Shown: piece by piece, positions 1 to 64,000 of the stretch
Position numbering within the stretch: the stretch's first letter is position 1
How the letters are laid out: every line of letters starts with the position of its first letter
Origin: Protula sp. h YS-2021
Taxonomy: Eukaryota > Annelida > Polychaeta > Sabellida > Serpulidae
Reading direction: 5' to 3'
Length of the DNA: 64,000 bases
Assembly (NCBI GenBank): GCA_949752745.1
Contig: OX457025.1
Span: 47,295,601 to 47,359,600 of the forward strand
Program-made: the position numbers and the translations under genes
Notes under the pieces: generated by a model
Told to the model about the DNA's origin: nothing
Database searches by the model: none
Seen by the model: the letters and a program-made list of their open reading frames with translations, nothing else

Positions 1-55
1 CCAAGAAGTGTGCTTCGCATTCTCCACTTTCTCCACATTCTTCAGTTTACAATTA

Positions 56-232
56 CAGTAAAACCTCATTCTGGACAAACCCTGAAATACCGGACAACTG
101 CCAATACCGTTCAAGAATTCTCAGTCCCGTTTTTTCCCATTGGTTTACATGACCACTGAAATACCGGAGACCTCTATATACCGGACAAAATCCTCCAGTC
201 CCCCCGTTGTTCGGTGTAGGCAGGTTTTACTG
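56..232. mobile_element. pogo/Tigger-like MITE (non-autonomous DNA transposon)
   Basis: The 177-bp segment begins CAGTAAAACCT and ends AGGTTTTACTG, perfect inverted termini. It is flanked on both sides by TA (54-55 and 233-234), the target duplication of Tc1/mariner and pogo elements. The interior repeats a short GAAATACCGGA motif and has no coding capacity. CAGT-type ends are typical of the pogo group; this assignment is an inference from the termini. Confidence 0.75.
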
Positions 233-234
233 TA

Positions 235-599
235 CAACACGGAGCTGATGTACACACATCGTCCAGGAATTTGGAGTCCTTTCAGTCCACCGTATCTGTC
301 TTCACTGTAAGTTATCTCAAGCACTCAGTTAACGAGTTGTTGATTTGTTTTTCTCTGCTTGATTACTAAGTTTTGTGACCTCGTGTCCTTCTGAGTAACT
401 TTATCAATCTGGATGATTTGAGATACCCTGTGCGGCATTTGGGGAAATTTGGACCAGCCAATCCAAGTGAAACTAGACCGAAATTCGCACAGCGAATTAG
501 ACCCCACTTGAAATGATAACTTAAAACGGAAGTTAGATGATATTGCTATTTGTTAACAATTTTCAAATGTCTGAATGTAAAACATCCTCCTAAATATTA
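235..599. other. No gene or repeat seen
   Basis: Ordinary AT-rich sequence. Short open frames here show no recognisable domain and no splice context. Confidence 0.5.
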
Positions 600-900
600 C
601 CAACTATACCGGTAAGGTCAAGGTCAAAAATTTTTATCAGATGCACCAGTTCAGATGACCCTCCATACATGTGCCAAGTTTGGTTGGTCTAGCTTCAGCG
701 GTCTTAGAGGAGATGTCTGGAAACCGATTGCTCTATCTCTTACCGTTTTCGAGACAAAGGGCAATTTCCGGTTTGGGGCTCGAAAGTGACCTGGAGGTCA
801 AGGACACCGGAAGTCATACCTTACGCAACATCGTATACGGGGTGCAGGTCGAAAATGAGGTCAAAATTGCTCTATCTCTTACCGTTTTCTTAAATAATGT
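600..900. repeat. Copy of a dispersed TGACCTTGA / CTCTATCTCT-ACCGTTTTC family
   Basis: Contains 'ctctatctcttaccgttttc' twice and several 'gaggtcaagg' motifs. The same phrases recur at 2325-3000, 16590-17075 and 18190-18440, so this is a dispersed family in this genome. No protein is encoded. Confidence 0.6.
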
Positions 901-919
901 TTTTCGCAATTTGACCTTC

Positions 920-1700
920 GATGACGTCATACGTACAACTTTGACTGCCAAAAAATTCCTTGCTTAAAAGTAGTCTCAATGTATTTAGTGCCGAAGCACC
1001 AGGTTCTTTAGTTTTCGAGTTATTGAGCTTTAAAACATAAATGACGTCATAACTCGTAAATGATGACGTCATAGGTGCAACTTTGACATGCCAAGAAATT
1101 CCTCGCTAAAAAGTAGTCTCATAAAGTATTTTGTGCGGAAGCGCTAGGTTCAATAGTTTTCGAGTTATTGAGCTTTAAGACATAAATGACGGCATAACTC
1201 GTAAATGATGACGTCATAGGTACAACTTTGACATGCCAAAAATTTCCTCGCTAAAAAGTAGTCTCATAAAGTATTTTGTGCGGAAGCGCTAGGTTCAATA
1301 GTTTTCGAGTTATTGAGCTTTAAAACATAAATGACGTCATAACTCGCAAATGATGACGTCATAGGTACAATTTTTTCGTGTCAAAAAATTCCTTCCCTTA
1401 AAGTAGTCTCATAATGTATTTTGTGCGGAAGCGCTAGGTTCAGTAGTTTTCGAGTTATTGAGCTTCAAAACATAAATGACGTCATACCTCGCAAATGATG
1501 ACGTCACAGGTACAACTTTGACATGCCAAAAAATTCCTCGCTAAAAAGTAGTCTATAATGTATTTTGTGCGGAAGCGCTAGGTTCAATAGTTTTCGAGTT
1601 ACTGAGCTTTAAAACATAACTCGTAAATGATGACGTCATAGGTACAACTTTGACATGCCAAAAATTTCCTAAAAAGTAGTCTCATGATGTATTTTGTGGC
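920..1700. repeat. Tandem array, about 145-bp unit, five copies, with CRE-like octamers
   Basis: The unit runs from 'cctcgctaaaaagtagtc' through 'agttttcgagttattgagct' to a pair of TGACGTCA palindromes. The TGACGTCA octamer occurs at 922, 1042, 1064, 1209, 1332, 1354, 1477, 1499 and 1631, about two per unit. Copies are well conserved, with small indels. Confidence 0.85.
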
Positions 1701-2324
1701 CAATTTTTTTGCTGGTCGATTTCTGCCACTTGTTCCTAGCAACAACAAGTCAATAGAATTCAATGACAGCACATTATTTTTTCACGCTCATTTAGCAAAT
1801 AATAATATATGGCATATGTATCTTTTTCGTTTTAAATTATAGATAGACTATAAGTCTTAGGTTTTGGGTATATTATAATGTAATGGTATGAGGTCACGAA
1901 GTGAATAAAATGCAGTACATCATAATATGTCCTAAATCGAAGACGAGTAATCTAATTTCAATTTCACGTTTTCATTGTAAATTGACCTGTGACAAATAAT
2001 GTACCGCCAGTGTTATGAATTCATTATTATGGTGGACTTTGTCAGGGACACACGCATTTTTAACATAACAATGTTCGAGGAGTAAAATAATTTCAACTTA
2101 GAAATTGATATCCATATTTAAACTAGAAGCTAATTGCGCGAGCGCAATTGTCTCACACATTTGGGAAACCTAAGACAAAATACAGAATCATGGAGCTGAC
2201 ACTAAATGTGTTGTCGGGGCTTATTAATAAAATAAAGAATTTGAAAGCGCTTTCATATTCAGACAAATTTTTTAAACAAAAACACAACTAGAATTGTTTT
2301 AACCCCGAAGACTCGAAAATTCGC
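1701..2324. other. No gene or clear repeat seen
   Basis: AT-rich single-copy-looking sequence with no long open frame and no tandem structure. Confidence 0.5.
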
Positions 2325-2805
2325 CGCCGAGCTACCCTTTTATATAGTGTGTTATACCCTTCGGGTCGAAAATTCGATCAGAATCGCTCTATCTCTAACC
2401 GTTTTCGAGATATTGGCCAACTTCCGGTTTCGACGTCGATCGTCACCAGACCGGATCGAGCTGGCCGATCTCACTTTTTATACAGTGTGTTGTACCTAAA
2501 GGATCGAAAATTCGCTCAGAATCGCTCTATCTCTAACCGTTTTCGAGATATTGGCCAACTTCCGGTTTCGAAGTCGCTCGTCACCCGACCAGATGCCCTT
2601 TTATACAAGTATTTTAAACCCAAAGGGTAAAAAATTCGCTTATCTCTAACCGTTTTCGAGATAATAGCCAACTTCCGGTTTCGACGTCGATCGTCACCCG
2701 ACTGGGTCGCGCTCGCCGAGATACCCTGTTATACAAGTGTTTTAAACCCGTAGGATCGAAAATTCGCTCAGAATCGCTCTATCTCTAACCGTTTTCGATA
2801 TATTA
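2325..2805. repeat. Tandem array, about 125-145-bp unit, four copies
   Basis: Each unit carries 'aaaattcgctcagaatcgc', 'tctctaaccgttttcgagat', 'tggccaacttccggtttcg' and a 'cttttatacaagtgt'-type junction. It belongs to the same dispersed family as 600-900. Confidence 0.8.
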
Positions 2806-3000
2806 CTTTGACTGTGACCTTGAATTTGACCTTGAAAACAATATTCAAGGTCACTGAAATTCAGCGCAGATCAAGTTCACATTAGTCTGCGTATGTGTGC
2901 CGAGTTTCAACTTTCTGCGCCCAGCCGTTTCGGAGGAGAAGCGCGAACAAGAATTTGGCCGCAATTGACCTTTGACCTTGAATTTGACCTTGAAGACAAT
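2806..3000. repeat. TGACCTTGA-rich dispersed repeat
   Basis: The phrases 'tgaccttgaatttgacctt' occur twice, bracketing a 'gtgtgccgagtttcaac' segment. This is the same style as the dispersed family nearby, diverged. Confidence 0.5.
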
Positions 3001-3006
3001 GCTTAA

Positions 3007-3010
3007 GTCA

Positions 3011-3041
<31 letters not shown>

Positions 3042-3056
3042 CAAAAAAGAAAAAAA
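3007..3056. repeat. (AAAAC)n microsatellite
   Basis: Six or so tandem AAAAC units followed by an A-rich run. Confidence 0.9.
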
Positions 3057-3082
3057 TAGGTGAAGAATTCTAAGCATTTCAA

Positions 3083-3113
3083 TCTCATATGGTATCTTTG
3101 ATACCATGTGAGA
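3083..3113. repeat. 14-bp-stem hairpin
   Basis: 3083-3096 and 3100-3113 are inverted repeats with one mismatch around a TTT loop. It is not followed by any recognisable RNA gene. Confidence 0.6.
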
Positions 3114-3797
3114 AAGATAAGGAAGGATGTGTCAAGCAATAAATAACTCAGAGAAATAAACGGCTATATGCGAGACTCATTTCTGTCGTATAAGGCACAG
3201 AATTAAAATAATCTTGTTTCTAATACAATTTTTATAAAGAAAATTAATTCTACTTTTTAAATCACCCGCCAGTGCCGAACCCTTTGCTATTTTGAATAAT
3301 GTCGTTCACTACGGGAATTATTTTTGTTTCCCCCCGTAAAGTACGTTTAATGATGGGAGCGATGTTGCCGAAGAGTTGAGCGAAACAATGAACTACTGGT
3401 TCTGTCAGCCGGGTAATTTTTCCAGTGGGGGGGGGGGGGGGGCAATTGGTGTCATGTGTTACCATGCGTGTCCAAAAATTATGTGTTTAGTGTTCAAGTT
3501 GTATGTATATGACGGCTGGAGTATATTTCAGTATCGCTCACATTAGGTTATAATCCCAGAAACTTCTTTCGTTTTTCTTCTTTTTGATGTACACTCAAAG
3601 TCTCCTCTGCTGTACAAGTAAATAATGCACCATCCTCGTTTAATTAAGATTAAACCTGTTCATTTGTATCTAATGATGTTGTCATATATGTACCAGTTAT
3701 CTCAAAGTATACGTCTTTCTATCAATCAAACTTGTCAAAATGTTGAAAGTTCCATTTAAATGTTCCCTTTTTTCATGTGATGTCTGAAAAATATAGA
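3114..3797. other. Left flank of the large element; no gene supported
   Basis: Contains a G run at 3427-3442 and no tandem structure. A 67-codon reverse-strand open frame at 3262-3465 has no recognisable domain. Confidence 0.45.
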
Positions 3798-3803
3798 CAA
3801 AGA
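3798..3803. repeat. Left target-site duplication (CAAAGA)
   Basis: CAAAGA immediately precedes the left terminus AGTAGTAGG. The same six bases follow the right terminus at 10531-10536. Confidence 0.8.
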
Positions 3804-3849
3804 AGTAGTAGGAAAATAAGGGTTCGAAAACAGGAAGTGACGTCATCAA

Positions 3850-4340
3850 CCCCCCCCCCCCCCAGGGGTCGACTGTCAGAGGTGAGGACCCCCCCCCCCG
3901 GACTGACAACATTTTGTGATTTTGGCATAGTTATCCTTTTCAGACGATTCTGAACAACTTTGGTTTTGAGGACCCCCCCCCCCCCCCCGGGCCGAGAAAA
4001 TTTTGTGATTTTAGCATAGTTATCCGTTTCAGACGATTCTGAACAACTTTGGTTTTGAGGCCCCCCCCCCCCCCAGGACTGACAACATTTTGTGATTTTA
4101 TCATAGTTATCCTTTTCAGACGATTCTGAACAACTTTGGTTTTGAGGACCCCCCCCCCCCCCCCCCAAGGGCCGAGAAAATTTTGTGATTTTAGCATAGT
4201 TATCCGTTTCAGACAATTCTAAGCAACTTTGGTTTTGAGGACCCCCCCCCCCCCCCTAGGGCTAAGAAAATTTTGCGATTTCAGCATAGTTATCCTTTTC
4301 AGACTATTCTAAACAACTTTGGTTTTCATGACCCCCCCCC
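3850..4340. repeat. Tandem repeat with long C runs (left arm)
   Basis: About six units of roughly 90 bp, each a run of about 9-18 C followed by 'attttgtgattttagcatag' and 'acaactttggttttgagg'. The mirror block is at 10005-10485. The run lengths vary between copies and between arms. Confidence 0.9.
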
Positions 4341-4374
4341 CTCTTACTTAAAATTGTGATAACTTTCGTTATAG

Positions 4375-4860
4375 TTAACCAATTTGTATGAAAATTTCAC
4401 CATTTGATTCAGTGTTATGTAAAGTTTTGTCATAAAGTAATCATGGGCTACTTGCGCAGCTGGCTGTGTGCATATTTATAGCATGTAGCCATTTTAACTT
4501 AAAACTGGGATAGCTTTTGTTATACTTGACCGATTTACCTGGAAATTTCACTGTTTGATTCAGTTTTCTATCTTTTTTTGACATAGTCATGGGCTATTTG
4601 CACAGCTGGCTGTATGCATATTTATAGCATGTAGCCATTTTAACTTAAAACTGGGATAACTTTTGTTATACTTGACCGATTTACCTGGAAATTTCACTGT
4701 TTGATTCAGTTTTCTATCTTTTTTTGACATAGTCATGGGCTATTTGCACAGCTGGCTGTATGCATATTTATAGCACGTAGCCATTTTAACTTAAAACTGG
4801 GATAACTTTTGTTATACTTGACCGATTTACATGAAAATTTCACCATTTTGTTCAGTTATT
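4375..4860. repeat. 145-bp tandem repeat (left arm)
   Basis: About three and a half units containing 'acagctggctgtatgcatat', 'aacttaaaactgggataac' and 'cttgaccgatttacctgg'. The mirror copy lies at 9480-9965. Confidence 0.88.
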
Positions 4861-5099
4861 TCTTGTGTTATTTCGCGGATGAATACCATATTGGCTTGAC
4901 CGCTAGATGTCTCTGCTGTGCAGCTCTAAAACTGTATGTGAGACATTCTGCTGAGTCAGCAATTTTAACCAGTTTGAACAAGTTACACACCATATTTTGA
5001 TTACATGTAAGTAGCATAAAAGCATGAGTGAAACATACATTTCAACCAGTGATACACCATCGAAGTAGTATACCTTTTTGTTCTGCTTGGACAAACTTT

Positions 5100-5195
5100 T
5101 TGTTTTTATGACTCTATGACATTATGTGACAACATGCGACTGTGACATTATGTGACTTTATGTAATCTATGACATTATGTGACTCTCTATGACTT
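5100..5195. repeat. Short tandem repeat GACATTATGTGAC (left arm)
   Basis: Degenerate repeats of TATGACATTATGTGAC. The mirror copy is at 9145-9245. Confidence 0.75.
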
Positions 5196-5724
5196 TTTTT
5201 TTAACATAATGGCCATATTTCTATGTCTATTTTCACTATTATTATTATGCTAATATTTAATTAGTCACATTTCAATGGTTTTATTACAATAACCACACGC
5301 ACACACAGCATAGGAATAAGTACATGAAAGGTCTCAGAGTGTGGGGAAACCAATCAATAAATTTCAGAGTGCACTCGTTCAGAGCGTGGGAACGATCAAT
5401 AATTTGAGAAGGAATGGGATTTTCCCTACGTTAAGTCCAATGTTATGTTTTATGTTATAGTAGTTGGAAAATGGTGCAAACTTTAGCAAATGTAGTTTTT
5501 GACAACATATGACCTATAAAATAAGTTTTAGCATTTTACCATGGTACTTATTCAACTATTCTAAAGTTATAGTTGTGCAGAAATGGTGGTTCTAGACCAA
5601 CTTTAACAAATTTAGTTTTTCACGTTTCAAACAATTATACCACTTGGTTGGTTGGTTGATTGTTGGAAAATGAGAAGTGAAAATGTGGATAGTTATGTAG
5701 GAAAAACTGCACCCATTCAAACAT

Positions 5725-5790
5725 GTGTTCGAATGGCAAGCCCATTTAAAAGATGTGTTCGAATGGCAAGCCCATTCAAAACACGTGTTT
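5725..5790. repeat. 30-bp direct repeat (left arm)
   Basis: 'tgttcgaatggcaagccca' occurs at about 5727 and 5755, followed by a related third unit. The mirror is at 8555-8630. Confidence 0.75.
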
Positions 5791-5833
5791 GAATAATTTT
5801 TGGAAGATATTAGGTCGTGGTATTGTTAAAAAA

Positions 5834-6145
5834 TTGTTCAACATGTTCAACATGTTCAACATGTTGTTGTTCAACATGTTGTTGTTCAACATGTTCAACA
5901 TGTTGTTGTTCAACATGTTCAACATGTTGTTGCTCAACATGTTCAACATGTTGTTGTTCAACATGTTCAACATGTTGTTGTTCAGCATGTTCAACATGTT
6001 GTTGTTCAACATGTTCAACATGTTGTTGTTCAACATGTTGTTGTTCAACATGTTCAACATGTTGTTCAACATGTTCAATATGTTGTTCAACATATTCAAC
6101 AAGTTCAACATGTTCTTCAACATGTTGTTGTTCAACAAGTTGTTG
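5834..6145. repeat. Palindromic minisatellite GTTCAACATGTT (left arm)
   Basis: About 300 bp of 9-, 12- and 15-bp modules built from GTTCAACAT and GTTGTT. Each holds the self-complementary octamer AACATGTT, so the array can pair with itself on one strand. It ends directly before the TATA box of the zinc-finger gene. Open frames through it are low-complexity artefacts. The right arm has a shorter version (8335-8520). Confidence 0.9.
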
Positions 6146-6153
6146 TATATAAA
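6146..6153 (+). promoter_or_regulatory. TATA box of the zinc-finger gene
   Basis: TATATAAA lies 54-61 bases upstream of the ATG at 6207, right after the palindromic minisatellite. Being inside the inverted arm, an identical box points inward from the other arm (8328-8335, minus strand). Confidence 0.65.
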
Positions 6154-6206
6154 GCTATGTTTAAAGACTTTCTCATCATTTGAATTGTGTAGGTTGAACC
6201 GAAAGG

Positions 6207-6938
6207 ATGTATCAATGCAACATTTGTTCAAAATCTTACAACTGGCCACAAAGTCTTAAAAGACACTTAAAGGTTGCTCACACGTCAGAAGTGGATGAAG
6301 AATCGGATATGAAAAACCCTGTAAAACTACCTTTCACGGAAACTTTCGACGAGTCTTCTATGGAAAGTGAAAGCGTTAACATGGCTGAAAAGAATGTACA
6401 TGCTTGTACAGAATGTGGTGCATTATACAACAGCGAAGAAGCTTTGCTCAAACATATGGAGCGGTGTGGTGAGGATACCGATGACAGGAGTTCTGAAAGT
6501 GAGTCAGAAACAGACTCTGAAAGTGAGTCAGAAATAGACTCTGTTTGGTATGATATGGTTCAAGAAGTCTACGATGACTATGATGACAAATTTCAAGAAA
6601 AGGTTTCAGAATATGAAGAACAAGGACTTGAAGATCCGCGTGAAATAGCAAGCTATGACCTTCGACCCATTTATAAACATGGACTTAAACAACTGTTTAT
6701 GAGACTATTCAAATATACCCAGCGTCTAGAAGAAAGCCAACATTATCAAAAGATTTTAAAGGACTTTAATTACTTTGTGGATGAAAAACATTACAAGTAT
6801 TCAAAGGCACTAAAGGCGGCTATAAGGAAAAACAATGCATTCTTTGAAGAGCTACTAGATAAGGAAGAGGAGTATGACAGCAGTGATGAAGAAAGTGACA
6901 TGGAGAGTGAGCAGAGTGAAACATATGAAGAAAAATAG
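6207..6938 (+). CDS. C2H2 zinc-finger protein with helical domain and acidic tail (element gene 1)
   Basis: This is an uninterrupted 243-codon frame. Residues 4-25 form a classical C2H2 finger (C4, C7, H20, H25; C-x2-C-x12-H-x4-H). Residues 67-87 form a second finger-like unit with a final Cys (C67, C70, H83, C87). Residues 92-112 are a Ser/Glu-rich acidic linker. Residues 113-222 are a charged, probably helical domain with 'SYDLRPIYKHGLKQLFMRLF' in its middle. The last 25 residues are acidic. The start is the first ATG after the TATA box. The first 15 codons lie in the inverted arm. The gene converges on the PC4-like gene. I infer a DNA-binding regulatory or replication-associated protein. 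The helical domain resembles uncharacterised invertebrate proteins as far as I can recall, with no assigned function. Confidence 0.8.
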   Translation: MYQCNICSKSYNWPQSLKRHLKVAHTSEVDEESDMKNPVKLPFTETFDESSMESESVNMAEKNVHACTECGALYNSEEALLKHMERCGEDTDDRSSESESETDSESESEIDSVWYDMVQEVYDDYDDKFQEKVSEYEEQGLEDPREIASYDLRPIYKHGLKQLFMRLFKYTQRLEESQHYQKILKDFNYFVDEKHYKYSKALKAAIRKNNAFFEELLDKEEEYDSSDEESDMESEQSETYEEK

Positions 6939-7181
6939 ACTTATTTGACTAAACTTCATGATAAAGACTTTATAAATGTTGTAATATTTTATTCGCTTAA
7001 GAGTTGTGTATTAATATATGTCTTGCTTTGCAACATATAAAGTCGCAAGGTTCCTGACGTGGTTTTAATTGACGCGTAAACCATATATCATATATTAGGT
7101 ATTATAGTTAATTTTGTATTATTATGTATTATATTCAAGAATTGTATTATTATGTATTATATCCAAGTATTGTATGAGAAA

Positions 7182-7187
7182 AATAAA
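7182..7187 (+). terminator. Poly(A) signal of element gene 1
   Basis: AATAAA on the plus strand, 244 bases after the stop of the zinc-finger gene. Confidence 0.6.
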
Positions 7188-7211
7188 AAGTTGAAAAGCA
7201 CCATATGTGTT

Positions 7212-7217
7212 TTTATT
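7212..7217 (-). terminator. Poly(A) signal of element gene 2
   Basis: TTTATT on the plus strand reads AATAAA on the minus strand, downstream of the PC4-like gene. It is 25 bases from the opposing signal, so the two transcripts must end nearly back to back or overlap. Confidence 0.55.
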
Positions 7218-7545
7218 GATTATCATAAATATGTACAATTATGATACAAACAAAATTATTTCAAATACATATTATGTTAATACATGTGCAGATTCACAAA
7301 AACTTAACATTTTATAACAACTGACTTCACATGAACATACATCATATTAATTTCATAGCCTTCATATGAAGACAATTTAATTTGAACTACATATCAAATG
7401 TATATGTCCATATGAGTCAAAGCTAAGTTTCAAGTCCTTGTCAAGCTTCAAAACCTTCGCTCCAATCTTCTACACTGAGGGTGATGAAATCATAGCATTC
7501 ACTAAGCTCGTAATGCAGTTAAAATGTATACAGTCATCTCGCTGT

Positions 7546-8118
7546 CTACTCAACGATCTTCTGACAGTCACTGCATTTACACAAATCCATTTGCTGAAGC
7601 ATGAGATCCACTGACGTCATTTGCTTCTTCAGCATGTACCAATCGTTCAATGACAACAAAATTCCCTTCTTGGTAGGATGTAACCTCCCAGATGTATGAT
7701 CCGTAATATATTCACGAATGTTAACCATCACTTTCTGTTGATATTTCGCCAATTTAATATATATTTCTCCATTCATAGGTATCATAACCGGTAAATCGTC
7801 TACACTCATCTTCTTCATGGTGGTAGTAGCATTACACTCTGGTTCTCGCTTCATTTTAGGCTCTGTCTTAATTTTTCGCTTTTTACACGGCGACGTCATA
7901 GCTGGTAACTCATCTCTTTTTCTCTTTCTAAGATGTGGTCGCTTTTGACGCTGCTGACATGACTTCACCTTAGACTTTACCATGGGCATTGCCTTAGACT
8001 TTGCTGTAGGTATTGTCTCAGGCTTTACCATAAAATTTTCTGCAGGCATTGTCTCAGACTTTTCTACAGGCATTGTCATAGATGGTAGTTGTTGCTCGCT
8101 CACTCCAGACATGTTCAC
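7546..8118 (-). CDS. PC4/Sub1-like single-stranded-DNA-binding protein (element gene 2)
   Basis: This is an uninterrupted 190-codon frame. Residues about 15-50 are a degenerate repeat of (T/A)MP..KS. Residues 56-85 are strongly basic with two likely nuclear localisation signals (RKRKRDE, CKKRKIK). Residues about 115-178 match the PC4/Sub1 fold: 'IREYITD' (134-140), 'PTKKGILLSLNDW' (148-160) and a following helix. The C-terminal end carries a CKCSDC cysteine cluster. PC4/Sub1 proteins bind single-stranded DNA and act in transcription and replication. A copy in an element with self-pairing arms suggests a role in handling its single strands or driving its transcription (inference). A TATA box lies about 50 bases upstream. 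Host Sub1 has a similar domain, but the gene sits squarely between the element arms. Confidence 0.8.
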   Translation of the reverse strand: MNMSGVSEQQLPSMTMPVEKSETMPAENFMVKPETIPTAKSKAMPMVKSKVKSCQQRQKRPHLRKRKRDELPAMTSPCKKRKIKTEPKMKREPECNATTTMKKMSVDDLPVMIPMNGEIYIKLAKYQQKVMVNIREYITDHTSGRLHPTKKGILLSLNDWYMLKKQMTSVDLMLQQMDLCKCSDCQKIVE

Positions 8119-8164
8119 ACTTCAGTATCTTGATATAGAATGTGTGTTAGGTCTGAGGGCGGCT

Positions 8165-8174
8165 GCCTTTTATA
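8165..8174 (-). promoter_or_regulatory. TATA box of the PC4-like gene
   Basis: Minus-strand TATAAAAGGC, 47-56 bases upstream of the ATG at 8118. It lies outside the inverted arm, so this gene has its own proximal promoter besides the TATA box of the arm at 8328-8335. Confidence 0.65.
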
Positions 8175-8217
8175 CTTTATAGCGAGTTGACTTAATATAT
8201 GTTTAGAAATAACTTTA

Positions 8218-8274
8218 TCACGTTTGCCTTTGTGGCCAGTTGTAAGATTTTGAACAAATGTTGCATTGATACAT
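8218..8274 (-). pseudogene. Decapitated copy of the zinc-finger gene start
   Basis: The right arm repeats the first 15 codons of the zinc-finger gene (including C4 and C7), then leaves the homology and meets a TGA after three more codons. The 18-codon remnant lies upstream of, and on the same strand as, the PC4-like gene. It could be translated as a short upstream frame if transcription starts at the arm TATA box. Confidence 0.75.
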
Positions 8275-8327
8275 CCTTTCGGTTCAACCTACACAATTCA
8301 AATGATGAGAAAGTCTTTAAACATAGC

Positions 8328-8335
8328 TTTATATA
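8328..8335 (-). promoter_or_regulatory. Arm-borne TATA box, right copy
   Basis: Minus-strand TATATAAA, the mirror of 6146-6153, pointing toward the PC4-like gene. Confidence 0.5.
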
Positions 8336-8520
8336 CAACAACTTGTTGAACAACAACATGTTGAACTTGTTGAATATGTTGAACAACATGTTGAACATGT
8401 TGAACAACATGTTGAACATGTTGAACAACAACATGTTGAACATGTTGAACAACAACATGTTGAACATGTTGAACAACAACATGTTGAACATGTTGAACAT
8501 GTTGAACAATTTGTTGAACA
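8335..8520. repeat. Palindromic minisatellite (right arm)
   Basis: About 185 bp of ATGTTGAAC modules with AACATGTT palindromes. This is about 60 percent of the length of the left-arm version. Confidence 0.9.
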
Positions 8521-9479
8521 ATACCACGACCTAATATCTTCCAAAAATTATTCAAACACGTGTTTTGAATGGGCTTGCCATTCGAACACATCTTTTAAAT
8601 GGGCTTGCCATTCGAACACATGTTTGAATGGGTGCAGTTTTTCCTACATAACTATCCACATTTTCACTTCTCATTTTCCAACAATCAACCAACCAACCAA
8701 GTGGTATAATTGTTTGAAACGTGAAAAACTAAATTTGTTAAAGTTGGTCTAGAACCACCATTTCTGCACAACTATAACTTTAGAATAGTTGAATAAGTAC
8801 CATGGTAAAATGCTAAAACTTATTTTATAGGTCATATGTTGTCAAAAACTACATTTGCTAAAGTTTGCACCATTTTCCAACTACTATAACATAAAACATA
8901 ACATTGGACTTAACGTAGGGAAAATCCCATTCCTTCTCAAATTATTGATCGTTCCCACGCTCTGAACGAGTGCACTCTGAAATTTATTGATTGGTTTCCC
9001 CACACTCTGAGACCTTTCATGTACTTATTCCTATGCTGTGTGTGCGTGTGGTTATTGTAATAAAACCATTGAAATGTGACTAATTAAATATTAGCATAAT
9101 AATAATAGTGAAAATAGACATAGAAATATGGCCATTATGTTAAAAAAAAAAAGTCATAGAGAGTCACATAATGTCATAGATTACATAAAGTCACATAATG
9201 TCACAGTCGCATGTTGTCACATAATGTCATAGAGTCATAAAAACAAAAAGTTTGTCCAAGCAGAACAAAAAGGTATACTACTTCGATGGTGTATCACTGG
9301 TTGAAATGTATGTTTCACTCATGCTTTTATGCTACTTACATGTAATCAAAATATGGTGTGTAACTTGTTCAAACTGGTTAAAATTGCTGACTCAGCAGAA
9401 TGTCTCACATACAGTTTTAGAGCTGCACAGCAGAGACATCTAGCGGTCAAGCCAATATGGTATTCATCCGCGAAATAAC

Positions 9480-9965
9480 ACAAGAAATAACTGAACAAAA
9501 TGGTGAAATTTTCATGTAAATCGGTCAAGTATAACAAAAGTTATCCCAGTTTTAAGTTAAAATGGCTACGTGCTATAAATATGCATACAGCCAGCTGTGC
9601 AAATAGCCCATGACTATGTCAAAAAAAGATAGAAAACTGAATCAAACAGTGAAATTTCCAGGTAAATCGGTCAAGTATAACAAAAGTTATCCCAGTTTTA
9701 AGTTAAAATGGCTACATGCTATAAATATGCATACAGCCAGCTGTGCAAATAGCCCATGACTATGTCAAAAAAAGATAGAAAACTGAATCAAACAGTGAAA
9801 TTTCCAGGTAAATCGGTCAAGTATAACAAAAGCTATCCCAGTTTTAAGTTAAAATGGCTACATGCTATAAATATGCACACAGCCAGCTGCGCAAGTAGCC
9901 CATGATTACTTTATGACAAAACTTTACATAACACTGAATCAAATGGTGAAATTTTCATACAAATT
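9480..9965. repeat. 145-bp tandem repeat (right arm)
   Basis: Mirror copy of 4375-4860. Confidence 0.85.
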
Positions 9966-10004
9966 GGTTAACTATAACGAAAGTTATCACAATTTTAAGT
10001 AAGA

Positions 10005-10485
10005 GGGGGGGGGTCATGAAAACCAAAGTTGTTTAGAATAGTCTGAAAAGGATAACTATGCTGAAATCGCAAAATTTTCTTAGCCCTAGGGGGGGGGTCC
10101 TCAAAACCAAAGTTGCTTAGAATTGTCTGAAACGGATAACTATGCTAAAATCACAAAATTTTCTCGGCCCTTGGGGGGGGGGGGGGTCCTCAAAACCAAA
10201 GTTGTTCAGAATCGTCTGAAAAGGATAACTATGCTAAAATCACAAAATGTTGTCAGTCCTGGGGTGGGGGGGGGGCCTCAAAACCAAAGTTGTTCAGAAT
10301 CGTCTGAAACGGATAACTATGCTAAAATCACAAAATTTTCTCGGCCCGGGGGGGGGGGGGGTCCTCAAAATCAAAGTTGTACAGAATCGTCTGAAAAGGA
10401 TAACTATGCCAAAATCACAAAATGTTGTCAGTCCGGGGGGGGGGTCCTCACCTCTGACAGTCGACCCCTGGGGGGGGGGGGGGGT
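10005..10485. repeat. Tandem repeat with long G runs (right arm)
   Basis: Mirror of 3850-4340. G runs of about 7-16 alternate with 'tcaaaaccaaagttg'-type units. Confidence 0.88.
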
Positions 10486-10530
10486 TGATGACGTCACTTC
10501 CTGTTTTCGAACCCTTATTTTCCTACTACT

Positions 10531-10536
10531 CAAAGA
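10531..10536. repeat. Right target-site duplication (CAAAGA)
   Basis: Direct repeat of 3798-3803, directly after the right terminus CCTACTACT. Confidence 0.8.
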
Positions 10537-10959
10537 CAAAAATGTGCACCCTTGAAGAAAACTATAGAACAATGGGATCTCGGGTAATATCTGACTGCTA
10601 AAAACCACCAGACGCCGTTCGGTGTTGTTGGGAAATGCCGACCAAGGTAAAAATTCACCAGAGTAAAAACCGCCCAAACATATTTTTTTTCATATTCATT
10701 ATAAATTTTTATTTGCAACTGTCGCGAATCCTGTCAAGTTTGGAGTAATTAGTTCATTGGTTAGTGGTAAATTATGTCTGCTTTAATTGCAGTACGAAAT
10801 TACATTTGATCTTCATCCACATGTAGTTTATTGCCGGTCTATTATCATTTCAATCTGTATTTTTTTTATCCTTTGTCTTTTATATATTTTGTCCCTCCCT
10901 CCCCCCCCCCAAAAAAAAAGAAATTTAAATTTAAAAAGTACCAGGCGGTTTTCATCTGT
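10537..10959. other. Right flank of the element; no gene seen
   Basis: AT-rich sequence with a C/A homopolymer junction near 10895-10920. No supported open frame. Confidence 0.5.
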
Positions 10960-12560
10960 GTGGATTTCGACCTAGCATGGCTTTTTGCAGGCGGATTTTA
11001 TCTTGCAGATCCACCTAAAATTAGCCAAATAACGGCATTATTAAAATTTATTGGTAGCCAATTTTCAAAATGCTTCTTCTCCTACAATTTGCATCGTATA
11101 TTTTGGTTCCAATTTTATACGATTGTTCCCTGTACAGTTCTCTCGTAAAAATTACTTTTTTCGTGATTCGTCAAAAATTGGCCAAATGGGGGCATTTATA
11201 ATCTTTTGCTAGCCAATTTTCAAAATACTTCTTCTTTCACATTTCTAATCGGATTGCCTTGCAATTTGGTAAAAATGTTCGCTAGATCCTCCTAGCGATC
11301 CGCTAAAAATTGGCTAAATAGGAGGCATTTTAAATTTTTTTGGGAGCCAATTTACAAAGTACTTCTACTTCATTTTAGAAATGATTTTACACCAATGATT
11401 ACTGGGTGAGGGTGTCTTGAATTTTTTTGGCGATCAGCCAAAATTGGCCAAATGGGTGGATGGGCATCTATTGATTCTTTGGTAACCAATTTTCCAATGT
11501 ATTTTTTTATCCACTATTTTGATCAGGTTGAGTTCAAATTTTTCGTAAATATTCATTAGTCTGTCCTCATTTGAAATGGTACTTTTTTGGCGATCCACCG
11601 AGCATTGGCTAAATGAAGGGTATTTGTAAATTTTCGCTAACCAATTCTCAAAATGCTTGTTCTCCCACAATTTGGATAGCACTCCTTTCCAATTTTCTAC
11701 GATTATTCCCTAGATCAGCCAAATTCTTCTTCTCCTATAGTCTTGATCAGATTTTTTCAAATTTTATTCCCAAGATGGTTCTTTCTTGATAATGTGCTTT
11801 TTCCTCGATTCGCCAAAAACTGGCTAAAAGGGGGACATTTTAAAATATTTTGGTAGCCAATGTTCCAAAGGTTCTTTCTTCCGGAACTTTGATCGAACCG
11901 CCTTCATATTGTGTATGAATGCTTACTAGTCTCTCCTCTCTTGGAAATTTACTTTCTTGGCGATCCACTAAAAATTGGTCAAATAGAGGAGGCATATTTC
12001 GATGGACAATTTTCAAAGCGCTTCTTCTTCCAGAATTCGGATCGGATTATCTTCAAATTTTACATAAATGTTCACTAGGCTGTACTCTCTTGAAAATTAC
12101 ATTTTTGGCAACACAACAAAAATTCACCAAATGAGGAGGCACTGTATTTTGTTGGTTGCCAGTTTTCTCCCACAGTTTGGGTCGGATGGCTTTCAGTTTC
12201 TCATTAACGTTCACAGGGTGGATCGATCTTGAAAAGTTACCTTTCTGGAGAAAATTTGATGAGCCATGTTCACAATGATTCTCCTCCCACAATTTTGATC
12301 AAATTACCTTTAAATTTTGTACGAATCCATTGGGTAGGCCTGTCTTGAAATTTAGAAATTTTTGGTAGCCACTTTTTCAAAATATGCTTTTCCACAATTT
12401 TAATTGGATTGCTTTCAAATTTTGCATGATGTTCACTGGTCTGTCCTGTCTTGGACAGTTACTCTTTTGGCGATCCGCCAAAAATTAGCTAAATGGGGGC
12501 ACTTAAAACCAATATAGTAGCCAATTTTCAAGACTGTTCCACAGATGGTTATCTATTGAA
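10960..12560. repeat. Long degenerate tandem array, about 155-bp unit (GGCGATCCGCCAAAAATTGGC family)
   Basis: About ten diverged units, each with 'ttggcgatccgccaaaaatt', 'aaatgggggcattt', 'agccaattttcaaaatgctt', 'cacaattttgatcggatt' and 'aaatgttcactagg' in that order. The same family recurs in the CEP290 introns. Confidence 0.8.
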
Positions 12561-12880
12561 AATTTACTTTTTTTTGCTCACCCCAGTAACTTCCGCACTG
12601 ATCACCATTTTAAAATATCCAGGCCCGCTAAAAGTATCATTTAGCACAAATAAACAGGTGTGTTTGGTGACCAATATTTGTTAGAAAGATGGACAGCATA
12701 TCAAACCAATGAAAAGGGTGTAAAATTCAGTCCTCCCGGAAACAGCTATCCGTTGCTGTCGGTTTCATTTTGGGCAGGCCTTGCTGAAGAAAGTATCACA
12801 AGGATTACAGAATGAGTGACAGAGTGACATCGGGAACTGGTTAAAGTCTCTATCTGGACTTCATATTTCTCGAACCCAGT

Positions 12881-13204
12881 GAGGTAGAAGATGCGTTCGC
12901 ATTTGACCTTCTGACTTTTGATCCCCGAAGTACGACCAACGCAGCCGAATCCTACCACATGCACCAGAAGAAGTCTTTTTCTGGCCCAAAGCCAAATATA
13001 TACACCTTTGTTTCCAACATCATGTTGCTTCAGAAGAAGATCTTCTTCCAGTTACAAGACTTGAATTCGTCCCATCATCAACGCCAAACTATGATAAAGA
13101 AACTAGATTTTCTTCATGACACGATCCAAAAATATTGCTGTTCTTACATCGAACGCAAAGAGTACATTCAAACTGTGGCACTGAAATTTCTGCCTGTCGA
13201 ATAG
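12881..13204 (+). pseudogene. MULE-like transposase C-terminal fragment
   Basis: Read in frame, the segment gives 'VEDAFAFDLLTFDP', then 'RSTTNAAESYHMHQKKSF' and 'KPNIYTFVSNI', ending at a TAG at 13202-13204. The pattern R-TTNAAES-H...PNIY-F is characteristic of the end of MULE-type transposases. Only about 105 codons survive, with no start or catalytic core, so this is a dead fragment. The family call is from recall of the motif. Confidence 0.55.
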
Positions 13205-14070
13205 GACACCAGCTGAACATCCATGATGTAATAGACTATTTGAGTTTAATTAGATAATTAACCTTCGATGTATTTTCCTGTGCATTTGATATGTGTTTTC
13301 TGTGCTTTTGATAGCATTTTCTGTGCTTTTGATATGCTCCAACCTTTACAAAAATAGTCACTCGCACCGTACACAGAAACCCGGGGAGTTCCCCCCACCA
13401 AGATCTCACCATGACCATACGACATTTTTGCACATGGCGTTGAGACTTTAATGTTAGTATTGCAATAAAATCCCATTATACCAACATCGGTAACATCAAC
13501 TTTGATCAAGTTTTTACCGAAAATGATATTATGAGTGACAGTACTTTGCTTAGCATACCGACATGAGAACTTGTGACCAAAACGGACGCAGATGATAACT
13601 GAGGTCGCTTTGAACTCTTACGAGGGGGGAGGGGGGGCGAATGGTTAAGTAGATCCAAATTGTTGAAATTGAAAAGAACGTCTTCTGGTTGAAAACAAAT
13701 TTTATTTATCAAGCATCGCAAAATAATAAATATTTGAGTCGAAAAGGTTAGCAAATTTGCATCCGGCTTATAAAGTTTAGGTAGAATTGCACATTTTATT
13801 GTAACCAATTAACTGATGAAGAACTTCCAAAAATAGTTGATGACATGATTGCAGCTAACACTGAAAGCTACTAACTTGGACAACACACGAGACATGGGCA
13901 GCATTAAGGATCAACACTGTTCGAATTACAAATCAAGTAATTGAAATTTTAAAAAAGAGCGACCAGAACAATTCAGTTAATAGTCACATCTTTTAAAGTA
14001 TCGACAACCTGGTGATATTTTAGTTAATTTTTAGAACCGTTTAATGCTTTATTTCTAAACAAGGTAAAAT
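13205..14070. other. No gene seen
   Basis: Contains a short three-copy repeat of 'ttttctgtgcttttgatatg' near 13270-13340 and nothing else recognised. Confidence 0.5.
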
Positions 14071-14640
14071 ATGTGCTTAATTAAAATATTTTATTTTACT
14101 TGGGTCCTGTTTATATGGATCAGTCAGAGGCAACCACCCATTGCTGGTTGTCTGAATATGGGGAGTACACAGAGAAACAGGTTAAATGAACAAAGTGGCT
14201 TAACACATCACAAGGTTACACCAAGGAAAGTTCGGCATAACGCTGTCCTAGACCAATCCCAAACCCATTACGCTGTCAATGTGTTCAAAACACACCTTTC
14301 GTTGGTTCCGAGAACTGGGCCATTTTACAGAAAACTGCTGGAGAAGAGTAAAATTCCCCGCGGAAGCATTTGAGTGAACACGCTGTCGCAGTGCATGCGT
14401 CAAATGTTCGATCATGTAAATATCTGCACCACGAGTAGAGAAATTATAAATCACTCCTCTGGCATTTGCCAGATTTCCAGTCTTCAGGAAACTGATGGGA
14501 GGGACAATTTTGACATTACATCCCGGTCTGGACACCGAAGCAATGCCGTATACGCATAGAACAGACAGTTCGAAATTTCCAAGCAATTGAACAGTCCAGG
14601 CAAACCTTCAAGTCAACAAATGAGCCAGAAACACCTGAAG
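14071..14640 (+). pseudogene. Crypton-type tyrosine recombinase remnant (C-terminal catalytic domain)
   Basis: One frame reads through 'QTHYAVNVFKTHLSLVPRTG', 'FYRKLLEKSKIP', 'LSQCMRQMFDHVNI', 'EIINHS', then 'SRSGHRSNAVYA', with in-frame stops at 14371-14373 and 14557-14559. Crypton-derived recombinases end with NHSLRAT...GHRS....Y-R. Here NHS is followed by SGIC, so the usual Arg is lost. The second stop (TAG) falls where the nucleophilic Tyr is expected, followed by 'NRQFEISKQLN'. It is clearly non-functional. Confidence 0.6.
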
Positions 14641-15009
14641 TAGAATCTCCAGTTGTGACTAAAACTGGGAATATATTTCGTCGCCACATATTCCAGTTGC
14701 CGCCTCATCAACAGTTGTGAAATCAAATGGTCACACCAGAAATAGCGTGCTAAAAATGTGCTTCCAGATGGTAGCAATATAGTAAAATTGTTTTAGGGCA
14801 CGAAAGAAACCACATTATTCGTGTAAAAAATTTGTTGTGTAATGTTTTGAAATTATCAGGGATTATCCACATGCTTATATTTTCCTAAGACCAGCTAGAG
14901 GTTATTTTTTATTTAAGAAATAATATTTAGGTAAGAATGACTGAGGCGGGTAGCTGTCAGCTTATTTCTCTACTTAATTCGCAAATAAAAGCTGCAGTAG
15001 TCTATGGAA
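14641..15009. other. No gene seen
   Basis: AT-rich, no recognised motif. Confidence 0.5.
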
Positions 15010-15830
15010 GGCCATTTTCACATTAATTAGGGAATTATTGATATCAAGAATTAATTTTTGATTTCGAAAATTAACTTTTTTGCTATCAAGAATTAATTTT
15101 GGATCTCAAAATTTCATTTTTTTATATTAAGAATTAATTTTTGCTTTCTGTAATTATATTTTTATATCTCTAAATGTATTCTTGATCTCAAAAAATAATT
15201 CTTGATATCAATAAATATTTAGAGATATCAAGAAATATTGATTGACAATAAAAATGATTTGGTTCTATCTAAAATTGATTTTTTTAGAGATCAAAAATTC
15301 AATTCTTGACAAAAATGAAATATTTGATAGCAAAATCTCAATATTTTAGTTCATTTTCCTTTTATTGATATCAAGAATTTATTTCAGATATCATTATTTC
15401 AGAATGAGACTTTTTTAATTTGTATTTTGATATCTACAAATGATTTTTGATATCAAAATATCGGTCTTTTTATATAAAAACAATCAGAAACATACATCTG
15501 TGGATAAAATAATGACTGGTCCTTGTATGCAGAACCTTTCTTCTAAGTTTTTACTGTATTAAAAAGAAGCAATTTTTGATATCAAAAATAGTGTCGTTAT
15601 TATTGATATCAATAATTCAAGTTTTCATCTCCAAAATTTAATTGCCGATTCGTTAAATTTTATATAAATGTCTCCCTTAAGATTTTTTAAGTCTGTAAAA
15701 TTTTTTTATCTCAAATATAAATATTTGCCATCTAAAATTCAGTTACCGAGAACAAAATATAAATTATTGAGATCTACATTGATTTACTGATGTGTTTAAT
15801 TATATTATGATATCAAAAATAAGCATTAAA
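15010..15830. repeat. AT-rich degenerate repeat rich in TTGATATCAA-like palindromes
   Basis: GATATCAA, GATATCAAGAATT and TTTTTGATATCAAAA variants recur about every 20-60 bases on both strands. No regular unit length is obvious. Confidence 0.65.
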
Positions 15831-16342
15831 TATTAAAACGGCATTCCATAGCGGTGTAATTACTATGACCCACAGATGTGTGGTGGCTTGAGATGCATTC
15901 CACTGAGAGATAAATGGGAGCGTGGTATAATAGGAATTTTCCACTTTGCAACAAGACAATGATGAAACGATTAATTGCTCTGACATGGCCATGACACTGT
16001 GGGTGGTCGCAATAAAACAAGGTATGGGCAACTGAAAGCTTATTAGTCTTGTCAACAAAATAACTTAAAACTGCCTCCCATTTCTTTTAACAAAACTGGC
16101 ATTCCGTAGGACCGCGACGGGAGGGGAGGGGAATATTATTCCTAAGATATTACTTAACTTAAATGTTAAGAAAATATTAGACGTGCCTTCTCACCCTTGT
16201 TATTATATGGATTAGCAGTTAAGGGTCATGGTATGATACCAGTAGAAGCATATTGATCGCCTAACTATTCACAATCACGGCGATGAAAACCACGTGTGTG
16301 CATGTTGACTGCAGCGTTTCAGTTTTTCCCGTTTGCTGAGAG

Positions 16343-16572
<230 letters not shown>

Positions 16573-16589
16573 TTTTAGTTGACGCTATT

Positions 16590-17075
16590 TGACGTATGAA
16601 GATCAAATTTGGCATTTTTGTACCATGACATTAGAGGACGAATGACCACTGTCTCAAAACAGGTTAGAGATAGAGCATTTTGAGCTTATTTTCGCCCCTT
16701 TGGCCTTAACAGACCAAGATTTAAGAGGTACCTTAGTAATCTTGACCTCCTCGGTCATAGTCAATATCAAAATCCGGAAGTGGGTCATTATCTCGAAAAT
16801 AGTTACAGATAAAGCGATTTTGTCGTCTCTTTAGGACTAAATGATGATATATAAGAGGCACCTCGGTGACCTTGACCTCATAGGTCATCGTCAATGTCAA
16901 AACCGGAAGCTGATAATTTTCTCGAAAACGGTTAGAGATAGAGCGATTATGAGCTTTTCGACCCTTTTGGCCTAAAGTGACCTTGTCCATTGTCAGTTCT
17001 GAATTTTAAGAGTTCAGAATCGTATATTCTGTGCCCCCAATTGTAATTTTCGCTACTGAGTGGCGAAGACGGTCT
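16590..17075. repeat. Dispersed repeat with TGACCTTGACCTC motifs
   Basis: Two internal units share 'cttgacctcataggtcat', 'tctcgaaaacggttagagat' and 'gagcgatt'. The segment is the reverse complement style of the 600-900 and 2325-2805 copies. Confidence 0.65.
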
Positions 17076-18189
17076 AGTTTCTTGCTGAAATTGATTTAGG
17101 GTTTTTTGATAGCTAATGTATCGAGCTGCTGTTCACATCGGTTGTAAAGACTTATGACAATGTCTGACACATTTAATGACTTACGAGAAATCCGAGATTT
17201 AATTAATATACACTTTTCTATTTTTCGTCATGCCATATTTTATGTAATTTTAAATCTGACTGGTTGTCAAAATAATTTAGTGACGGTAACTTTTAGGCGC
17301 CAGCTTTATAGATATTAAACAGTTAGTGCAAACGCACACAGTGCAAGTTTTTAATTATCTATCACCCCTTTATTTTGAATGGAAAATCGGAAAACAATGA
17401 GCGATAAACGATAAACCCATTCTACAAAGAAAGAATTTCTCGAGTGTAATTTACACCTGGTTAATTATCAGGGAAGGTTCTGGCTTTGAGCAACTGCTTT
17501 TGATTCCAGCATTTCTAGTGTCTCCTCTACTCCTCTGAAATATCTCATTTTGCAATCGGATATAATACAGGTAATGGTTTGTATAACAGCTCCCCGCTGG
17601 CTTAAGCATTTGTAATTTAGCAGTGGAATCCTACGAATATTGGAAATAACATAGAGACAATACAATTGCCCCGTCACTAAACTTTTTCCAACAAGAATAG
17701 CTTGGTCATCTAATCAGAGGAAATCAATTCCTCATTATTGCAGTATTGCTTCCGGTGTTAGGAACCCTTACTAATTCCCGCCAGGGTTCCTGCTAGGCAG
17801 AGGTGCTTCCATAATAATTAGCAGAATCGGAAATGCCACATATTATATTGTATTCATTCCCTGTTTCTCTAGTTTCTTTTTTTTTTTTTTTGAAAGCTGT
17901 AATATAACCCAAACTCGACTTCTTATTCTCCATAACTATGTTAGCCACACCTCATGTCAGTGTTATCTCATTAAGTTATTTCTCTGCTAAATATACTCCA
18001 TTTTATTGCTTTACTTGTTCGTGTGTATTATTACACTTGGGGATTTCCATTCCCTTGTTTATGGAATTCGTACGACTCGGCAAGCTGTTTCCGTATGATT
18101 CCTTTTTTCACCAAAATATTGTTGCGCAAACTCCCCCGAGACTGCTAGGGCTAGGACGACATATTTGACATAGACATAATGTAGCGTGT
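17076..18189. other. No gene seen
   Basis: AT-rich sequence without supported coding potential. There is a T run at about 17877-17892. Confidence 0.5.
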
Positions 18190-18440
18190 CTAGTTGGTCC
18201 AGCTCAATTTTTTAGAAATTCATTAACATTTTGCATGCAAAATGGAGATTGAAAATGGTGACCTTGACCTCCTCGGTTATGGTCAATGGCAAACACCTGA
18301 AATTGACCATTATCTCGTTGGTTCTAAAAGACGATATGTAAGAGGTACATTGGTGACCTTAACCTCATCGTTCATGGTCAATTCTGAATTTTAAAAGTAT
18401 AGAATCGTATTTTGTTGTTGTCCCAAGTGCTAAAAACTCT
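18190..18440. repeat. Second copy of the dispersed repeat at 16590
   Basis: Shares 'gaccttgacctcctcggt', 'attatctcg', 'gatatgtaagaggtac' and the terminal 'agaatcgtat' segment with 16700-17060. Confidence 0.65.
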
Positions 18441-18889
18441 CTAGCTTATGTTAAATATGTACGACAGTGCTCTCTTGAATAACATGAAGTTTTTTTTATT
18501 TTACATTAAATATTCTATCACTGTAACTTCGTCTTGAAGTTATTTTTTTTTAAATCAGGGAATCTTTTTGTTTTATTTTATGGTCATTGAAATGACTATG
18601 TGTTTCTTAAGTTTAATATTTATATCATTAGTTGTATTTGGATTAAATTGATAACGTTATCTAATTTTCCATAGCCATCTGCCCTCTTCTGTTGAATCGT
18701 TGCTTAATCTAAAACCCGGGGCAAGAATCTATGCCGCTTGACTGTGTACTATTCCTGGCAGAACAATTGCTGGGTCGGAGAATAGTTGGAGGTTACAATT
18801 GGTGGCAAAAAATTACGGTATTCGCAACGTAAGTTGTAAGTCTTAAAAAGTGCGAGAGCATCACTTCTCCAAACAACAATGACTTGCTT
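18441..18889. other. No gene seen
   Basis: AT-rich, no recognised motif. Confidence 0.5.
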
Positions 18890-21770
18890 GCCCCAGTAGT
18901 TTCTAACCAGTTTAAATCGCTCCGCTAACTTTTTATGCAGGACCGCCGCTAGACTCCTTAATGTCTTCCCACAACCTCTCCCAAAAATGCATCATCGGAC
19001 CTATGACCTCCATCCATATAATCCTACGCGGATGCATATTTCAAAAAGTAGTTTCTCTACATTTGAAGAATCTCCAGTGGCTTTGCACAGTAAACACGTT
19101 TTATACACAACAGACTGAATTCCCGTTTAAGTTGGCTGTTGGACAACAACGCCATTCCCCCATTTTCAACATTCACTGTTCCATGCGATGATCTTACTCT
19201 GTATATGATTAAATTTCCTTTTGTGATCTTTCCCCATCCTTCCAGTTGTATTCAGCGATTTGCTTCGGTTTGGCTCATCTCATCACACTAACACCACGTC
19301 AGCTACTGTGGCGGTGCCGGTAATCTGATACCCCCAACCTCCAACATTTGAACCCCCTCCCACTCTAAGTTATAGTGCACCATGCATATAGTAGCTGGGA
19401 TACATAAAAATTGCTGTACGTGTTGTACCTGTCAGATCTTGGTTACCAATTAATGGCGTTGGCTGATATATGTGCACGTATTTTAAGTATGTCCAGTAAT
19501 TTTTCCAATATCCAAGCTTCGCTAGCACATCTCATAACTTTCTCCTATCCACTCGTATGTTTTTGCACATACAAGAAGACCAAAGGGTACCTACTTTTTC
19601 CGATTTCTTGTGGCTGTCTAGAATTTGCTATAGTATAAATGCACCATCTACCGCCCGCTTATCATTTGTATTTAAACGAGGAATTCTCGTTCCTCTGTGC
19701 TTTTATTCAACCAATTGCCTTCCAAAAACACCTTTCACACATTTGAAACTACGATTATCCCTCTATAGGTATCCACCTTATATAATAACTGTATTCGTTT
19801 TTTTTTTTGTTTTTTGTTTGTTTTTACGATTGTGGTATAATCCGTACATTCATAAAATATATATATAGACTCACATGTTTCCCTCTCTCATTTCGCATAT
19901 AAGACCATCACGACCATACACCTTAACCCCTGTTCTTTATACTTTCTAGGTCATTGCTCAAATCCTCTGTGACTTCTGCTGCTGGTGTCCTTCTATAGTT
20001 TTCCACACGAATTCCCAGCCACGCTGTGTGTATGTCGTTTGGAATTTCTTTTTCATATCTATAATGTCTAATGCCTCAGAGCACAGGCAAATTTCACCGA
20101 CCCACTCTGTTCAATTCATTCCTTTCTGTCCCTTTCCATAGTACCCCTCTGTAACCGGTTCCTGAGAATCCACAAGCCCGGTTTCCGTGAAAGCAAAAAC
20201 TCCAGTTTGAATCTTTGGATCACCGTCTTTTTCTCCTCTACTCTCGTATGACTATACAAAATACGTTCATCCATTCTTCTTCCATTCTTCGACACCTGGC
20301 AACAGGCCCTGCCTTTTCTCTTGCTGGCCGTTCTCTGCCCCACTATACCCTTACTATTATATATTTCCATTCCCTCCCATGCCAAGCCCTTTCTACCCTT
20401 TATTCCCTGCCCATAACCTTCATTTCTTTGACAGACACCTCCAAACCCCTGGCCAAAATATTTAACCCTGCCTCAGACCAGAGTAACCTGTCTCTCAAAT
20501 ACCTGTCTCATCTTTCCACCCAAAAAAATGCACTAACTCAGGCATTCGCCACCCCCCTAACTTTATGTGGTGTCCCACTCTCTCATTCATCTCTTCTTAC
20601 AATATAAAGTTCTCCTCCACTGAAACGCTTAATAAGCTGAAAAATCCTCCATCCACCCAGAGGGTATCTTTTTTACCAACCCCTGAAACAGACTTCACAA
20701 GGCCATCCTATTACCTATCATTAGATTTCCAATATCCTAATTCCTTTTGAAACTAAATCTTTCCCCTTTTTGTCATCCCAAAAGTCGTTCGTTCCTAGCA
20801 AAAAGCCAACCCAGCCTCCCCGTGTAATGACAAAGGTCTCATTTCGAATATATCCCTGATACCCCACGCTCTAGCCTTACTGGATCCCAATTTGCCTAAC
20901 ACATTTACTACCACTCTGCTTTTGTCTCTTTCTAGTCTTCTACGAAATTTCCCCCATCACAGAATATCCAGTTCCCCCAGCATCAGCACCACCGACGAGT
21001 TATCTCATCTTCTAGCATCCCACCCCCCTTCCCTAAAATCCCTTCCCACTCTTGTCCTCCTGTTTCATCTCTATTTAATTCTTCCCAAACCAGATTTGAA
21101 CTTTTTCGATTTCCCATGGTTTAAAATACCCCTCGATATCCACCTGCATAATTTTCCTCCCCATGAAATAGGAATGTCATCCCTGACCTTGATACCCCTC
21201 CTGCACCGTCTGAAAGATAAAATGTGCAGCTCATCAAAGAGTACTACGCTTTTAATCTCATATGTCGATAAATTGGACAGAAAATCGCTCTACCAACAGA
21301 ATACCATCCGATACCATCATCCTTTAATTTATCCCCTGCCCTTCTTTATCCACTACCACTCTGTGGCAATCGTAACCACTTTGACCTCTCACACTGAAGC
21401 CCCTGAACCGATAATCCAGGCTGCTTACCCGTCAACCACCTGCTCTGCTCCAGTTTCCCACCTTCTCCTGCTCCTCCTGTAACACCAACCTCAACTCTCT
21501 TCTTCTTAAACCTCTCTTTTATTCTCTGCCTTGTCCATTTTCTCCCCTAATTTTCATTTAGTTCCTTCCAAACACTTTCATCCTACAATCCACACATCTA
21601 AACGTGTCAGTGTCCTCTCCTTTTTTCAATTTGCCACCTCCATTCCCCACACTCTGACCCCTTAAACTAAGAGCACCTTTTCTCTGAATTCTTTCAACCC
21701 ATACTACTTTTCCCATTCTCTTTTTTCTATCATTATCCATGTTTCGTACCTTCTAATTTCATATTAAGTC
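18890..21770 (-). other. Decayed, strand-asymmetric segment; possible non-LTR retroelement remnant on the minus strand
   Basis: The plus strand is strongly C/T-rich and the minus strand A/G-rich, especially 19880-21770, unlike the neighbouring AT-rich DNA. Minus-strand fragments look protein-like: 21740-21558 starts ATG and reads 'KKRMGKVVWVERIQRKG' and 'DTFRCVDCRMK', and 19060-18950 reads 'MMHFWERLWEDIKESSGG'. Plus-strand open frames (for example 20892-21482) are pyrimidine-run artefacts rich in Ser, Pro and Leu. No catalytic motif is recognised, so the retroelement idea is weak. Confidence 0.3.
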
Positions 21771-24084
21771 GTAACACAACAGCGAAAAATGCCGTTCGCG
21801 CCCAGGAAGGGGACGCTGTCTTGTGTTCATTAACGACCCATGCAAGACTAACAACAAGTGTTGCCCACTCAGATTTGGCAAAAATTTATCTTAGACACTC
21901 TGCTTTCATCACCCATGTCCCCAAAAGAGGTCCCAGTAAATGTTAATACACGCACCCATGTCATAATTGCTGCTTCCGCTGTAACAGGGGAGAGGGGAGT
22001 GGAAGTTAACCAATTATAGTGGAAACGTGTCTTAAAAATTGGTTTTTTAAGTTGTGCAGAAAATAATGAGAATGCTATTTTTAAAAAGAGTGGTTTATCA
22101 CGCATATTTGTTTATTATTTATACTACCTTCCTTGTCTTCGACCTCCGATCTAATTTTTTGCGGCCTTCTTTATTTCATGAGTACCCATTTTAAAAGGAA
22201 ATATTAGAAAGTCGAGGAGCGAAACACAAAAGCTTTGTTGACGCGTTTATTCACGATTCTATCCAAGTTAACGTCCGCACACCCCAGAGGACAAATGGTG
22301 CATCAGCGATCTAAACGCTAACTCTCCGTGCTGACAAACGGTACAAAAACTGAAACAATACATTGAACACACGTGTTAAACCCAAATTACATGCCTAAAT
22401 AAATGCCATTTAGGACACAAGTCGATACTCGATTACTGATTTGAAACCCAGTATTTCAATAAACAAACTGCTGTCATTTCGAGAGAAAACTCTGGAAAGT
22501 GCACACGTCTTACGAAAAATGGCAGAATTTTACGAGAAATAACACAACAAATTAGCACGAAATACTGCCTTAAACAGACATACTTCTATATTTGGAGAAC
22601 GAGGTAAGTAATTATTTACAGCGCAAACCCACATATTTATGACAAATTATTGCGATTCGAGTGAATTCTTACCAAAAACTATTGGGCTTCTCCGAATAAC
22701 TTTCTAAGATTTTTATCCCGTTTTATTTATTAAAGATTTCACAATTTCACAATTTCGGTTGTGTGTTTTATTTCTTGTCCACATTTAGGACCAGGACTTT
22801 TGTCCGTTTCAATATCTTAAACTCATTTGAATTTTTCTTCGGTCACTGAACAAGTTACCAGATTCACTCAGTTTTTTAATGTGAGATTCAATCACTGAGG
22901 GCGGGTCCTCGACCGACCCTAATCCCGGGTCCTTATTGGTTGGAATCCTAGTGTAGACCTCCGTGTGGGGGAGGGAGAGAAGAGGGAGCAGTGCTGACCC
23001 AAGAATAACCGTTTCCATTGGGGCATCCTTACTACCCAATAAGAGAACGGCACTGCTTATCTTGGCCCGAACGACAAGTCCACAAAGGTTCAAAGGCGGT
23101 GATCTTACGCAATAATGAGATATACACCCGCTGGCTCACATCCATGAAATCTATGGGGGAGCTCGATCAAAGGGGAAAAGCCGGGAAGAGGGGAGATTCC
23201 GTCTGATAAGGGGAACAATGGGAATGTTTACCCGACTGATACAGCCCTCATATTACAATACATCAAGGATTTCCCTCTGCAAACAGCAGCCCTTTTAATC
23301 ACACAATATTTTAAACCCATTGAAACACACGCATCTGGAGTTAAGTTTAAACTAACAATGGGTAAAGAGCAATGGCAAAACATGACACAATACATTTCTA
23401 AGACAATAATAAAAAATCGCTAGCAGCGGTTTTTACAGGCCATGTCCGATATTTTTTAGGTTTAGAGGGTGTGCAGCTAATTTTTCGCGTTGGCTGTTTC
23501 TTAACAGCTGGATTTGTCATTTTTTGTGCTTGTGTGTTTGGAATAAACCTTACTTTAATACTTTTGGAAATGGGGTGTTAGAAAAAGAGACACAAGAGAC
23601 CGTACTGCAGCAGAAGTTATCTGGTGGATAGCTGCAGAACTGCATAAACAGCCAAAGAGGTTAACTGATAACCCAAAACGATTTGTTGTCATGCCCAATT
23701 AATTAACAGATGGCGCCGTGAAAATATAAACAATATGGCGGAATATTTTGTGCCAGTCGAGAAAAATTGACACTTTTAACAGTTAAGTTTAGCTGTGTTG
23801 TTTTACTGGTTATTGCCATGATTACAAAGATTGCATAGAAGTAGGAAAAAACTGTTTGATCGTATATTGCTACCAAGAAACCCAGATTTTCGTCTGTGCA
23901 TGCTGCACACATGCCCGAACATGGTCCTACATAGCTCCGAGTTAGCTGTGACTTGAATAATCTCTCTGTCAGACCTACGAAGCCCCCCCCCCCCCCCTGC
24001 CCACTAATTGAGGTTAACTTCATATCTTCTGAGGCATGAATACTGCATATTAGTCCCTATTATTTAAACATTTACTGTAAGTTC
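21771..24084. other. No gene seen
   Basis: Mixed-composition sequence with a C run at 23984-23997. Open frames are short and unremarkable. Confidence 0.5.
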
Positions 24085-24335
24085 ATGCACAAAATAGGAG
24101 AGATTTGTGGTTATTTCCACATTTTTTAAGAATGCGTAACACAGAGGTTATGTATCGTTGTCGTTGTACTTTGAAGGCCTTTAGCAAATGCCAATAAAGA
24201 CTTATTGGTCGTAGTAATTCGCACTGCATCGCCACAGAGGTGCCTGAAAGCGAGCGTAGTTGACTTGTATATCGTCATATAGCGAAGCCTTGAAGCGGGT
24301 GCGCGGAATCTCAGTAGAATGTGTTCTTCGGGCTG
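24085..24335. repeat. Dispersed 250-bp repeat, copy 1
   Basis: Carries 'gagatttgtggttatttcc', 'gcgtaacacagaggtt', 'actttgaaggcctttagc' and 'cacagaggtgcctgaaagcg'. It is shared in order with 25085-25330 and 26185-26450. Confidence 0.7.
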
Positions 24336-25084
24336 ATACAAAGCTCCGATTCAGCTCTGACTTCAGTGACATCGTGTATCTCTCAGTCAGAGCTGCAAAG
24401 CCCTGCATTGTTCCGCTAATAGGGATCAACTGCATATCTTCTGAGGTACGAATCCTGCATACTAGTCCCAGGTATTCAAACATTTACGAGGGAGAGGGGA
24501 TAGAATTGGCTAGAGTAGATCGTAATAGGTGACAACAAAATGCTATATTCCAACTCCACTAAATAAGTCAACGGCAAGTTTTGCAATCATATCGACTTAA
24601 ATATACATCATTTTTTTATATTTGACAAAATAAATTTGTTTTGTTTTGAAGGTGTTCTTTTTCATTTCACCAATTTGTTCTCCTCCCCCTCGTACAGAAA
24701 GTTCATACATAACGCACCTTATTATGTGTAAAACAGGCACAGTTTTTAATAGGCTGTTTATCTTTTATTTCTTCATTAAAGTGCAGAACAGTTAGCTTCC
24801 GCACCGACCTGTCAAATGTTTGTTTACATTCTGGCCTTTAAATGTCACGTGACCAAAGTCAAGTGACCAAAAATTTACATGAAGGGGTTATAGATTATGT
24901 GTAAAACATGCGCTAAAATAGTGCAGAATTAAGTATAAATTTATTTTGTACACCAACAATATTTAACTTTTAATGTCTTCATTTGTTTTTGAAATATTAA
25001 TTCAAAATTGTTTTGGTGGGTAATTGCAAAAATTATTGTTACTTTTGTCAAGTAATAAACTATGCTCCCTGTATACAAACAAGT
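24336..25084. other. No gene seen
   Basis: AT-rich sequence between two copies of the 250-bp repeat, with no motif recognised. Confidence 0.45.
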
Positions 25085-25330
25085 GACAATAATTGCGGGA
25101 GATTTGTTATTTCCGTATTATTTTCTTTTAAAGAAAGCGTAGCACAACAGTTGTATATCATTGCCGTTATACTTTGAGGGCCTTGAACAAATGCTTGTGG
25201 GTTGTTAAATCTCGCTTTAAGATGCCACAGAGGTGCCTCAAAGCAAGCGCAGGTAACTTGCATATCGCTATATAGGGAGGATTTGAAGCGGTGCGTGGAA
25301 ACCTTGTAGCGTGCCGCTTCTTAGAGCTAG
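25085..25330. repeat. Dispersed 250-bp repeat, copy 2
   Basis: Carries 'gcgtagcacaacagttgt', 'ctttgagggccttgaac' and 'cacagaggtgcctcaaagc', in the same orientation as copies 1 and 3. Confidence 0.7.
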
Positions 25331-26184
25331 GCCGTACACGGAGAGAAACATGAATCTGAACAGCACATCGTAGTTGGCAAAACTGAAAATGTGTTCTTTT
25401 AATATGAAAACAACATTTACGGTTATTCCAGCTTATTTACAAATCTGAACCCACACAATTCACCACGACATCCTCACAAGTGAAGAAAATCTTCTGCAGC
25501 TAAAAGACCAATACTGAAGTGAAGCTATCGGGATATTTTCTGTCAGTAGGTTTTTTATGCGGAGACCTCATTTCAGGAGAAAACAAAGCTTATATCCACA
25601 TTTCCTTACTCCGCAAGTTTAATATGAAATGTAAACGTTAAATTGCACACTTCGGCCGAACGAAATTCAAGAGAAAGAAGATCATAAACTGGCAAAATAA
25701 CTGGTGTGGTAAATGGTTGCACCGGCAAGGAGCCTATATGTGTTTTATGTGCGAACCGGAAAAAAAATTGCCACTACTTTGTGATTTGACTGATTTTGCT
25801 ACTGAAATTTTGTAGTCAAGCCCGTGAGATACACTTTCCCAAGTATATGGTGCTACGAACATTCAGTAGCAAAATGGGAAAAGTAGATTCAATCTGTCTC
25901 CGTCAAATTTCTCATTCTACGATGCTCCCACAATCCTTTCAGTTTCCAGTCTCGGCTCCCTGATCCCATCTGTGGTAACACACTCACAGGCGGCATAATC
26001 TCAGCATCCAACCTTGAGTCCTTTAATACGCAGCTGTACGCCGCGAACTGAGCTCTTCAGTCTGCTGATTTTAGTCAACACTGTATATGTGACACAAAAT
26101 TTTATCTGCGAACTAGTCTGTCACGTATGCACACACATTTCGGGAATATTCTAATTCCTAAAGAGGACAGTGTGTATGTATATT
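25331..26184. other. No gene seen
   Basis: Ordinary sequence with no supported open frame. Confidence 0.45.
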
Positions 26185-26450
26185 ATTACGGGAGATTCGT
26201 AGTTATTTCCACATTCTTTCTTTAAAAGAAAGCGTAACATAGAAGTTGTATGTCATTGTCTTAGAGCTTTGAGGACCTTTAGTCAACACTGATAAAAACA
26301 TGTGGGTCGTTTAATCTCGCACAGTATCGCCACAGCGACGCCTCAAAGCGAGCGAAGTTGACATTGTTTTAACGTTTCACAGAGCGGAATTCAAGTGGTA
26401 ATCCCATCCCTCAGTAGCGAGCTGCATCTTGGAGTTATGTCTACACGAGT
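26185..26450. repeat. Dispersed 250-bp repeat, copy 3
   Basis: Carries 'gggagattcgtagttatttc', 'gcgtaacatagaagttg' and 'cgcctcaaagcgagcgaag'. All three copies are 70-85 percent alike by eye and lie about 1 kb apart. Confidence 0.7.
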
Positions 26451-26959
26451 CATCGTGTGAAGATGGAAAGGGCCGGCTGGGACTAGTCTGAATATCATAT
26501 AAACTGAGCTCTACGATGCGGCTCACTGCCGAAGGATCTTAAAAAATACGGAAAATAACCGCAAATCGCCCGCAATAATTTGTCATTTACAAACAGGATG
26601 CATGCCTTATTGCAAAGAACTCCAAAGATAAATTTTGCGCGTACTCGAAATACACGAAATATGAATTTACAATGCAAAAAGCACGGGAAAACCAAAAAAA
26701 TCAACTTTTCAGGTATAAAGAATAAGTTTGTGCTTAATTTTGTATCTTTCAATAACTGAATATATTTTTGCAAACAAAGCATAGTCTCTTTACTCAGGTT
26801 CCGTGATATTAAAACCCGGAACACAAGTAAACATTTGAGGGCTGAGCTCTGCAGCATAATTGTCTCAACTGCAACTAAAAAAAAAAACTTAAAGAAATAT
26901 ACGTTATATAAAAGTTGTGCGTGTTGTGCAAAAAGGCACAGCATGCACATACATGTGAC
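26451..26959. other. No gene seen
   Basis: AT-rich, with an A run near 26876-26888. Confidence 0.45.
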
Positions 26960-27530
26960 CAGGAATTCGGGTAATCAGGCAATGCGCATATTCCCTGAAA
27001 TGTTCAGCGAATTCACGTATTCGCTGCGAGCACCAGGCAATTCGCGTATTCCCTGAAATGCTCGGCGAATTCACGTATTCGCTGCGAGCACCAGGCAATT
27101 CGCGCATTCCCTGAAATGTTCGGTGAATTCACGTATTCGCTGCGAGCACCAGGCAGTTCGCGTATTCCCTGAAATGTTCAGCGAATTCACATATTCGCTG
27201 CGGGGCGGCAGGCAGTTCGCGTATTCCCTGAAATGTTCAGCGAATTCACGTATTCGCTGCAAGCACGAGGCAATTCGCGCGTTCCCTGAAATGTTCAGCG
27301 AATTCATGTATTCGCTGCAAGCACCAGACAGTTCGCGTATTCCCTGAAATGTTCAGCGAATTCACATATTCGCTGCGGGGCAGTAGGCAATTCGCGTATT
27401 CCTTGAAATGTTCAGCGAATTCACGTATTCGCTGCAAGCACCAGGCAGTTCGCATATTCCCTGAAATGTTCAGCGAATTCACGTATTCGCTGCAAGCACG
27501 AGGCAATTCGCGTATTCCCTGAAATGAAGG
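26960..27530. repeat. 58-bp minisatellite, about ten copies
   Basis: The unit contains 'attccctgaaatgttcagcg', 'aattcacgtattcgctgc' and 'gagcaccaggcaattcgcgt'. Each unit has the small palindrome GCGAAT...ATTCGC around TCACGT. Copies are 90 percent or more alike. Open frames on both strands are repeat artefacts. Confidence 0.95.
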
Positions 27531-27699
27531 TCTGGAGGACATGCGAATTCCCTAAATACAAATTGTTTATTATGAAAAAACATAGGCTATTGTTTTTGCT
27601 ATAAATACAAAGCATGTGAATATTTTAGTGATAAAACGCCGTTTTCGATTTTTGTTGGTGTATTTAACGTCTTTGCCGAGGGTATAAGAAGCGAAAGTT

Positions 27700-28040
27700 T
27701 TGTTTGCAGGTAGGTGTATTAAATGGAAAGCAAAAGTATTTTTCAAGACATGATGTGACGACAGTACTATTCTGTACGCACGCATCTTCCCACACGCTTG
27801 GCACGTGTAACTGTCTGTTGCTGGAGTTAGCTTGGAGCGGCTCTTTCTCAGTATACGCTTCTCTGCCAGATCATTTATACGTCTCCTTTCGACACTTTTC
27901 ACTGCTACATGGCACATGTTTCTCCACAAACTCATGGACTCGGCCTCACGTTGCCAGTCCTTGGTGTACATATGGTGCGACTTCAGATTGGACATTAGCG
28001 TGTTTTTACATCGAAGACACGGACCGCCGTTATACATCAC
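27700..28040 (-). pseudogene. C-terminal fragment of a LINE reverse transcriptase (RTE/Jockey-like)
   Basis: The minus-strand frame reads 'KDWQREAESMSLWRNMCH', 'VERRRINDLAEKRILRKSRS', then 'YTCQACGKMRAYRIVLSSHH'. A W-x-x-x...E-R...AEKR...C-x2-CGK...R-I-x-L-x-SH order is typical of the last hundred residues of many invertebrate LINE ORF2 proteins. The polymerase core is absent, so the fragment is dead. It ends about 80 bases before the first recognised CEP290 exon. Confidence 0.6.
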
Positions 28041-28111
28041 AACCTACCCCCCCCCCCCCCCGAATAACAACGAAAGTGTCGCTATATTTGGGTGTCTCAT
28101 AATGTGACATA

Positions 28112-28121
28112 TTTCTAACAG
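28112..28121 (+). promoter_or_regulatory. CEP290: Probable splice acceptor of the ATG-containing CEP290 exon
   Basis: TTTCTAACAG fits a 3' splice site 46 bases before the ATG. In vertebrates the CEP290 ATG also lies in the second exon, after a noncoding first exon. The noncoding exon and promoter are not identified here. Confidence 0.5.
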
Positions 28122-28167
28122 AATCAAACCCTGAAGAAAGCAGATTTGGAGCCGCAAAGCTTTCATC

Positions 28168-28266
28168 ATGGCACCTCTCGACTGGGATAAATTGATGGAA
28201 GTCGACACAGCGACCTTTGAAGATGACGCTCAAGCTGCGGACGACATGATTGATGTGCTGGGGGAT
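28168..28266 (+). CDS. CEP290: CEP290 coding exon 1 (residues 1-33)
   Basis: Starts MAPLDWDKLMEVD, matching the human start (W-K/D-x-M-x-VD) and followed by an acidic stretch. The donor is GTAAGT, phase 0. Confidence 0.92.
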
Positions 28267-31200
28267 GTAAGTTAACCTAAGCTGCTCTGTCCCAAGGCCG
28301 AATATTTTTAGATTTGTGTGTGTTATACTGTTGTTTTAGCGCCAGCCTCCCTCCCCTCGTCTACAGAAGGGGAGCAGGGCGAGAAGAGGCATTCAGCTGG
28401 GGCAACAGATATACATGCATCCCATGTAGTATGTTAATGCCACTTGCGCGTTTTAAAAACCCTTGTATAAAATCTGGTGGAAGTGGCATACACAAAATGT
28501 CTAGAAGCGTGGCTGTTGAAAAAGATCTTTTAAAGATATGGAGGCAACATTTTTGTCACCAAAAATAACAAGAACCATTTACAGGAATGAAAAAAATTAT
28601 CGTTTCTGAAAAGAAATTGTGTTTGATTAGGTTCATGGCGACCGGTTTGGTATTTGTTGCTTTAGCTTTTTCATCCTTTTTATTGATTGTATATCTATGT
28701 ATTAATTTAATTTTCCTTATTTCTTTTTATCGTCGCTGGGCTACACTCATCACTTGTGGGAAAATTGTTAAGCAATTTTTCAAGATGCTACTCGTCCTAC
28801 ATTTCTGGTTCGATTGTTCTGAAATTTGGTGGGAATTCTCCCTGGGTAATCCTCGGGTCGTAAATCTGCCAAAATATTGGCCACATTTATAAAAACACAG
28901 AAATGCTACTCTTCCTACAATCCGGCCCGATTGTGTTGAAATTATTGACAGTAATGTTCCCTCAGGCGCCTGCATCAGGCGTGTATTTTCATTGGCTGTT
29001 TGACCAAAATTAGTCAAAATATTGACCAAAAACGGTCAAGGTGCAGAAAAATCATAAGGTGCTCCTACAGTATGCTTCTTGATCAGTCGTAGGGTGTGGA
29101 CGCGGTCATTGCCAAGTCGGTAGCGCGTTGGGTGTCCCACAGATCTAGCCCGTTTAGTTTTGGCAGCCTTCTTGGCCATGGGGCCTTCTACTAAATCCAC
29201 GGACATTCTTGTTCATGTATTGGCTGATGTTACAGCTTCGATAGTGTGATGTAGCCGTTTCTTTGTAAATCTGACGTCAGCGTGTTGTCGGTGCTGCTTC
29301 AAACATCTGTGAAACGTCACTGAAAATTAATTAGGCGTTGCAAGAACAACCAAATGGCAGCCGCTTTTTGTTTGGATATGCTTATCGATTTACGCATCCA
29401 AAAAAAGTCTTTCGACGCAATCACCTTGTTTTGTTTCTTATCAGTTTGATCCAGGCGAGCAAACCAGCGTAGAGAAATGGCGAAAGTTGTTTGACGTCAC
29501 TCAAGCACTTATGATCATGAAGGCGACCCAAGCGCAGGTAGCCGAGGAGGAACTGGCCGAAGTGGCAGCAGAAGAGGGCAAATCAACGGCAAAGCGAGGT
29601 ACTTCAGCTCAACCAGTATCCTGGTGAAATATGCCGGTATCGGGATTAATGGTAAATTGCATCCTGTGCCGTTCAGCTCATGTAGCACTGCTTACTTTTT
29701 CAAATTTTGAAAGGGATTTTGAAATTTGTTTACGCTGCGTCTGAACAGCACGGAGTGAAAAAAATGTAGTATTTGGGACTCACAAACTGAATCAACAGAT
29801 GCAAACAAAATACTTCGTGCAAATGTGATTTTAATACTGGAGATTTGGCGGCCATCTGATAACAGCTCGCCTCATGCGGTCTTGTCGACGGGTCAGTCAG
29901 AGCTTATCGGGCGAGTTTACGGATCCAAAATTTTGGACCCGTTCAAGCCCCAGGCTTGATTTCCAATAAGGGTGTCTAATGTGATCCAGTTTATATTTGC
30001 TGATTAGATCAAGATATCGAGGAGCTGAAGAGAGAACTGGAGATCCTGAAAAGAGAAAATAAGGAGTTACAGGTATATGGCAAATGCCTTGTAGAGCGCC
30101 AGTTACATTTCGAATGAGAGACTATATTGAGGCTTAATAATGTCACTTGGCGTCTTAATGGGGTTTCTCGACGTCTTGATGAGGTAACTGGACGTCTTGT
30201 TGAGGACCTCGACGCCTTAATTGGGTAACACGGCAGCTCGATGCGTACTTTGCGTACGTAATGATGTAATTTTAGTGAAGTAACTCGATGTCTTAATGAG
30301 GTAACCCTGCACGTTAATGAGGTAACGCGGCATCTTAATGAAGTAACTCGATATCTTAATACGGTAACCCTGCACGTTAATGAGGTAACGCGGCATCTTA
30401 ATGAAGTAACTCGATATCTTAATACGGTAACCCTGCACGTTAATGAGGTAACGCGGCATCTTAATGAAGTAACTCAATATCTTAATGGGATAGCCCGGGC
30501 ACATTAATGAGGTAACGCGGCATCTTAATGAAGTAACTCAATATCTTAATGGGATAGCCCGGGCACATTAATGAGGTAACGCGGCATCTTAATGAAGTAA
30601 CTCGATATCTTAATGGGGTAACCCGGGCACGTTAATGAGGTAACGCGGCATCTTAATGAAGTAACTCGATATCTTAATGGGGTAACCCGGGCACATTAAT
30701 GAGGTAACGCGGCATCTTAGTGAGGTAGCTCGATGTCTCAGGAAGTGGAGTGGACTGCGTTCACATGTGTCCATGCGTCTGCTTGTAGCGGTTTGGTAAA
30801 GGCGTCACGGGCGAGGAGCCAGATTCCAAAGACATGCGCCATTTACGAGACGAGCTTTTCGAGCTGGAGAATCAACTGGAGAGGAAAGAGAAAGAATATC
30901 GAGAAAAAGATATCCAGTATCAGGAGGAAAGGTCAACATGTGAAAAGGTGGGTGACATTTCGGTACAATATTCAGTTCGCCATTACGGTACGGTTGTAAG
31001 TTGTCAAGTGTTAATGTTATGTGAATCTTGTTGACAGGAAGTAACTGTGTTGTTTGTTATTAGTGCCGTTAAAAACGAGTTTGAATAAAGGAAATGTGAC
31101 AATGTGAAAATGAAAAATTTATTTAAAAGTAAACAATTGTTTTGAAAAAAAACCGATGTTGTTTGGGTATGAAAGGAGAAGCATACAGGCTGCGGTAACG

Positions 31201-33217
31201 CTGTGGTGTGTGTTGTAGTACATGGAAAAGGCTGAACAGGCAGAGAAAGAGCTGAAAGAACTACGCCGAGAGAATGAGCAGTTGCGGGAGGACATACGAG
31301 ACTATCAGCGCCAACTGGAGAGTCAACGTGAGACGCTGTTAGTGCGGCGTGATGACGATAACGTCATGCGGGATCGCATGGCGCAAAGAAACAAGCTGCT
31401 GTCTGCAGCCTTAGAGGAGAACAAGGTATCGTCGCCACGCCTTCTCTGATTGGCGTTCTCATCTTCTCTTGAAAATCATAGTTGTGACGTTATTCAGATT
31501 GGAATTTTGTCCAGACAAGTTCTCATAAACTATAAGGCCAGGACTTTTAGAAATTTGCACAGTGGCTATAAAAGAAGATCCCAGAAGCTATAAGACCCAG
31601 TTTGAAAAAGTATCAGTCTGTTGTATTGTCTCCGCCACATATATAAGCCATTATAAACACAAAATAAAATAGCTATGGCAACTGTAATGGCCTCAATAAG
31701 ATCAATTATATGTTAATAGTTGTAGCATTTTTTTGTATATGTAAATTAAATGTGTTTTATATGTAAATTTTCACACTGGGACCACAGTCAATTCATCTAG
31801 GCGCGTTGGCATCAACAGTCAGACTTAATTGGGTTATGGGTTTTTAGTGTGGGCATCCACGACCTTTTAGTGTGGATAGTGCGCCGTCACGTCAATATAA
31901 ACAAAATGAAAGTGACCAAGGCACCTTTGCATCGTATTCAGCTATGATGTCGTTGCAGGAGTGAACACAAGCTAGATTTTGCAGCCCAGAATGACGTTAA
32001 TGTTGAGGACATATGAATTATTTAATAAGAGACTTAAAATTCCGCGCCGTATTTTGATAGAATCGCATTGCCAGTGCGTGTCTTCATACTTTGGCCGCAC
32101 CTGGGTACCGCCACTTGACGGTCTTGCTTTTTTTTCTATTACAGAACTTGTCTGAATTCAATGTAGACTTGGAAAAGAAAATTGAGGAGATGAAAGATGA
32201 AATGAGAAAGGGAAAGGAAGAAATTGAAAAAACAACAGAAGACTACATGAAACTGAAGGTATTTGCCAGAAAGAAAATAGTCATTTTTAGTATGCGGGGA
32301 CTTTATCTTAAGCTGAGCCCATACACATGCTTGAGAAACTAATAGGTGCCACTAAAGTATTGATATCTTGTGGTACATTGAGAAAAGGTGGCCACTTATA
32401 GATTCTGACTACAGACCAAAAGTTGCACTTTGTCTCAGAAAAAGGAATGAATATTTTTGGCATTTATGTTGTTTGAATCATTGGATTTTTAGTAAAAAAA
32501 TGTATTGGAAATAAGTCGATGAAGTTTTTTGCTCTCACTTGATGCATTTTACTTTAGCCGAATCTCAGCTGTCACAGTGTCTAGTTTGTACAGCGGGGAC
32601 TGTAAATGAAACGTAATGATCCATTAGTCATAGCATTCCGAAAGAGTTTGAAATGCCATGGAATGTTGCCACTTATGATATGTTACTCGTGAACCATGGT
32701 TCACTATGCCGCAGCAGTAGAAGTCAGTAAAGCATGAAAACTTGTGCCGAGGTAAAGAGTTAAGTCCATTGTTTTACGTTAGTAATTTAGAAAGCCTTTT
32801 TCATATTCGTGGTCAAAACAATTAAGTACAGATGCGGTCGTGGAGACAAGAGAGCTGTGTGTTTTTTACAGATGGTGGTGGAGCAGTCGGACTCCGTGAT
32901 GGACGGGCTGAGACGCGAGAACGACATGCTGAGAGACCAAATAGACAGCTTGGTGAATCAAGTCCAGGCGAAAAATGATGCCGACGATAAAATCATGGTT
33001 CAGGTGGACCACAAAGTCGAGGAGTGGAAGGTATAGTCCTCACCCCATGCCGTGTACAAAGTCAGCTGGTTCTTTGTCTCTCTGTCTCATTGCGCCGTCC
33101 CACATACATTACCATGTTTTGTGTGTGCGAGTTCTCGACAATTTGAACAGTCCCTTTTTAGCCCAGCTTACGTTACACGTAAGCTGGGGTATTCCTATCG
33201 GTTTGCGGGCGGTGTCC

Positions 33218-33268
<51 letters not shown>

Positions 33269-36200
33269 GTTTATTTAGTAAACTTTGGTTCAAAATGCAT
33301 CTCCTCCTACAATTTTGATCCGATGTCATTTATTTTTGGTGTGAGGCATCCCTAAGGGGTCGTGCATACGGCTTGTGCTTTTCTAGTCGATCGGGTGATT
33401 TTTGAATTTTTGGCGAATTTTTAAAGAAAAAATTTGAAAATGTATCTCCTCCTACATTTTTGACCCGATGTCATTTATTTTTGGTATGAGGCACCCCTAA
33501 AGGGTCGTGCATACGGCTTGTGCTTTTTTAGTCGATCGCGCAATTTTTGTATTTTTGGGGAATTTTTAAAGCAAAATTTTCGAAAATAATTCAAAATGCA
33601 TCTACTCCTACAATTTTGATTCGATGTCATTTATTTTTGGTGTGAGGCATCCCTAAGGAGTCGTGCATACGGCTTGTGCTTTTTTAGACGATCGGGTGAT
33701 TTTTGAATTTTAGGGGAATTTTTAAAGAAAAAAATTTAAAATGTGTCTCCTCCTACATTTTTGACCCGATGTGATTTATTTTTGGTATGAGGCACCCCTA
33801 AAGTGTCGTGCATACGGCTTGTGCTTTTCTAGTCGATCGGGTGATTTTTTAATTTTTGGGGAATTTTTGAAGAAAAAAATTAAAAATGTATCTCGTCCTA
33901 CATTTTTGATCCGATGTCTTTTTTTTTAGCCCAGTTGGCTTTTTAGCCAACAGGGCTATACAGATGGGGGCAAGTGTCGTCCGTCCGTCCGTCTGTCCGT
34001 CCCGCGACCGTTAAAAGTGGAATAACTTTTTTATTTTTTATCCGATTCTTACCAAATTTTAAACACGAGTTCCTAACCCTTTACTGCATTAGGAAATATT
34101 TTTATTTTTGCGGTTTAAACCATTTTTGGCGATTTTATTGCCAATTTGGGCAAAATACGAAAAAACCTATCTAGTCCCTCATTTTTCATCGGAAGATTCC
34201 GAAATTTTTTATGAAGAAACTAGGACTAAGGGGTAAAAAAAGTACTTTTTTCAATTTTTGAATTTCGCCTTATTTTTGAATCTACTGAGCTTCAAAGTTT
34301 GCAACTTCTAAAAATTGGCAAATTTCCAATTTTTTTTTCTTAACAAAGTAGTTAAAGTGGAATATCTTTTTTATTTTTTATCCGATTCGTACCAAATTTT
34401 TAACACGAGTTTTTAACCTTCTACTGCATTAGGAATTTTTTTATTTTTTGGTTTATACCATTTTTGGCGATTTTATTGCCAATTTGGGCAGAATACGAAA
34501 AAACCTATCTAGTCCCTCATTTTTCATCGGAAGATATCGAAATTTTTCATGAAGAAACTAGAACTAAGGGGTGAAAAAAGTACTTTTTTCGATTTTTGAA
34601 TTTCGCCTTATTTTTGAATCTACTGAGCTTCAAAGTTTGCAACTTCTAAAAATTGGCAAATTTCCATTTTTTTTCTTAACAAAGTAGTTAAAGTGGAATA
34701 TCTTTTTTATTTTTCATCCGATTCGTACCAAATTTTAAACGCGAGTTTTTAACCTTCTACTGCATTAGGAATTTTTTTTTATTTTTTGGTTTAAACCATT
34801 TTTAGCGATTTTATTGCCAATTTGGGCAAAATACGAAAAAATCTATCTAGTCCCTCATTTTTCATCGGAAGATTCCGAAATTTGTTATGAAGAAACTAGA
34901 ACTAAGGGGTGAAAAAAGTACATTTTTCGATTTTTGAATTTCGCCTTATTTTTGAATCTACTGAGCTTCGAAGTTTGCAGCTTTTAAAAAATTGGAAATT
35001 TCCATTTTTCTTCTTAAAAAAGCAAAGTTTCAATTTGCAGAGGGGCACAATATGTTACATGCAAGTACTTTTGGTTGGAATTTTCAGTAATTTTGTTGTC
35101 AGTAGGTCATTTCTATGATATTTTCAAGTGGGCGATAATAGGGAACATTGGGCGATAAAGCAAGAAAGTTGTAATTTTCGCTTTAAAAGTGCAGGGATCA
35201 ATTCTATGTCCCGAAAATATGATAAATATGATATTTTTTGGATGGGCGATAATAGGGAATATTGGTCGATACTGCAAGAAAGTTGTAATTTTCGCTTTAA
35301 ATGTGCAGGAAACAATTCTAGGACCCGAAAATATGATAAATATAATGTTTTTCGGGTGGGCGATAATAGGGAACATTTTGCGATAATGCAAGAAAGTTGT
35401 AATTTTCGCTTTAAAAGAGCAGGAATCAATTCTATGACCCGAAAATATGATAAATATGATATTTTTCGTGTGGGCGATAATAGGGAGCATTGGGCGATAA
35501 TGCAAGAAAGTTGTAATTTTCGCTTTAAAAGTGCAGGATCAATTCTATGACCCGAAAATATGATAAATGTGATATTTTTCGGGTGGGCGATAATAGGGAA
35601 TATTGGGCGATAATGTAAGAAAATTGTAATTTTCGCTTTAAAAGTGCAGGAATCAATTCTATGACCCGAAAATATGATAAATGTGATATTTTTCGTGTGG
35701 GCGATAATAGGGAACATTGGGCGATAATGCAAAAAAGTTGTAATTTTCGCTTTAAAAGTGCAGGAATCAATTCTGTGACCCGAAAATATGATCAATGTGA
35801 TATTTTACGGGTGGGCGATAACAGGGAATATTGGGCGATAAAGCAAGAAAGTTGTAATTTTCGCTTTAAAAGTGCAGGAAACAATTCTAGGACCCGAAAA
35901 TATGATAAATATAATATTTTTCGTGTGGGCGATAATAGGGAATATTGGGCGATAATGTAAAGAAGTTGTAATTTTCGCTTTAAAAGAGCAGGAATCAATT
36001 CTATATCCCGAAAATATGATAAATATGATAGTTTTCGGATGGGCGATAATAGGGAATATTGGGCGATAATGCAAGAAAGTTGTAATTTTCGCTTTAAATG
36101 TGCAGGGATCAATTCTATGTCCCGAAAATATGATGAATATGATATTTTTTGGATGGGCGATAATAGGGAACATTGGGCGATAATGCAAGAAAGTTGTAAT

Positions 36201-39200
36201 TTTCGCTTTAAAAGTGCAGGAATCAATTCTATGACCCGAAAATATGATAAATGTGATATTTTTCGTGTGGGCGATAATAGGGAATATTGGGCGATAGTGC
36301 AAGAAAGTTGTAATTTTCGCTTTAAAAGTGCAGGAATCAATTCTGTGACCCGAAAATATGATCAATGTGATATTTTACGGGTGGGCGATGACAGGGAATA
36401 TTGGGCGATAAAGCAAGAAAGTTGTAATTTACGCTTTAAAAGAGCAGGAATCAATTCTATGACCCGAAAATATGATAAATGTGATATTTTTCGGATGGGC
36501 GATAATAGGGAATATTGGGCGATAATACAAGAAAGTTATAATTTTCGCTTTAAAAGTGCAGGAATCAATTCTATGACCCGAAAATATGATAAATGTGATA
36601 TTTTTCGTGTGGGCGATAATAGGGAACATTGGGCGATAATGCAAAAAAGTTGTAATTTTCGCTTTAAAAGTGCAGGAATCAATTCTGTGACCCGAAAATA
36701 TGATCAATGTGATATTTTACGGGTGGGCGATAACAGGGAATATTGGGCGATAAAGCAAGAAAGTTGTAATTTTCGCTTTAAAAGTGCAGGAAACAATTCT
36801 AGGACCCGAAAATATGATAAATATAATATTTTTCGTGTGGGCGATAATAGGGAATATTGGGCGATAATGTAAAGAAGTTGTAATTTTCGCTTTAAAAGAG
36901 CAGGAATCAATTCTATATCCCGAAAATATGATAAATATGATAGTTTTCGGATGGGCGATAATAGGGAATATTCGGCGATAATGCAAGAAAGTTGTAATTT
37001 TCGCTTTAAATGTGCAGGGATCAATTCTATGTCCCGAAAATATGATGAATATGATATTTTTTGGATGGGCGATAATAGGGAACATTGGGCGATAATGCAA
37101 GAAAGTTGTAATTTTCGCTTTAAAAGTGCAGGAATCAATTCTATGACCCGAAAATATGATAAATGTGATATTTTTCGTGTGGGCGATAATAGGGAATATT
37201 GGGCGATAATGCAAGAAAGTTGTAATTTTCGCTTTAAAAGTGCAGGAATCAATTCTGTGACCCGAAAATATGATCAATGTGATATTTTACGGGTGGGCGA
37301 TGACAGGGAATATTGGGCGATAAAGCAAGAAAGTTGTAATTTACGCTTTAAAAGAGCAGGAATCAATTCTATGACCCGAAAATATGATAAATGTGATATT
37401 TTTCGGATGGGCGATAATAGGGAATATTGGGCGATAATACAAGAAAGTTGTAATTTTCGCTTTAAAAGTGCAGGAATCAATTCTATGACCCGAAAATATG
37501 ATAAATGTGATATTTTTCGTCTGGGCGATAATAGGGAACATTGGGCGATAATGCAAAAAAGTTGTAATTTTCGCTTTAAAAGTGCAGGAATCAATTCTGT
37601 GACCCGAAAATATGATCAATGTGATATTTTACGGGTGGGCGATAACAGGGAATATTAGGCGATTAAGCAAGAAAGTTGTAATTTTCGCTTTAAAAGTGCA
37701 GGAAACAATTCTAGGACCCGAAAATATGATAAATATAATATTTTTCGTGTTGGCGATAATAGGGAATATTGGGCGATAATGTAAGAAAGTTGTAATTTTC
37801 GCTTTAAAAGAGCAGGAATCAATTCTATATCCCGAAAATATGATAAATATGATAGTTTTCGGATGGGCGATAATAGGGAATATTGGGCGATAATGCAAGA
37901 AAGTTGTAATTTTCGCTTTAAATGTGCAGGGATCAATTCTATGTCCCGAAAATATGATGAATATGATATTTTTTGGATGGGCGATAATAGGGAACATTGG
38001 GCGATAATGCAAGAAAGTTGTAATTTTCGCTTTAAAAGTGCAGGAATCAATTCTATGACCCGAAAATATGATAAATGTGATATTTTTCGTGTGGGCGATA
38101 ATAGGGAATATTGGGCGATAATGCAAGAAAGTTGTAATTTTCGCTTTAAAAGTGCAGGAATCAATTCTGTGACCCGAAAATATGATCAATGTGATATTTT
38201 ACGGGTGGGCGATGACAGGGAATATTGGGCGATAAAGCAAGAAAGTTGTAATTTACGCTTTAAAAGAGCAGGAATCAATTCTATGACCCGAAAATATGAT
38301 AAATGTGATATTTTTCGGATGGGCGATAATAGGGAATATTGGGCGATAATACAAGAAAGTTGTAATTTTCGCTTTAAAAGTGCAGGAATCAATTCTGTGA
38401 CCCGAAAATATGATAAATGTGATATTTTTCGGGTGGGCGAAAATAGGGAACGTTGGGCGATAGTGCAAGAAAGTTGTAATTTTCTCTTTAAAAGTGCATG
38501 AATCAATTCTATGACCCGAAAATATGATAAATGTGATATTTTTCGGGTGGGCGATAATAGGGAATATTGGGCGATAATGCAAGAAAGTTGTAATTTTCGC
38601 TTTAAAAGTGCAGGAAACAATTCTAGGACCCGAAAATATGATAAATGTAATATTTTTCGTGTGGGCGATAATAGGGAATATTGGGCGATAATGTAAGAAA
38701 GTTGTAATTTTCGCTTTAAAAGAACAGGAATCAATTCTATATCCCGAAAATATGATAAATATGATAGTTTTCGGATGGGCGATAATAGGGAATATTCGGC
38801 GATAATGCAAGAAAGTTGTAATTTTCGCTTTAAATGTGCAGGGATCAATTCTATGTCCCGAAAATATGATGAATATGATATTTTTTGGATGGGCGATAAT
38901 AGGGAACATTGGGCGATAATGCAAGAAAGTTGTAATTTTCGCTTTAAAAGTGCAGGAATCAATTCTATGACCCGAAAATATGATAAATGTGATATTTTTC
39001 GTGTGGGCGATAATAGGGAATATTGGGCGATAATGCAAGAAAGTTGTAATTTTCGCTTTAAAAGTGCAGGAATCAATTCTGTGACCCGAAAATATGATCA
39101 ATGTGATATTTTACGGGTGGGCGATGACAGGGAATATTGGGCGATAAAGCAAGAAAGTTGTAATTTACGCTTTAAAAGAGCAGGAATCAATTCTATGACC

Positions 39201-42200
39201 CGAAAATATGATAAATGTGAAATTTTTTCGGATGGGCGATAATAGGGAATATTGGGCGATAATACAAGAAAGTTGTAATTTTCGCTTTAAAAGTGCAGGA
39301 ATCAATTCTATGACCCGAAAATATGATAAATGTGATATTTTTCGGGTGGGCGATAATAGGGAACGTTGGGCGATAGTGCAAGAAAGTTGTAATTTTCGCT
39401 TTAAAAGTGCAGGAATCAATTCTATGACCCGAAAATATGATAAATGTGATATTTTTCGGGTGGGCGATAATAGGGAATATTGGGCGATAATGCAAGAAAG
39501 TTGTAATTTGCGCTTTAAAAGTGCAGGAAACAATTCTAGGACCCGAAAATATGATAAATATAATATTTTTCGGGTGGGCGATAATAGGGAACATTGGGCG
39601 ATAATGTACGAATGTTGTGACCCGCGCATCAAGTCAACCTAAGGAAACTTGTCCACTTGTCCAAAATAAGTACGAAAGTAAAATAAACATGCGCATTGGT
39701 CTGGAATAAGAACCGCGCATTTATCTTTATTAAGTTAAATAAACATGTGCACTGTTCCAAAATGAGAGCCGCGCATCAACGCAAATTAAATAAACATGCG
39801 CACTTGTCTGAATTAGAACCGCGCATCGAGGCAAGTTACATAAATATGCGCACTGGTCCGAAATGCGAGCGTTGTTTGAAGGTATCTATGGCAAACTATC
39901 CATTCTACCAGATATACAAAAAATCTGTTCCCCATTTTTCTGGGAAAGAAATCTTTGTATGCATTTATCGGTCTATGTTCTGGTCCAGTGCTAAATTAAT
40001 TATTGAGCTAGCTCTTTGCCGTCTCATCTTTTGAAGCTTGATATTTCAGGGAAATTCCTTCGCTCATGCACGCTGGAATGGGTCTTATTGCTTTTCGTAA
40101 GCTGGGACTTTGTCCTTGGACAAACTTGTTTTATTCCCCACAGGGGGGGGGGGGGATATATGCGATGGATCGTGTGTCGGTCTGACGGTCTGTCATCAAC
40201 AGCTTGTTAACACGATAACTTAAAAACTGCTGCAAGGATTTAATGAAACTTGGTATTTAGCTTCTATGGGAACAAACACAGATCGGTATTGTAAATGGGC
40301 CAGGTTCGTCCAAGGAAAATGGACCAGCGGGACTTAGAAAATTTCAGCTCTTGATTGACTATTGTTGGCCATGTTTAACTGATGTTGGGTGGGGGGCTGT
40401 GGGGAATATGTGGGCTGTGCACACTGCTCTAGTTTTTTTTTTTTTTGTAAATTTTGTAAATTTTTTTGTAAATTTAAAACTTAAGTTGTAAAACATAAGA
40501 ATTCTTTGATTGGTCAGAACCTTGACAGGAATTTTTCTTTGGTGGATGTGAATACTGCTTTTGAATTTTTTGGACAATTCTTGTTAAAGCTTAACTTGAT
40601 ACTTTAGTTTTAAATTCAATGGAACAAAAGAGCTACTAAACATAGTTCCGTCATTTCTTCCTTTGACTCATCGTATAGAATTTTCAGTACGCTTTGGGGA
40701 AGGGACGGGGGACGGGGGCAGTTGTTGGGTTGACTTCTGTTTTTGTTGACGAAAACAACGGAGGAATTGCTGCGTTTGAAAATGTGTAATAAAATGTATT
40801 GCTTTGCACTGGTGTTAGTGTACCTGGAGTCCTCTATAGTTTTGATAAGAATAGGACTTAGCACAAGTTGTTTTGTTTGGTCATATTGTTAATGTAATGT
40901 GTTTCAATTTATATATGTTTTCAGTCGAATATATGTTTAACCTTACTAGCAAATTTTAAGTCAGTCAATATTAAAAATCGAACTATCTTCAAATATGTAT
41001 GTATGTTGCGTGTTTATTTTGTCCACGTACTTAGAGCATCTTAGCAGACAAGGATAGCAAAATCCTAGACCTGCAAGACCAGTGTCGCCAGCTACATGAC
41101 AGGCTTATCGCCGCAAACATGGACACGGAGAAGACATCAGTGGCTGCTTTAAGCAAGGCCCTTGAGGAGAGGGATAAGCAGATAGAGACATTGAAAAGAA
41201 GGCTTGATGAGGCTGCCGGCGATATACAGGAGGATGCGGATTTGATGGAGGAAGTGCGACAGGAAATGATGAAAAGTGAGTGGGCAAAACGCCATTAAAA
41301 TTGAAACTTTTAAAAGATTAGAGTAATCTCCTATAAATTTTGTTAAATTTGTTCGAAATTTTGTATGAAGGGTGTGTGGTTCAGGGGGTGTTTTTTTTTT
41401 TTTTCGTTTTTTTTTTTTTTTTTTTTGGTTTGGTTTTTGCCGAATTGGCGCAATTCCAAAGTTCTCCAAAATATATTTTCTATATAGTTTTGTGTTTTCT
41501 ACAAATTTTGTAGCACTGTGTCTCCAGTCCACCTGAGTCGAATTGTCGTTTTTGCCCAAATTTGAGCGCATTTATTTTTTTCCACTTTGTTCGCTGTTCC
41601 ATTTTTGATGGATTTGAGAGAAGTTGATTGAGTTTTGCATAAATATTCACTAGCCTGTCTTCTCTTGAGAAGTTATTTTTTGTCGATCCGCCAAGAATTG
41701 TCCAAATGGGGGCATTTTTCGATAGCCAATCTTCAAGGAGTTTCTTCTACAATTGTGATCGGATTGCCTTCAAATTTTTCATAAATATTTACTAAGCGGT
41801 CCTCCTTTGTAAAGTTACTTCTCTCGCAATCAGTCAAAAATTGGCTAAATGGGGGTGGGGAGGGGGCATTTGTAACTTTTTGGGTAGTAATTTTCAGAAT
41901 GCTTCTATTCCCATAATTTGGATCATATTTTACCTTTAAATTTTATGCGAATGTTTATTGGGTAGGCCTCTCTTGAAAAATTTTCTGGCGATCATCCGAA
42001 AACTGACTAACTTGGGGTATTTTTATTTGTTATTTTTTTTTTGGTCTTCAAATTTTGCATAAATGTTCACTAGGCGCTTTTGAAAAGTTACTTTTTTGGC
42101 GATCCGCCAAAAATTGGCTGGGGAGGGGAGGGGGCATTTCCCTTCCCTTCCCTTTTGCAATGTATGTGGACATTGTTTTTTTTCAGTCACTTGACATCTT

Positions 42201-45200
42201 TTCTGTGTCTATATGTCAGCAACTGCAAATTACCAGATTGTTTGTATTTCATGTACTTGCTTCTGCTTCGACTTTTTTCAATAAAACGTTTTGCCAGCGT
42301 GAATTGCATTTCTAACCATCATCTAATTGACCGGTCTTTGGACAACTCGGCACCTTGCCATCTCGGCACCAACAAACTCGGCACCATTTGGACAACTCGG
42401 CACCATTTTTTTTGGACAGCTCGGCACCACACTTTGGACAACTCGGCACCAATTTTTTTAAGTCGGCACCAAGAACTTAAAGGTTCGGTTGACTATTTTA
42501 TTTTAATTTACTCTTGTTTTATTTTAGAAACGAAGTAATTATAAACGTCGCACTACAACGAAATGCCAAATTTATTGAAAGCAGTGTGAACCTCACAAAC
42601 ATCAAATATCACAATATCCAAACATATATATTACCCAAAGTTCATTATCTCAAGAATCTTCACAATTTGAACGATTTATGATAGACATATAAAAACTACT
42701 CGCCATGTATTGGCTACCTCATGCCATTCACAGTTGAGCTAACTTTAATTTGTAATGAGAACGGGTCGTTTTACACACCACATTTCACAGTCCATTTTAT
42801 ACTTGGTTTTCCATCCTAAACACCGGGTACATAAAGCACGTTGAGGACAATTCACCAACTCGCCATAAACCAAGTCTCCATAATTTTCCAAATGCTTACC
42901 AACTCGCCATAAGTCTTGCCAGCTCGCCATACTTTTTAAATACCCTTTTGGCCTTTTATATATATTGGTTATTACAACCGAAAAATGGTGTGTAAAATAC
43001 AAGAACTAAACAGAGTGTGCGTGTATAAGGAAATTGTTTACTACCGAAAAGGGGTGTTGAAAAAGTAAGAAATAGAAGGAAAAACAAATTTATCCAGATT
43101 TGTTGAACTGATTTCATGACCAAAAATTTACTCCTTTTATACAGGAAAATTGCACTGTGCCGTAGTGTGATTGGTTACACAGTGACAAAAATAATTGCAA
43201 TATCTCCCACTAACACTCCATTGCAATTTCATTTAAAAAATAATTGCACTCTCTCCCGCTCATAGTCGGATTGCAATTTCATTTCAAGAACAGTTACAAT
43301 ATCCCCCATTTGTAGTCCACTTTATTTCCAACTAATTGCTTCTCTCTCGGTTTTACTTAATTACTTTCATGTATTTCAATTTAAAGGATTTGCAATCCAT
43401 TGTCACTAAACTTAAAATGGGCCAAACTTAGAATGGTGTGTAAAATTGAAGCAAAAAACAAAAAAACATGAAGTTAAACATGCATAAAAAATGAAAGCAT
43501 GAAATTACCCTTAGTTTTATAATGAGAAGTTAAGCAAAAGAGGACATTCTCACGAAAATGGTGTGTACAATGTAAGCAAAAAAAATATGGCGAGTTGGTA
43601 TAAAAGTATGCCGAGTTGGTTTCCAAGTCGCCATATGGCGAGTTGGATTTATGGCGAGATGTCCTGACCCCTATTTGGATATTGTGATATTTGTTGTTTG
43701 TAAGATTCACACTGCTTTCAATAAATTTGGCATTTCGTTGTAGTGCGACGTTTAATTACTTCGTTTCTAAAATAAAACAAGAGTAAATTAAAATAAAATA
43801 GTCAACCAACTTTTAAATTCTTGGTGCCGACTTAAAAAAATTGGTGCCGAGTTGTCCAAAGTGTGGTGCCGAGCTGTCTAAAAAAAATGGTGCCGAGTTG
43901 TCCAAATGGTGCCGAGCTTGCTTGGTGCCGAGATGGCAAGGTGCCGAGTTGTCCAAACCCCAATTGACCTATATTGTCACGGCATTAAATCATTTTTGGT
44001 ATACAGATGCGACATGCGACAAATAACAGTCGGCTGCGGTAGGACTGCATTTTAAGCGAACCGATTTGCATGGTTGGGGGAGGGTGGGGTGAGTTTCGCA
44101 AAGATATATTGTTGATGTTTTGTGACCCGTATGTATAGCTTGGTTTCATTCCGATGATCGCTAGTTTTGTCTTCATTCCGCAGGTGGAAAAGGGGATCGG
44201 CAGTTGATGAAAATAGCACATCTACAAAGTACATTGAAGCTCCACGAAGGCCAGCTAAAGGATGCAGAGGCCAGGGCCGTGGAGGTGATTATGTGGTTCT
44301 CTTTCACTGTATATGTTTACCGGTGCTTGATTTTTTCATAATGGACAGTGAGTAGTATGATGGAAACTGGAGTATGTTTGCAGTAATTATGACGAGTAGA
44401 TACCCACAGCCGTTTGCCCTGCTCTTTCAGTACTGAAAACGTTACGCAACCGAAAGTGTGTTCTTAACATTGTGATAACAACATCGACGAAAGGATTTTA
44501 ATTAAGTACACGAATTTGAAACAGATTAGAATTATACCAGAAATCATAAATTAAAACCAACGTCGGCTGTCACGTGTCGCCAAGGAGCACAGTTAATTTT
44601 ACGCAGACTTTCTGTATGACATGCCTGTCTTTTACTGTTGTTTACCAGTCTCCCAAACCTGGCTGAAATGTTGGCCTATACCATTAAAAAAAAACAAAAA
44701 AACATGCCCCCCTCCCCCCCTCTGTGATCTTTGTGGCCGGCAGCCCAGTTAGCAGCGATTTGTGGCACGCCAACGTTCACCTTGCTAAATATGGACGAGC
44801 AGAGAGTTCGAAGCAGCCATTGGAAAGCTTTGAAAATGGGCGAAGTAAACGCTCCTGACAGCTGAGACTGTAGAAGCGCTCATAAGGAAGAATTGTCCCG
44901 TGTGGATAGCGTCACCCCTTACTGAAAGTGCTGCCTTAGAGGCCACAGTAAGCAGAAAGGCAATGGCAGCAGCGAGTGAAGCTCAACGACCCCAGGGCAA
45001 AGTGACACAGACGCACAGCCAAAGGCATTCCCCCCCCCGAACCCCCCACCGCTCTTCATCCTGAGAATCACCCAGAATATCTCCTCTGCCAATGGCAACG
45101 TGCATCATCTAGCCCACTTTCGGCCAAATTGTACAAGACGATCAGTAGAAAGAATTCATTTTAGACGGTCTTTCAAACGATTTAAATATTGCAAACGTAA

Positions 45201-48200
45201 ACACGGACCAAATTCCACACCTAAATTCCACCCTGAGAGGCGCGCTGCTGAGAGCTAAATGAAGGGATAAAGTGGAGGCAGAAACAAGTAAAGAATTGCA
45301 AGTAGAACCCTACAGAATTGTTTAGCAGAACCAAAAAATCGTGTCTGCGATCTCTGCGGTTCAAATGACGAGGACGGCAGACGACTAAGCCACGACTGCT
45401 TGCAGTCTGACGGCACTGCAGTAGTCTTGACGATGCAGGGCTCCTATATATATACCTAACATCCGCTTATCGACAGGCCTGCCCGTTGTCGCAACAATCC
45501 ACAAGTCAAGTGGAAATTCGACGGTGATTCTTACTACACATATATGATAGACCCGCGCCTGCCGTAGAGTTGGGATCCTACCCCGGATAACCCAGAGCTT
45601 GTGTCGGAATCAAAGCCGCCATTTGCTATCTCGATGACTTCTTCATAACGGCAGAAATGTACAAAGACGCAATGAAAGTCATAAGATGCCTCATCTACTT
45701 GTTAGTTTCTCTCGGTTTCTGTGTCAGCTGGAGAAGTACATTTCCCTCACCTAGTGCATCACCTTCCTGTGAGTTCTAAGTAACACACTGGAATGTATCC
45801 TCTCAATCATACAGGGTAAGCTACAGAAGCCTCGGGATTGAATTAGCCGCTGGGTCGCCACCCACAGCAAACGCGTTGCGGAACGCGAGCTTCAGAGCTT
45901 ACTTGGGAAGGTCAGCTGGGTCGCGTGCGTCATCCACGTTGTATGTCCTTCCCTTTGTCCCACCATTGGGCTAACGACGTGGCTACGCTGTCTGCACCAT
46001 CGAGTGCATATAAGCAGCAATAATCGCCACAGCCTCACAACGATCAGCGTATTTTGCAGCTCTCCAACAATGCATACAACTCCGCCGTGCTTATCTCCAA
46101 GAGATCAGTAATCTACAAACTGTATTGCAGCTGGTCAGCAGATGTATTCGTCTAGCTCGTGAGCACATCAACATCAAGGAACTTGTCTCCATTTTCCTTG
46201 TCATCATCAAGCAATGGTGGCCCTTCCTCGCATGTCGCAAAATCATCGTCTTCACAAACAACATCGTGACTCGCCGCGTTGAACCGGGGTTCAACAAGAA
46301 ACCTGCTCGCCCCAGACATTTTGACGGACATTCTCGTGCTGTGTGTTTCCTGTAACATTAAGCTGACTGCTTTTTATATCAGTAGCCGTGTGAACATGCT
46401 CGCGGACGCGATCTCGAGAAGTTTCAGCCTCCCCCCGCGCTATTTTCGCCCACGTGCACGTCCCCATCGCCAACTTACGCAATCACATGTCGCAAGACTC
46501 CATGCCTTTATGCTTTTGGGAATGGTCAGAAACTTGGCGATATTGACAAAAAAATATTATTGAAATCTTAATTGAAGCCTTCCTCTCTTGAAATTTTAAT
46601 TAAATGTAGCGGGCATTAGTAGCTAAAGGTAAGGCAAAATGAAAATTCAAATTACTGTGTAAGTCGCGACTTATACACCTGAAATCACAGCGTTATCTTT
46701 AAAACCGCGTAAAAAGTGCACATCGATTGAAGTAGTGTTGACACTTGTGGTGTTTGTTTTGTTGTCAAATGCAGGCTGAGTCAGACGCCAGGGACAAAGA
46801 CAAGGAACTCAACGAGGCCCTTGAGCGTGTTAGACTTCTCGAAAATGTAAGTCTTTTTCAATTAAAATGTGATAATATAAACGCGCATCAGTTGTAATAT
46901 ATTTGTGTGTATCCAGGGAAAAGTTACGGAAATGCTAGAAAATATCGCGATACAATTACTCTGTGCTGTGAAAGTGTTGAAACGGCTGCAGATGTCGGAA
47001 CTCCACAAAATCCAAGCTAGCGTACGGCGAAGCATAGACTATGTATTCTGAAAATGAAAAAGACCTTCTAACAGGAGCGCTAACCAGTATTACAGTTCAA
47101 CGTCGTATTGGCGAGGTAAAAAGCAAGAATTTCAAAATTAAAGTGAACATTCGACGTCTCGTAGACATTTGAGAAACCTTCAATGTTCATGGGAATTTCT
47201 CGTTCATTCGTCTTTCCAATCTGTTCCAACCTTGCTGAAAAACTTTGATAATGTGACATATAGGGCTACGGGAAAAGGTATTCAGCATCATGACACGAAA
47301 GACGTGCGAACTGCCCTGTCGACTATTTTGTATTTTAAGTAAAATATTTAAAAATATACAGGTGTGGTTCATATGGTATTAATCTTTTTTACTATGTTCA
47401 GAAGAAATGCTTTCGAAAGATTAGTAGAAAAGTTTCGTATTAATTTTTACTGAAATTAATGAAGGATACAGTCAATGCCTTTCAGAGTTTACCTTAAGAT
47501 TCTTGAAATAATGACATATTTTGCCAGAGGGTTTGCATTTCATGTAACCACTAGGGTAAATGGACGCGATGCCCGTGTGTCTCCGACAAAATAATGTTTA
47601 ATTATTGGTTTTCGTCGTTCGTTTTGTGTTTGTGTATCTTTTTGACTTTTATACGACACTAGAGCTGTTGTACCGCGATATTTTCCAGGACTTCCGTGAT
47701 TTTTCACATTTGTCAGTGGCCTTCTGGAATTTTTAGGGCTTTTGTGTATTAACTGCCCGATTTGTCGGGAACGATGGGACAGTACATAATACTATACATC
47801 GGTGTTCAATGGCTGCATAAAAAGTGTAATAACATTCTCCTGTTTCTCTATACTCATGTTACTCTCAGACAACCAAAAACACGGAATTAATAAGGGTCAC
47901 GTTGGGTAAAGCAAGGTTATCTGGGCCATCTGACATAACATTGTAGACTTTACTTAGGAAAAGCAACTGACAGTCAGTCATTATATTTTGAAATAAATTA
48001 TGAGTGAAATCCATTGGACAAAATGTCAGTTGCTATTCTATTCCAATTGTCGCTCAGCCATATGTCGAAAAATCTTGGGATACCCATTTTAATAGCAATC
48101 ATAATACTGTCTTTGTCAAGAAATAATTATACAAGGGAAGAAATGCAGAAAGAAAATGCAGAAAGAAAAACAATTAATGACATTTTTATGACATACAAAT

Positions 48201-49540
48201 TTATTAATAAAATATCACATAAGTCAAAAATAAAGCAACGCTTGTTATTTGTGACAGGATATTTATGGCCTGCCGGAAGCTGTGATTGAAATAAAACAAC
48301 TAAAGCAAGAGATTAACGTTCGCGATAGGACAATCGAAGAACTGACCTCGCATATCAACAAATGTGAGGAAAAAATCAATGACCTTTACGATGAGGCTGA
48401 TAACTTAAGGGATCGACTTGGACTCGATCCTCTGGAACCAATGGATTTGACAGAATACAGAAAAAAGAAGGGGCTGCGTATGCAGGAAGACCGCGCACTG
48501 AACAGGATCCTTCAGAAAGAGGTAGTATTGACTCGCTTTTCAAACGATCTTCTCTCGTTAGTATATTTAGAGGCAAAGTGTCCCGATGAAAATTAGAAAC
48601 CAGTGGCTACTCAATATAAACTAATGCACAAAAAGCATGTCAGGCATGCAGCTGGTTAAATAGCTGTTTAGTTTTCTTCAGAGCGTAAACAGACTTTTAG
48701 ATTTTCAGAAGGTCCAAGATTACGCTGTTTGCGCCTGATATTTAATTATATACAGGATACTGAGGGTTATATAAGTTATATCATGGTTGTGAGTGACAGG
48801 TGATTTGGGCAAGAAATCGCCCTGAGAAGTTCTTTAGCCCAAGCGGCCTTATATTTATCGTGTGGGGTCTCTGTTGTCTGTCCGTCAGTCCAAAACAATG
48901 ATAAATAACGAAAAACCTTACGGAAACTGATTTCAAACTTTACAGAAAGCTGTGTCAGAATTTATGTGTACTTTTCATGGTTTTTGTGATTCTTTGTTCA
49001 AATCCAATGCCAAAAAGTGGCAGAAATATTCGGGAAAAACCCTTTTGTTTTTCGTAAAATTTTAGCTAAATCCAAAAACTTTTCTTGAAAAGGTATCTGC
49101 TAGGAGGGTTCTAAGCTAGAGGGCTTAAGTGTCCGCCAGAAATTTACAGATACAGTGTATATTGGCGAAAAACCGAAAGTTTAAGTAAAAGTAGCAAGCA
49201 TTGCTACCTACCTGGCTGTTACCTTTTTAGTGTTTGGCCAAATATTTTCGAAATTTTGGCAAAAAACAAGACAGAATATTCAGAAAAATCTTCAGGAAAG
49301 TAGTTTTACTTTATTCCAATTTTAAGTCAGTTTAGCAGGCATTATTACTCACCTTTCGTGAATATGAAATAACTTCAGTCACTTGGTTTAAACCGCGAAA
49401 TTTACGTTTTGGATTAAGTTATGGGTTAATCCATTGTTTAACTTTCGTGAATACGGCGGCAGGAAAATAGCCTCGTTGCCTTGTAATGTTAGGTAACAGT
49501 AGCGCACATAAGTAACTAACTGGTTCTCTGTCTGTCTGTC

Positions 49541-49630
<90 letters not shown>

Positions 49631-52600
49631 CCGACGTATTGGCAATTTAAACAAAAAAACTGAACTAACGCTAGAAAAATAACTTCATTGTCTTGTAATT
49701 GTATGTAAAAGTGGCACACATTACTACCTGGCTATTAATTGTTTTGGCTATTCGCCAAAAATTGGCGGAAATATTGGTCAAAACGAAATTTTCTTAAAAA
49801 ATTCTATTCTCCTATGATTTTATAAAACGTCTATTCTCCTGTGAACAAAAAAATTCAGTAAAATCTTAACTCACATCAGAGAAATGGCGTTACCGTCTTG
49901 AAATTTTATTTAAAGATGGTGGTCATTAGTACTTACCTGGTTATTGCTCTTTTTTTTGGAAATTAGAAAAAAAATGGCGGAAATATTGGCGAAAAATCAA
50001 TTCGTTGTGAATTCGTTCGGGATATAATTTTACTGTCTTGACCTTTTGAATGATGGGAGCGGAAATAAGCATCTGTCTGGCAATAACTTTTTGGTGATTC
50101 TTCGGAAACATTATTGAAAAACTCAGCTGGCTTAATATCTTGAAATCTGATTGAAGGTAGTTTGTTACCCACCTGGCTGTTACCTGGCTGTTTTTGGCGA
50201 TTCGAACAAAACTTGGCCGAAACACGTGGCTGTTACTTTTTTTGGCTATTCGCAAAAATTTGGCGGATGTATTGGCGATAAACCATTTTTATGTTAAAGT
50301 CTTGACTCAAGTACATAGCCTTACTGTCTTAAAATTTGGTTACAGGTTTAACTTATATGCCATAAATCTTGGCATTGGCATATGTGATATGTTGCATTCT
50401 CCTTGGGCATTCTTGTTAAAATATGACTACACTTTTTGGCGGTAGTTATACTCGATTCACATGTCAACCTTTAAGTAAAATTAAAATGCCCTGTAATTAT
50501 CAAAAAATTGGCGAATTGGCGGCGTTTAAAATCTTTGTTTTCCAAAATACGTTGCTTGCTGCAGTTTAATTTTTATGCGAATTTATAGAATAATACTCTT
50601 CATATCATATTTTCGGGGAGGGGTGGGGGTTTCATAAGGAGTATAAGTAAAAAACATTTTAATCAAATTTGGACTTAAGGCAGAGGGGTCTTACTGTCAT
50701 AAAAATATAGTCCAGTGTTACTGTTATTGTTTGGTGAATCGCCAAAACTTAAGCAATAAATGTTTACCAAAATCTAATTTTTGCTAAAAATGGATCCGCT
50801 CCTGGGAATTTATTCGAAAGTCTTAAAATTTTGATGAAAAGCAGAGAGCACAAATGTACCACTTTCTATTTTTTGTTGAAGCGCTAGATGCTAGCGAAAA
50901 TATTGATCGAAAACCTTAAAACATGAAAAGGTCCTCTTAGGATTTAGTGCAAATATATCATGTTTGTTTGTTTGTTTGGCGTTTGACGTCCCTTTCACCA
51001 ACTGTGATGGGTATATGGGGACGCACTTGCTAAAGGAACAAGTGGGAAAAAAGAAGAAAGAAATAGTAAATAGAAGTAGAAATAGTAGAAGAAAGAGAAA
51101 AGAAAGAAGTTTCTATTGGTCGCCTCCTACGGCATTAACGGAATAGAAAGCAATGGACGCTTTCTTAAGATTCCCCCAATGTCATAAAATTTATTTAAAT
51201 GTTCTTTGAACAGTTTCCAATTGAGTTTTATTATTATTTTTGGCAGTTTGCTTATATATGTCAGGGAAATTGACGCAAAAGACGCAAAACTGCCCGCATT
51301 CATATGCATCCCTGCTGTGTAGTCCTAATAGAATTGGAGAGCTTGAAAAAGAGCACAAAAGTTATCACATTTTATGCACAGATTGTTCTAAATTTGGCAG
51401 TAAACAACTTTTCAATATTCCCTGCATAATTCAGAACCATATAAGTATGGATTCACATCGTCGTGATTAGCCTGGAAAGTTAAACAGAGTTGAAATAAAG
51501 AAGTGAATCAAATCAGGTATTAATTTCAGGTTAATTGAGGGTTTTGTTGGGTCTAAAAGCTTGGGATAGTATACCATGGTTATTTAATAAAAGATTTGTA
51601 TAATTTACAGATTGAACAACTAGAAGAAGAGCGTATAGAGCTAAAACAAACAATAAGAAAACTAGCACAAGCCGGCGGCCAAAGGGCAGTGGCCTTAGGC
51701 TTGGAAGCTGAAGACCTTGAGAAGATAGACAACTACATCGAAACATTGAAAGACGAGAAAAAAATGTCCAAGACTGCATCGCAAATCAAAGCCAAAGGCG
51801 AAAAAGATGAACTAAAAATTAAGGTAGGTTAAATTTGACCAAACTTTTGAGAGGCCAATGGGCTATGTCAAGCTGGTCTATTACCATAGGAGGGGCTTAT
51901 CTATTGTCCATATTTACGTATATGCAGTCCATCACGTTTAATTTAAGGTGCTCAGGACTGAGAAAAAAGTTCAATTTAACCGAAATGATGAAAAATCCAG
52001 TTCTAATGGAACAAATAACACACTTTTTTTGCTTATTTATTCATGTTACTCGTCTACGTATATCAGCATCATCATCATCATCATTGTGGCATTTATATGT
52101 CGCTTATTCAGCGTTGGCACCTTAGCGCCTTACAGTCTATTTATCCATAATATCACTTCACAGAATATCACTTAAAATGCAGAAAACTAAAAACACAATT
52201 ATTGCTATATCCATATCGAAGTGTCACCAAAATACAATATCCAAAGCTAAATGGTTATGTGCTTTCCCATATGTCTTCAGCTTCCTTTTTAAATCAAGGA
52301 GGCATTCGATCGTTCGGAGTTCAGTTTGAAGATCGTTCCACAACTTTGGTGCGGTAGTACTAAAGGCACGTGAACCATACTTATTTCGATATTTTGGAAC
52401 GACTAATTGACATTTATCAGATGACCGAAGGCTTCTGGACGGTTCGTATCTGACCAACAGTTCATTGAAGTAGCTTGCACGGGTTTTATTCAGGGATTGA
52501 TGGCTATGGTAAGTACTTTGAAGTGGATTCTCTCTTGCACAGGTGGCTAATGTAGTGTTTTTCAGGTGTGTGGCGCCTTGATATGTTAGCGCCTTGATAT

Positions 52601-55600
52601 TTTGAGTATCGGTTTCACAGAGCAGTTCATTGCCTTTTGCAGGCGATACATACTAGTCTGTGGTAGACCAATGTAAAGACTGTGGCAGAAGTGTTATCTG
52701 CTTATAACGAGTGCGTCAACTAAGGTTTTTGCAATATCGGCGTCAATAAATCGACGGATTTTCTATATCCACAACATATATAAGTAACAAGTTTCACACA
52801 CGCGTCGATGACAACACCGAAGTTTTTTTCGCTTTCTTTGCCCGTTTCTCCAGATTCCTACAGACAGTTATTGATTCAGTGCAGATTTCTTGATTTTTCT
52901 TACTGGCTAGAACAAGAAATTCGGTTTTATCACAGTTTATTCTCGGTTTGTTGCTAACCATCCAATACGCGATTTTTTCGTACTGAGTCACACAATCATT
53001 GGTACACCGCGGATGTGGAACTGGCTTCAGCAGGTAGGTGTCGCCTGCGTGGAGATGGTATAGCAGCTGTAACAAGCTTATCAGTCATCCCATTGGTTGG
53101 GTGTAGTTTGAGTAAAACTTAGGAACGAGAATGGAACCTTGTGGTAGCCCAACATCGAGCGCAACAGGGTCGGAGCAGCTTCCATTTACGTTACCATACA
53201 TTTCATGGTCACAGAGATAGGATTTTATCCATTTTAACACCTGGCCGGATATTTTATGTGTAGCTTTGAGACGTCTTAATAGTAGATTGTAGTCGACGCT
53301 GTCAGAAGCGGCTAACAAATCTAATAACGCAAGTAAGACTGCGTTGTTGTTATATAGATGCGTTAGAATGTCGTTTGAGATCTTAAGTAGCTTAATTTAT
53401 ATGCCGATTGAAGTTTTTCTCCCCAAGTCTGAAGACAAGTAATTTTCTAACTGAGTACCAACTGCTAGCTCAGTAAGCTTTCCGATAAAATTTAAGTTAG
53501 ACACAGGGCATTAGTTCTTCAGGATTGTGTCTAGATTTGGCTTTTTGAGGAGTGGTTTTACAACTGCAGACTTGTATTTAAGTGGAAAATATCCATCTTC
53601 AAATGAAATATTCACGATGTGGGTCAATGCAGGTACTATTTCATTCGAGCATTCTTTCAGTAAGGATGTAGGTACTGCATCTAGTTCACAATATTTTAGG
53701 TTTGACAAAATAAAGAATTCCGCATATATCTATGTTAAAAGTAGTGTCGCGTTGTCAGTTGCATCAAATCCACGAAACACAACTTTTGACTTGCTGTGTC
53801 AAAGTAGACAGTCTGACGTCAATATAACGTCAATATTTCTGGTACAACGTCGTGCCTACCAATCCGCAACATTTGGTTGTGTTTGATCGCGATCAACGCA
53901 AAATAAACGTTGGCTGAGCAACGCTGTTTAGACGTTGATTTTGGCACCAACCAGAACACCACATTCTCCAACAGTAGGCCTGATCCATAAAGCTACATTG
54001 AATAATCAGAAAATCTGCAATTTATTGATATCAAAAACTCATCTATATGTCAGTACTCATTTATATCAGTCAGGAGATTGACGGTTTTAGCCCCAGATTC
54101 TTACAAAAGCAGGGGCTATAGCAGTCGTTGAAAGTATGTGCATATGTACGCTATTAAGTTACAAACTCGTTTGTCCTCCTAGGTTTTCTAGCGTGAATGT
54201 CTTGAAATTTTGGTTGGTGGTAGCATACATAAGTAGCTAGCTGGCTATTACTTTTTTGGCAATTCGCCCAAAATTGGCAGAAATATTGGCCAAAAACCAC
54301 ATTTCTTTAAAATGTATCTCTTGTGGTATCCGTGGAAACGTTTTCAAGTGTTGGTGGAAGGCAGGGTCCATAAGTGTGCACCTGGCTATTGCATTTTTTT
54401 TCCGATTCGCCAAAAATTGGCGAAAATATTGGCGAAAAGCAATTTCTTGTCGTAAAACCTTTAATATCTCTAGCAATTGTCTTACTGTGTTGAAATTTTT
54501 TAAATTGGCGAAAAACAAACAAAAAAAATTAAAAAAAAAATCACTAAAATCTTAACCAACTGCTGGAGAAGTCTCACTGCCTTGCAATATTAAGGGAAGA
54601 TTGTAGGTCGTATTGCCCACCTGGATGTTACAATTTTTAGTGATTTTCAATCGTTATTTTTGCATTCTCTTTGAATTTTTAATATTGAGGCCTGCAGTGC
54701 AACTGAGTCAAATTTCTTTTGGCAGTTCTCCAAATTTTGACGCTTTGGGACAAACATTTGGCACGTTTTTTCGCTATGTTCACTTTTGCATTGCTGATGA
54801 ATTTGATAGCTGTAGATTGAGTTGAGAGTTGGTCGCACTTTATGCACATTAGATTGTAACAAGGCATGCCATTGGCTTAACACAGTCACATGGTGCATGG
54901 ATGCCCGAAAAACACAGTGCTGATAGTTTATAACAATCAAGATGGTTCCGCCCGTGTGGATGGAAAAGACTAGCGCATGCAAGGCACTGCCAAAGAGAAA
55001 ATTTTAATGTGAAATTTAGTCTTTTCCGTTTCTTCGCTAAAATAAATAAATATACAAATAAATAATAATACCGATAATAATAATTACGCTGGTGAAATCT
55101 TTATTTTAATGAAAAAATATGCAAGAGCAATAATAATAATTACTATATATAGACCAAGTCTTTTGAAATTATGCACCCTGACAATATATGACAATATATG
55201 TATTTTGCAGATTTTGAAATTGCCCCCCCCCCCCCAAAAAAGAAAAAACTGCAGTGCATATAATAGGAGAGAAAAATTGAGAAATTCTTCTATTTTCCTA
55301 GCTCTTCTTTCACTGTTTCGTTACTTCGATAGCCCAGCAGCAGCTCATGTCTTGCTCCTCTGACGGCACCTGTCAGTTGACGGTCTTGTTTTCATGTTTG
55401 TAACAGAATAGCTTGATCGGATTTCTGTCTGTTTTTTTCTCTCCAGGCAGAACAGCTGGGAATGGAAGTAGAGAAGAAGGATCAAAGGCTTGAGAGGATA
55501 GAAAAGGAAAATGTGGCATTGAAGGCGAAAAATAATGAATTATTAGAAGAAAATAAAGGGCTAGCAGACGGGCTGAAGGAACTTCGTGAAGCCATGAGGA

Positions 55601-55967
55601 GACAAGGCAAGTGACAAGTGACAAGTGTGTCCGGGTCATTCTTTCTCCGTTTCCTAACGGATTTCGGACGGCGCAGGGGGGGGGGGGGGATGGAGGGAGA
55701 GGGAGGTCGGCTGTAAAATACTGCCAGTGCCTCTGTCTGCCTTTCTGTTTGTTGAAGAACAATGTTTCATCCTGCAGACAGTATGCGGGCAGGTTACTGC
55801 AACCAAAGAATGAAAAGTAGACATACACGTTTTTGGTTGACGTTTTTATTGAACATGGATTGCGGTTCCTAAAACTTGCCGTGGGTATACTTTTTGATTA
55901 GCCCAGGTAGCTTTTGATCACATCGGTTATGCGCATAGTGTGGACTCTTACCAGTTACCAGTTATAT

Positions 55968-56023
<56 letters not shown>

Positions 56024-59000
56024 AGACACTAGATCGTAACTAGTAAAGTTTCCAATGTCCCCATGTAACGTAGATTTCCGGTTACACCGCCGACCGCAGC
56101 AAACCGCACCATTAGTTCTGGTTGCAGTTTGGTTGTGATTGGTCACGACCATAGATCAACATTTAATCAACCTCTTTGACAGAGCGTTATATAGATGTTG
56201 CTTCTGGTAGCAACCAAAATACCACTTTCTCCGACATCTAATCCACAACTGTGGTGCAACGTTGAATATACGTGGTACAGTGATTTTCGGGAATCTAGAG
56301 AATAGATCAACTGCTTTCTGTCCCGTGCAGGAAGCGACTAATTGGAATTTCTTTCTAGACATTCTTTTACTATTTCTTCATTCTTCCTTCTTTTTTTCCA
56401 CTTGTTCCTTTAGCAAGTGCGTCCCAATATAACCATCACAGTCGCTGAACGGGACGTTTAGCACCAAAGAAACATGCTACATAATCGACGTGGTACGAAA
56501 TTCATCTATGCAAAGGTGTCCATTATAGAAGGTGTTCACTGTTGGAAGGTGTTCAGTAATGGAGGTTTTATTGTACATAATTTACCTTACACGGGCTATC
56601 CTGACTCACTGAAACACTACTTTTCGTGGGAAAAAAAAACAAAATGTTATTTTATTTCAGTAAGAGAAAAAAATGGGAAATGAGTATTGACTATCTATGG
56701 CATTGATCGGGGGTTTATTAGCATTTTTTTTGTTAACATAACAAGAAACTAAGTGGGTGTCGATTCAAAGCGTGTGATATATCCCTGTTTTGTGTGCACT
56801 GACCGCTCTAGTTATAATAATAATAATAACAATAATAATTGTTATTATTTTATTATTATTATTATTGTTATTAATTATAACATTCGCTTGAGTGTAGTAA
56901 AAATACAGATTTCAAAATGTGTCTCTTTCAAAATTTTAAGTGGACGGTCTCAAAACTACATCCTGGATGCCGAACATCAAATAAGCAAACAAAACTACAC
57001 CCCACTATGTTTGTAATAGAACAGTGTGTGTTCGTATTCACAGAAAAACACACAAAAAGCTTGACGCATGTTATTCACTAAAACCTCTCCAGTTCCATCA
57101 CATCAAATCTTCATTAAACAACTGCGCATAGAGAGAATAACTGAAATGTTTCCTTCCGGTTTTCAGATGGTGGCAAAGGGGTTGCTGCGACAATTGAGTG
57201 TCCGACTCTTGACAAAATGCTGCAGGTATGTGTGACAGTAAACTCCGTAGCTTTCAGGCTAGCGACATTTTGGGTCAGACATTTGAAACAAATGTGTAAT
57301 TAATATATACGGTCTCACTATCGTAATATTTTAATGGTTTGAGTGTTATGCTGGACGTGGGAAAATAAATAACAGTGAAATTTTGATGTCCTCAAGTTTT
57401 TCGTGTTGCATTGGAATAGTTTTGTCCCAGCTGGCTTTCGTAGGTGAGCTATTCCCATCATTTCTGGGCTTTTCGTCGACCGTTATATGTGTGGGCGTCA
57501 ACAGTTTGTCAAAATGCTGCCACTCTAACATTTTTGGTCCGATTCCTGGTTGTAACTTCTTCTTTTTTTATTCCCCCAAAACTGGCGGCAAAATTTTTTT
57601 TAGTTAAATCTTAACGGACGCCAGAAAAATAACATTTTTATTGAGATAGCGGTCATTGGCAACTTGCCATAACTGTTGTTTTTTTGTTTTTTTTTTTTTT
57701 GATTCGGAAAAAATGGCAGAAATGTTGGTCAAAATCCTATTTCTCAACAAACGCTAGGGATATAATTGTACTGTCAGAAAATTTTGAAGAATGGAAGCGG
57801 GCACTAGTACTTAGCAGGCTAGTAATTTCTTTTGGTGGTGTTGGTGGTGAAACGCCAAATATCGGAAATAGTGGCGAAAAACCATTTTCTTATTGAAATT
57901 TTAACTGACGCCAGGCGTATGTTGAAATTTTGATCAAAGATTGGGAGCATTATTAGCTACTTGTTTATAGTTTGTTTTGATTGCCAAAAACTGACGGAAG
58001 AATTGGCGAAAGGTTCTAATAAAATTTTAACTGACGCCGTGGGAAATAGTCTTACTGTGTTGAAATGTTAGTTAAAGGTAGCAGACTTTAGTACCTGTCT
58101 GGCTTTACTTTTGTTTGACTCTGTACAAAACTGGCAGAAATATTGGCTCAGAACAAATTTCTTAAAACCATATCTCCTCCTGATTGAATATGGGGGCACA
58201 ATTGCCAACTTGGCCGTTATTATTTTTTGGCAATTTACAAAAAAACGTACTGGAAATTTTGGCGAAAACTGCGAAACTGCGAAAAATTTTGATATGATGC
58301 CATTGTCTTGACAGTTTGATTAAAGGCAGCGGACCTCCGTGCCTATTACTGTTTTGGCGATTCTTCGAAAACTGACTGAAATATTGACGATAAACCAATT
58401 TGGTATTGAAATCTTGTCTGACATCATTTACATCGTCTCATATTCTTGAAATTTTAATCGAAGGTTATCCTTCTATGTGATGTATGCTGACATCAACATT
58501 CGGGAGCTGGGGCATTGTCCATGGACAGTCTTGTTTTTCTATTCCACCGGATTTTGTCAAATGATGACGTTATACGTAAACATACCTGGACTCTGACTTC
58601 GCCTGATTTTTGCATATAAATGTTCTGCTAATGCTATAGGCGATAGAGACGAGAAACATGATTGGCACCCACGACCACGCGCTGTACATGAAGGCCCAAG
58701 TAGACAACCTGACGGGCCATAACGAGGAGCTGCGCAAGGAGCTACGGGAAGTGCGCTTCGAGGCGACCAAGGCGCGAGTAGCTGAGGAAAAGGCACAGTC
58801 CAAGGTGATGTCCCCGCTTTTTTATTTCAGGATTTGCCAGTGCGCATACTGCAAGTACCGCTTCTAATGTTACCTTCTTCAACAAGTAAAACGCTCAGCG
58901 GATTTGATAATCGTCCACTGAAAATTCGTGATGAACTTTCTCTGTGAGAGGTGGTCCACAACCTTCCAGGCCTAGGCATAAAGCCATACAGCCAAACAAT

Positions 59001-62000
59001 TATGAAAATTATAGCAAAAATCATTCCGTACATCTTAAATTTGTGTGTGCGTCTCTTATGTCTCGACCCGCCCCCTCCCCCGCATGAAAAAAAAAATCAT
59101 CTGACTCGACATCGATCAGGGGAAAATTCACAATGCTAGCCTGGACAAACGTGCTCGGGATTATTGCCCGTCGTTTTGCCTGGTATATCGTTGGAAAACA
59201 TCACAGACCTTTAATAAAACAGTTACCCGCAGGTGATTAACGAGCGTCTTCTGTGTAAATCTTGCTAGATGTCGATGCTGGAGGAAGAGGTGACCAGCCT
59301 GAGGGAAGCAGGGGCTGGTGGCTTTTACCAAACCATGTCACTGCCGGAAGGCATGGCCGTCGCGAGCTCGGACGTCATTGCAAGCCTCAATGAACAGCTG
59401 GTTCAAGCCCTCCAGGTAAATTCAGATTATGTAGGTCCATGCAAAGGTACATGTTATATTTTTTTATTTTAAAACATACCTTCTCAGTAATACAATCGGT
59501 GTAAGGTGAGAGTTATTATGTGAAAGAAGCTGGGATTGCGAGCGTAATAATTGTTTTCTTTGCGGGGTTTTAGCCAACCTTTGCCTTTTTTTTTTTTGAC
59601 AGGTACGTAAAGAAATGGCGCTTTTAGTGGAAGCAACCTAGAATTGTTTATGAAAGTTTTTTTAGCGGGGGGGGGGGGGGGGGTGTGAGGTTGGAGTGGT
59701 GCGTCCGTCGTCTGTATGTGCGTATATACGTGTGTAAACTTTTAGTTAAAATGCTCTTCTCACTCAGTTTTAATCGATTTACCGTTTTGTACGTATGCTG
59801 TCTGGTTGGATTTCGCGTCAAAAAAAAAAAGTTGTTCAAGTGGCTCTATTTTGAAATGTTTAAGCCAATTTTCAGAAATGCTTAATCTCCCACAGTTTTG
59901 AGTGATTCCTTTCAAATTTTGTGCGAATATTTGCTAGGTGGTAGTCCTCGCCAAAATTGCCCAAATGGCGCCATTTTGAAACTTCTTGTTAGGCAAATTT
60001 AAAAATTCATCTGGCACAATTTTGATAGGATTCTTTTCGAACTTTAGTTTTTATTTATTTATTTATTTATTTTGTAGAAATGTTCACCAGATGGTCCTCT
60101 CGTGAAAAATTCCCTTTCTTTTTTTAGTTTTTTTGTTTATTCATTTATTTCTTATTATTTTTTTGGTAATTCTCTTAAAATTAGGCAAATAGCGCCATTT
60201 AATTTTTTTGTTAGCCAATTTTTAATATTTAACTCCTTTTTTTGTTTCATTCCTCTCTTCCCTCCTTTTTCTCCCTTCCCTGATCCCAGGCAGTTCTTAA
60301 GGAGAGTGGTAGTTTATTTGTTATCGGAAAAAAAACTTGCTAAACAGACGCATAAGAAATGTGGTATTCGTCCGACAGATCCTGTTCTATTAGTTTTTGG
60401 CCTTGTGGGCTTCTACCGAATCTTAATCTAGTCAAAATTAGTTAGTTTCTCCTTTCACCTTTGCAAAGGTTTCGCTTTGACGGCTGGGGATAATATCCAC
60501 GGACATTCTTGTTAGAATATAAAATTTAGCTTTGATTGAAATTTAAAAATGTAAATCTTAGAAGTGTGAAAAAAATGTGATGAAAGTGGCAGCGGTATGA
60601 CACTTTGCAAACCGACTTCAGCGTCGATTTCATAGGTCACTCGAGCTGCACGGGGATCGTGTCTCTGCCTTAGCATCGATTTCATAGGCCACTCGAGCTA
60701 TACGGGGATTGTGTCTGTTTGAGCTTGTTGTTGCATTTACCTGTTAAAACTTTTGGTTTTAATGTAACATGTTTTATACGTTTTTAAGTGTATATACCTC
60801 TTATAGAAAAAGCGATGTGCCGTGCTTGTTATGACTTGCGTGGGTGTTGTCATCCAGCATGAATTTATCATTAAGTTATAATGGCTAGTAATACATCTTC
60901 TATTTCAGTTGTTAATCTTCCTAAAATATATCCAGTCGGACCCGCGTAATATGAAGTCCACGGGACCGAGCAAAATACTTCATATTACATATAATTTGAG
61001 CTTAGTAGAAATGTGATATGTATATTCCTTGCTAAAAACTGAATGGTTTGCTTGCTTGGCAGGAAGTGGTTTTGAAAGAAAATATGATTGAAAAGATGGA
61101 AAGGGCTTTGGACAGCTATAGGCGGAAGTATGCTGTCGTGCGACACCAGCAGGGACTGCTCTATAAAGATTATATATCTGAGAAAAAGGTGAGTGAGATG
61201 TCTTTTTCCACATATACAACTATCGGTATTTGGTTACTCGATCTGTTTTCATATGACTAAGACAATAGAAGTGGGATACCAGAAAAAAAATAGTCTTGTT
61301 TTTTGTCCCAATTCAAACGAAAGATTAGACCCGGCCGCGGCCGATTTCTTTTCAGTCCATATGCCCTTTGGCTATAAACATAGTCGTCTGTATGTCCGTC
61401 CGTCCGTAGACTTTGATTTACTGCTACCGTCCTTTCAGTTTTTATCGAATCGCAGTGAAGTTTTGTGGAAATATGGCCCACTTAGGGGAAAAGATGCAAA
61501 TTATCATGTTTTTCAAGTCGCCAATTTTCGCTTTCGCCAATATCACGACCCGATGACCACCTTCGCGAAAAAAGCTATGTCCTACAAACTTTATTAAATT
61601 TGCTGGAAATTTTGCATGAATTTAGTCTGGGTCAAGGAAAAAAAGCTGTTTTTTTTATATTTTATTTTCGGCAGTTTGACAAAGTTGGCCAAATTTTCGC
61701 CAAAAATATATTCTTTTCTATATCTTTTGCATTTTCTATGGATTTTTAACACTACGGTAGTGTCTTCAGTGTACCTGATTAGCCCCCAACCTACATTTCT
61801 GGTCCGATTGTTTTAAAATCTGAATAAATGAATAATCCTCCACACAGCTTGCATAATTTGGTGATTTGGCCAAAATTGGCCAAAATATTGGTAAAATTGC
61901 AGAAAAATTACAATGTGCTCCCATTTCACCGTTTTTCATCATTCATAATGTCTGGTGAACAGATTGGTGAAATTGGGAGCGCGTTCAGCTTCGGTGCAAC

Positions 62001-62374
62001 AGGTCGCTTCCCACAGAAGCACTGGTTTGTTTGTTGCATGTGAAGCAAGATGTGAGTTCAGATATCGTTGTAGGCGTATTTTTCATTGTTTGTCTTCGTA
62101 GGTTTTATAATTCCTCCGCTAACAATTTTTTTATAATTTTAGGTTTTATAATTCCTCCGGCGGCAATTTTCGAGGTGTTTGGTAAGTGCAGTGTTTACCG
62201 CTCTAAAGACAGCTCTGGATCAACGCCTTGCGACAATCCTGATTATTTTCACTACCAGAGTGCTTACATTTTTTTTTGCAGAAATGGGAAGAGGGGCACA
62301 AAGATTTGGAAAACACTGTAAAACAGCTACAAGGGAAGCAAGACGAAGACGGCGTTCAGCTACAGGAGTACAGT
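28168..62374 (+). CDS. CEP290: CEP290, centrosomal/ciliary transition-zone protein, N-terminal 866 codons in 18 exons (3' part beyond window)
   Basis: CEP290 is a long coiled-coil protein of the ciliary transition zone, where it joins microtubules to membrane and gates protein entry; it also sits at centriolar satellites. The 18 exons below join without a frame break into 866 codons, collinear with roughly residues 1-860 of the about 2,480-residue human protein. Predicted composition is coiled coil throughout (Glu, Lys, Leu, Gln-rich heptads). Best-conserved blocks are 'KVEEWK' (exon 7), 'RLGLDPLEPMDLTEYR' (exon 11), 'KAQVDNLTGHNEELR' (exon 15) and 'VVRHQQGLLYK' (exon 17). The start ATG has A at -3 and G at +4. 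Introns are phase 0 except after exons 2, 8 and 13 (phase 1). All follow GT-AG except intron 13 (GC-AG). No later exon was found in 62375-64000. Confidence 0.95.
28267..29444. other. CEP290 intron 1
   Basis: 1178 bp. At about 28780-29045 it holds a copy of the 'cctacatttctggttcgatt'/'ggtcgtaaatctgccaaaat' dispersed family. No other gene is seen. Confidence 0.7.
29445..29598 (+). CDS. CEP290: CEP290 coding exon 2 (residues 34-85)
   Basis: Reads 'KWRKLFDVTQALMIMKATQ', like human 'HLFRITQSLMKMKAQE'. The acceptor is TATCAG, the donor is GTACTT and the exit is phase 1. It corresponds to what I recall as two human exons. Confidence 0.9.
30008..30072 (+). CDS. CEP290: CEP290 coding exon 3 (residues 85-106)
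   Basis: 22 codons of coiled coil, 'QDIEELKRELEILKRENKEL'. The acceptor is GATTAG, which lacks a strong pyrimidine tract. The donor is GTATAT. The frame joins exons 2 and 4 exactly. Confidence 0.82.
30120..30735. repeat. 62-bp minisatellite in CEP290 intron 3, about nine copies
   Basis: Units contain 'aatgaggtaacgcggcatct', 'taatgaagtaactcgatatc' and 'ggtaaccc(t/g)g(c/g)gcac(g/a)tt'. The 5' copies are diverged and the central ones nearly identical. The array ends about 55 bp before exon 4. Confidence 0.93.
30789..30947 (+). CDS. CEP290: CEP290 coding exon 4 (residues 107-159)
   Basis: Reads 'DMRHLRDELFELENQLERK', matching human 'DTRFLRNEICQLEKQLEQK'. The acceptor is TTGTAG, the donor is GTGGGT, phase 0. 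Confidence 0.9.
31219..31425 (+). CDS. CEP290: CEP290 coding exon 5 (residues 160-228)
   Basis: Contains 'DIRDYQRQLESQRETLLVRR', almost the same as human 'DIIDYQKQIDSQKETLLSRR'. The acceptor is TTGTAG, the donor is GTATCG. The region before it is somewhat shorter than in human. Confidence 0.95.
31426..32144. other. CEP290 intron 5, no feature seen
   Basis: 719 bp of ordinary AT-rich intron ending in a T-rich tract before exon 6. Confidence 0.6.
32145..32258 (+). CDS. CEP290: CEP290 coding exon 6 (residues 229-266)
   Basis: 38 codons of coiled coil ending 'EEIEKTTEDYMKLK', matching human 'QEMEKMTDEYNRMK'. The acceptor is a strong TTTTCTATTACAG. The donor is GTATTT. Confidence 0.92.
32259..32871. 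other. CEP290 intron 6, no feature seen
   Basis: 613 bp without repeat or gene. Confidence 0.6.
32872..33030 (+). CDS. CEP290: CEP290 coding exon 7 (residues 267-319)
   Basis: Contains 'GLRRENDMLRDQI' and ends 'VQVDHKVEEWK', matching human 'VAVNAKVEEWK'. The acceptor is TTTTTTACAG, the donor is GTATAG. Confidence 0.95.
33155..33269. repeat. Hairpin head and (GTTA)n microsatellite
   Basis: 33162-33173 and 33177-33188 form a perfect 12-bp stem (CCCAGCTTACGT) with a 3-base loop. About 60 bp of GTTA repeats follow at 33208-33269. This resembles the hairpin plus short-repeat heads seen elsewhere (33929). Confidence 0.85.
33285..33925. repeat. 145-bp tandem repeat, four to five copies
   Basis: The unit contains 'catctcctcctacaattttg', 'gatgtcatttatttttggt', 'cgtgcatacggcttgtgc' and 'gtcgatcgggtgatttttg'. 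Confidence 0.9.
33929..35010. repeat. Hairpin, (GTCC)n and about 330-bp tandem repeat, three copies
   Basis: The segment starts with an inverted repeat AGCCCAGTTGGCT / AGCCAACAGGGCT and a GTCC microsatellite. Three copies of a unit follow, with 'aaagtggaatatctttttta', 'cgattttattgccaatttgg', 'cctatctagtccctcatttt' and 'ctgagcttcaaagtttgca'. Copies are about 90 percent alike. Confidence 0.9.
35127..39642. repeat. 114-bp satellite with 912-bp (8-monomer) higher-order repeat
   Basis: About 40 head-to-tail copies of a 114-bp unit ('gggcgataatagggaatatt', 'aagaaagttgtaattttcgc', 'gcaggaatcaattctatgac', 'ccgaaaatatgataaatgtg'). Variant monomers recur every eighth unit. The same variant starts fall at 36039, 36951, 37863 and 38775, exactly 912 bp apart, with an older, more diverged block from 35127. 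Because 114 is divisible by 3, long open frames (up to 296 codons) persist on both strands; these are artefacts. The array sits wholly in CEP290 intron 7. Confidence 0.97.
39643..39870. repeat. About 50-bp degenerate tandem repeat
   Basis: Four to five units of 'aataaacatgcgcactggtc' followed by 'gaaatgagagccgcgcatc'. It directly follows the 114-bp array. Confidence 0.8.
39871..41034. other. Rest of CEP290 intron 7
   Basis: Contains a G run (40144-40155) after 'ttattccccacag', then 'gtcggtctgacggtctgtca', resembling the heads of other dispersed repeats here, and T-rich runs near 40432-40470. No gene is seen. Confidence 0.55.
41035..41275 (+). CDS. CEP290: CEP290 coding exon 8 (residues 320-400)
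   Basis: Reads 'SILADKDSKILDLQDQCRQL' and 'LEERDKQIETLKRRLDEA', matching human 'LILSSKDDEIIEYQQML' and 'IQERDSQIKMLTEQVEQ'. The acceptor is CTTAG, the donor is GTGAGT, exit phase 1. The intron before it is 8 kb. Confidence 0.93.
41340..42120. repeat. Dispersed/tandem GGCGATCCGCCAAAAATTGG family in intron 8
   Basis: Several diverged units like those at 10960-12560, with 'catttttcgatagccaatct' and 'gatcggattgccttcaaatt'. T-rich runs lie at 41391-41426. Confidence 0.75.
42325..42332. repeat. Left target-site duplication (AATTGACC) of the fold-back element
   Basis: Eight bases repeated directly at 43962-43969. Confidence 0.7.
42333..43961. mobile_element. 1.6-kb fold-back transposon with 290-bp terminal inverted repeats
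   Basis: 42333-42622 and 43674-43961 are inverted copies beginning GG..TTTGGACAACTCGGCACC. Each contains several subterminal copies of ACTCGGCACCA. The element is bracketed by an 8-bp direct repeat. The interior has a second, nested set of inverted motifs (CCAACTCGCCAT near 42850-42930 and ATGGCGAGTTGG near 43588-43650) and no credible gene. An 8-bp duplication occurs in hAT, P and a few other superfamilies, but the ends do not let me choose. Confidence 0.8.
43962..43969. repeat. Right target-site duplication (AATTGACC) of the fold-back element
   Basis: Matches 42325-42332. Confidence 0.7.
44184..44284 (+). CDS. CEP290: CEP290 coding exon 9 (residues 400-433)
   Basis: Reads 'KIAHLQSTLKLHEGQLKDAE', matching human 'MKIQSTLDILKEKTKEAE'. 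The acceptor is TTCCGCAG, the donor is GTGATT, entry phase 1. Confidence 0.9.
44285..45000. other. First part of CEP290 intron 9
   Basis: No gene or clear repeat is seen up to about 44745. From 'cagcccagttagcagcgatt' on, the GC content rises into the retroelement remnant. Confidence 0.5.
45001..46563 (+). pseudogene. DIRS/gypsy-type reverse transcriptase-RNase H remnant
   Basis: Pieces in order: 'AICYLDDFFITAEMYKDAMK' around 45627-45675, carrying the YLDD polymerase box; 'ERELQSLLGKVSWVACVIHV' around 45884-45945, a polymerase-RNase H connection motif; 'REHINIKELVSIFLVIIKQW' in 46158-46217; and 'NIKLTAFYISSRVNMLADAI' in 46355-46420, the RNase H end with its AD-x-ISR signature. Stops and at least one frameshift (between 46270 and 46290) break it. 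No terminal repeats or recombinase were found. RNase H of this type occurs in DIRS/Ngaro and Ty3/gypsy elements. Confidence 0.65.
46775..46846 (+). CDS. CEP290: CEP290 coding exon 10 (residues 434-457)
   Basis: 'AESDARDKDKELNEALERVR' is nearly identical to human 'AEADAREKDKELVEALKRLK'. The acceptor is AATGCAG, the donor is GTAAGT. Confidence 0.95.
46847..48257. other. CEP290 intron 10, no feature seen
   Basis: 1.4 kb of AT-rich intron. Open frames such as 48014-48289 merely run into exon 11. Confidence 0.55.
48258..48521 (+). CDS. CEP290: CEP290 coding exon 11 (residues 458-545)
   Basis: Starts DIYGLPEAVIEIKQLKQEI (human GVYGLEDAVVEIKNCKNQI) and continues with 'RDRTIEELTSHINK' and 'RLGLDPLEPMDLTEYR'. 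The acceptor is GTGACAG, the donor is GTAGTA. Confidence 0.96.
48835..50560. repeat. Dispersed 'TTGGCGATTCGCCAAAAATTGGC' family block in intron 11
   Basis: Starts with a TTAGCCCAAG head and 'gtctgtccgtcagtcc', then has many diverged units of 'acctggctgttactttttt', 'cgattcgccaaaaattggc' and 'gaaatattggcgaaaaacca'. A TCTG/TC microsatellite interrupts it at 49527-49628. Confidence 0.75.
49527..49628. repeat. (TCTG)n(TC)n microsatellite
   Basis: About 50 bp of TCTG/GTCT followed by about 50 bp of TC. Open frames with Arg-Glu or Asp-Arg-Gln runs here are artefacts. Confidence 0.97.
51611..51823 (+). CDS. CEP290: CEP290 coding exon 12 (residues 546-616)
   Basis: 'IEQLEEERIELKQTIRKLAQ' matches human 'IESLEEERLDLKKKIRQMAQ', followed by 'GLEAEDLEKI' (human GLTTEDLNLT). 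The acceptor is AATTTACAG, the donor is GTAGGT. Confidence 0.95.
52063..53720 (-). pseudogene. CR1/L2/Jockey-group LINE reverse transcriptase, 5'-truncated and broken
   Basis: Minus-strand pieces in order: 'LDAVPTSLLKECSNEIVPAL' and 'GYFPLKYKSAVVKPLLKKP' (53708-53511); 'SDSVDYNLLLRRLKATHKIS' and 'GLPQGSILVP' (53318-53085); a degenerate 'HAGDT' at the YADD site with 'NCDKTEFLVLASK' (53075-52794); and the terminal 'YGSRAFSTTAPKLWNDLQTE' (52457-52224). It ends in a (CAT/ATG)n tail at 52065-52086, the microsatellite 3' end usual for this group. Frameshifts and the damaged YADD box show it is dead. It lies antisense in CEP290 intron 12. Confidence 0.85.
53721..54010. repeat. Dispersed repeat, copy A
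   Basis: Contains 'atttggttgtgtttgatcgc' and 'caaccagaacaccacattct', similar to 56035-56300. Confidence 0.45.
54130..54610. repeat. Dispersed 'TTGGCAATTCGCCAAAATTGG' family in intron 12
   Basis: Three diverged units with 'agctggctattacttttttg', 'gattcgccaaaaattggcg' and 'aaatattggcgaaaa', as at 48835-50560. Confidence 0.7.
54611..55446. other. Rest of CEP290 intron 12
   Basis: Contains AT-rich short repeats near 55040-55085 and a C run at 55224-55235. No gene is seen. Confidence 0.5.
55447..55606 (+). CDS. CEP290: CEP290 coding exon 13 (residues 617-670)
   Basis: Contains 'EENKGLADGLKELREAMRRQ', matching human 'EENKQLEEGMKEILQAIKEM'. The acceptor is TCTCTCCAG. The exon must end after CAA G with donor GCAAGT: using the nearby GTGACA instead would bring in a stop in exon 14. 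Exit phase 1. Confidence 0.92.
55607..55612 (+). promoter_or_regulatory. CEP290: Non-canonical GC splice donor (GCAAGT) of CEP290 intron 13
   Basis: AG|GCAAGT is the typical context of a GC-AG intron. Only this site restores the conserved frame 'D-GGKGVAATIE' across the junction. Confidence 0.82.
55613..57166. other. CEP290 intron 13
   Basis: Holds a G run (55677-55689), an (AAT)n microsatellite at 55968-56022, dispersed-repeat copy B at 56035-56300 and a palindromic AAT/ATT tract at 56815-56880. No gene is seen. Confidence 0.6.
55968..56022. repeat. (AAT)n microsatellite
   Basis: About 18 AAT units. Confidence 0.95.
57167..57225 (+). CDS. CEP290: CEP290 coding exon 14 (residues 670-689)
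   Basis: Reads 'GGKGVAATIECPTLDKMLQ' after the split codon, matching human 'VKGGETSLIIPSLERLVN'. The acceptor is TTTTCAG, the donor is GTATGT. Confidence 0.88.
57450..58450. repeat. Dispersed 'TTGGCGATT..CCAAAAATTGGC' family in intron 14
   Basis: About seven diverged units with 'gccaaatatcggaaatagtg', 'ggcgaaaaaccattttctta' and 'taactgacgccagg'. Confidence 0.7.
58640..58804 (+). CDS. CEP290: CEP290 coding exon 15 (residues 690-744)
   Basis: Contains 'LYMKAQVDNLTGHNEELRKE', near-identical to human 'LHLKAQVDQLTGRNEELRQE'. The acceptor is GCTATAG, the donor is GTGATG. Confidence 0.97.
59269..59415 (+). CDS. CEP290: CEP290 coding exon 16 (residues 745-793)
   Basis: Contains 'MLEEEVTSLREA' and 'MSLPEGMAVASSDVIASLNE', matching human 'HLEKETSLLRQS' and 'IDLPDGIAPSSASIINSQNE'. 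The acceptor is CTTGCTAG, the donor is GTAAAT. Confidence 0.95.
59416..61062. other. CEP290 intron 16
   Basis: Holds a G run (59668-59683), the gap-family repeat at about 59840-60230, a (TTTA)n tract at 60048-60074 and a two-copy 55-bp direct repeat at 60618-60718 ('atttcatagg(t/c)cactcga'). Confidence 0.65.
61063..61188 (+). CDS. CEP290: CEP290 coding exon 17 (residues 794-835)
   Basis: Contains 'KYAVVRHQQGLLYKDYISEK', near-identical to human 'KFAVIRHQQSLLYKEYLSEK'. The acceptor is TTGGCAG, the donor is GTGAGT. Confidence 0.97.
61355..61930. repeat. Dispersed repeat with GTCC head in intron 17
   Basis: Starts 'ctttggctataaacatagtc' with 'gtatgtccgtccgtccgta', followed by 'cagtttttatcgaatcgcag' and later 'ccaaaattggccaaaatatt'. 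Same architecture as 33929 and 48835. Confidence 0.6.
62282..62374 (+). CDS. CEP290: CEP290 coding exon 18 (residues 836-866)
   Basis: Reads 'KWEEGHKDLENTVKQLQGKQ' and ends 'VQLQEYS', matching human 'TWKTESKTIKEEKRKLEDQV' and 'IKVKEYN'. The acceptor is a long T tract then GCAG, the donor is GTGAGT. It is the last exon visible. Confidence 0.88.
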
Positions 62375-62379
62375 GTGAG

Positions 62380-62560
62380 TACTATGAACCTTAGTGAACC
62401 GAATCCGCGACTATGAACGTTAGTGAACCGAGTCCGCGACTATGAACCTTAGTGAACCGAATCCGCGACTATGAACCTTAGTGAACCGAATCCGCGACTA
62501 TGAACCTTAGTGAACCGAATCCGCGACTATGAACCTTAGTGAACCGAATCCGCGACACCC
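62380..62560. repeat. 29-bp minisatellite, six copies, directly after exon 18
   Basis: The unit is CTATGAACCTTAG plus TGAACCGAATCCGCGA. Copies are nearly identical. It begins within 10 bases of the exon 18 donor. Confidence 0.95.
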
Positions 62561-64000
62561 ATTGTGGCGACATTTGGTTTGGTTAGAGTCGTCTATGAAC
62601 TATGAAACCTTAATATCTATCTTCTCCTGCAGTTATAATCGTCCCGTTTTTAACACTACCGTCTGTAGAACGATGGGTTAAACCGATCCTTTAAAGTACG
62701 TTGGTATGTGGGCCTGTTGTCGAAAAATCTGATCTCCTGCTACGTTTTATAGCCTAAGTATTTTGTTTGAAGGGTAGCGGACATTAGTTCCTACCTGGCT
62801 ATTATTTTTTTGCTGAGGAATTCTCCAAAAATTGGCTAAAATATTGGCTATTAACCTTTTTTTTGAACGTATCTCCTAGGAATTTCATGGGAACGTCCTA
62901 AAATGTTGATAAAAAGTGTGGGCATACGTGTCCACCCCCATCCTACTTCTGTGGCAATTCGCCAAAAAGTGGCGGGAATATTTGCGAAAAAAGAGTGTTT
63001 TAAAATCTCATCAACGGTCAGGGAAATAACGATACTTTCTTAAAATTGTAATAAAAGGTACCCGGCTATTACTGTCATTATTTTTTTTTGTGATTGGCGG
63101 AAATAATGGCGGAAAAAAAAATCAGTAAAATTAGAACTGACTAAATGGAGAGATCCTTACTGTGTTGAATGTTGATTATAGATAACTATCATAAGGACTT
63201 ACCTGGCTGTTACTTTTTTTCGTAAACAATTTCTTACCTAGATCTTAACTAACGCTAGGGATACAAAGATACATCCTCATCATCTTAAAATTTTGAGTAA
63301 GGGAAAGCGGACAATAGTACCTGCCTAACTTTTGTTTTGTTTTGTTATTTTTATTGCCCCAGCAACTGATGATAAGCCAATAATGATTTACTGTCTAGAA
63401 ATTTGGTCAACGATAATAATTACATGTACAAATCCTGACATTAGCGAACTGAACCATTGTACATGGACAGTCTTGTTAATAAAAATGCTTCCCATGTAAA
63501 CAGCATTGTTGCTCTGTATTGCTTTATATCGAAGCAAAATTGCCGATATCTGTTCTGGAACAGTTATGTTTATCGCATTTAGAGTTTCACTCCCTGTTTG
63601 GTTTTTAGCCCGCGTAGCCTTTGACCACATGCAGAATACCCGTTGTGCTGCCTCTCCCGCCTGTCCCATAGTTAACTTCGCTTAAACGCTACTTCCCCTT
63701 CAACTTTCAAGTTTTTTGAAAGTTTGGCCCACTTTTGGAGAAGCAGATTATTTTAGGTAGCCGATTCGCCAGTTATCGCCATTTTGCAGCCACATCTCTC
63801 ACCAATTTGAAGCAGAGATCTGGTTTAAATAAGTATTTTAGTTAATTTCTCAGTGTAGCAAATTTTTCAACATCAAAATTTTTCGTACGGGTTCTTTTTG
63901 TCGCGAATTCGTTAACGTTAGTGTTCCTTTGCTTACTTTTGTCGAGAAGTTAACATGCATACTCCATGCAAAGGAAAGTAATAACCTGCCAGGTACTGTT
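62561..64000. repeat. CEP290 intron 18 (partial) with dispersed-repeat units
   Basis: 62690-63330 carries diverged units of the 'acctggctattattttttt' / 'gattggcggaaataatggcg' family. The sequence 'tagcccgcgtagcctttgac' lies at 63607. No further CEP290 exon is recognised before the window ends. Confidence 0.6.

What the first reader, a model, noticed from the sequence alone, without database searches (positions are those of the whole stretch)
3804..10530. Compact snap-back element with Polinton-like ends but only two genes
The sequence shows a complete element: AGTAGTAGG...CCTACTACT ends, a perfect 6-bp duplication (CAAAGA), and inverted arms that take up about 70 percent of its length. Established knowledge: 6-bp duplications, AG/CT ends and long inverted repeats are Polinton/Maverick features. 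None of the usual Polinton genes is present. Instead there are a zinc-finger protein and a PC4-like protein. I infer a trans-mobilised satellite of a Polinton, or a new small class that uses the same integrase. A single strand would fold into a 2.3-kb hairpin with a 2-kb loop.
Basis: partly seen in the sequence, partly recalled or inferred. Interest (0 to 1): 0.88.

Follow-up and report, generated by a model that had tools for sequence, protein, structure and literature searches.

The report
End-swapping satellite of giant Polinton transposons
This 6.7-kb two-gene DNA element, whose core is found in at least 35 places of its genome, has the same ends as a full-size Polinton virus-like transposon there, and copies with almost the same core carry other Polinton end types, so it is likely a satellite that Polintons copy and insert and whose ends are likely borrowed from them.

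Summary
In detail: 3804-10530 (6,727 bp), CAAAGA duplications, arms of 2,450 and 2,303 bp (70.7% of its length), two genes. In this unnamed 863-Mb genome the 46-bp end occurs 48 times (control 0), and 17 of 18 end pairs examined have a perfect 6-bp duplication. One pair is a 14.9-kb element with integrase, ATPase, protease and polymerase-motif genes, plus a PC4 gene related to the satellite's. Beyond the finding: satellite cores 99-100% identical carry three end types, each also borne by Polinton-type elements, and a core tree rejects one clade for the second type (p 0.008). The ends follow a modular format found 1,747 times (control 0), and the two ends of an element usually match (48 of 53 pairs on one contig). 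A relative has 4-kb arms over 91% of its length. Trans-replication and end borrowing are inferred. Searches of an open-licence library found no such element described.

The parts
3798..3803 (.). left copy of the 6-bp target site duplication CAAAGA
10531..10536 (.). right copy of the target site duplication CAAAGA
3804..6253 (+). left inverted arm, 2,450 bp
8228..10530 (-). right inverted arm, 2,303 bp; 2,293 of 2,298 aligned bases identical to the left arm
3804..3849 (+). terminal 46 bp: AGTAGTAGG-AAAA-6 variable-TTC-5 variable-CA then GGAAGTGACGTCA; identical in the 14.9-kb Polinton on C1
10485..10530 (-). terminal 46 bp of the right end, identical to the left
3889..4341 (+). C-rich tandem array, 87-90-bp unit; in two copies with other ends (A, E) the sequence becomes like this satellite's from about 175-181 bp inward
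10005..10444 (-). mirror copy of the C-rich tandem array
4346..4857 (+). 146-bp tandem repeat, 3.5 copies, satellite arm
9489..10000 (-). mirror copy of the 146-bp tandem repeat
5834..6039 (+). TTCAACATGTTG short tandem tract upstream of gene 1
6254..8227 (.). single-copy loop of 1,974 nt holding most of gene 1 and all of gene 2
6207..6938 (+). gene 1: 243-aa protein, two C2H2 zinc fingers, predicted helical domain (about residues 105-208), acidic tail; open at 243 aa or more in 12 of 13 copies, one of these (L053) with a shifted tail
7546..8112 (-). gene 2: 188-aa PC4-like protein, related to the PC4-like protein of the Polintons; 188 aa in 11 of 13 copies, 137 aa in L050, L048 not resolved by the script

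Best explanation
The element is a two-gene satellite that has the same 46-bp ends and the same kind of 6-bp target duplication as a full-size Polinton of its own genome, and it is likely replicated and integrated in trans by Polinton polymerase and integrase. Shown: shared ends, duplications, empty sites for two relatives, multicopy spread, helper-type elements, and end types that vary among near-identical cores. Inferred: Polinton polymerase would start on the (AGT)2 tips by protein priming; the displaced strand would fold back through the 2.3-kb arms into a panhandle, which restores both tips from one template; Polinton integrase would then insert the linear DNA with a 6-bp stagger. Crossing over in the C-rich tandem array would exchange the outer ~175 bp with a Polinton, and panhandle copying would make both tips match again. 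The PC4-like protein is predicted to coat or anneal the single strand, and the zinc-finger protein to bind element DNA. Derivatives without either gene have the same ends and duplications, so the genes are likely not needed in cis.
For: Terminal 46 bp: 48 hits in 863 Mb (up to 3 mismatches), reversed control 0; I paired them into 19 inverted pairs and 10 singles. 17 of 18 pairs examined have a perfect 6-bp duplication; the exception, L051, lies in an ATT/AGT microsatellite. Three pairs are 14.9, 15.9 and 20.6 kb apart. Pieces of the 14.9-kb element encode rve integrase, chromodomain, Adeno_IVa2/A32-type ATPase, adenovirus-type protease and PC4 and a polymerase with family-B motifs in order. 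The PC4 genes are related: 28 of 56 domain residues invariant (counted). Two copies inside Polinton genes show empty sites: joined flanks with one duplication align to other Polintons across the junction (L050 to L055, 129 bp gap-free, 89%; L042 to L054, 120 columns with one gap away from the junction, 85%, and to L056, 81% with 7 gap columns away from it). Three derivatives with no hit to either protein (0.7, 2.8, 3.8 kb) have the same ends and perfect duplications. End exchange: the seven highest-scoring core copies away from any of the 48 ends carry s2 (six) or s3 (one) tips; in the six with both ends found, both tips are of the same type (for G only 19 bases of the left tip were read). The s2 tip is that of Polintons at L057 and L058 (L059 one base off); the s3 tip that of C1:9529044-9543613, which holds a 96%-identical polymerase. 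In copy A bp 1-173 match an s2 Polinton (91%) and bp 181-497 the window satellite (89%). The AU test rejects one clade for s2 (p 0.0082) and s2+s3 (p 0.00018). Matched tips: 48 of 53 pairs within 2 edits, at most 8 in 2,000 shuffles. Mean arm difference is 0.38% within and 1.12% between elements (11 elements).
Against: No replication intermediate, transcript or mobilisation was observed. Most inner branches of the core tree are weak (1 of 18 starred), and the AU groups were named from end types I had chosen to look for. In 4 of 11 elements one arm is nearer to an arm of another element than to its own mate. Extra AGT triplets at tips, a possible trace of primed slipping, are barely above chance: 37 of 1,747 against 27 expected. 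End types do not track the polymerase: polymerases 95-98% identical to that of the s1 Polinton sit behind at least five other end types, so a helper-specific key is not shown. No profile library or PDB search named the polymerase or, in the libraries tried, the capsid-like ORF; integrase and protease score just under Pfam's cut-offs, and the integrase region spans more than one frame. Selection is clear for gene 1 only after leaving out L053, whose tail is frame-shifted: pN/pS 0.32, p 0.0012, against 0.54, p 0.065 with it; gene 2 gives 0.65, p about 0.11. The window's own insertion site has no second, empty copy.
Confidence: 0.8

Rival explanations
1. Integrase-only satellite: the element is excised and re-inserted, or copied by host repair, through its tips by Polinton integrase, without being replicated by the Polinton polymerase.
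For: Ends and 6-bp duplications need only integrase. Gene-less derivatives down to 0.7 kb have them as well.
Against: It does not by itself explain why the two tips of one element usually match (48 of 53), why both tips are of the other type in satellites with other ends (6 of 6 with both ends found), or why arms have grown to 4 kb in a relative.
Confidence: 0.12
2. End types arose by gene conversion between chromosomal copies, not during extrachromosomal replication (a rival for that one step of the model).
For: More than a thousand ends of this format are dispersed in the genome, a good substrate for ectopic conversion; in 4 of 11 elements an arm is nearest to that of another element.
Against: Conversion of one end would leave mismatched tips, which are uncommon (5 of 53 pairs differ by more than 2 edits). 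Copies with other end types have 6-bp duplications of their own (5 of 6 perfect), so they either inserted with those tips or were converted at both ends.
Confidence: 0.2
3. Recent internal deletion derivative of a Polinton, with genes left over by chance.
For: Same tips, and a PC4-like gene in both.
Against: The two PC4 proteins are about 41% identical, the zinc-finger gene was not found in the Polinton pieces read, and it has its own protein family elsewhere. DNA similarity to the pieces of the C1 Polinton covers only the tip with the C-rich array and a 73-bp PC4 stretch.
Confidence: 0.06
4. Self-sufficient new transposon class, with gene 1 as its mobility enzyme.
For: Gene 1 is a conserved family, is listed at 150 places here (a cap), and its model has no fold match at E 0.001.
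Against: No catalytic domain found by Pfam; derivatives lacking it have the same ends and duplications; the tips are those of Polintons.
Confidence: 0.03
5. Foldback-type element, local inverted duplication or assembly artefact.
For: Long arms with inner tandem repeats resemble foldback elements (recalled).
Against: At least 35 full-length core copies at 95-100% identity on many contigs and 6-bp duplications.
Confidence: 0.01

Closest known systems
Polinton/Maverick (polintovirus, adintovirus-like) elements
   Same: (AGT)2 tips, which PMC8097293 (passages seen) lists as a reported Maverick end motif, 6-bp duplications and inverted repeats; here also the identical 46-bp tip and a PC4-like gene.
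   Different: Polintons are 15-20 kb and encode polymerase, integrase, ATPase and protease (PMC4028283, passages seen); the satellite has none of these, and its arms take 70% of its length.
Short or non-autonomous Polinton derivatives in print
   Same: Short Maverick copies are known: PMC8504770 (passages seen) describes fragments of 600-4,500 bp with deletions; [quoted passage not shown]
   Different: Those are decayed fragments, or large elements with capsid genes; not a uniform two-gene family with intact tips, duplications and exchanged ends.
Betasatellites of geminiviruses
   Same: Satellite that needs a helper for replication; [quoted passage not shown]
   Different: Plant virus satellites (circular single-stranded DNA, Rep-type replication: recalled); no relation by sequence claimed or tested.
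Virophages and transpovirons
   Same: Small DNA parasites of a larger DNA virus-like element (virophages as satellite viruses: PMC4028283 passage).
   Different: Virophages encode their own capsid (recalled); no capsid gene is seen here. Transpovirons are recalled only and were not compared.
Foldback elements and snap-back defective genomes
   Same: Arms so long that one strand folds on itself; a relative here has 4-kb arms over 91% of its length.
   Different: 6-bp duplications and Polinton tips; the comparison is recalled, not tested.

Membership tests
Polinton/Maverick | 6-bp target site duplication | tested here: met
   17 of 18 end pairs examined perfect; exception in a microsatellite
Polinton/Maverick | AG...CT tips, (AGT)2 end motif | tested here: met
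   motif as stated in PMC8097293
Polinton/Maverick | terminal inverted repeats | tested here: met
   2,450/2,303 bp
Polinton/Maverick | own polymerase, integrase, ATPase, protease | tested here: not met
   zinc-finger and PC4 genes only; so it is not filed as a Polinton
Non-autonomous partner (satellite) of Polintons | shares tips and duplication length with a gene-bearing element in the same genome | tested here: met
   14.9-kb element C1:47449836-47464757
Non-autonomous partner (satellite) of Polintons | lacks mobility enzymes and is multicopy | tested here: met
Non-autonomous partner (satellite) of Polintons | moves only when the helper supplies proteins | not testable with these tools
   needs cells or animals
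Virophage | own capsid and packaging genes (recalled) | tested here: not met
   two genes only
Foldback element | target duplication length of that group (recalled as not 6 bp) | tested here: not met
   6 bp

The most novel reading that the evidence does not exclude
This animal-sized genome houses a community of Polintons and coding satellites that share one modular end format (nine fixed bases, then two short hypervariable blocks between fixed separators). Satellites persist by repeatedly taking over whole Polinton tips, and panhandle copying keeps the two tips of each molecule the same. The two variable blocks could be an exchangeable recognition key for replication start or for escape from host silencing. 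The arms also grow inward by fold-back copying until the element is almost one hairpin. It would be the first coding satellite known to live on Polintons.
Probability: 0.45. Interest if true: 0.92.

Novelty: new variant of a known kind. Interest (0 to 1): 0.82.

Why it matters
Polintons are proposed to be proviruses, but I know of no direct view of their extrachromosomal life (recalled). A satellite whose tips are exchanged in matching pairs is indirect sequence evidence that such a replicating, recombining linear form exists in an animal germ line. It also makes the replication origin of Polintons testable: 1,747 natural examples of one end format can show which further positions are fixed and which vary. 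And it adds a layer of parasitism in animal genomes, with two copies found inside Polinton genes.

Tried and rejected
A full Polinton carrying the zinc-finger gene: the 14.8-kb element C1:22676281-22691049 looked like one, but the 6 kb read from it hold gene 1 and a gypsy-type pol frame and no Polinton gene that I could see, so I read it as a satellite with a nested retrotransposon. Length alone is therefore no test for a Polinton.

The idea that each end type is a key to one polymerase lineage: not supported, since polymerases (95-98% identical) and PC4 proteins (97-100%) are nearly the same behind several end types.

Slipping on AGT triplets as a trace of protein priming: weak (37 of 1,747 against 27 expected, p 0.043).

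A paralogous empty site for the window's own insertion: none, only its two flanks. Relatives in viral contigs: none for the polymerase or gene 1. Fold matches for gene 1: none at E 0.001. A stable hairpin in the 46-bp tip: none. Homologs of gene 2 in the protein collection: none at E 0.001.

Literature (open-licence papers only, so Repbase-style reports are not covered): 'Polinton' with 'PC4', no paper; phrases for (non)autonomous Polinton or Maverick and Polinton- or Maverick-derived gave 3 papers, each with 'Polinton-derived' only; 'Polinton' with 'nonautonomous' gave 16 papers (listing seen; passages of PMC6431247). Further listings. Passages were also seen of PMC8504770 and PMC10294476. 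No paper was read whole. The source species was not identified; one search was a taxonomy look-up of a guess that I do not use.

Rows dropped: three overlapping listings before (97 of 100 used); rows already were entered once; L053 in one of two versions of the selection test; P0021, P0023 and P0024 were left out of the alignment.
Full report
What is there. The element at 3804-10530 is as described. Gene 1 (6207-6938) has two C2H2 fingers; gene 2 (8112-7546, minus strand) has a PC4 domain (Pfam 4e-11; solved PC4 structures at 2e-6). The genes point toward each other. Gene 1 starts 46 bp inside the inner edge of the left arm and gene 2 about 116 bp beyond the inner edge of the right arm, so mirrored arm edges could give both the same promoter (inference). 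The first 15 codons of gene 1 are mirrored in the right arm.

Copies. The terminal 46 bp has 48 hits at up to 3 mismatches and none for the reversed control. I paired them by strand and distance into 19 pairs and 10 singles. With the window's, 16 pairs were read whole, and 15 of these have a perfect 6-bp duplication. Two long pairs, read at their ends, have perfect duplications too (AACTTG, ATTCAA). The flanks of the third long pair (15.9 kb, C4) were not read. The core 6207-8118 has 35 full-length places at 95-100% identity, the window included, a lower bound because 40 of 3,157 candidates were scored. Gene 1 was listed at 150 places, again a limit. Of the 16 elements read whole, 13 hold the core and 3 (0.7, 2.8, 3.8 kb) show no hit to either protein.

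Helper-type elements. The 14.9-kb pair on C1 was read in separate pieces: rve (6.8e-7, below Pfam's cut-off), chromodomain (1.6e-9), Adeno_IVa2 (2.2e-7) and A32-type ATPase, adenovirus-type protease (3.5e-4, just below cut-off), PC4 (1e-8). An 873-aa open stretch (part of a 1,260-aa frame) has family-B polymerase motifs in canonical order (ExoI, ExoII, A, B, C, KxG; motif definitions recalled). It was not named by Pfam, NCBIfam, PHROGs or PDB sequence searches, apart from a small endonuclease VII-like stretch. The 393-aa capsid-like ORF is named from recall and gene order only. The piece read of the 15.9-kb C4 element shows the polymerase in broken frames, PC4, protease and the capsid-like gene. 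The 20.6-kb element was not read inside. The Polinton PC4 protein is found at 150 scored places at 93-100% identity.

Relation of the two PC4 genes. Over 56 residues of the domain, 28 are invariant between the satellite and two Polintons; satellite and the best solved PC4 structure share 19 (my counts). No host PC4 of this animal was tested.

Empty sites. L050 lies in a Polinton polymerase gene and L042 in the capsid-like gene; joined flanks with one duplication align through the junction to other copies (89% and 85%; L042 also to L056 at 81% with 7 gap columns away from the junction). L048 lies in a tandem repeat whose other units have a single AACATC. The window's own site is unique.

End exchange. 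I took, in score order, the first seven core copies that are not near any of the 48 ends (A-G) and read their ends. Six have tip AGTAGTAGGAAAACGACAGTTCTGGAACA (s2), one has AGTAGTAGGGAAATAAGGGTTCTACCACA (s3). For B the right end was not found in the stretch fetched; for G only 19 bases of the left tip were in the stretch. Of the six with both ends, five have perfect duplications and one (F) differs at one base. The s2 tip is that of the ends near PC4-bearing Polintons at L057 and L058; L059 differs by one base, and L060 has another type. The s3 tip is that of C1:9529044-9543613, which holds a 96%-identical polymerase. In copy A the first 173 bp match an s2 Polinton at 91% and bp 181-497 the window satellite at 89%; copy E matches the window satellite from bp 175 inward. 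A tree of 21 cores (14 s1, 6 s2, 1 s3; 13 from whole elements, 8 fetched as cores) needs six label changes, about as many as shuffled labels (mean 6.3), and rejects s2 as one clade (p 0.0082) and s2+s3 (p 0.00018). Support inside the tree is low. The nearest cores to the window's are s2 copies.

A modular end format. AGTAGTAGGNAAA-6N-TTC-5N-CA occurs 874 + 873 times, control 0 and 0; AGTAGTAG...GTGACGTCA occurs 541 + 536 times, control 0 and 3. On C1, from the first 100 places listed in each of these two calls, 53 neighbouring end pairs give two length classes, 0.6-6.7 kb (25) and 9.7-22.5 kb (28). Of the 53, 48 match within 2 edits (at most 8 in shuffles). The same two blocks recur in short and long elements for at least five combinations. 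Among 76 combinations of 38 first and 36 second blocks there are 15 sets of four that show reassortment. Since polymerase and PC4 are nearly the same behind different end types, the fixed positions are the better candidates for enzyme contacts; the role of the variable blocks is open.

Arms. Arms differ by 0.38% on average within an element and 1.12% between elements (11 elements); in 4 of the 11 the nearest arm belongs to another element. Among the 150 listed gene-1 places there are 11 inverted neighbour pairs within 6 kb and one same-strand pair. One such inverted pair was read: L086:181-8856, duplication TGTAAC, arms of about 3.96 kb (91% of 8,676 bp), gene 1 in both arms, gene 2 in a 762-bp loop. 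The arm boundary has therefore moved, as fold-back copying would predict (inference).

Selection. Gene 1 is open at 243 aa or more in 12 of 13 copies (L053 with a shifted tail, L047 stopped at 73); gene 2 is 188 aa in 11 of 13 (137 in L050; L048 was missed by the script's motif, while tblastn aligns residues 1-188 in one stretch). pN/pS is 0.54 for gene 1 with L053 (12 copies, p 0.065) and 0.32 without it (11 copies, p 0.0012), and 0.65 for gene 2 (11 copies, p about 0.11); pooled p 0.025 with and 0.0007 without L053. Gene 1 has 24 relatives from other sources (P0002 was part of the profile, the best other has E 7e-62), with conserved fingers and helical domain. The AlphaFold2 model from 22 sequences has mean pLDDT 70, with the helical domain well predicted and no fold match at E 0.001.

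Verdict. A Polinton satellite with two genes and likely borrowed ends; the anatomy and the change of end types are shown by sequence, the mechanism is inferred. It is not a Polinton, since the defining genes are absent.

Noticed in passing
L086:181-8856: Relative with arms of about 4 kb over 91% of its length, gene 1 in both arms and gene 2 in a 762-bp loop; tip AGTAGGGGGAAAG, a variant of the usual tip.
   Followed up: partly
   Followed up: no
window 5456-5490 and mirror copy; L062:395-515: End-like sequences (TAGTAGTTGGAAAATGG...) lie inside the arms, and as repeats near the end of another Polinton; possibly former tips left behind when new ones were added outside.
   Followed up: no
L042, L050: Two of the 16 elements read whole are inserted inside Polinton genes; could be insertion bias toward the helper or chance.
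   Followed up: partly
window 3833-3845 and many ends: Many tips carry GGAAGTGACGTCA or CTTTGTGACGTCA; the first looks like a joined ETS-CRE site (recalled), which may bring host factors to the tip as in adenovirus origins (recalled).
   Followed up: no
L055:2381-4999: The Polinton polymerase has a C..C...DHxH stretch similar to endonuclease VII (phrog_423, 1.2e-5; motif at residue 157).
   Followed up: no
L077: A gypsy-type pol frame (1,075 aa, open at the edge of the stretch) sits beside gene 1 inside a satellite copy.
   Followed up: no
window 35116-39618: 114-bp tandem repeat, 39.5 copies at 91%.
   Followed up: no
G000 C1:95-28495: Start of contig C1 shows AGTAGTAGG every 2,028 bp, probably a long tandem repeat at the contig end.
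   Followed up: no
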